Source: Helicobacteraceae bacterium (GTDB lineage: Bacteria; Campylobacterota; Campylobacteria; Campylobacterales; Sulfurimonadaceae). From it: a stretch of 32,555 nucleotides of DNA. The translations under genes were made by a program, and so were the position numbers. Shown in pieces: positions 1-32,555 of this stretch. The stretch lies in NCBI GenBank assembly GCA_947498025.1, contig CANMJR010000033.1:1-32555 (forward strand), in the 5' to 3' direction. A model generated the notes under the pieces. It did not search any database, was not told the origin of the DNA, and worked only from the letters and a program-made list of their open reading frames with translations. Within the stretch, counting starts at the first letter, position 1. Each line of letters opens with the position of its first letter.

Positions 1-142
1 TATTTCTAAGTAACTTCAACTTAATAGTTATTATTAAATCTATTTACTTGCTCAGTTTTCAATGATCTCAAACTCATCCCGATGACTTCTACTTGAAGTT
101 TCTCTAGTCCTAAACTTTAGGTCTCTGTGTTTGTGGACGGGA
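1..142 (-). other. Transcript leader running off the left edge, possibly upstream of an rRNA operon
   Basis: No open frame of note is present. Read on the minus strand, this stretch follows a strong -10 box (TATAAT at 143-148) with a GC-rich discriminator (TTCCCGTCC) typical of stringently controlled rRNA promoters. It contains small hairpins, including CCTAAA-G-TTTAGG and ACTTC-aagta-GAAGT. The transcribed product lies beyond the window, so the rRNA assignment is inference. A tRNA or another highly expressed gene is possible. Confidence 0.4.
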
Positions 143-148
143 ATTATA
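143..148 (-). promoter_or_regulatory. -10 box with GC-rich discriminator (stable-RNA-like promoter)
   Basis: TATAAT on the minus strand is preceded by CCCCC and followed by TTCCCGTCC. The DNA further upstream is very AT-rich, like an UP element. No clear TTGACA lies at 16-18 nt. The discriminator is the feature that suggests an rRNA promoter. Confidence 0.5.
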
Positions 149-179
149 GGGGGTTGTTGCTTAAAGGATTCTTAAACAG

Positions 180-217
180 AAAAGAAATAAAAATATTTTC
201 TGAATTACTTTTTCAGA
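180..217 (-). terminator. Terminator of the pseudopilin gene
   Basis: On the minus strand a 6-bp stem (TCTGAA/TTCAGA, arms 212-217 and 199-204, 7-nt loop) lies about 15 nt after the pilin stop codon and is followed by a T-rich tract. This fits a weak rho-independent terminator that separates the pilin gene from the promoter just downstream. Confidence 0.55.
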
Positions 218-231
218 TGGCTTTTTTAGTT

Positions 232-924
232 TTATCCACTTATATATGTGTATCCAGTTTCAGGTTCAATTACTATAGTTAGTTTTTCACTGTTTAAAGC
301 ACTAGAACATGGAGAATGTGTGCAAAGTGCTATATTGCAGTTACTACTTAACTTTTTAACATTTGTTTCATTATGATATGGTTTAATTTGTAAATGCGGT
401 CCTCCATAAAATGGTCTACCTAAATTATCAAAGAAAATTCTCTGTCTAGTAGATGCTACCTCGCAACCAGCTGAAAAATCAACATCTACAATTTCATATT
501 TTTTTCCAATATTCAACTCTTTCGTATCTCTTTTTTGAGGATCATTGTAAGCAATATTACCAGCACTATATCCACCGGTTAAATATTTTGAAGGATTTAA
601 GGGGTTTTTTGCATGCTCATTCACATCTGGAGTTCCAGTACTATTGCCAAGCGAGTCAGAGTAAATCATGTAGCTCCATGAATTACCACTTCCTACAGTA
701 TTAGAAAATTGTATCTGCCATCTGTTTTTATACCAATTACTATCACTTGTATCCAACTTATCATCAATCATAGCCAAATGCTGCGTATATCTTATGTGCG
801 AGACGACTTGAATAGCAGCTTCTCGAAGATTATCTGACCTTGTGCTTGGAATTATAATCGCCGAGAGTACCCCTATAACCACAACAACAAAAACTAATTC
901 TAATAAAGTAAATGATTTTTTCAT
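232..924 (-). CDS. Type II secretion/type IV pilus-like pseudopilin
   Basis: A 230-residue prepilin-like protein. Residues 1-26 form a class III signal: short basic MKKS, then FTLLE and a long hydrophobic helix (about residues 5-26). The glutamate at +5 of the mature protein is present. Prepilin peptidase would cut before the Phe, but the -1 residue is Ser rather than the usual Gly. The C-terminal part is Gly/Asn/Ser-rich, with several Cys (in CNIALCTHSPC) that could form disulfides, as expected of an exported minor pilin. In Campylobacter, similar isolated pseudopilins serve DNA uptake or secretion systems. No secretion genes lie beside it here, so the exact machine is unknown. It is monocistronic: a terminator follows it and aclBA lies upstream with its own hairpins. 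Confidence 0.8.
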   Translation of the reverse strand: MKKSFTLLELVFVVVVIGVLSAIIIPSTRSDNLREAAIQVVSHIRYTQHLAMIDDKLDTSDSNWYKNRWQIQFSNTVGSGNSWSYMIYSDSLGNSTGTPDVNEHAKNPLNPSKYLTGGYSAGNIAYNDPQKRDTKELNIGKKYEIVDVDFSAGCEVASTRQRIFFDNLGRPFYGGPHLQIKPYHNETNVKKLSSNCNIALCTHSPCSSALNSEKLTIVIEPETGYTYISG

Positions 925-1005
925 AATTTATGCCTATATAATAATAAGCGTTAAGTATATCGAAGAAAGTTGTAATTAAAAATTAGGGAGAGATTTTGAA
1001 GGCAA

Positions 1006-1079
1006 CTCAAGGAAAGTAAATTCCTTGAGAATATGTAATATATTAAATTTTTCACCTAAAAAATTTAGTTTTTTTAGGT
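1006..1079 (-). terminator. Two perfect hairpins downstream of aclA
   Basis: Two perfect inverted repeats follow the aclA stop. The first has 10-bp arms (ACCTAAAAAA/TTTTTTAGGT, 1054-1063 and 1070-1079). The second has 9-bp arms (CTCAAGGAA/TTCCTTGAG, 1006-1014 and 1021-1029, 6-nt loop). Neither is followed by a long T run on the minus strand, so they may act as an mRNA 3' stabiliser or processed end as well as a terminator. Confidence 0.5.
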
Positions 1080-1087
1080 AGTACTTT

Positions 1088-2902
1088 TTAAATCTTCTCT
1101 GCTTCTTGTACATCGTACAAAATATCATCCATAGGATGTCTGTACATTGGCATTTGAAGTCTTTTTTCATCAAGTACATGACCGATAAAACCGATGCTTC
1201 TGCCTACTATGAAGAATGCGTTTAGTGTTCCTGAAGAGATGAATTCATTAATCTCCTCTTCTGTGTAGCCTAAAGCTCTCCACATGTCAACCATTAATAT
1301 ACCGATTGTACCGTCAACATTAAGAATCAAATTCTCTTTTTTGCTTGTAGTTAATTGCTCAACAGTAAGTGCATAATCAAGAAGTGAAGTGGATGGAAAA
1401 TGTGCATTGGCATATTTCTTTAGACCTTCAACTCTCAAATCCGGGTTTTTAAGAGATTTAATTCTATGTCCGATTCCCGGGATTGGAACACCCACTTTTT
1501 TCATGTGATTTAAAAATTCTGCCGGAGTCAGTTTGTTATCATCTGCATATTTAAAATACTCAGCTGCACCGTCAATTGCTCCGCCAAATCTTGGACCGAT
1601 TGTTAAAAGACCTGTGACAAGGGACTCAACAACAGATTTTCCTGCTCTGGCAGTCACTTTTGCATTATGCGCACCCGAAACAGCCGGACCATGGTCTGCC
1701 ACTGTTTTGATTACAGTTTCAATAAAATCAGTTGCCCATTTTGGATACTGCTTTTTGAACCATAAGAGTGAAACAACATCCCCGATACCCTTTCCTGTAT
1801 CTGGAGTAGCAAGTGATGAGATTGGGAAACCTGCATATGTTGCCTCATCGCCTCTGTCATCAGAAATCGTACAAATAAACTCTTTAGATTTTCTAACACT
1901 AGGGCATGTGAGCATATCCGGCTCAGGAATTTCAGTAACAACACCTTCAGCCTTTAATTTTTCATACACTTCTTTAATTTTACTTGGGAGGGCATTGAAA
2001 CTTTCAGGTACAAACATGCCGGCTTCTGCCATAGCAATATTTTTTGCTGCAGCTGTCTCTGCTTCTGCGTTCGCACTGGCACCGGCGTGACCAAATTGTA
2101 CGCCTGAGCTAAAATGTTTAGCGATTGTACCGATACACCATGCAATAATCGGTTTTTTAATTTTTCCTGCTTTGATAGCATCGATAACTTTATACTCTTC
2201 AGTACCGCCAACTTCGCCGAGTAAAATCATATATTTTACTTCAGGATTTGCTTCCATTCTAAGTAAATTGTCGATAAATACTGAACCGACAAATCTATCT
2301 CCACCGATAGCAACACCCTCAGCAATACCATCAGCATTAATTGCAATGATGTTACTTAACTCATTAAATAGACCGCCTGAACGCGTTACAAGTCCACATG
2401 AACCTGCACGGTGAAGTTTTGATTGAACAATATTTTCAATTGTCCCACCGATATTTGCAATTTTAAATGCACCCGGAGCGATAGCACCGACTGTTGCAGG
2501 TCCGATTACAGTTACATTCTTGTTTCTTGCAAACTCATTCATGCCACGAGCCAGTCTTTCAGGAATTCCCTCTGCCGTAATCATAATTGAACTAAATCCG
2601 CCAATATTCAGAGCTTCCATCGTTACATCGTATGCTGTTCTAAAAGATGCAAAGTTTAAAAGTACATCGGCATGTGGATGTGCAGCTTTTGCTGCTGCAG
2701 TTGTTTTGTACATAGGAACCATAATCTCATCCGGTCCATAAAAAAACTTCTCAAATTTACTACCGCTAGTAGGAGCAACAATTGCCGCTACTGAAGGTTT
2801 TTTTCTCTTGATTGTGTAGTCATAATCCAACATTCTCTGAATTGCAGTTGTGTTGTTATTCCAAAAAATTGCTTGTGTATCTCTCGTAAATAATTGTGTC
2901 AT
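1088..2902 (-). CDS. aclA: ATP-citrate lyase alpha subunit (AclA)
   Basis: Large (604 aa) subunit of ATP-citrate lyase, which cleaves citrate with ATP and CoA into acetyl-CoA and oxaloacetate; this is the key step of the reductive TCA cycle. Residues about 1-330 are the CoA-binding/succinyl-CoA-synthetase-alpha-like part, with the phosphohistidine motif FGHAGA (His272). Residues about 350-604 form the citrate-synthase-like domain, with ADHGPAVSGAH (His404) and PGIGHRIKS (His479). It starts 9 nt after the aclB stop; the ribosome site GGGGA overlaps the end of aclB, so the two are one operon and probably translated at matched levels. Both subunits are intact, which supports autotrophic CO2 fixation by the rTCA cycle. 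Confidence 0.97.
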   Translation of the reverse strand: MTQLFTRDTQAIFWNNNTTAIQRMLDYDYTIKRKKPSVAAIVAPTSGSKFEKFFYGPDEIMVPMYKTTAAAKAAHPHADVLLNFASFRTAYDVTMEALNIGGFSSIMITAEGIPERLARGMNEFARNKNVTVIGPATVGAIAPGAFKIANIGGTIENIVQSKLHRAGSCGLVTRSGGLFNELSNIIAINADGIAEGVAIGGDRFVGSVFIDNLLRMEANPEVKYMILLGEVGGTEEYKVIDAIKAGKIKKPIIAWCIGTIAKHFSSGVQFGHAGASANAEAETAAAKNIAMAEAGMFVPESFNALPSKIKEVYEKLKAEGVVTEIPEPDMLTCPSVRKSKEFICTISDDRGDEATYAGFPISSLATPDTGKGIGDVVSLLWFKKQYPKWATDFIETVIKTVADHGPAVSGAHNAKVTARAGKSVVESLVTGLLTIGPRFGGAIDGAAEYFKYADDNKLTPAEFLNHMKKVGVPIPGIGHRIKSLKNPDLRVEGLKKYANAHFPSTSLLDYALTVEQLTTSKKENLILNVDGTIGILMVDMWRALGYTEEEINEFISSGTLNAFFIVGRSIGFIGHVLDEKRLQMPMYRHPMDDILYDVQEAEKI

Positions 2903-2911
2903 ATTTTTCCC

Positions 2912-4243
2912 CTACTTCTCTAGTGCCATACGCACGATGTCTGTAACATGCGTTTCTGGTCCATAAACTTCAATGTAAAGACCTAATCTATCCGCAGCTT
3001 CTTTAATATCTTTTAAACCTTTTTCATAGTTTGGTCCGCCGCGTCTTACATATATCTTCGTGTTATGTGCTTTCATTTTTTCAGCATTTACTTCAAATGA
3101 TTGAATAATACCTGTAAATGTTTTTGCAACATCCGTAAAGTTAGCAATAGCTCCACCGATGATTAAGATTTTATCTCTGCCATGCGGGTCTTTATGTCTT
3201 GTCATTAAGTCGATTACAGTATCCGCATAAAATTTTGTTTCACTTGTAGTTGGACCGCCTGAGTATTCTCCGTAATTTGCTAAATCGCTTATACTTCCGC
3301 CATTTGCTTCAGCAAAATCAGCGATTGTGTCTGCATATACAACAGAAGCTCCACCGCCGGCTACCATAGTCCAAATTCTTCCCATTGGGTTTAGAATTGT
3401 AAGTTTGAGTGAAGCACCTGATTTACTATCTGCATCTGCGATAGCTTTCTCTTCCGGTGATTGATCTTCCATGCCAAACGCAGTAGGATACTCTATCTCT
3501 CCCCATGTATCTCTCATCATAAAACCTGCTGTATCATCGAGTCTTGCAACTAAATCTAAAATAGCCATGTTGTTATTTTCGAGCATAACGATTGGATTAA
3601 TTTCAAGGTATGCAAAATTCATATCTCTGTAAAATTTAAAAAACTGTATTGCAAAAGCTGCAAAAGCTTGTTTATTTGCTGCTGGAATATCAGACGGAAT
3701 ATTTGCTTTTACTGCATGTTCCATATCTGCATCGCTCATAGAGATAGGGATTACAACTTCAATAACTTTTTCATCCCATCCTTCTTCAACTTCCATTCCA
3801 CCCTCAGCCGACATATAAAGAACATCATCTTCTCCAACGGTTGTTGCAGAGATATAGTACTCTTGCTCTTGCGTGTGTGGAGTAAATGGTTCAACTATGA
3901 AGTGAGTTAAGATTCCGCTTTGTCCCGATAAAAGTGTAGTATTATGGGCAGATTTTTCATCTATCCATTTTGCAGCTTGTGCAAGTGTTACATCCCCCGG
4001 TTTTTGATCTCTAAAGAGAACTAAATCGTTCTTTCCTCTTTTACCAAAAAGCATATCCGGTTTTGCTACAAGTGCTTCTTGCTTCAACCATTCAAAGCCG
4101 TGTTTATTGGCAATTTCTAATAATTCTGCTCCGCTTGAAACTAAAACAGATTTGAATCCATAGTGAAATCCACTAAAATAATTTTCCCATTGCTTAGAAA
4201 ATAATGCTTTACCATCATATTCTCGTATCGCTTTTTGAGCCAT
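2912..4243 (-). CDS. aclB: ATP-citrate lyase beta subunit (AclB)
   Basis: Small (443 aa) ATP-grasp subunit of ATP-citrate lyase, related to the succinyl-CoA synthetase beta chain. It binds ATP and citrate and phosphorylates the histidine of AclA. The N-terminal half carries the ATP-grasp fold (EYYISATTVGEDDVLYMSAEGG, then FAYLEINPIVML, the usual acidic metal-binding segment). The C-terminal half is the Rossmann-like ligase domain with GGGASVVYAD and IGGAIANFTDVA. The start ATG has the ribosome site AGGAAG 8 nt upstream. It is the first gene of an aclBA operon, the order usual in Campylobacterota. Its own promoter (TGCTAAAAT at 4277-4285) lies just upstream. Confidence 0.97.
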   Translation of the reverse strand: MAQKAIREYDGKALFSKQWENYFSGFHYGFKSVLVSSGAELLEIANKHGFEWLKQEALVAKPDMLFGKRGKNDLVLFRDQKPGDVTLAQAAKWIDEKSAHNTTLLSGQSGILTHFIVEPFTPHTQEQEYYISATTVGEDDVLYMSAEGGMEVEEGWDEKVIEVVIPISMSDADMEHAVKANIPSDIPAANKQAFAAFAIQFFKFYRDMNFAYLEINPIVMLENNNMAILDLVARLDDTAGFMMRDTWGEIEYPTAFGMEDQSPEEKAIADADSKSGASLKLTILNPMGRIWTMVAGGGASVVYADTIADFAEANGGSISDLANYGEYSGGPTTSETKFYADTVIDLMTRHKDPHGRDKILIIGGAIANFTDVAKTFTGIIQSFEVNAEKMKAHNTKIYVRRGGPNYEKGLKDIKEAADRLGLYIEVYGPETHVTDIVRMALEK

Positions 4244-4276
4244 ATTAAACTTCCTACTTTGATATTTTTGTGGATT

Positions 4277-4285
4277 ATTTTAGCA
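4277..4285 (-). promoter_or_regulatory. Extended -10 promoter of aclBA
   Basis: The minus strand reads TGCTAAAAT, an extended -10 motif (TGn plus TAAAAT) 34-42 nt before the aclB ATG. No -35 hexamer is apparent, as is common for the housekeeping sigma factor of Campylobacterota. A start site near 4270 would give a leader of about 27 nt containing the ribosome site. Confidence 0.55.
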
Positions 4286-4334
4286 TATCCTTATTTAATT
4301 CATATCATCAGTCGAGAGTTACAATAGAATAGAT

Positions 4335-5528
4335 TTATTTTATGTTGATTTTAGTAACGCACGCAGTGTAAATAGGCTTATTTTTGTAACGAATTGTTAC
4401 ATTATCAGCTTTTATAATTTTTGTATCTTCCTCAATCAGATCATACATGTCACATTTTTGCACACCGTAAAATTTCAATCGTTTTGACATGTCATTATCC
4501 GTGTTTGCGCATAGTATGCCTTTTTCTTTAAGCGCTTCAGCCAGCTCTTTTACCACATGCATTTTATATGCAAAATGTTTTTTAGGCTTTTCAATAAACA
4601 GATATATCTCTTTATTGAAAAAAACTACCAAACTATTGAAAATCAGAAAAATCAGAGATACAATGAAAAGTGTTTTATATCTCGTTCTAAACATTTTTAG
4701 TCTCACCCTATAGGAAGAGTAGAATGTTTGTGCAGCCAACGGCAAGGCGAGAATAACATATGGAGCGAAATTTTCTATATAAATATTCTGCCTAAAGGAG
4801 AGCAGAAGTGAAAACAGAAAAACTATTGCTGAGATAAACCACAGCATATCAATCTCTTTTGTTAGGAACCTTCTATATAAAATATAAAATATATAAACAA
4901 AAACAATTGGTGTAAAGACGGCAGAATATAATCCTATAGAATCCAGAAAATAGCCCTCCGGCAGACCCTCGGTTTTTATGCCGTAGAGATACATGCTGAG
5001 CAGAAAAAGCACCATGTTCACTATAAAAAATATTTTATCTCTACTATAAAACGAGAAAAAGAGTAACCCAAAGAAGAGATATATAAATCCCCCGTCCAAA
5101 ACACTCAATACAGCCAACAAAATAGAGCTATATTTTTTCGAATAGTTTTCATAAACATATACAAAAAGAAGAAGTCCGAATATAATAAAACCTGCACTAT
5201 CGACGAGCAGTGCAGAACTTAAAACTCCCGGTAACAGTATAAAAAAGAGTGCAAGCCAAACCCTATTTCTATCATCTTTTAAATATTTTTTAGAAATTGC
5301 ATACATCAGCAATACGCTTAACATGTGAAAAACAATCATGGGAAGCCGCAGTGCTAAGTCATTTTGCCCAAATAAGTAGAGTGACGATTTTATAATAAGT
5401 TGTAGCAATGAAAAGTCACCATAAAGCAGAGATGCTTCATGATAAGAGATAGAAATTGTGGATGTTTGCAGAATAAGAATTAAAGCATCTACTCCTAATA
5501 TTAGGTATAAGATGACTCTGTGAATCAT
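4335..5528 (-). CDS. GT-C type membrane glycosyltransferase (PMT/ArnT-like)
   Basis: A 397-residue polytopic membrane protein with about 8-10 hydrophobic helices. The N-terminal pattern resembles the PMT_2/ArnT family: an acidic residue in the first extracytoplasmic loop (SYHEASLLYGD, about residues 28-38), then LFGQNDLALRLPMIVFHML, matching the family's 'LFG..ElalRLPs' signature. These enzymes transfer sugars from polyprenyl-phosphate carriers to lipids or proteins at the outer face of the inner membrane. A soluble C-terminal segment (about residues 320-397) follows the last helix. It overlaps the upstream amidotransferase gene by 4 nt (ATGA), so it is translationally coupled to it, although no biochemical link between them is obvious. 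Substrate unknown. Confidence 0.7.
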   Translation of the reverse strand: MIHRVILYLILGVDALILILQTSTISISYHEASLLYGDFSLLQLIIKSSLYLFGQNDLALRLPMIVFHMLSVLLMYAISKKYLKDDRNRVWLALFFILLPGVLSSALLVDSAGFIIFGLLLFVYVYENYSKKYSSILLAVLSVLDGGFIYLFFGLLFFSFYSRDKIFFIVNMVLFLLSMYLYGIKTEGLPEGYFLDSIGLYSAVFTPIVFVYIFYILYRRFLTKEIDMLWFISAIVFLFSLLLSFRQNIYIENFAPYVILALPLAAQTFYSSYRVRLKMFRTRYKTLFIVSLIFLIFNSLVVFFNKEIYLFIEKPKKHFAYKMHVVKELAEALKEKGILCANTDNDMSKRLKFYGVQKCDMYDLIEEDTKIIKADNVTIRYKNKPIYTACVTKINIK

Positions 5529-6094
5529 ATTTTTAAAAAATTTCCGATGATTTCATGTCCATATTCACTCATGATAGACTCTGGGTGAAACTGAACCCCG
5601 TAAATATCCCTATCTTTTATTTTAAATGCCATTATTTCATCGTCATCTTCGCTATAAGCCGTCGGTTCAACCTCTTTTGGAAGTGTCTCTTTTTTGACTA
5701 TCAGAGAGTGATACCTTGTAGCGGTAAACTCTTGCGGCAAACCTTTAAAAATTTCACACTCACCGACTCTCTTCATTTTAGAGGTTTTGCCATGCATCAT
5801 TTTTTTGGCTCTAACGACTTCGCTGCCAAAAACTTGTGCGATACTCTGATGCCCCAAACAGATGCCCAAAATCGGCAATTTGTCTTTGAAATACTCGATG
5901 ACTTCCAAAGTTACGCCTGCATCATCCGGAGTTGCAGGACCGGGAGAGATAATTATTTTTTCAGGATGAAGTGCTTCAATCTCTTTTACACTCATCTCGT
6001 CATTTCTGATTATTTTAAGGTCAGCTCCAAGTTCTCTGCAGTACTGAACAATGTTGTAAGTAAAACTGTCATAATTGTCTATCATTAATATCAT
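5525..6094 (-). CDS. trpG: Anthranilate/aminodeoxychorismate synthase glutamine amidotransferase (component II)
   Basis: A 189-residue class I glutamine amidotransferase that releases ammonia from glutamine for anthranilate (tryptophan) or 4-amino-4-deoxychorismate (folate) synthesis. The opening MIDNYDSFTYNIVQY is diagnostic of TrpG/PabA. The oxyanion strand is SPGPATPDD, the nucleophile is Cys79 in GICLGHQ, and the His/Glu of the triad are His170 and Glu172 in FHPES. No synthase component I gene lies nearby, so TrpG and PabA roles cannot be separated and one protein may serve both. A second in-frame ATG at 6085 is an alternative start. It overlaps the following glycosyltransferase gene by 4 nt. 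Confidence 0.88.
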   Translation of the reverse strand: MILMIDNYDSFTYNIVQYCRELGADLKIIRNDEMSVKEIEALHPEKIIISPGPATPDDAGVTLEVIEYFKDKLPILGICLGHQSIAQVFGSEVVRAKKMMHGKTSKMKRVGECEIFKGLPQEFTATRYHSLIVKKETLPKEVEPTAYSEDDDEIMAFKIKDRDIYGVQFHPESIMSEYGHEIIGNFLKI

Positions 6095-6167
6095 CTATTT
6101 ATCACTTATCTATTAAATTATTTTTTTCATATGCTAGAAGCATATCTATATTGCTCTTTTGTTTTAC

Positions 6168-6968
6168 TTATTGAATCTGCTTTTGGTTTGTTAATTGCTG
6201 CAGATAGTTAGAAATATTTATCAAAGAAAATGTCACTAAGAATATCATAAGTCCGGGAAAAAAAGTAATCCACCATGCTATCTCAATAACATCTTTGCCG
6301 CTGCTAAGAATCGTTCCCCAACTCATCTGAGGAGCAACAATTCCAAGACCTAAAAAACTCAGACCGGACTCTGAAAGTATTGCTCCGCCTACTCCAAAAG
6401 TAAAACTTACAAAATATATAGGAGCGAGAATCGGTGCATAATATTTGAAGAGTATTTTAATTTTGCTTGCATGTGCAATATTGAGTATTTTAATAAATGG
6501 CTGTTCGGTAATTTTAAAGCTCTCGGAGCGAACTAATCTAGCCGTAGTCATCCAGCCTGTCATGGAGATGATAACAATTAAAACTAAGGCCGAAGCATTT
6601 ACATAACTCACAAGTGCCAAAAGCAGAAAAAAAGTCGGAAATGTTAAAAACAAATCAACCGTAATTATAAAACTTTTATCGACTCGACCTCTAAAATAGC
6701 CAGCCATAGAACCCAAAATAAGACCGATTAAAGAGGCTATAAATGCACTTCCTATACCGATAATGAGTGATATTTTTCCGCCCTCTATCAGCCTTGCCAA
6801 GATGTCTCTCCCTAATCTATCGGTTCCAAGCAGGTGATCAAAGGATGGGGAGAGCAAGATAGCGCTACTGTCAAGCGTATAGGGAGAGAGAGAGTAAAAA
6901 TATGAACCTAAAAACGAAAAAACAAATACTAAAACAAGTACAAAAATACTAAAAAGAGGCGGCTTCAT
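6168..6968 (-). CDS. Peptide/nickel-type ABC transporter permease (OppC/DppC family)
   Basis: A 266-residue inner-membrane permease of the dipeptide/oligopeptide/nickel importer class. It has an N-terminal helix, then the OppC-specific LGTDRLGRDILARLIEGG segment (about residues 48-65), several helices, and an EAA-like loop for contact with the ATPase (about residues 165-180, NIAHASKIKILFKYYAP), followed by SESGLSFLGLG. Its usual partners (OppB-like permease, ATPases, binding protein) are not in the window. It begins 24 nt after flgK and probably shares that transcript. An unlinked partner set must exist if it is functional. The substrate cannot be told from the sequence. Confidence 0.85.
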   Translation of the reverse strand: MKPPLFSIFVLVLVFVFSFLGSYFYSLSPYTLDSSAILLSPSFDHLLGTDRLGRDILARLIEGGKISLIIGIGSAFIASLIGLILGSMAGYFRGRVDKSFIITVDLFLTFPTFFLLLALVSYVNASALVLIVIISMTGWMTTARLVRSESFKITEQPFIKILNIAHASKIKILFKYYAPILAPIYFVSFTFGVGGAILSESGLSFLGLGIVAPQMSWGTILSSGKDVIEIAWWITFFPGLMIFLVTFSLINISNYLQQLTNQKQIQ

Positions 6969-6992
6969 GTTAGAATAGTCGGCATATAATAA

Positions 6993-8873
6993 TTATGTTT
7001 TTATTCCAAGAAGTGTCTGCATCATCTGATCAATGGTGGTGATTATTTTTGCTGCGGCACCATAAGATGTCTGATATTTTATCAAATTTGTCATTTCCTC
7101 ATCCACACTTACTTTCGAAGTTGAAAAGTACTCTGTTTCTACCGCGTTAAACTGTGCCGTAGCCGTCTCATTTCTTGAAATTGCCCCATTGGCAGCTGTC
7201 CCTACACCTGTAGCGATTATATCATACATACCACTTGCCGTACTATTGTATATTTTATTACCGACTTTAAAATCAAATTTCTCAAATTGATGCTGAATCA
7301 TATTTAAAGCGACTCTGTTATCCCCTGCAACAGGAGCTAAACCGGCAGAAATTGTTGTAGGATTAATTTTCATTGAAGCAGTTAAATCAATATTTGTTGC
7401 ATCTGTTCCATCGAAAAATCTACCCATGCCTAAAGCACCTGCAAAATTTGAACCTGATGAGAAGCTAGCGTTTGTCTCTATATCTTTGATAGCAAAAGTG
7501 TAACCTTTGGACTCTGCAGCCGGATTTAATGAAAAATCTACGGCATGGGCGCCATTGGCATATGTAGCCCAATTGAATTTAACAAAATCATCTATATCAT
7601 TGCTTGCATTTCCGTCAGAGTTATCATCGCCTTGAGCTAACATTTGCCCCTCAATAGAATTTGTTCCCGCTCCCCCCGTCATAGTGGTTGCTACATCTAT
7701 ATTGATTTTTCGCGTTGCTACAGTCTTGCCGTCAACATCGTAAACTATTAAATCAAATGCACCCTCTTTGAAATTTAATCCAGAATTCATAAGTGAATTA
7801 GTCGGCGATATGGTTAAATTATTTGATGTCATCTTGGTTGTTGGGCTTGCAGCATATAAATTATTTGTTGACTCTATCAAACCTGTTGCAAACGCGTTGA
7901 TTTCCGATATTGCATTTTGCAAAGTTCCATCCACGGGAACACCGCTTGTTGAGTCAATTGCACCGCCTCTTAATGAAAGAACAGCACCTATCTTGCCGCC
8001 TTTTAATTTGTCTTCAATAGGCACCAAAACACCATCTTGTCTCTCATAAGTAATTTCAAAAAATCCATTTTTATTTTCCGTACTTGAAGCATGGAGAGGG
8101 TGAAAAGTAGTTCCATCTACAATATTGAGTCCATTAATATTAAGGGTATAACTTCCTGATTTGGTGTTAGAAAAACTGCTTAAACGTATATCTGACTGTA
8201 TTTGACCTGAAATAGAAGTAGCACCAATTAATTTTGATAAATCTCTCTCTATTACATTTCTTTTATCTCTTAAATCATTAGCGTTATAAGCGCCGCCTGC
8301 TTCAGCAGTATCTATTGCTTTATTTGTATCTGCCAGCTGTTTCGCCAAAGAGTTTACTTCATTTACATTTGTTTGCAACTGATCATTCAATTGAGATTGC
8401 AGATTTTTAACCATACCCTGCGTATATTTTAGGTGATCAGATAAAACTTCTGTCTGTTTTGCCAAAGCAAGTTTTATAGAATCATTATCCGGATTGTCTG
8501 AAAAGGTTTGCCACATGTTATAGTATTCATGCAAATCTGCTTTAATGCCGACATTATCTATCTCCGGAAAATAGGTTGAGAGCTGTTCAAGTGCTGTTTT
8601 TTCGGTATCTGTATATTCTTTATCTGAGGCTAAACCGGTGTATCTGTCAAAAACATAATTATCAAAAATTCTTTTGACTGACAAAACATCAACACCATTG
8701 CCGGCTTGCCCTAATAATGAGTCGGTAGAAACTGCAGCACCCAATACTACTTTTTGTCTAGTATAGCCATCCGTCTCAGCATTTGAAATATTATGACTTG
8801 TAGTATTAATACCTACTTGAGAAGCATTAAGTCCTGAATATCCTATACCGAGTGAATTAAATATAGATGCCAT
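6993..8873 (-). CDS. flgK: Flagellar hook-associated protein 1 (FlgK)
   Basis: A 626-residue secreted protein forming the first junction layer between hook and filament. The N-terminal heptad-rich region (SLGIGYSGLNASQVGINTTS, then HNISNAETDGYTRQ) and the C-terminal helix ending MTNLIKYQTSYGAAAKII..MMQTLLGI are the conserved D0/D1 coiled-coil ends of FlgK. The middle (about residues 200-560) is variable, as usual. There is no cleavable signal; export is by the flagellar type III system. Its ATG is 1 nt after the flgN stop, which fits coupling to its chaperone. The gene order matches Campylobacter jejuni flgI-flgJ-flgM-flgN-flgK. Confidence 0.95.
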   Translation of the reverse strand: MASIFNSLGIGYSGLNASQVGINTTSHNISNAETDGYTRQKVVLGAAVSTDSLLGQAGNGVDVLSVKRIFDNYVFDRYTGLASDKEYTDTEKTALEQLSTYFPEIDNVGIKADLHEYYNMWQTFSDNPDNDSIKLALAKQTEVLSDHLKYTQGMVKNLQSQLNDQLQTNVNEVNSLAKQLADTNKAIDTAEAGGAYNANDLRDKRNVIERDLSKLIGATSISGQIQSDIRLSSFSNTKSGSYTLNINGLNIVDGTTFHPLHASSTENKNGFFEITYERQDGVLVPIEDKLKGGKIGAVLSLRGGAIDSTSGVPVDGTLQNAISEINAFATGLIESTNNLYAASPTTKMTSNNLTISPTNSLMNSGLNFKEGAFDLIVYDVDGKTVATRKINIDVATTMTGGAGTNSIEGQMLAQGDDNSDGNASNDIDDFVKFNWATYANGAHAVDFSLNPAAESKGYTFAIKDIETNASFSSGSNFAGALGMGRFFDGTDATNIDLTASMKINPTTISAGLAPVAGDNRVALNMIQHQFEKFDFKVGNKIYNSTASGMYDIIATGVGTAANGAISRNETATAQFNAVETEYFSTSKVSVDEEMTNLIKYQTSYGAAAKIITTIDQMMQTLLGIKT

Positions 8874-8874
8874 T

Positions 8875-9303
8875 TTATACTCTTATTTCCAAAATAGAGG
8901 AATCCCTAGATGCCACTCTTTGATAGCCATGCATCTCTGTAGGAACCAACCTTTCTAAAAATGAATTATATAAACTGCTCACTGCTAGAACAAATTTTGC
9001 GTATCTTTTATTTACCGTTCTAAGTTTTGATAATTCAATTTTTAGTTCCGATAAAGATTGATGTTGTTCTTCATTTAAAAGTTGCGGCAAATCTTTTTCG
9101 GGGTGCGTGCTCATCAAAGCAGATATTTCATAATCTATCATGGCTTTTTTAGATTCAAAACTTTTCAATTTTTCGTCTTTTAGCGAAAGTCTCTCAAACT
9201 GAGGATCATTTTTAGCTTCTCTTATATCAGCTATATCCGACTCAGTAATTTCGATTAAATCTCTTAAATCTTTTAATGCTCCATTTAAGTGATGAGACAA
9301 CAT
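8875..9303 (-). CDS. flgN: FlgN-like flagellar export chaperone
   Basis: A 142-residue, highly charged, almost entirely helical protein predicted to form a coiled-coil bundle. Its size, helicity and position directly before flgK fit FlgN, the cytoplasmic chaperone that keeps FlgK and FlgL unfolded for export. Sequence conservation of FlgN is low, so the call relies largely on context. Its stop codon is separated from the flgK ATG by 1 nt. A C-terminal segment with hydrophobic residues (FVLAVSSLYNSFLERLV, about 105-121) may be the substrate-binding helix. Confidence 0.75.
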   Translation of the reverse strand: MLSHHLNGALKDLRDLIEITESDIADIREAKNDPQFERLSLKDEKLKSFESKKAMIDYEISALMSTHPEKDLPQLLNEEQHQSLSELKIELSKLRTVNKRYAKFVLAVSSLYNSFLERLVPTEMHGYQRVASRDSSILEIRV

Positions 9304-9329
9304 ATTAAACCCCTCTATATTTTTAAAAC

Positions 9330-9542
9330 TTACAGCAGCTCATCAGCTATTTTTTGAGATAAAGCATGTAAATTAATTTTATACTCGCCAGATTCGAGAG
9401 CATCTTTTATCCTCTCAATCTTGCTTGTATCACCTTGTTTTGAAATATTTGTACTATCTTTTTTTGTAACTTCTTTTGCTTCTGCATTACTGCTTGCGTA
9501 AGCATTAAAGAGAGCTGAACTATTAAGTTGTGAAATCATCAT
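9330..9542 (-). CDS. flgM: Anti-sigma-28 factor FlgM
   Basis: A 70-residue protein with a polar, probably unfolded N-terminal half and a conserved C-terminal sigma-binding region (SKIERIKDALESGEYKIN, then LHALSQKIADELL), the usual FlgM signature. FlgM holds sigma-28 (FliA) inactive until the hook is finished. Two adjacent ATGs (9542 and 9539) are possible; the second has better spacing from the AAGGG ribosome site. It lies between flgJ and flgN as in Campylobacter. A CGATAT hexamer at 9585-9590 on the minus strand resembles a sigma-28 -10 box, which would give the familiar autoregulatory loop. Confidence 0.88.
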   Translation of the reverse strand: MMISQLNSSALFNAYASSNAEAKEVTKKDSTNISKQGDTSKIERIKDALESGEYKINLHALSQKIADELL

Positions 9543-9584
9543 AAACCCTTCATCTAAATCGCTTTAGTATTTTTATATAAAGCT

Positions 9585-9590
9585 ATATCG
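9585..9590 (-). promoter_or_regulatory. Possible sigma-28 -10 box before flgM
   Basis: CGATAT on the minus strand, 43-48 nt upstream of flgM, matches the -10 element of Campylobacterota sigma-28 promoters. A TAAA-type -35 element at the normal spacing is not clear, so this is tentative. Confidence 0.3.
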
Positions 9591-9608
9591 ACATACAAAG
9601 CAAAAAAA

Positions 9609-9956
9609 TTAGCTTTTACGACTCAAATAATCGTAGAGCATTTGAGAAAAACCGAAACTTCCGGCACTTGCTTTACTTAGTTCATCTCTGTACATGGACT
9701 TATAAATTTTATCACCCGGATCATTCTGTTCTGAAAAAAGATTTTTTTCATCTTTCATGGCATTGTCCATGACCATTTTCAAAATTACAGACTCAAAAGC
9801 ATCTGTTTGCTCGCGAAGTGCATTATTCTCCTCTTTTGAATCTTTACTCAAAGCCAGTTTAAATTCAGCTCTGTTCTCTAATTTAGGTACTGCAATGCTC
9901 TCTTGCATCGCCGTTTGGGTATAAAAATTTAATGGATTCGTACTGCTAAAACTCAT
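9609..9956 (-). CDS. flgJ: FlgJ rod-capping domain protein (no muramidase domain)
   Basis: A 115-residue protein equal to the N-terminal rod-binding/scaffold domain of FlgJ. The core AFESVILKMVMDNAMKDEKN..FSEQNDPGDKIYKSMYRDELS follows the family pattern 'FEsmfl..ml..m......gs...y..ml...l'. The peptidoglycan hydrolase domain of the enterobacterial protein is absent, which is normal in Campylobacterota, where a separate enzyme cuts the wall. The ATG lies 1 nt after the flgI stop, so translation is coupled. Confidence 0.88.
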   Translation of the reverse strand: MSFSSTNPLNFYTQTAMQESIAVPKLENRAEFKLALSKDSKEENNALREQTDAFESVILKMVMDNAMKDEKNLFSEQNDPGDKIYKSMYRDELSKASAGSFGFSQMLYDYLSRKS

Positions 9957-9957
9957 C

Positions 9958-11001
9958 TTATATCACCGATAATTCAGCAGATATACTGCCTGCCGCTTTC
10001 ATAGCTTCCAAAATAGAGATAACATCTTTTGGAGTAGCACCTAATTTTTGTAAAGAACGAACCAAGTTGGCAACGGTCGTTGTTCCCTCTTTTGTATAGA
10101 GTTCTTTTTCATTTACGCCAATAACCATATCGCCATCAACAACCATTGAGCCCGCCGGCTTCTCAGGTATTTTTTGCTCTTTTATTTTTATAGTTATATC
10201 GCCATGTGTCATAACTATAGGTTTCACTTCAATTCCTATTCCAGCAATAATAGTTCCCGTTCTTTCATTTATTATAATTTTATCTTTAACTTTATAGTTC
10301 ATCTCTATATCTTGAACTTCAGCCAAAAATTCTATCATAGATTTATTTTGAGGTTTTTTTAAATTAATGGTTCTAGAATCCATCGCAACTGCAACCTGAC
10401 CCTTATAGAAGGAGTTAATTACTTTTTGAATTTCCACACTATTTTTAAAATCCGACTCTTTGAGGGAGAGTATTGCACTCTCCTGATTAAATAAATCTAT
10501 ATTAATCTCTCTCTCGACTAATCCACCCTCTAAAACAACACCCACCGTAGGATGCGATTCGCCGGCACCTTTTGAATTCTTGCCGCCGATGCTAACAGCG
10601 CCTTGTGCGAGAGCATATATCTTTCCATCCACCCCTTTGAGAGGAGTCATGAGCAGCGTTCCGCCCTCTAAAGATTTTGCATCACCAATAGATGAAACAG
10701 AAATATCAAATTTATCGCCCTGTTTTGTAAATGGCTTCAGTGCTGCAGTTACGACAACGGCCGCAACATTTTTTGATTTTATATCTGCCGGACTCATGTC
10801 AATGTTCATAGATTTCAACATGTTAGCGATGGATTGAAGAGTGAATTTTGAGGTTGTTCCATCGCCGGTTTTATTAAGACCGACAACAAGAGAGTAACCA
10901 ATAATTTGATTGTCACGAACACCCACTATATTTGCAACATCATTTATTTTAGTAGCATAAATAGAAGTTGCAAGAAGTAAAAATAGAGTAATTTTTATCA
11001 T
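9958..11001 (-). CDS. flgI: Flagellar P-ring protein FlgI
   Basis: A 347-residue secreted protein that builds the periplasmic P ring around the flagellar rod. The start is placed at the ATG of MIKITLFLLLATSIYA because AAGGAT lies at a proper distance upstream and this gives a clean signal peptide (cleavage probably after YA, residues 15-16). A TTG 33 nt further upstream stays in frame but would spoil the signal. Family blocks seen include KINDVANIVGVRDNQIIGY, GLNKTGDGT, TLLMTPLKGVDG..YALAQGA and the C-terminal VRSLQKLGATPKDVISILE. The length matches the family (about 348 aa). It follows rsmD and starts the flgIJMNK group. Confidence 0.95.
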   Translation of the reverse strand: MIKITLFLLLATSIYATKINDVANIVGVRDNQIIGYSLVVGLNKTGDGTTSKFTLQSIANMLKSMNIDMSPADIKSKNVAAVVVTAALKPFTKQGDKFDISVSSIGDAKSLEGGTLLMTPLKGVDGKIYALAQGAVSIGGKNSKGAGESHPTVGVVLEGGLVEREINIDLFNQESAILSLKESDFKNSVEIQKVINSFYKGQVAVAMDSRTINLKKPQNKSMIEFLAEVQDIEMNYKVKDKIIINERTGTIIAGIGIEVKPIVMTHGDITIKIKEQKIPEKPAGSMVVDGDMVIGVNEKELYTKEGTTTVANLVRSLQKLGATPKDVISILEAMKAAGSISAELSVI

Positions 11002-11051
11002 AACTAATCCTTGAATTGTAGAAGGATATAGCAATAATTATTCCAAGTGTA

Positions 11052-11648
11052 TCACTCTGCAGGATTAAAAAAGTATGTTATTGAGGTATTTCCGAATTTT
11101 CTTGTTTTTATTTTGGCAAATTCATTGATAAGGGGCGGTAATTCTAAGCCACTCATGTGCTCTATGATGATTAGTTTGACATTTTCTTTTGGAAGCGAAG
11201 CTATCATGGCTATCATCTTGTCATAAATATCGTCCATCCCTTCTCTCGTGCTAAATGGAGGGTCTATATAAAAAAATGCTTCTTCACCGCTTTTTTTTAG
11301 CTGTTTTACCACCGCACTTATATTTGAAAAACTGTCTCCAACAAAGACTTCGCATCTGCTCGGATCCGTTTGTGAAATATTTTCTTTTAAAACTCTAACT
11401 GCATCGCCATCTTTTTCCATAAAAAAAACTCTTGAAGCTCCGCGGCTCAGTGCTTCAAGCCCAATAGAGCCGCTACCGGAAAAAACTTCGACAAACAATG
11501 AATCAATTATATCAAACCCTATTGTATTAAAAAAAGATTCCAACACAATTGCTTTTGAACTTCTTGTCGTTGTTTTTGACGGAAGTTTTATGGTTTTTCC
11601 CTTGAATTTTCCGGAAACTATTTTTTTTATTACAGGTTTACTTTTCAT
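11052..11648 (-). CDS. rsmD: 16S rRNA (guanine-966-N2)-methyltransferase RsmD
   Basis: A 198-residue SAM-dependent methyltransferase of the RsmD/YhhF family that modifies 16S rRNA in the 30S subunit. The N-terminal segment IVSGKFKGKTIKLPS and the SAM-binding loop EVFSGSGSIGLEALSRGA (about residues 54-71) are characteristic. The catalytic tetrapeptide is DPPF (129-132), the family form of NPPY. The gene overlaps the preceding small gene by 11 nt and ends 50 nt before flgI, so it probably belongs to the same long transcript. Confidence 0.9.
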   Translation of the reverse strand: MKSKPVIKKIVSGKFKGKTIKLPSKTTTRSSKAIVLESFFNTIGFDIIDSLFVEVFSGSGSIGLEALSRGASRVFFMEKDGDAVRVLKENISQTDPSRCEVFVGDSFSNISAVVKQLKKSGEEAFFYIDPPFSTREGMDDIYDKMIAMIASLPKENVKLIIIEHMSGLELPPLINEFAKIKTRKFGNTSITYFFNPAE

Positions 11649-12009
11649 AAAATGCTTTCACTGCCCTTATAATATTTTGTTTATACTCTTGTGTTAGAAG
11701 TTCTATTCGTCTCTCTAAAATATCAAAGTCAAGCCCTGCGTCTCCATATTCCCTCTCAATCTCCTCTCTGATGCCGGAGATAGATTTTTTATACTTATTT
11801 TCAAGTGCCAGAATAAGTTGAGATTTTGAAAAGGGTTTTACCAAATCTGAATCAGCACTGCTTGAGATATAAAAACATCTCTCATCATAGATGCACTCTT
11901 CATCACGAACGACAATATCACACTGTTTCACTGAACATAAATATCTGGATAAAAAAATCTCTAAAGATTTTTGGAGCAATGGAGACTTACACTCAACAGC
12001 TACTTTCAT
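11638..12009 (-). CDS. Small protein resembling a degenerate response-regulator receiver
   Basis: A 123-residue protein not firmly recognised. The first about 70 residues alternate hydrophobic strands and helices and contain CDIVVRDEE (Asp31 where a receiver phosphoacceptor could sit) and, further on, DLVKPFSKSQLILALE. The KPF followed by a hydrophobic helix is the usual end of a CheY-like fold. The acidic pair near the N-terminus is missing, so phosphorylation is doubtful. The remaining about 50 residues are helical and charged. It overlaps the upstream exonuclease gene by 4 nt (ATGA) and the downstream rsmD by 11 nt, which indicates tight co-translation. The receiver resemblance is inference from pattern only. 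Confidence 0.6.
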   Translation of the reverse strand: MKVAVECKSPLLQKSLEIFLSRYLCSVKQCDIVVRDEECIYDERCFYISSSADSDLVKPFSKSQLILALENKYKKSISGIREEIEREYGDAGLDFDILERRIELLTQEYKQNIIRAVKAFYEK

Positions 12010-12728
12010 ACTCTTCCTTCTAAAAAATAATTGATACTATATCGCAAATCTTCGTCTAAATCTAAAATATTTGCTAGCATCCACTGCAAATAACTTGAGT
12101 CGCACATGCTAATCTCTTCAATATATTGTCCGGCATATTTTCCAAAACTAAGTTTTTGCATGAGTACCTTTTTGGTACTAAGCGCGCACATTTCCTCTTT
12201 TGAAACCATCTCTAAAAGATATTCATAAAGCAGTTTAATAACTACTGCGTCGCTTAGAGCGTTATGTGGTTTAATATCATCTTCAACTCCACACCCCAAG
12301 AGTTCTTTTTTCTCATCGCGATAAAGTTTTAACTCATATCTTAGAAAACCAAGTGAAAAGCCTTCACACTCAGGTATCAGATGTTTTGTTACTCTTAAAG
12401 TATCTATAACCTGCCCTTTGTAATGAAACCCGCTTTTTGCAAGCATTTTCAGATCAAATTTACTATTGTGTGCTATGAGCGTTGTAGTTTCATCGTTGTG
12501 GTCGAGCAAAAATTTATAAGTTTCACACTCTGCGACTTTTGGGGCATCTTTTAGCATCTCGTTCGTAATATGATTAATACTTGAGGCTTTTGATGCTATT
12601 TTTTTACCCTCATTCACTAAATCACACTTTGCAACTACTTTGGCTTCATTAACTCCAATCAGCCCTATAGAGCAGATTTTATCCTCCGCTTCAAGTCCGG
12701 TTGTTTCTACATCGAGGAATATCAACAT
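12006..12728 (-). CDS. DnaQ-like DEDDh 3'-5' exonuclease with C-terminal FGKYxG domain
   Basis: A 240-residue exonuclease. All DEDDh residues are visible: Asp6 and Glu8 in FLDVETTG, Asp92 in AHNSKFDLKML, and His155/Asp160 in HNALSDA. This is the fold of the DNA polymerase III epsilon proofreading subunit and of RNase T/exonuclease X. The extra C-terminal part (about 185-240) has LSFGKYAGQYIEEI..SYLQWMLAN, the pattern of the small DUF3820/exonuclease-X C-terminal domain (FGKYKG...YL.W). That makes an exodeoxyribonuclease X-like role more likely than replicative proofreading. It is 8 nt downstream of a small unknown gene and overlaps the next gene by 4 nt. Confidence 0.8.
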   Translation of the reverse strand: MLIFLDVETTGLEAEDKICSIGLIGVNEAKVVAKCDLVNEGKKIASKASSINHITNEMLKDAPKVAECETYKFLLDHNDETTTLIAHNSKFDLKMLAKSGFHYKGQVIDTLRVTKHLIPECEGFSLGFLRYELKLYRDEKKELLGCGVEDDIKPHNALSDAVVIKLLYEYLLEMVSKEEMCALSTKKVLMQKLSFGKYAGQYIEEISMCDSSYLQWMLANILDLDEDLRYSINYFLEGRV

Positions 12729-12736
12729 TGTAAATT

Positions 12737-13162
12737 TTATTTTTTAAAATTTTCGAGCATCTCATAGTAGTGTTCGAGTGTTATAAAACTTTTTTCAAAT
12801 CTATAACGAATAATAAATTCCACTATTTTATTTTTAAGTTCTACATCGACGCTCTCAGCTCTGCCAAAGTACCCGAGAGAGACATTCTTACTCTTTACAA
12901 TTGCATCTTTATCATAGCCTATCGCTAAAATTTGAAGGTATTTCCCCTCTTTTATTGCACCCAAACTTTCACTCAAAAGTGATGCCCCAGAGAGATTAAT
13001 AGCCTTAAATTCAAATAGTTCGATAAAATTTTCTACTTTTTTATCTATACCAATTTCACCGTATAACCCTTCTAAAATTTTCAGATTCTCTTTTCTAGCC
13101 ATCTCATAGCCAGACATTTTAGTTGTTAATACTTTTAATCTATCTAGGGCTGAACTCATCAT
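12737..13162 (-). CDS. Hypothetical protein, helical, first gene of the rsmD-flagellar block
   Basis: A 141-residue soluble protein with no signal or membrane segment. It is mostly helical with a short predicted strand region (YLQILAIGYDKDAIVKSKN). I do not recognise a family. Two ATGs in a row (13162, 13159) follow AAAGGA; the second has better spacing. A -10-like TATACT at 13178-13183 would give a very short leader. It is divergent from murA and followed after 8 nt by the exonuclease gene, so it probably begins the minus-strand transcription unit. Confidence 0.65.
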   Translation of the reverse strand: MMSSALDRLKVLTTKMSGYEMARKENLKILEGLYGEIGIDKKVENFIELFEFKAINLSGASLLSESLGAIKEGKYLQILAIGYDKDAIVKSKNVSLGYFGRAESVDVELKNKIVEFIIRYRFEKSFITLEHYYEMLENFKK

Positions 13163-13177
13163 ATTTCCTTTGGCAAA

Positions 13178-13183
13178 AGTATA
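13178..13183 (-). promoter_or_regulatory. -10 box of the minus-strand block opposite murA
   Basis: TATACT on the minus strand lies 16-21 nt before the first ATG of the hypothetical gene. It would divide this short intergenic region with the divergent murA promoter. Confidence 0.4.
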
Positions 13184-13224
13184 TCAAAAAAGTTTTTTAT
13201 TCCAAAGAGCATAAAATATTAAGC

Positions 13225-13230
13225 TATAAT
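13225..13230 (+). promoter_or_regulatory. -10 box of murA
   Basis: GCTATAAT (hexamer TATAAT) ends 34 nt before the murA ATG. The GC before the hexamer recurs in several promoters of this window. No -35 hexamer is obvious. Confidence 0.5.
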
Positions 13231-13264
13231 TACAAAAATTTTAACTACCTACACAAAGAGACTT

Positions 13265-14527
13265 ATGGATTATTTAAAGATACAGGGCATAAAATCCCTC
13301 AATGGAACAATTAAAATCTCCGGCGCAAAAAATGCCTCTCTTCCTCTTATTGCTATGACAATACTAGCGAAAAACAGTGTTCATATAAAAAACTTACCCA
13401 ATGTTGCCGACATCAAGACCATGTTAAAACTTTTATCAAATCTTGGCGCAGAGTGTGAATTTAAAGAGGATTATGTTGTTGTAAACACAGCTCCGCTCAA
13501 AGAGACGAAAGCAACCTATGAGATAGTAAAAACCATGCGGGCTTCCATCTTAGTTTTAGGTCCGATTTTAGCAAGGTTCGGTCATTGCGAGGTTTCGCTT
13601 CCAGGTGGTTGTGCCATAGGGCAGAGACCTATTGACCTACATTTAAAAGCACTTGAACATATGGGTGCAAAGATAACCATAAAAGCCGGATATGTTGAAG
13701 CAACCGCTCCAAACGGACTCAAGGGGTGTGACATAATTTTTGACAAAATCACGGTTACAGGAACGGCAAACATCGTAATGGCTGCAGCTTTGGCATGTGG
13801 AGAAACTACAATTACAAATGCAGCAAGAGAGCCTGAGGTTGTCCAACTATGCGAAATTTTAAATGAAAACGGCGTACAAATCGATGGCATAGGAACCGGT
13901 GAGTTAACCATACACGGAACATGTGGAAAGCTGATTGATATAAAAGAGTTTTCTGTTATTCCGGACCGAATAGAGGCAGGGACCTATCTTTGTGCCGGTG
14001 CAATTACAAGATCAGAACTTACAATTACAAATACCCAACCAAAGCATCTAGGTGCTGTACTTGCTAAACTTGAAGAGATGGGCAGCTCATTTACAATAAC
14101 AAAAGATTCTATTACAATTCATCCCTCAGGAACCATAAAACCCGTAAAAATCACTACGCAAGAGTATCCAGCTTTTCCAACAGACATGCAAGCACAATTT
14201 TTAGCCCTTGCGACTCAAGCAAATGGCGTTTCAATCATAGAAGAGAGACTCTTTGAGAATAGATTTATGCATGTGAGCGAACTTCAAAGAATGGGTGCGG
14301 ATATAACACTCCATGGAAACATTGCTACGGTTGTGGGTAAAACAGAGCTAAGCGGAACAGACGTTATGGCTACTGATTTAAGAGCTTCGAGCGCCTTAGT
14401 TTTAGCTGCACTCGTGTCCGACGGAGAGACAAATATACACAGAATTTACCACCTTGACCGCGGTTATGACAGTTTAGAAAAAAAACTAGAACATGTCGGG
14501 GCAAAAATAGAACGACTTAAAGAGTAG
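13265..14527 (+). CDS. murA: UDP-N-acetylglucosamine 1-carboxyvinyltransferase (MurA)
   Basis: A 420-residue enzyme of the first committed step of peptidoglycan synthesis: transfer of enolpyruvate from PEP to UDP-GlcNAc in the cytoplasm. The N-terminus [20 protein letters not shown] is classical. The catalytic, fosfomycin-target cysteine is present as Cys116 in [14 protein letters not shown]. Later blocks include [26 protein letters not shown] and [13 protein letters not shown]. The length equals the family norm. It stands alone on the plus strand, divergent from the exonuclease block and convergent with hspR, with an intergenic repeat in between. Confidence 0.96.
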
Positions 14528-14544
14528 CAGATATTATAATTCTC

Positions 14545-14632
14545 GACAAAACAAGTTTTTTCGTAGCTTTAGGGGGTTGTAGGGACAATTTGTCCCTGCC
14601 AATAAAACGTACGCGTTCGTTTTATTGCGTAA
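14545..14632. repeat. Intergenic two-hairpin repeat, copy 1
   Basis: A repeat of about 85 bp shared with 20586-20671. Common core: GTAGCTTTAGGGGGTTGTA, then a GGGACAA-t-TTGTCCC hairpin (14582-14596), CTGCC, and a second hairpin with arms CAATAAAACG (14600-14609) and CGTTTTATTG (14618-14627) around the loop TACGCGTT, then GCGTAA. The arms of the second hairpin differ between copies but stay paired. It sits between the convergent murA and hspR genes, where it may also act as a terminator. GTAG before a hairpin resembles RAYT-associated REP elements; that link is inference. Confidence 0.8.
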
Positions 14633-14649
14633 AATAAAAGTAGAAGACA

Positions 14650-15030
14650 TCACTTCTTCTCTTCAAATATAATCATGTCATAAATACTTTTTTTAGTAAC
14701 AAGCGCCTTATCCGGAGAAACAGTCTGCCCGCTTTTTGCTTTTGTTACCTCGCGTCTTAAATCCAAAATATCCTGCTCCATCTCATCGACATTCTCTTTT
14801 AATCTCAAAATAATGTCAACACCTGCCAAGTTTACGCCAAGCTCTCGGGTAAGTCTCAAAATAAGCTTAATTCTATCAATATCCCTTTGAGAATAGAGTC
14901 TAATACGACCGTTGGATCTTGAAGGGCAAACAAGATTTTCTCTCTCGTACTGTCTTAAAGTTTGCGGATGTATCTCCAAAATTTTGGCAACTATACTAAT
15001 AAGATATACCGGCTCTTCATACTGATGCAT
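14650..15030 (-). CDS. hspR: HspR, MerR-family heat-shock repressor
   Basis: A 126-residue DNA-binding repressor. The MerR-type winged-helix segment is YLISIVAKILEIHPQTLRQY, then RENLVCPSRSNGRIRLYSQRDI, followed by IKLILRLTRELGVNLAGVDIIL, the HspR hallmark, and a coiled-coil helix. In Helicobacter and Campylobacter HspR represses its own cbpA-hspR operon and other chaperone operons. It starts right after dnaJ, with AGGAG at the end of dnaJ. The ATG at 15030 is chosen; a GTG at 15033 is also in frame. A HAIR-like operator overlaps the operon promoter at 15972-15992, consistent with autorepression. Confidence 0.92.
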   Translation of the reverse strand: MHQYEEPVYLISIVAKILEIHPQTLRQYERENLVCPSRSNGRIRLYSQRDIDRIKLILRLTRELGVNLAGVDIILRLKENVDEMEQDILDLRREVTKAKSGQTVSPDKALVTKKSIYDMIIFEEKK

Positions 15031-15036
15031 CACTGG

Positions 15037-15912
15037 TTACTCCTTTGGCAATTTTTCTTTCATAACTTTTACCAATTCTTCATCCAACTCTTCAACCTTC
15101 GGCAGTACAATATTTGCTTTTAAATACAAATCACCTCGAACATTCGTTTTTCGGTTCATCGCACCCATTTCTTTTACACGAAATCTCTGTCCGTTTTTGG
15201 TATTTGCCGGAATATTTAACTTTATCTCTTTTTCTAAAGTTGCGATTGTAACTTTTTCTCCAAAAAGTGCAGCATAAAGAGGTGCATCAAAGTTCTTAAC
15301 CAAGTCATCTTCTTCTCTTATATAATCAGGATTTGAGGCGACTGTTATTTTTAAAAACAAATCCCCTGCTCGTCCGCCCTGTGCATGTCCTTTACCTTTA
15401 ACACGCATCTTTTCACCGCTTTTAATTCCGGCTGGGATTTTTATGTCAAATCTCTCTCCATTCACGGATACGGAGTGAGAACCTCCAAGAATTGAGACAA
15501 TAAAAGGTATTGTGACATTTGTTTCAATATCAAGATTTGGTTGTTTGTGTGAAGAGCCTCCGCCGCCAAAAGCGCTCCCGAAGTTACCTCCACCAAAACC
15601 GCCGCCACCGGAGAACATGCTTCTTAAAATTTCATCTAAATCTGCATTTCCTGCACCTCGGTGTGAACGAGAAAAATCATGAAAATTTTGTCCGCCGAAC
15701 ATGTTGTCCCCAACTCTGTCATACTGTGCTTTTTTATCTTTGTCGCTTAGAATCTCATAGGCGGCATTAATCTCTTTAAATTTATCTTCTGCCGTAGGCT
15801 CTTTGTTTATATCCGGATGGTACTTTCTTGCAAGTTTTCTATACGCTTTTTTTATCTCTGCTTCTGTTGCACTCTCTGTGATTTCAAGTGTTTCATATAA
15901 CGATTTAGCCAT
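15037..15912 (-). CDS. cbpA: DnaJ/CbpA-type J-domain co-chaperone
   Basis: A 291-residue Hsp40. The J domain (about residues 1-68) has the HPD motif at 32-34 (RKYHPDINKEP). A Gly/Phe-rich linker (about 90-120) follows, then two beta-barrel substrate-binding domains. The cysteine-rich zinc finger of classical DnaJ is absent, so this is a class II/CbpA protein. It stimulates DnaK and delivers clients. It forms an operon with hspR, as in Helicobacter pylori (cbpA-hspR). The promoter upstream has TTGACA/TATAAT boxes with an HspR-like operator across the -35. The ribosome site (AGGAT about 11 nt upstream) is weak. Confidence 0.93.
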   Translation of the reverse strand: MAKSLYETLEITESATEAEIKKAYRKLARKYHPDINKEPTAEDKFKEINAAYEILSDKDKKAQYDRVGDNMFGGQNFHDFSRSHRGAGNADLDEILRSMFSGGGGFGGGNFGSAFGGGGSSHKQPNLDIETNVTIPFIVSILGGSHSVSVNGERFDIKIPAGIKSGEKMRVKGKGHAQGGRAGDLFLKITVASNPDYIREEDDLVKNFDAPLYAALFGEKVTIATLEKEIKLNIPANTKNGQRFRVKEMGAMNRKTNVRGDLYLKANIVLPKVEELDEELVKVMKEKLPKE

Positions 15913-15957
15913 TCTTTTTATCCTAAAATTTATATTTTTATCTGTTTATTAAGCATG

Positions 15958-15987
15958 ATTATATCATAAGGGTTGAGTGGATGTCAA
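15958..15987 (-). promoter_or_regulatory. Promoter of the cbpA-hspR operon
   Basis: On the minus strand TTGACA (15982-15987) and TATAAT (15958-15963) are separated by 18 nt. This is unusual here, since most promoters in the window lack a -35 box. The -35 lies inside the HAIR-like inverted repeat. Confidence 0.75.
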
Positions 15988-15992
15988 TCAAG
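15972..15992. promoter_or_regulatory. HAIR-like HspR operator at cbpA-hspR
   Basis: Minus strand: CTTGATT-N7-ACTCAAC, against the HAIR consensus CTTGAGT-N7-ACTCAAG. Twelve of fourteen arm positions match and the spacer is exact. It covers the -35 box of the operon that encodes HspR. The same kind of site lies at the grpE promoter (24365-24385). Confidence 0.75.
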
Positions 15993-16010
15993 TTTAGAGG
16001 GAAATTTTTA

Positions 16011-16061
16011 ACATGGCACGGCACCCAGAGAGTACTTCCTCAGGGTGTTCACCGCACATGT
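16011..16061 (-). terminator. Long imperfect hairpin after purH
   Basis: Nested complementary blocks form a stem of about 50 nt: ACATG/CATGT at the ends, then GC/GC, GG/CC, CACCC/GGGTG and GAG/CTC, with small bulges and the apical loop around AGTACT. It lies 12 nt after the purH stop. A T-run is lacking, so function as terminator is uncertain; an mRNA 3'-end or REP-like structure is possible. Confidence 0.4.
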
Positions 16062-16072
16062 AAAAATAGATA

Positions 16073-17608
16073 TTAATGTAAAAAGTGTCTCACTTCTGAG
16101 AAATAGAGACTCATGCCAAACTCGTTCGCAGCATCTATAATCTCATCATCTCTGATGCTTCCACCCGGTTCTATCACAGATTTTACACCTGCAGCTGCTG
16201 CCGCATCGATGCTGTCGCGGAATGGGAAGAATGCTTCACTTGCCAGTGCCGCACCTGTTACATCCAGACCCATCTCTTTTGCTTTTTTGAGTGCGCATTG
16301 ACTTGCGTCCACACGGCTTGTCATACCCATTCCGACGGCTACCATGGCAGAATTTTTCACATAAACTACACAATTTGATTTTGTAAGAGATGCTACTTTA
16401 TATGCGATTTCCATATCTTTTAGCTCTTGCTCAGTTGCAGATTTTTCAGTCATGAGTTTTGCATTTTTCACCTCATCATCGCCCACTTTGTCAGCATCCT
16501 GAAAAACAAATCCCCCATCAATGTGTTTAAAATCTTTCGCATCTTTTGAAAGTAGCAACTTATCACTTCCCATCTCAAAAAGTTTAATTCTTTTTTTTGC
16601 AGCAAAAACTTCTTGAGCCTCTTCCGTGATGCGTCCGGCAATAACAACTTCTAAAAATATCTCATTCATCTTCAGAGCCAGTTCTTTGTTTACAACACCG
16701 TTCACAGCCACTACTCCGCCAAAAGCAGAGACTGGATCACACTTGAGTGCCTCTTCATACGCTTCTAAAAGTGTATCTTTGATAGCGAACCCACATGGAT
16801 TTCCATGTTTTGTGATACATACAGCATTATCCTCTCCAAATGCAGAAGCGATTTTAACCGCACCGCTCAAGTCGTTCAGGTTGTTAAAACTCGCCTCGCC
16901 TTTGAGTGTTTTAAAATTATCTGAGTAGTGCTGACCAAACTCATACAAAGCACCTTTTTGGTGAGGATTTTCGCCATAACGCGTGTCCATAACTTTATTT
17001 CCGACGATGAACTGCTTTTCGCCGAAACCGCCGTTGAAACGAGAGTTCATGTAGTTTGCTATCATGCTGTCATACGCCGCGGTATGCTCATACGCTTTTA
17101 TCATAAAATTACGGCGAAATTCGACTGTATTTTTTTCGTTTTCTATTGCGTCAATCACAGAGCCGTAATCTTTAACATCCGTCACAATAATCACACTATC
17201 AAAGTTTTTTGCAGCTGAGCGAACCATGGCAGGTCCACCGATGTCGATATTTTCTATAATTTCTTCAAAATCATCCGTTTTTTCTATTGTCGCCTTGAAC
17301 GGGTAAAGATTTACACACACCAAATCAATCGCTTCAACGCCCAACTCTTTAGCTTGGTCTAAGTGCGACTGCTTATCACGGCGATGTAAAATTCCTCCAT
17401 GTACAAAAGGGTTAAGTGTTTTAACACGCCCCTCAAAACACTCCGGAAACTTTGTAACCTCATCTATCTCGATGGCATTTAAACCACTTTCCATGAGTAT
17501 CTTATAAGTTCCGCCAGTTGAGATAATCTCATATCCGTTTTTTACGAGTGATTTACAAAAATCAACCACTCCGCTCTTATCGCTAACACTAACTAATGCT
17601 CTCTTCAT
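16073..17608 (-). CDS. purH: Bifunctional AICAR formyltransferase/IMP cyclohydrolase (PurH)
   Basis: A 511-residue enzyme of the last two steps of IMP synthesis. The N-terminal IMP cyclohydrolase domain (about 1-190) begins [18 protein letters not shown] with STGGTYKIL, and includes [16 protein letters not shown] and [10 protein letters not shown]. The formyltransferase domain has [13 protein letters not shown], the catalytic Lys-His of [21 protein letters not shown] and the C-terminal [17 protein letters not shown]. The length is normal. It is read from its own promoter (TAAAAT at 17637-17642) and ends with a hairpin before the cbpA promoter. The start is supported by AAGG upstream. Confidence 0.96.
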
Positions 17609-17636
17609 TCATAACCTTGTGAAAATAAATTATGGG

Positions 17637-17642
17637 ATTTTA
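17637..17642 (-). promoter_or_regulatory. -10 box of purH
   Basis: GCTAAAAT on the minus strand, hexamer TAAAAT, ends 28 nt before the purH ATG. It is the same GC-TAWAAT form as at aclB, pfkA and murA. Confidence 0.45.
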
Positions 17643-17798
17643 GCTTAAAAGAGATTATGAAACTATGAAAATACAATATTAGATACTCAATTTGATTCTT
17701 ACAAAACTCTCTTTAATTTGAATATTTTGCTACCAATCGATTACAATAATGCACATTAAATTATTACAGTTCCAAATTTTAATATTTGTATTATACAA

Positions 17799-17807
17799 TG
17801 CTAGAAT
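17799..17807 (+). promoter_or_regulatory. Extended -10 promoter of pfkA
   Basis: TGCTAGAAT (TGn plus TAGAAT) lies 31 nt before the pfkA ATG in a very AT-rich region without a -35 box. The transcript would carry the strong ribosome site AAGGAGG at 17824-17830. Confidence 0.55.
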
Positions 17808-17838
17808 AAACATATATAAATGGAAGGAGGGCATATTT

Positions 17839-18792
17839 ATGAGTAAAAATATAGCCATTTTGTGTTCCGGCGGTGATGTTTCAGGGATGAATCCGGCTTT
17901 GAAACATTTTGTAGAATATTCACTTAAAAAGGGGTTAATTCCCTATTTTGTCTATGACGGATATGAGGGGTTGATTGATAATAGTATCAGACAGGCAAGC
18001 TACAAAGATGTTTCAGGGATTATCATCAGGGGCGGAACTCAGATTGGTTCGGCTAGAAGCAAAAGGTTTATGCAACCGGAGTTTAGAGAGATTGCGAAAA
18101 AAAATCTTGATACTCTCAATATTGACATGCTGATTGTTCTAGGTGGAGACGGTTCATTTAGAGGGCTTGATGTATTTTACAAAGAGCATGGAATTAAGTT
18201 TTGCGGAATTCCTTCCACTATTGATAACGATATTCATGGAACAGACTACTGTTTAGGTGTTGACACGGCTCTTAATATAATTAAAACATCCATTGATTCT
18301 ATTCGTGACACAGCCTCTGCATTTAAAAGAGCTTTTGTAATTGAAACTATGGGAAGAGATTGCGGATATTTGGCACTTATCTCGGCTATAACCTCAGGGG
18401 CGGAACTTTGTCTTATACCGGAGGTTGCGTACGATTTAAAATCTTATGAAGAGGACTTTAAAGAGCAGATTAAAAACGGCAGAAGATATTTTATCGCCAT
18501 CGCTTCAGAGGGGATTAAACAGGAGTCGCAGGAGATAGCGGACTGGTTTGAGCAGTGCATAGGAATAGAGTCGCGAGTGAGTGTTTTGGGGCATCTTCAA
18601 AGAGGCGGCAACCCGACTATTTATGACAGGCTCATGGCGTATAAGTTTGTTACACATGCAATAAACGGGATTCTTGATGGTAAAGATGAGAGTGTAATCT
18701 GCTACTCAAAAAAAGGATTTGAGTTTAAAACTATAGATGAAGTCACATCTAGCAAGTATAAACTCGACCTAGATTTAATCAACTTTTTATAA
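17839..18792 (+). CDS. pfkA: 6-phosphofructokinase
   Basis: A 317-residue phosphofructokinase that phosphorylates fructose 6-phosphate. The start is the ATG 8 nt after AAGGAGG; an in-frame upstream ATG (17749) lies before the promoter and is rejected. Motifs: CSGGDVSGMNPAL (phosphate loop), LGGDGSFRG (residues 101-109; GGDG, not GGDD, points to ATP rather than PPi), PSTIDNDIHGTD (catalytic Asp129 and Asp131 region), ETMGRDCGYLA and LGHLQRGGNPTIYDR. The position that is Gly in ATP enzymes and Lys in PPi enzymes is Ser here, so donor preference is not fully settled. In an rTCA autotroph it would serve glycogen or storage-carbon breakdown; this role is inference. Confidence 0.92.
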   Translation: MSKNIAILCSGGDVSGMNPALKHFVEYSLKKGLIPYFVYDGYEGLIDNSIRQASYKDVSGIIIRGGTQIGSARSKRFMQPEFREIAKKNLDTLNIDMLIVLGGDGSFRGLDVFYKEHGIKFCGIPSTIDNDIHGTDYCLGVDTALNIIKTSIDSIRDTASAFKRAFVIETMGRDCGYLALISAITSGAELCLIPEVAYDLKSYEEDFKEQIKNGRRYFIAIASEGIKQESQEIADWFEQCIGIESRVSVLGHLQRGGNPTIYDRLMAYKFVTHAINGILDGKDESVICYSKKGFEFKTIDEVTSSKYKLDLDLINFL

Positions 18793-18794
18793 AA

Positions 18795-18832
18795 AAGAAC
18801 CCTTCCTCTTTTTAATAAGAGGAAGGGTTCTT
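18795..18832. terminator. Perfect 16-bp terminator hairpin between pfkA and the SpoIIE-type gene
   Basis: Arms 18795-18810 (AAGAACCCTTCCTCTT) and 18817-18832 are perfectly complementary around a 6-nt loop. On the minus strand the stem is followed by TTTTTT, a full rho-independent terminator. On the plus strand it begins 3 nt after the pfkA stop and ends in TTCTT. The right arm includes part of the stop codon of the minus-strand gene, so one structure serves both convergent genes. Confidence 0.88.
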
Positions 18833-19928
18833 ACCCAACATTCTTCAGATAAATCATAGTTACATCATCTTCAAACTCATGCTCAGATATTTTTTTCATG
18901 ACATCCTTTATCATTGAAGGATTCTTTATAATAGCTTCCGGCATATACTCTTTTAAATTATCATTTTCATGCTCTAGAATGCCATCGCTGTACAGCATAA
19001 TAGAGTCCCATTTGTCAATCTTTATCGTAGTGCAAATCGGTGTTGGAGAGAAGTTCATAAATGGAGTATTGTTTGCCCTTATTTTTATAATTTCATCTCC
19101 ATTTTTTATCAAAAATGGATACATTCCACCCGAAGCATAAGTAAAAGATTTTTTCTCAGGGTCTATCATAAGCATGATGTAAGAGAGTTGTTCTATCTCA
19201 CCTAAAAATGTTTTTGCTAATGGGTAAAGTTTTTCTATCAACTCTTCGATGGATTGCATACTGTAAACAAATTGATTTAACATAGAAGATATTGCAAAAA
19301 CCGTCAAAGCCGGAGAGACGCCATGTCCCTGTCCATCAACAAGGTAGAGGAAAATAGAGCCGCCTTTCATCTTATAGATAGAGTAGAAATCTCCGCTTAA
19401 TATATCCGAAGCAATATGAAGCACACTGCACTCACTCTCATCCATATCATTAACAATTCCTGCTTCAAGTTTATCTTTTGCTAAATGTTCTTGCTGCATG
19501 TTATAAGCATTCATTTCTTCAATTTTACTGCTGAGTTCCAACACTTGTGTTATGTCATGGCGAATTGATATATACTCTACAACTTTTCCCATCGAGTCAA
19601 GAATAGGAAAAATTGAGGCACTCACAGTGTATTTAGTTCCATCTTTTCGCAGATTTGTAACCACACCACGCCATACATTTTTAGATTTTATTGTTTGCCA
19701 AAGCTCTTTAAAGATACTCGATGGCATCTCTGGGTCGCGTACAATATTATGAGACTTTCCGATGAGTTCTTCTTGAGAGTAACCTGATATCTCAATAAAT
19801 TTATTATTCACATAAGTGATTATCCCCTTCAAATCTGTCTTTGAAACAATATTTGTTGCATCGACTATCTTAAAATACTACTTTAGCATGGATAGTTCAC
19901 TCTGAGAATTTTCGTTTATACTGCTCAT
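18831..19928 (-). pseudogene. PAS - SpoIIE (PP2C-type) phosphatase gene interrupted by an amber codon near its start
   Basis: A signalling protein with an N-terminal PAS domain and a C-terminal SpoIIE/RsbU-type phosphatase. From the ATG at 19928 the frame reads 16 codons, meets TAG at 19878-19880, and continues as YFKIVDATNIVSKTDLKG, the normal start of a PAS domain, then runs open to 18831. A single CAG-to-TAG change would explain it. After the stop the first usual start is a TTG at 19832 (333 codons), which would remove the first PAS strand and has no ribosome site. Phosphatase residues are intact: SGDFY, DGQGHG (166-171 counted from the TTG), YSDGILE and EFEDDVTMIY. So the lesion is recent, suppressed, tolerated by reinitiation, or a sequencing error. 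Confidence 0.75.
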
Positions 19929-20048
19929 TTTTTTACACCCCAATCTGCTTTTTTTGTTATCTTAATTAAAAGTAATGGATTATACAACAAACTTTAGATT
20001 CAGCTATTTTTTTATTATGAATTTATCCTAAACCTAAAAAAATATTAC

Positions 20049-20066
20049 ATAAAGAATAATCTTTAT
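20049..20066. promoter_or_regulatory. Inverted repeat upstream of perR-like gene, candidate autoregulatory operator
   Basis: A perfect 7-bp inverted repeat, ATAAAGA-ataa-TCTTTAT, is centred about 40 nt before the start codon, in the -35 region of the presumed promoter. Size and AT-richness fit a Fur/PerR box, but it is not a close match to the classical Fur consensus. Confidence 0.45.
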
Positions 20067-20085
20067 CTATTAAGTTTTCCTATTG

Positions 20086-20091
20086 TACAAT
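20086..20091 (+). promoter_or_regulatory. -10 box giving a probably leaderless perR-like mRNA
   Basis: TACAAT ends 6 nt before the ATG at 20098, so transcription should start at or within a base of the A of ATG. No Shine-Dalgarno is present. Confidence 0.45.
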
Positions 20092-20097
20092 TTGCAT

Positions 20098-20499
20098 ATG
20101 ATTAATTATACAGACACGCTAAGAGAACATAAATTAAAGGCTACGCCACAAAGAATAGCGATTGTTGATGCTTTGTTGCTAAATGGGCATATGAGTACAG
20201 AATCTTTGTATTCAATAATGTTGGCAAAATTCAGCTCTATCTCGTTGGCTACAATTTATAAAAATATAAATCTTATGCTTGAAAACTCTCTTATTTATGA
20301 GGTAAAACTTCCACATGCTAAATCTGTTTACGAACTAACAAAGAGTTCTCACTCCCATCTACTGTGCAAAAAATGTGGAAACATTGAGGATGTGGCTATT
20401 GATTTAGAGGCTCTTGTAGATAAAATTTCTAAAATAACCGAGTTTCAAATAGATAAAACCGACTTCGTTCTCTCAGGCAATTGCAAAAACTGTCACTGA
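20098..20499 (+). CDS. perR: Fur-family regulator, PerR-like
   Basis: A 133-residue metalloregulator. The winged-helix N-terminal half (LREHKLKATPQRIAIVDALL..ISLATIYKNINLMLE) and the C-terminal metal half with HSHLLCKKCG and a terminal CKNCH are typical. The two CxxC pairs would form the structural zinc site of PerR/Fur. The sequence around LKATPQR and SLATIYKN resembles Campylobacter PerR, the peroxide-stress repressor, more than Fur; the assignment within the family is inference. The ATG is used; an upstream in-frame TTG at 20083 would lie in the promoter. It is followed by an intergenic repeat before prs. Confidence 0.82.
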   Translation: MINYTDTLREHKLKATPQRIAIVDALLLNGHMSTESLYSIMLAKFSSISLATIYKNINLMLENSLIYEVKLPHAKSVYELTKSSHSHLLCKKCGNIEDVAIDLEALVDKISKITEFQIDKTDFVLSGNCKNCH

Positions 20500-20585
20500 T
20501 TTTAATAAGCCCTCAGAACAATTTTTGTATAATTATCCGATTTTATGAACTTTTGTAAAAAAGAACATTTATACCTTGTAAATCT

Positions 20586-20671
20586 CAAAAAACTTGTTTT
20601 TTGTAGCTTTAGGGGGTTGTAGGGACATCTGTCCCTGCCACTCAAGCGGACGCGTTCGTTTGAGTGCGTAA
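20586..20671. repeat. Intergenic two-hairpin repeat, copy 2
   Basis: Second copy of the repeat at 14545-14632. It shares GTAGCTTTAGGGGGTTGTA, followed by a GGGACA-tc-TGTCCC hairpin (20622-20635), CTGCC, and a stem with arms CACTCAAGCG (20639-20648) and CGTTTGAGTG (20657-20666) around GACGCGTT, then CGTAA. Two A-T pairs of copy 1 are C-G pairs here and one is a G-U wobble. It lies between the perR-like gene and prs on the same strand, so it may end the first transcript or sit in the prs leader. Confidence 0.8.
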
Positions 20672-20708
20672 CATCAGTTATTTATTAATTTTTCCAAGAA
20701 GGAATCCC

Positions 20709-21635
20709 ATGCGTGGATATAAGATTTTTGCAGGTTCTGCAAGTATTGATTTTGCAAAAGAGGTTTGCCAAATTTTAGATGTTCCCCTAGCTAAGGCGGA
20801 TATAAAAAGATTTAGCGACGGTGAAATTTCGGTTCAAATTGCTGAGAGTGTTCGCGGACGCGATGTTTTTATCATTCAATCAACAGGAGTTCCATCCAAC
20901 GATAACTTAATGGAACTGCTCATTATGACAGACGCGCTTCGCCGCTCCTCTGCAAGCAGCATAACAGCTGTTGTCCCTTACTTCGGTTATGCAAGACAAG
21001 ACCGTAAAGCTGCACCTCGTGTGCCTATTACTGCAAGACTTGTAGCAGACATGTATGAAACAGCAGGGATAAACAGAGTCGTAACCATCGATTTACATGC
21101 AGGTCAAATTCAAGGTTTTTTCAATATTCCTGTTGACAATCTTTATGGTTCCGTGACATTTGAAAATTACATCAAAAGCAAAAACCTCAAGAATCCAATC
21201 ATCGCTTCTCCGGACATCGGCGGCGTTGCAAGAGCGCGCTACTTTGCTTCAAGAATGGGCTTAGAGATGGTAATCGTTGATAAGCGCCGCGAAAAAGCAA
21301 ATGAGAGTGAAGTTATGAACATCATCGGCGATGTCAACGGCAAAGATGTTATTATGATAGATGACATGGTGGACACGGCAGGAACTATGGTAAAAGCAGC
21401 AACTGCACTCAAAAACAAAGGTGCAACTTCGGTTATGGCATGTGCGACGCATGCGGTTTTAAGTGGAAAAGCTTATGAAAATATAGAAAACGGTGAGCTT
21501 GATGAACTGATTATCACAAACACTCTTCTCTCTAAACCCCATGATAAAATCATAGTTTTAACCGTTGCTCCTCTCTTTGCCGAAGTTATCCGCAGAGTTT
21601 ATCACAACGAAAGCGTAAATTCACTTTTCGCTTAG
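20709..21635 (+). CDS. prs: Ribose-phosphate pyrophosphokinase (PRPP synthetase)
   Basis: A 308-residue cytosolic enzyme making PRPP from ribose 5-phosphate and ATP; PRPP feeds purine, pyrimidine, histidine and tryptophan synthesis. The start is the ATG after GAAGGAA; an in-frame start 45 nt upstream is rejected because it lacks a ribosome site and adds a non-family extension. Motifs: RFSDGEISVQIAESVRGRDV, the flexible loop PYFGYARQDRKA, RVPITARLVADM and the PRPP/ribose-5-phosphate loop IDDMVDTAGTM. The length is typical. A group of hairpins separates it from lepA. Confidence 0.96.
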   Translation: MRGYKIFAGSASIDFAKEVCQILDVPLAKADIKRFSDGEISVQIAESVRGRDVFIIQSTGVPSNDNLMELLIMTDALRRSSASSITAVVPYFGYARQDRKAAPRVPITARLVADMYETAGINRVVTIDLHAGQIQGFFNIPVDNLYGSVTFENYIKSKNLKNPIIASPDIGGVARARYFASRMGLEMVIVDKRREKANESEVMNIIGDVNGKDVIMIDDMVDTAGTMVKAATALKNKGATSVMACATHAVLSGKAYENIENGELDELIITNTLLSKPHDKIIVLTVAPLFAEVIRRVYHNESVNSLFA

Positions 21636-21642
21636 TCCGTAA

Positions 21643-21710
21643 AAGGAACACGTCCCTTTTACTTCGCTGACGCCGCTGAGGCGACTGAAGCTTGCCTCTT
21701 TCGAGGCAGA
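21643..21710 (+). repeat. Cluster of hairpins between prs and lepA
   Basis: Three structures in 68 bp: GTAAAAGG-AACACGTC-CCTTTTAC (21644-21667); CTTC/GAAG enclosing CGCC/GGCG; and TGCCTC-tttc-GAGGCA. The first has the same arm length and a similar 8-nt loop as the second hairpin of the murA and prs repeats, so it may be a diverged relative. No T-run follows, so read-through into lepA is possible. Confidence 0.5.
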
Positions 21711-21734
21711 TATGAATTTTTGAGGAAACATTTT

Positions 21735-23525
21735 TTGAAAAACATTAGAAACTTCTCTATTATCGCGCATATCGACCATGGTAAAAGTACTTTAGCCGAC
21801 CGTATTATTCAAGAGTGCGGTGCCGTAAGCGATAGAGAACTTACAAAACAGATGATGGACACTATGGACATCGAGCAAGAACGCGGAATTACCATTAAGG
21901 CTCAAAGCGTTAGATTGGACTATGTCAAAGATGGAGAACACTATATTTTAAATCTCATTGACACTCCGGGGCATGTAGATTTCTCTTATGAAGTGAGTAA
22001 ATCATTAGCTTCGAGCGATGGTGCACTTTTGATTGTAGATGCTGCTCAGGGCGTCGAAGCGCAGACTATTGCAAATGTCTATTTGGCAATGGAAAATAAT
22101 CTTGAGCTTATACCTGTTATAAATAAAATCGATTTACCGGCTGCAGACCCTGTAAAAGTTGCAGAAGAGATTGAAACAAGTATCGGCATAGATGCTACGG
22201 ATGCTTGTTTAGTGTCCGCAAAAACCGGTGTTGGCATACGCGCGCTTATTGACGCAATTGTTGATAGAATTCCTGCTCCCCTCGGAAACCCTGATGCAAC
22301 CACAAAGGCAATTATCTATGACTCTTGGTTTGACCAGTATCTTGGTGCCCTTGCACTTGTTCGTGTTTTTGACGGTAATATTAAAAAGGGTCAAAACATC
22401 CAGCTTATGAGCAACCTAGAAGAGCACCATATTCTTGATTTAATGTATCCGCATCCGCTCAAGCGTATCAAAACAGACTCAATTGAATGTGGTGAAATTG
22501 GTATAGTTGTTCTGGGACTTAAAGAGGTTAGTGTCATAAATGTTGGCGACACAATTACAGATGCTAAGAATCCTGCGTCCGAGCCTGTTGGAAGATATGA
22601 ACCGGCTAAACCTTTTGTATTTGCCGGTATATATCCAATAGATACGGATGATTTTGAAAATTTACGCGATGCACTCAACAAACTAAGACTCAACGATAGT
22701 TCTCTCTCTTATGAGCCTGAAACATCTCTGGCTCTTGGTTTTGGTTTTCGTGTTGGATTTTTAGGTATGCTTCATATGGAAGTCGTGAAAGAGAGACTTG
22801 AGCGTGAATTTGACCTTGATTTAATCGCTTCTGCACCATCTGTTATCTATCAAGTTTATCTCAATAATGGTGAAAAAGTTAATGTTCATAACCCTTCGGA
22901 GCTTCCGGAAGTCAACAAAATTGACAGAATTGAAGAGCCTTATGTAAGAGCTACCGTTATTACCCCAAGTGAATATCTTGGAAATATTATAACTCTTCTG
23001 ATAAACAAACGCGGCACCCAAAGCAAGATGACTTATCTTAACGAAAATAGAGTGATGCTTGAGTATGAGGTTCCCATGAATGAGATAGTGGTTGACTTTT
23101 ACGATACCTTAAAGTCAATCTCTAAAGGTTACGCTTCGTTTGATTACGAACCTATAGATTTTAGAGTAGGCGATCTTGTAAAACTTGACATCAAAGTAGC
23201 CGGAGAAGCCGTTGATGCACTTAGTATTGTTGTGCCTCGTAATCAAGCCCTCTCCCGTGGTCGCATTTTAGTTAAAAACATGAAAGAGATAATTCCTCGT
23301 CAACTTTTTGAAGTTGCCGTGCAAGCCTCTTTAGGTTCACAAGTTATTGCCCGTGAGACTGTGAAGTCGATGGGCAAAAACGTTACCGCAAAATGTTACG
23401 GTGGAGACATCACCCGTAAACGCAAGCTTTTGGAAAAACAAAAAGCCGGTAAAAAGAGAATGAAGTCCATAGGAAAAGTGCAACTTCCAAGCGAAGCGTT
23501 TTTGTCCGTTTTAAAGATGGATTAG
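21735..23525 (+). CDS. lepA: Elongation factor 4 (LepA), back-translocating GTPase
   Basis: A 596-residue translational GTPase that acts on stalled or mistranslocated ribosomes. The TTG at 21735 is chosen as start because GAGGA lies 8 nt before it and it gives the family N-terminus ([19 protein letters not shown]); a TTG at 21720 lies before that site. GTPase motifs: AHIDHGKST (G1), RGIT (G2), DTPGHVDF (G3), NKID (G4) and SAKTG (G5). The C-terminal domain with [17 protein letters not shown] is specific to LepA. The gene ends [16 protein letters not shown], and this tail is repeated in a separate mini-ORF 128 bp downstream. Confidence 0.95.
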
Positions 23526-23653
23526 AAATGTTTTTCTGCAAATCTTTAGTGAGAGGAATTTTCTTTGGGACTTGTTCCAAAGAGAAGGAGACTTACATGA
23601 CAAAAGTACAGCTTCCAAGCGAAGCTTTTATGTCAGTTCTAAAAATGGACTAA
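23475..23653 (+). repeat. Direct repeat of the lepA 3' end (51-bp units, offset 128 bp)
   Basis: Units 23475-23525 and 23603-23653 match at 42 of 51 bases. The DNA between them shows no clear gene. A regenerated gene 3' end beside the original is what integrative elements leave when they insert into the end of a gene, although no integrase is present here. Confidence 0.7.
23597..23653 (+). CDS. 18-codon mini-ORF duplicating the LepA C-terminus, leader to comF
   Basis: Encodes [18 protein letters not shown]. Residues 3-18 equal the last 16 residues of LepA except one Leu-to-Met. At DNA level the two 51-bp segments (23475-23525 and 23603-23653, including the stops) differ at 9 positions, and 8 of these are silent, counting TAG/TAA. 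An ideal ribosome site, GAAGGAG (23584-23590), lies 6 nt before the ATG. The stop is 1 nt before the comF ATG, which has no good site of its own, so comF may be translated by coupling to this mini-ORF. A longer in-frame version could start at 23528. It may be a recombination or att-site scar, a remnant of a divergent lepA, or a functional leader peptide. Confidence 0.6.
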   Translation: MTKVQLPSEAFMSVLKMD

Positions 23654-23654
23654 A

Positions 23655-24230
23655 ATGCGCTGCATGATGTGCGAGAGCTTTTCGCTTGAGCATATCTGCC
23701 CTACATGTCAAGAGACTTTTTTAACCCCCTCCATTCATAAAAGAAAAATCCTAAACAATATAGAAGTTATCTCCTTTTACAGATACAACGAAATAAAAGA
23801 GTTACTCTTTACAAAGCACACAGACATAGGCTTTTACATCTATACAATTTTGGCAAAAAATAGCTTTAAGAAGTTTGCATCCGAATTTGAATTTCCTACT
23901 ATTATTGCATCTATCTCAATTGATGATAATGCACGAAGCGGCTATTCACACACGGCAATTTTAAACAAAGAACTCAAAGCCAAATTTATAAAGCCCTATT
24001 TCAACAGATTAAGAGACAAAAATAGACTCACTTACGCAGGAAAAAGCAGAGAATTTAGAATCTTAAATCCAAGAAATTTTGAATTTAAAGATTTTGAAGA
24101 AAAAGATGTACTCTTGGTGGATGACATTATTACTACAGGATTAACATTTTCCCATGCCATAAACACCATGTTGCATAACGGAAAAAATGTACTCACATGT
24201 TTAGCACTGGCAGATGTTGGCTTGGAGTAA
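23655..24230 (+). CDS. comF: ComF-family phosphoribosyltransferase-like protein
   Basis: A 191-residue protein with an N-terminal zinc-ribbon (Cys3, Cys6, Cys15, Cys18; CMMC and CPTC) and a C-terminal PRTase fold with the PRPP-type loop VLLVDDIITTGLTF. ComF proteins are needed for natural transformation, where they help bring single-stranded DNA into the cytoplasm. Middle residues HTAILNKELKAKF and LTYAGKSREFRI correspond to the usual 'N.LlaraLa..l...QtglsrreR' region in diverged form. It starts 1 nt after the stop of the LepA-tail mini-ORF. The length is slightly below the family norm (about 200-240). Confidence 0.85.
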   Translation: MRCMMCESFSLEHICPTCQETFLTPSIHKRKILNNIEVISFYRYNEIKELLFTKHTDIGFYIYTILAKNSFKKFASEFEFPTIIASISIDDNARSGYSHTAILNKELKAKFIKPYFNRLRDKNRLTYAGKSREFRILNPRNFEFKDFEEKDVLLVDDIITTGLTFSHAINTMLHNGKNVLTCLALADVGLE

Positions 24231-24364
24231 AATACAGATATGTTTTAACTAAAAATAAATTATTATGTTAAAATATGGCATCTGCTTGGAGGGTGTTTTT
24301 TTACAAGGAAATATACTTGATAGAGATAGACTAAACTTATCTAACTTGCAATACTAAAGTTACA
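24231..24364. other. Gap between comF and the grpE promoter, no recognised gene
   Basis: AT-rich, with a 30-codon open frame from ATG 24265 to TAA 24357 that lacks a ribosome site and resembles nothing recognised. There is no hrcA gene or remnant, although hrcA precedes grpE in many Campylobacterota. No CIRCE element (TTAGCACTC-N9-GAGTGCTAA) was seen. Confidence 0.5.
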
Positions 24365-24385
24365 CTTGACATTGTTACACTCAAT
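24365..24385. promoter_or_regulatory. HAIR-like HspR operator at grpE-dnaK
   Basis: CTTGACA-N7-ACTCAAT against the HAIR consensus CTTGAGT-N7-ACTCAAG: 11 of 14 arm positions match with the exact spacer. It overlaps the -35 box, in the same geometry as the site at cbpA-hspR. Confidence 0.65.
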
Positions 24386-24394
24386 ATGTATAAT
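24366..24394 (+). promoter_or_regulatory. Consensus sigma-70 promoter of grpE-dnaK
   Basis: TTGACA (24366-24371) and TATAAT (24389-24394) are separated by exactly 17 nt. It is a perfect consensus promoter, expected to be very strong, which makes a repressor site over the -35 plausible. Confidence 0.85.
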
Positions 24395-24432
24395 AATGCC
24401 ATCTTTTATAAAAAAGGAGAAGAAAAACTATT

Positions 24433-24996
24433 ATGTCACAACAAGCAAAAAAAGATGAAATACAAAAAGAACCCCTGCAAGAAGAGGTTAACAAAGAGCT
24501 GAGTAGCGATGAAGCTGAAGCTGAAGCGGTGGCTGTCGAAAATGAGTTCGACCTCTTACAAGAGGAACTTGTAGCACTAAAAGATAAATATGCTAGGGTT
24601 CATGCTGATTTTGATAACATCAAAAAAAGATTAGAAAGAGAAAAATATACGGCTGTAGAGTATTCAAACGAGAAATTCGCAAAAGATATGATTCCGGTTA
24701 TGGATTCACTGCAAATGGCAATAGCTTCTGCATCGTCGAATGGAGAGCCTAGTGAGCTTATTGAAAAACTCAAAGAGGGAATGCAGTTGACGCTCAAGCA
24801 GTTAACAACTTCTTTAGAAAAGCACGGGGTAACGATGGTTTCTCATGACGAACCGTTTGATCCAAACATTCATAATGCTATTCAGAGTGTTGACAGTGAC
24901 ACAGTTGAGAGTGGGCAGATTGTTCAAACTTTTCAAACTGGCTATAAGTATAAAGAGAGACCTTTGCGTGAAGCAATGGTTGTAGTCGCGAATTAA
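24433..24996 (+). CDS. grpE: GrpE nucleotide exchange factor
   Basis: A 187-residue co-chaperone that releases ADP from DnaK. An acidic, flexible N-terminus (about 1-40) precedes a long coiled coil (LLQEELVALKDKYARVHADF, then DNIKKRLEREK) and the C-terminal beta domain (KHGVTMVSHDEPFDPNIHNA, YKYKERPLREAMVVVAN). The ribosome site AAGGAGA lies 12 nt before the ATG, a rather long spacing. It is first in a grpE-dnaK operon with 45 nt between genes. Confidence 0.95.
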   Translation: MSQQAKKDEIQKEPLQEEVNKELSSDEAEAEAVAVENEFDLLQEELVALKDKYARVHADFDNIKKRLEREKYTAVEYSNEKFAKDMIPVMDSLQMAIASASSNGEPSELIEKLKEGMQLTLKQLTTSLEKHGVTMVSHDEPFDPNIHNAIQSVDSDTVESGQIVQTFQTGYKYKERPLREAMVVVAN

Positions 24997-25041
24997 TTCG
25001 CAAACAAATAAAAATTAAATAAATAAATCAAGGAAAATATA

Positions 25042-26928
25042 ATGAGCAAAGTAATTGGTATAGATTTAGGAACAACAAATTCATGTGTGGCAGTTTACGA
25101 GGGTGGGGAAGCGAAAATCATCCCTAATAAAGAGGGTAAAAATACAACTCCTTCAGTTGTAGCGTTTACAGATAAAGGTGAAGTTTTAGTAGGAGATCCT
25201 GCAAAACGTCAAGCAATCACAAATCCACACAAAACTATCTCTTCTATAAAGAGAATTATGGGTCTGATGATGAGTGAAGAGAATGCAAAAGCAGCACATG
25301 ACAAAGTAACTTATAATATAGTTGACAAAGATGGAATGGCTGCCGTGAATGTAGATGGTAAAATCTACACGCCGCAAGAGATATCGGCAAAGATTTTATC
25401 AAAACTAAAAGCAGATGCCGAGAGTTATTTAGGTTCAACGGTAACGGATGCAGTTATTACAGTTCCTGCATACTTCAATGATGCACAAAGAAAGGCTACG
25501 AAAGATGCCGGAACAATCGCAGGACTCAATGTTCTTCGTATTATCAATGAACCGACTGCTTCTGCACTTGCTTACGGTTTAGAGAGCAAAGCTGAAGAGA
25601 ATGTACTTGTTTATGACCTTGGGGGTGGGACATTTGATGTTACTGTTTTAGAGATTAGTGACGGTACTTTTGAAGTTCTTTCAACAGATGGAAATGCATT
25701 CTTAGGTGGAGATGACTTTGACAACAAAATCGTTGATTATCTAAATGCTGAGTTCAAAAGCTCTCATGGAATCGACCTCAAAAATGACAAAATGGCTCTT
25801 CAAAGATTAAAAGATGCTGCTGAAAATGCTAAAAAAGAGTTAAGTTCATCTACTGAAACGGAGATTAACCTGCCGTTTATCACTATGACAGAAGCTGGAC
25901 CGCAGCACTTGGTTCTAAAGCTTACTCGTGCTAAGTTTGAGGGAATGATTGAGAGTCTTGTAAAAGAGACAATTGACCATATCAAGACTGCTATGAAAGA
26001 GTCTGGTTTAGATAACGGTGCTATCAAAGAAATTATTATGGTTGGTGGCTCTATTCGTGTTCCATTGGCACAAAAAATGGTTTCTGATTACTTTGGCGGA
26101 AAGAACCTAAACAAAAGCGTAAACCCTGATGAAGTTGTTGCAGCCGGTGCTGCTATTCAAGGGGGAGTTTTAAGAGGAGATGTTAAAGATGTACTTCTTT
26201 TAGATGTTACTCCTCTCAGCCTTGGAATTGAGACTTTAGGCGGAATTGCTACTAAAATCATCGAAAAAGGAACAACTATTCCTGTTAAAAAATCTCAGGT
26301 ATTTTCAACTGCAGAGGACAATCAACCGGCTGTGAGCATCTCGGTAGTTCAAGGTGAGAGAGAGTTTGCAAAAGATAACAAATCTTTAGGTCTATTTGAA
26401 CTAGGAAACATCGCAGCAGCTCCAAGAGGGGTTCCTCAAATTGAAGTTACTTTTGACATCGATGCAAACGGTATTTTAACTGTTAGCTCAACGGACAAAG
26501 GAACCGGCAAATCTCAATCAATCACAATCAGTGGTTCGTCAGGGTTAAGCGAAGAAGAGATTAACAAAATGGTTCAAGATGCTGAGGCTCATAAAGCGGA
26601 AGATTCAAAAAGAAAAGCGTTAGTTGACCTTAAAAATCAAGCAGATGCACTGATTGCTCAAACTGAAAAATCATTAAGTGAAATTGGTGAAAAAATTTCT
26701 GCTGAGGAAAAAGCAAAAATAGAGAGCGCTATCACTGAGATTAAAGATACTTTAAAAGATACAAACTCTACAAAAGAGCAAATTGAAGCAAAAGTAAAAA
26801 CACTCACAGAAGCAAGTCACAAAATGGCAGAGCAGATGTACAAAAAAGAAGAAGGTGCCCCAACAGGTGAAGCGGATACTAAAAAGAAAAAAGAAGACGA
26901 CGATGTTATAGACGCTGAGATAGAATAA
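25042..26928 (+). CDS. dnaK: Hsp70 chaperone DnaK
   Basis: A 628-residue ATP-dependent chaperone. The nucleotide-binding domain shows [15 protein letters not shown] (phosphate 1), [16 protein letters not shown] (phosphate 2) and [13 protein letters not shown] (adenosine). The substrate-binding domain follows after the linker [18 protein letters not shown], then a helical lid, and the acidic tail ends [10 protein letters not shown]. The length is typical for Campylobacterota. It works with GrpE just upstream and with the CbpA-type J protein encoded at 15037-15912. The ribosome site AAGGAAA precedes the ATG. Confidence 0.97.
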
Positions 26929-27131
26929 AATTAGAACATCTTAGAGCAACTAAAGATATTATCGAGGCTGGTGAGAGAGTAAATTTAACTCTTCTCTAGC
27001 TCGATTCCATCGGAATAATTATTTGTCACCCAAAGTAGTTCAAGGACAGGCTTCGTACAGTTTAAAAAAACATTACTTATAAAAATAGCTGTATTAGATG
27101 TTGATGTATCAATTTAAGGAGGGGTTTAAAA
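26929..27131. other. Gap between dnaK and tRNA-Arg with small hairpins
   Basis: No gene is recognised. Two hairpins follow dnaK: AGAGT-aaattta-ACTCT and ATTCC-atc-GGAAT. Neither has a T-run, so the dnaK terminator is not clear. One plus frame just after the dnaK stop reads as protein-like for about 23 codons (26934-27000) without a start codon; it may be a gene remnant or chance. Confidence 0.45.
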
Positions 27132-27208
27132 TGGTGCGCCCGACAGGAGTCGAACCTGTGACCTTTGGTACCGCAAACCAATGCTCTATCCAGCTGAGCT
27201 ACGAGCGC
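27132..27208 (-). tRNA. tRNA-Arg, anticodon GCG
   Basis: A complete 77-nt cloverleaf on the minus strand. Acceptor GCGCTCG/CGGGCGC (one T-G and six Watson-Crick pairs), D arm GCTC..GAGC, anticodon arm TTGGT-TTGCGGT-ACCAA, T arm ACAGG-TTCGACT-CCTGT, discriminator A and encoded CCA. The anticodon GCG reads CGC (and CGU by wobble) for arginine; A20 and C35 are arginine identity bases. Position 34 is a genomic G, whereas most bacteria use ACG modified to inosine. A -10 box at 27237-27242 is its likely promoter. Confidence 0.95.
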
Positions 27209-27236
27209 ACACTATCTCTATTAAGAAGAGGGTGAA

Positions 27237-27242
27237 ATTATA
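27237..27242 (-). promoter_or_regulatory. -10 box of tRNA-Arg
   Basis: TATAAT on the minus strand lies 29 nt before the first tRNA nucleotide, inside an AT-rich region after the small-gene cluster. A TTCACCCTC discriminator follows. Confidence 0.5.
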
Positions 27243-27275
27243 TCCTCTTTAACTTATAGTATTATAAAACGAAGA

Positions 27276-27494
27276 TTAATTTTCTATTTTCTTCAATATC
27301 TCTTTTATCTCTTGTTCTTGCATATAAAAATCATGATTTTTTCTCACATATGCTTGAAGCAAGACTTTTAACTCATTTTTGCCATCCATGTTGAAATCTT
27401 TTGTCATCTGCTGTTCTAAATAAAAAGCAAATTCTTCCTCAAGATTAACATCAAAACGATGGCCGTCTATCTCCAAGCAAATCTTTTTACTCAT
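27276..27494 (-). CDS. Small conserved-looking protein, unknown function
   Basis: A 72-residue acidic protein with no signal or membrane segment. It begins with two short strands (KKICLEIDGHRFDVNLEEE) followed by helices with basic and acidic residues (EQEIKEILKKIEN). I do not recognise it. It starts 6 nt after the upstream coiled-coil gene and ends 34 nt before the tRNA promoter. Co-transcription with the two genes upstream is likely. Coding support is its clean start, spacing and amino-acid composition. Confidence 0.55.
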   Translation of the reverse strand: MSKKICLEIDGHRFDVNLEEEFAFYLEQQMTKDFNMDGKNELKVLLQAYVRKNHDFYMQEQEIKEILKKIEN

Positions 27495-27500
27495 CTACTT

Positions 27501-27728
27501 TTAGCCTAAAATACTTTCTATTTTGCTTACAATCTCTTCTATCTCTAAATCTTTTTTAGCGTTTTGTTCAACAAGCTTTTCTATCTCTTGGTCTTTTATT
27601 TCTTTTTCAGCTTTAAGTGTAATAAGTTCATTACGAATAGCCTCATTCTCGCTCTTCAAAGAATCCTGACTTTTTACTATTTGCGATATTTTTTCACTTA
27701 ATCTTTCTAGACTTGTTAAACTTTGCAT
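27501..27728 (-). CDS. Small coiled-coil protein (ZapB-like size)
   Basis: A 75-residue protein that is nearly one continuous heptad-repeat helix (LERLSEKISQIVKSQDSLK, then ITLKAEKEIKDQEIEKLVEQ). The ribosome site AGGA precedes the ATG. Size and coiled coil resemble ZapB or other small division or scaffold proteins, but low-complexity helices match many families, so no function is claimed. It sits between two other small unknown genes. Confidence 0.6.
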   Translation of the reverse strand: MQSLTSLERLSEKISQIVKSQDSLKSENEAIRNELITLKAEKEIKDQEIEKLVEQNAKKDLEIEEIVSKIESILG

Positions 27729-27803
27729 TTTAATTCCTATTTTTTATATAAATATAATTCTATCACAAAAAGTAAAAGAACTCCAATAACTGCTTCACGA
27801 AAC

Positions 27804-28136
27804 TTATAGGATGAAGTCAGTACCTTTTTGAGTCAAAACTAATGTGACTCCATCTTCTTTTACTTCAATGAGACCCTCAAGTTTTAGTTCATTTATTGCA
27901 CTCCCCAAAGCATCTTCTTGTTTTGCATTTATTTTGGTCAAGATATTTTGAACTACTTCTTGCTTACTCATAATCTGCCCAACGATATTATTCTTTTTGA
28001 ACCATTTCATAAACATCTCTTTCACCTCATTTTTAGGGGAGATATCCGTACTGCTACTTTTAGGCGGTAATTTTCTTCTATTATTATGAGGTGTTTTGGT
28101 CGTATTGCTATAATATTTTTTAGGTGATTGTTTCAT
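27804..28136 (-). CDS. Small protein with basic N-terminus and winged-helix-like C-terminus
   Basis: A 110-residue protein. Residues 1-40 are Lys/Ser/Asn/Pro-rich and probably disordered. Residues about 45-110 (MSKQEVVQNILTKINAKQED, INELKLEGLIEVKEDG and VTLVLTQKGTDFI) have the helix-helix-hairpin pattern of a winged helix, ending with a 'LT.kG' wing common in transcriptional regulators. It could bind nucleic acid; the target is unknown. It is the first of three small minus-strand genes and is divergent from yaeQ. Confidence 0.6.
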   Translation of the reverse strand: MKQSPKKYYSNTTKTPHNNRRKLPPKSSSTDISPKNEVKEMFMKWFKKNNIVGQIMSKQEVVQNILTKINAKQEDALGSAINELKLEGLIEVKEDGVTLVLTQKGTDFIL

Positions 28137-28219
28137 GTATATACCTTGTAAAGTGTTATTGTTTCTGTCCTTGCATTGTCACATAGTTTTACTTAAACAA
28201 TCAGCTTTTAGCCTCTATC

Positions 28220-28228
28220 TGCTATACT
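28220..28228 (+). promoter_or_regulatory. Extended -10 promoter of yaeQ
   Basis: TGCTATACT (TGn plus TATACT) ends 25 nt before the yaeQ ATG. The ribosome site AAGGAAA lies between. No -35 box. Confidence 0.5.
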
Positions 28229-28253
28229 CTCCATCATAAAATCAAGGAAAAGT

Positions 28254-28790
28254 ATGTCCACTAAAGCAACAATCCATAAAGCCTCGCTCAATATTTCAAA
28301 TATGGATTCTCACTATTATGCAGAGCATAATTTAACCTTAGCCAAGCACCCATCTGAAAATGAATTGCGTTTGATGGTACGATTAGCGGCATTTGTACTT
28401 AATGCGAATGAAACACTGCAATTTTGCAAAGGAATTTCACAAGATGACGAGCCGGACTTATGGCAAAAAGCACTCGATGGCGAGATTTTATTGTGGATAG
28501 ATTTAGGTCAGCCGGATGAAAAACGCATCCGAAAAGCGTGCGGACGCTCACAAAAAGTTATTATCTACACCTATCAGGAGGGGAGCGCATTCGCTTGGTA
28601 CAAACATGTAGAGAGCTCACTCAAACGCTTTAAGAATCTTTCTGTAATTCATCTTAATATTGATGGTGCGATAGAGCAGTTAGTTGAGCGAACCATGTCT
28701 CTGCAGTGCAACATCAGCGATGGTGAACTTACTTTAATCAGTGATGAGAACAGCGTAATAATTCAGGAAGATGTGTTAAAAAATATTTAG
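28254..28790 (+). CDS. yaeQ: YaeQ family protein
   Basis: A 178-residue protein of the YaeQ family, a PD-(D/E)XK nuclease-like fold of unclear function. Family features: the N-terminal KATIHKASLNISNMDSHYYA strand pair, HPSENELRLMVRLAAFVL, the acidic DDEPDLWQKALDGEILLWID (the putative nuclease-like core, Glu/Asp-x-Trp) followed by LGQPDEKRIRKACGRS. In E. coli the family was linked to suppression of rfaH effects, but no enzymatic activity is established. The gene stands alone, divergent from the small-gene cluster and convergent with the PAS-GGDEF gene. Confidence 0.88.
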   Translation: MSTKATIHKASLNISNMDSHYYAEHNLTLAKHPSENELRLMVRLAAFVLNANETLQFCKGISQDDEPDLWQKALDGEILLWIDLGQPDEKRIRKACGRSQKVIIYTYQEGSAFAWYKHVESSLKRFKNLSVIHLNIDGAIEQLVERTMSLQCNISDGELTLISDENSVIIQEDVLKNI

Positions 28791-28799
28791 ATTTTTTTC

Positions 28800-29919
28800 T
28801 TATAAAAATTTCACCCTATTCTTTCCCTCTTTTTTGGCTTGACACATTGCTTGATCCGCCTTCTCTACGAGCGTATCTTTATCCATCCGCTCATCATGCC
28901 GAGCAAGTCCAATGCTGACAGTAACATGCCCGATTTCATCAAATCTGCAAGATGAGACCACCTCTCTTATGCGTTCGGAAAAACTTAGCGCTTTTTGATC
29001 ATTTTCAAAAAGTGTCATAATAACAAACTCTTCTCCTCCCCAGTAAATTAGGACGTCATCAGGACGAATTGCTTCTTCTACCCGGGATGAAACCTCTTTA
29101 AGAACCACATCTCCTTGTTGGTGACCAAAGGTATCATTTATTTTTTTAAAATTATCGATCTCATACAAAAGGAGGTAAAACTCATAGTGCATATCTTTTT
29201 TATCTACAAAATTATTATAGAAAACATCTCCTTGAGTTCGATTAAACACCTTAGTCAGGTTATCTTTGGCTGCAAGCTCGCGCAAAGAATGCTCCATCGC
29301 TTTTCTCTGTGTCATATTACGACCAGTAGAGAGGTAATTTGTTATCTCTCCTTCGTCATTTTTGATAGATGTGATTATCTTGTCTTCGTAATACAAAATT
29401 CTACTTTTATCTCTGTTTATGAATTCTCCATGAAACGGCTCTCCATGCAGAATATTCTGCCATAATTCCTGATAAAAGATATCTTTGTGCAAACCTGACT
29501 TTAAGATTGACGATTTTTTCCTATCAGCTCATTTTTGCTATATTTTGTTAAAGATTCAAATGCCGGATTCACATATTCGATAATTCCTTCTCTATCAGTT
29601 ATCGAAACAGCATCGTTAGTTTGTATCAATGCGTTGGAAAACTTTTTAAGTTGCTCATCAATTTCATGACGCTTCGTATGGAGCATGAATTCTTCAAGTT
29701 TCTTTTGTCTTATAAAAACCATTTCAATCGGTCTTAATACAAAAATATAAATGAAAGGAGTACTCAATAACGCCAATAAAAATACATCCACCAAAGCTTC
29801 CATAAAGGGAGGAAGGTTAACAACAAAGTAAAACATACCCATTAAGAGAAACTCTATCAGCCCTGTGACAAGCAACAGTTTAAGAAAAATCGTTTTTAGA
29901 CCATGTTATTTACTTTCAT
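28800..29919 (-). pseudogene. Membrane PAS-GGDEF diguanylate cyclase, frameshifted
   Basis: Two adjacent minus-strand frames make one protein. The first (29501-29875 open part) has two membrane helices, a linker helix and the start of a PAS domain, ending GKNRQS and a stop. The second (28800-29492) resumes a PAS domain (ILKSGLHKDIFYQELW) and ends with a GGDEF domain: active-site GGEEF, inhibitory-site RPDD 5 residues before it, and NLTKVFNR. The frames join at an A6 run (29514-29519), where a seventh A, or -1 slippage on A-AAA-AAT, would restore GKKSSILKSGL. At the 5' end a good start (MKVNNMV from ATG 29919) is also out of frame by one base with the membrane helix. Two lesions favour decay; c-di-GMP synthesis from the second part alone is possible. 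Confidence 0.75.
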
Positions 29920-30119
29920 TCTACTCTTTCTATTTGTTTAATTATCTCGCAATGATACCAATGTTAGGAACAGATAGCTCTTATTCTACGCCAAAGGACA
30001 AAGAAGTTATTAAAATATTTATTCATGTCCCTTAGACCGAGCATTTGGAAAAAGTAGCCAGATGTATCATCAAAATGAGATGGAGTAGTTTCAAGGCATC
30101 ATCATAGAGATATTATTGG
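29920..30119. other. Gap with protein-like fragments, no intact gene
   Basis: Plus-strand frames read MIPMLGTDSSYSTPKDKEVI.. to a stop at 30032-30034 and, in another frame, MYHQNEME-stop-FQGIIIEILLVL to 30124. The last piece would be a hydrophobic helix if the TAG were a sense codon. This may be a decayed membrane protein gene, but no family can be named. Confidence 0.35.
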
Positions 30120-30128
30120 TGCTATAAT
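30120..30128 (+). promoter_or_regulatory. Extended -10 promoter of the SCO-chemoreceptor operon
   Basis: TGCTATAAT (TGn plus a perfect TATAAT) lies 39 nt before the ATG of the SCO-like gene. There is no -35 box. Confidence 0.55.
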
Positions 30129-30167
30129 AAACTAATATTTAGATAAATTTCTCACAGATTTGGAAAC

Positions 30168-30740
30168 ATGAAAAAAAAATTAAAATATGGTAAAATCATA
30201 CTGATGTTAACGGCTTTAATAGTTGTGTTTTCTTTAGGTTTTCCTTTAGCTATGTTGAGTGCAAACAAGCAAGGAAAGGTGACACTAAATGAAAAGATAG
30301 ATTTGCCTTTTGAAATAAAAGATAGTGTAAAGGTTATATTGTTATATTTTGGCTATGTGGGTTGCAGTACTATCTGTGAACCTTCACTAAAAGAGATATC
30401 ATCTGTTTATAACGGTCTCTCAAACACTCAGAGAGATGATGTAAATTTTTACTTTGTAGATATCACTAAAAAAGGCAATCTAGCTAAAGAGTTTGCACAC
30501 TATTTTAATAATAGCTTTATCGGTTTGAATTTAGATACTAATTCAACAGCGAAACTTATGGCGGATTTAAGAGCTTACAGCAGTGATTCTATCAGGGGAA
30601 ACGGTGATATCTCTCACACAGGCTATTTGTACTTGATAAAACAAACTCAAAAGCAATTTTTTGAATTAAAAACAATATATATAACTCGCCCGTTTGATTC
30701 AATTTCAATTGTGCAAGATATAACAAAGGAATTAAAATGA
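30168..30740 (+). CDS. SCO1/SenC family thioredoxin-fold protein
   Basis: A 190-residue protein anchored by one N-terminal helix (about residues 10-30), with the rest facing the periplasm. The copper/thiol motif is CSTIC (Cys66 and Cys70, CxxxC) in [15 protein letters not shown], and the third ligand His150 is in SHTGYLYLI; all three SCO ligands are present. SCO proteins deliver copper to cytochrome oxidase or act as thiol-disulfide sensors. There are no oxidase genes nearby; instead the gene overlaps a chemoreceptor gene by 4 nt (ATGA), so the two proteins are made together. A role in copper or redox sensing for taxis is inferred from this. Confidence 0.82.
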
Positions 30741-32281
30741 ATATAGCCACACTATTTGGAAACTATGATGGTTTATCTACAATCATAAAAAACAATCTTC
30801 ATGATGAAGCAAAAAATGCTGATAAAGCATTTATGTATATCTTTCTAGTCAATTGGGCAATAGTTTCTTTTCTTACATCGCTCACATACGGAACATATTT
30901 ACTTGGAATTATCGGCGGTGGAGCAATCACAGGTTTGGCATACTTGTCATACGCTATGTTTAAAGGCACATCAACCTCACGAATACTTATCGGCATACTT
31001 ATCATGGGATTTCCAATCATTATGATTCAGCAGCATTTGGGTCGTATTGAGATGCATTTTCATGTATTTGTAGTGCTTGCATTTATGTCGTTATATAAAG
31101 ATATTGTGCCTACGATAGCAGCGACCTTAACTATCGCTGTGCATCATCTTCTGTTTACCTATCTTCAGCTCAATGGAATATCCGTAGGTGATGTACAGAT
31201 TATTATTTTTAATTATGCCTGTGGCTGGGATATAGCATTTTTACATGCTGCTTTTGTTATAGTTGAGGCTGCTGTACTCATATATATAGTTTATATGATA
31301 ACAAATCAATATCTTAATTCTGTGGGCATTGTTAAAGATGTTAACGACATAACTAAAAACAATGACTTCACTATAGATATAAAAAATGATTCTCTCCAAG
31401 AAGAAGTGTTTTTTAACTTTATAAATTCTCTTAGAAATACTTTAAATTCTGCTAAAAACTCCTCGCAGCAAACAGCGGAAATTGCACAGAAAATGCATAA
31501 TTCCAGCAGCTCTTTAAAAAGTAGTTCTGCTAAACAACATTCAACTATAATTGAAATAACGAAAAACAGTCTCCTAATGAAAGAACAACTTCATAAAACA
31601 GATAATGACACAGAATTAGCTAAAGAAAAAGTGAATGAAGCGAATCATAACCTTCAAGATATAGGTCAAAAAATCTCTAGGTTTAATAATGATGTTGAAA
31701 AAACAGCAGAAATTGAACACTCCATGTCGGCAAAACTAAACGAGCTTACTCGTTCAGCCGAAGAAATAAAAAATGTTTTAACCGTTATTTCCGATATTGC
31801 CGATCAAACAAACCTTTTAGCTCTTAATGCTGCTATAGAGGCTGCCCGAGCAGGTGAACATGGTCGTGGATTTGCGGTAGTTGCCGATGAAGTAAGAAAA
31901 CTTGCAGAGCGTACTCAAAAATCATTAACTGAAATACATGGAAGTGTAAATGTTGTAGTGCAGTCTATTAACGAAACAAGCGAAAACATGAATGATAATG
32001 CTGACAATATCACTCTCTTAAGTACAGCTTCTCGTGAAATGCATAATGTTATTGAGAATACGGTTCAAATAATGAATGAAACTGCAAAACTTTCAGAAAA
32101 CTCATCTGGAAGCTTAAGTGAAAATATAACTAAATTGGACAAATTAGTTTCAATGATTGAAAGTGTTGAATCTCTGACCATTAGCAGTAACTCGAATGTT
32201 GAAGAAATTGTTACTATAATAGATACATTGCTAAAAAGCTCTCAACAATTGCAAAGCGAGCTGAATACATATAGGACTTAA
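30737..32281 (+). CDS. Methyl-accepting chemotaxis protein with histidine-bearing membrane sensor domain
   Basis: A 514-residue chemoreceptor. Residues about 30-195 form about six membrane helices with no large periplasmic domain. Within them lie His100, Glu105, His107, His109, His136, His137, Cys162 and His170 ([30 protein letters not shown]). No clear HAMP follows. Residues about 230-514 are the coiled-coil signalling domain, with the hairpin tip [20 protein letters not shown], then [18 protein letters not shown]. There is no C-terminal CheR-binding pentapeptide. The buried histidines suggest heme or metal binding and so redox, oxygen or metal sensing; this is inference. It overlaps the SCO-like gene by 4 nt. 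Confidence 0.88.
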
Positions 32282-32306
32282 ATCTCATCCATTTTCCACA
32301 TTTAGC

Positions 32307-32312
32307 TATAAT
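32307..32312 (+). promoter_or_regulatory. -10 box giving a probably leaderless uvrB mRNA
   Basis: GCTATAAT with the hexamer TATAAT ends 7 nt before the uvrB ATG. Transcription would begin at or next to the start codon. No Shine-Dalgarno is present. Confidence 0.45.
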
Positions 32313-32319
32313 TCCAAAC

Positions 32320-32555
32320 ATGAAAAAAGAAGCAAACTTTAAAGTAAAATCAGATTATTCTCCTGCGGGAGACCAGCCGACTGCAATCAAAGAACTCACA
32401 GACTCTATTCTAAAAGGTAATCGTTACCAAGCCTTAGAAGGTGTCACGGGTTCAGGTAAAACATATACTATGGCACGTGTTATAGAGAATGTTAAGATGC
32501 CGACAATCATCATGACACATAACAAAACTTTAGCTGCTCAGCTGTATAGTGAGTT
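32320..32555 (+). CDS. uvrB: UvrABC excision nuclease subunit B, N-terminal part (cut by window edge)
   Basis: The first 78 codons of UvrB, the damage-verifying helicase-like subunit of nucleotide excision repair. The family N-terminus ([20 protein letters not shown]) and the Walker A motif [12 protein letters not shown] are present, followed by [17 protein letters not shown] (motif Ia). The start ATG has no ribosome site and lies 7 nt after a TATAAT box. The rest is outside the window. Confidence 0.95.

Follow-up and report, generated by a model that had tools for sequence, protein, structure and literature searches.

The junction between lepA and comF in a Helicobacteraceae genome raises the question of why the sequence of the LepA tail is still found immediately ahead of comF even after an insertion at this site. 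The window analysed here, a 32,555 nt stretch of DNA, contains this junction with its insert and two copies of the tail (Table 1); the upstream reading frame is taken to be lepA from its LepA/EF4 sequence. A first-pass annotation had described the repeated tail, and the repeat is real: 15 of 16 residues and 42 of the final 51 bases are identical, leaving 9 differences. The stop codon of the repeat (23651–23653) sits 1 nt ahead of the comF ATG at 23655, and the GGAG of a Shine-Dalgarno (SD)-like motif ends 6 nt 5′ of an ATG at 23597, both as claimed. Moreover, the repeat is not a product of chance, as all 13 genomes with this type of insert at the lepA-comF junction carry a second tail.

Table 1. 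Features at the lepA-comF junction, in window coordinates.
Feature	Position	Strand	Remarks
lepA	21720..23525	+	601 aa, TTG start; from ORF list and translation
Tail 1 (final 16 lepA codons and stop)	23475..23525	+	
Dispersed hairpin element	23520..23593	+	Covariance model R1, window match at 69.1 bits and E 2.6e-14; the window copy itself belongs to the alignment behind the model
Bridge ORF, 41 aa	23528..23653	+	Crosses the element into tail 2; equivalent ORF open in 14/14 filled lepA-comF junctions
Conserved core CTTTAGTGAGAGGAATT	23544..23560	+	
Predicted hairpin, 12 bp, loop CUUG	23559..23586	+	Fold of the window copy; helix covariation over 36 copies
AAGGAG, SD-like, 3′ end of the element	23585..23590	+	
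ATG taken as a start in the first-pass annotation	23597..23599	+	Codon within the bridge ORF; ATG in 1/13 filled genomes
Tail 2 (second lepA tail copy)	23603..23653	+	9/51 bases differ from tail 1
comF-like gene, 191 aa	23655..24230	+	ORF list; TIGR00201 match (E 3.7e-12, 46.6 bits, under the curated cut-off of 233.55)

The annotation had read tail 2 as part of an 18-codon mini-ORF beginning at 23597, with an ideal ribosome site, just before comF. The copied tail and the site are there, but the unit is incomplete: the frame opens at 23528, with an ATG directly after the lepA stop, and runs to the same stop codon as the mini-ORF. Aligning the junctions, as the annotation had suggested, ruled out the mini-ORF as a conserved unit, since only the genome of the window, among 13 genomes filled by such an insert, has an ATG after the SD-like motif; in the close filled relative G124 the codon, read by eye, is ATA. 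The proposal of a leader that couples comF translation therefore survives in spirit, in a longer bridge ORF that is open in all 14 filled junctions of these 13 genomes, but not in the form of the mini-ORF with its unconserved ATG. Likewise, the ribosome site exists, but as the 3′ end of a dispersed element, to which a covariance model matches at 23520–23593. Upstream of lepA, two further hairpin-like stretches, one of them with GGAACACGTCCC, occupy 21636–21712, following an ORF at 20664–21635. Look-alikes are present in the infB-rbfA spacer of other genomes (compare L392 and L398; here, as for dgt, rplI and hslV below, the gene names are assigned from the sequences), and these stretches possibly form another repeat family.

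The element is about 75 nt long and consists of the core CTTTAGTGAGAGGAATT, a covarying hairpin and AAGGAG(A); a start codon follows. We collected 140 copies from the genus and a second set of 87, in total 227, choosing them by a core with up to 3 mismatches and an AGGAG-like site, a choice that degenerate copies escape; the exact core is present in 139 of these. Thirty-six copies, when aligned, reveal a helix of 9 pairs in which 94.7% of cells are paired, with 89 double-sided changes as opposed to 27.3 ± 4.6 in shuffles. In these aligned copies, GGAATT directly precedes the hairpin and the SD directly follows it. A stem of at least 5 bp on the 5′ side of the core is modestly enriched in the genus (0.49 versus 0.34 shuffled) and shows values of 0.68 versus 0.25 in the second set. 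Of the three reading frames of the core, Z has stops, and X (..ALVRGI..) and Y (..SFSERN..) are stop-free. A search of four element loci against Rfam returned no family, with four weak matches that all lie under the gathering score. Four copies among the 475 sequences examined belong to a sister subfamily, with the core AGCTTTAGTGACTGAA followed by a hairpin-like stretch and TGAGA, and are likewise close to start codons: L470 (G000:C9:66327-66398), L471 (G000:C14:39417-39488), L473 (G000:C54:1859-1929) and L160. L471 contains a small ORF, MNFNSFSPLGVALVTELISGFAADL.

Copies are widespread in the relatives of the window's genome. With the covariance model, 83 of 135 genus genomes are positive, with up to 26 copies each (E ≤ 0.01), as are 65 of 397 genomes and 17 of 68 genera in a sample of the phylum (E ≤ 1e-4); both searches used stricter filters, with which weak copies are lost. 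All 65 positive genomes of the phylum sample belong to the window's order. In the window's own genome (G000), five matches have E < 0.001, three with the core described here and two (L470 and L471) of the sister subfamily; one of the matches is that inside the window. A pattern scan of named genomes gave at least 118 stretches, and 78 of the 80 listed carry Campylobacterota names; Sulfurimonas, Sulfurovum, Sulfurospirillum and Nitratifractor appear among the listed matches, along with one plain ‘bacterium’ and one Deltaproteobacteria. A phage origin was considered and rejected: a composite peptide had no match in phage records, and the one viral contig with the 19-base core pattern lacks the hairpin-SD context. 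A Y1/RAYT transposase is similarly unsupported as the mover. Y1 was the one family searched; matches are present in 72 of 135 genus genomes, with 10 in the own genome, but there are none in G004, G013 and G015, which carry 8, 9 and 10 copies of the element.

How the insert and the second tail behave can be followed across genomes. Of 120 genomes with a ComF match, 110 were used for reading the junction, the remaining 10 having mostly partial matches or matches near contig ends; 108 of the 110 have a recognisable lepA tail (two have none). The element is present in 13 of the 108 readable junctions, and it is followed by the second tail in every case, long in six genomes and short in seven. One filled genome has the unit of element and tail twice, in tandem on a single contig, and the two junctions of G098 are on two contigs of one draft genome with 8% contamination. 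Junctions whose lepA stop has no core (≤3 mismatches) at a distance of up to 150 nt were called plain, a class that includes some genomes with other inserts or a more distant lepA. In all 14 filled junctions, a bridge ORF starts 4–8 nt past the first base of the lepA stop, with ATG in 12 and GTG in 2, and its frame is open through the element into tail 2. G000 and G124 use frame X of the element and the other 11 genomes frame Y, and all reach tail 2 in frame. Since two different frames both enter tail 2 in frame, it is openness that is retained, rather than a peptide.

Plain junctions show how comF lies relative to lepA without the element. In 80 of the 90 that are readable for spacing, comF begins no more than 25 nt from the lepA stop, and 78 of these 80 have no GGAG, GAGG or AGGA ahead of comF; one of these motifs is found in 7 of the 10 junctions with a wider gap. 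As SD-like motifs are nearly always missing at narrow gaps and mostly present at wide ones, comF is probably coupled to lepA.

The two tails differ almost exclusively at silent positions. Between them we counted 31 silent codon differences, stops included, and a single amino-acid change, a Leu in the own genome's LepA where tail 2 retains the common Met. The pN/pS values are 0.03 for tail 2 and 0.04 for tail 1. The first-pass annotation had concluded that such silent-only drift reflects a peptide under selection, either here or inside another lepA, and this stands, with data that favour neither place: tail 2 may have diverged silently under selection in place or, just as well, before it arrived. 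A remnant of a second, divergent lepA, also raised there, is unsupported, as the tail alone is present.

The best surviving alternative holds that tail 2 is conserved because both tails were recently part of a working lepA. The insert and a tail would move together between species by homologous recombination, and excision between the tails would return tail 2 to lepA. Three patterns speak for it. First, filled and plain genomes are interleaved: among 12 tabulated filled genomes, 11 have a plain genome as their best listed lepA neighbour, including G004, whose ungapped lepA alignment is unreliable. Second, tail 1 ends in GAT in 9 of 13 filled genomes as opposed to 20 of 95 plain ones, and tail 2 ends in GAC in 11 of 13, the ending of 74 of 95 plain lepA tails, which is what one would see with a native tail 2 and a tail 1 whose end had arrived with the element. 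Third, of 27 pairs of species, 20 are more similar in the element than in the adjoining lepA, 5 are less so and 2 equally; in the pair G045/G133, for example, the values are 0.97 for the element and 0.84 for lepA. However, re-use alone does not require a bridge frame that is open in 14/14 junctions. We regard this account of tail 2 as a serious contender, although we lean somewhat against it. A foreign lepA in the own genome was also considered and is unsupported: over 1250 nt it is 96% identical to sister G068 and 92% to G067, and the 54-nt tail alone is nearer G067.

Away from lepA-comF, the copies show where the element inserts. In 112 of 140 genus copies and 53 of 87 copies of the second set, an ORF of 60 codons or more has its start codon 4–15 nt after the SD, and ORFs of at least 100 codons that start within 60 nt are in sense orientation in 111 cases versus 8 antisense in the genus and 62 versus 6 in the second set. 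Not one of the 227 copies has a core flanked on each side by at least 60 open codons. From these counts it follows that most copies lie directly 5′ of a gene and share one orientation, and that the element is not situated inside genes. The genes it precedes are unrelated.

Comparison of filled and empty loci places the insertion at the downstream start codon, with a start codon on either side. Between infB and rbfA, read by eye over 150 nt, only the own genome is filled among 30 loci; its sequence is CTATGA, element, ATGAATGAAGC, whereas sisters G068 and G124 have CTGTGAACGAAGC. At dgt, again 1 of 30 loci is filled, with GTATAATG, element, TTAAATGAAGCC in place of the GTATAATGAAACC of G068. 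At rplI-hslV, 4 of 30 loci are filled, one has a shortened in-frame remnant, one is unreadable and 24 are empty, 16 of these 24 with a TAATG overlap. A start codon thus flanks the insert on both sides at infB-rbfA, dgt and hslV, although the exact insert boundaries are approximate. The remnant at rplI-hslV (L449, in G125) still has its frame open from past the rplI stop to the hslV start. At lepA-comF, the empty site is found in sister G068.

The bridge ORF of the window is one of many. We defined a bridge as an ATG ORF that starts between −25 and +20 of the upstream stop and ends between −6 and +8 of the next start, with a close upstream gene being one that ends 15–70 nt ahead of the core and its absence meaning no gene within 160 nt. 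Bridges occur in 63 of the 97 genus copies that have such a gene (the other 34 are not bridged by an ATG ORF), compared with 36.1 ± 3.4 when 5′ and 3′ halves were re-paired (maximum 49 in 5000 shuffles); orthologous copies were counted one by one, so these bridge counts are not independent. The effect is smaller in the second set, in which 18 of 33 are bridged versus 13.1 ± 1.8 re-paired, and because one shuffle reached 19 this set does not decide the matter by itself. Where an upstream gene is absent, copies are never bridged, neither in the genus (0/14) nor in the second set (0/8). The 79 bridge ORFs use frame X in 51 cases and Y in 28. They start at −1 of the upstream stop (ATGA) in 16 cases and at +2 (TAATG) in 22, together 38 of 79, and they end at +1 (24), −2 (17) or −4 (14) of the next start, together 55 of 79, such that many have a stop/start overlap or a spacing of a few nt at both ends. 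Tandem arrays stay in one frame: four 78-nt units form a 109-aa ORF between two genes in L202 (G108:C74), and three 81-nt units an 87-aa ORF, also between two genes, in L233 (G010:C13). Some open frames are not separate small ORFs, as frame X or Y remains open for at least 90 codons past the core, into the downstream gene, in 25 cases in the genus and 10 in the second set. In L208 (G071:C4), the gene that frame Y enters in this way is pseudopilin-like (..GAFSLIELLIVVV..), and the two may be fused in frame.

These counts bear on two further readings. In the first, the element is a cis-acting regulatory RNA, such as a riboswitch, a thermosensor or a protein-binding leader, and its open frame a by-product. 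A conserved core, a covarying hairpin with the SD directly 3′ of it, and a position just 5′ of start codons are all what one would expect of such an RNA. Yet the genes that follow are unrelated, the element is present in the own genome and missing at the same junction in close relatives (infB-rbfA and dgt), no Rfam family was found at the four loci searched, and a bridge frame occurs only with a close upstream gene (63/97 versus 0/14 and 0/8), which together make a regulatory RNA unlikely. In the second, the bridge ORFs encode a functional family of small proteins. Recurring peptides such as SPIGVALVRGI..KGDK and SFSERN.., as well as the in-frame multi-unit versions, are in line with this, and in the short lepA-comF form (seven genomes) the element part has a slightly lower pN/pS in the coding frame, with 0.54 versus 0.76 and 0.62 in the other two. 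In the long form (four genomes), however, the coding frame has the higher value, with 1.41 versus 0.65 and 0.38, and one nucleotide core is read in two frames across the bridge ORFs. Bridge peptides had no match over the cut-off in Pfam (5 tried) or NCBIfam (4 tried). Clear peptide constraint is not seen in the element part of the bridge peptide, and we consider a small protein family very improbable.

The first-pass annotation had also offered an integrative element that used the 3′ end of lepA as its att site. A mobile-looking insert does lie between two direct repeats of that end, with an empty site in the sister, but at ~75 nt (~130 nt with the tail copy) it has no space for an integrase gene in any of the 13 filled junctions, unlike an att-site integrative element, and the same element is common at other gene junctions without such a repeat, so that we give this reading almost no credence. 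Among 73 junctions compared, a script detected that the upstream gene's end is repeated in 8 of 9 lepA-comF junctions, the ninth (L130) having a short tail when read, and in 0 of 64 others; tail duplication as a general route of insertion is thereby ruled out.

We consider it likely that the insert belongs to a dispersed hairpin element that operons tolerate because it is itself translated, with ribosomes passing through it and then reinitiating. The element would land at operon gene junctions, at the downstream start codon, leaving a start codon on either side. Ribosomes ending the upstream gene would reinitiate at the first of these and translate through the element; the bridge would then terminate at the start of the next gene, aided by the element's AAGGAG. 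Translation of the bridge ORFs is what their sequence and position would predict. Where an upstream gene is close, selection would hold the bridge frame open whatever the peptide, as the statistical pattern of bridging suggests. Counting against this explanation, the SD of the element lies a long way from comF in the lepA-comF case. Here the in-frame second tail would restore the native context of lepA stop and comF start without an SD, and comF would thus remain coupled to lepA. The two tails may also provide the homology by which the insert arrives from other genomes or disappears. Such recombination between the tails, in both directions, fits the GAT/GAC endings, the plain nearest neighbours and the higher similarity of the element than of lepA.

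More tentatively, and with a little less than even confidence, we propose a Campylobacterota mobile element that targets the stop/start overlap of coupled genes, has a start codon on both sides and adds a small ORF and an SD without uncoupling the genes, a selfish element adapted to gene-dense operons. The literature that we searched contained no description of a Campylobacterota element that bridges operon genes, which does not prove that there is none. If the bridging explanation is right, repeats have a route to spread inside operons, where insertions are usually harmful, by keeping ribosomes moving from stop to start. It would also account for many tiny intergenic ORFs in Campylobacterota, and would provide natural pairs of filled and empty junctions for the study of termination-reinitiation as well as a ready-made coupling cassette.

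The element is reminiscent of the Rickettsia palindromic elements (RPEs), hairpin repeats that are described as kept in frame, often inside protein genes (PMC10969869, PMC3733652). Like these, it is a small dispersed palindrome, with hairpin covariation and copies in 83 of 135 genomes, whose frame is kept open next to unrelated genes (PMC10969869, PMC3733652). However, whereas RPEs are described as often lying in frame within protein genes, 0 of the 227 copies here are within a gene. The element instead sits at stop/start junctions, mostly as a separate small ORF that ends at the next start; a partial resemblance is seen in the 35 cases, such as L208, in which its frame runs on into the downstream gene.

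With MITEs the element shares its short length, its dispersal, the lack of protein genes for its own movement and the empty sites in relatives. It differs from them in its point of insertion, the start codon at a junction of operon genes, and its covarying hairpin is internal. REP sequences (GTAG/CGTC) with their RAYT are similar as hairpin repeats between genes with many copies in some genomes. The 36 aligned copies, however, have GGAATT and no GTAG/CGTC tag directly ahead of the hairpin, and the genomes with 8–10 copies (G004, G013 and G015) are without a Y1 transposase match.

Translational coupling by termination-reinitiation at overlapping stop and start codons is established (PMC6728339). 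Many bridge ORFs have overlaps of this kind, of the ATGA and TAATG types, at their two ends, and the process that we propose is the same. Whereas the two genes abut in that case (PMC6728339), a dispersed element with a small ORF of its own is interposed between them here.
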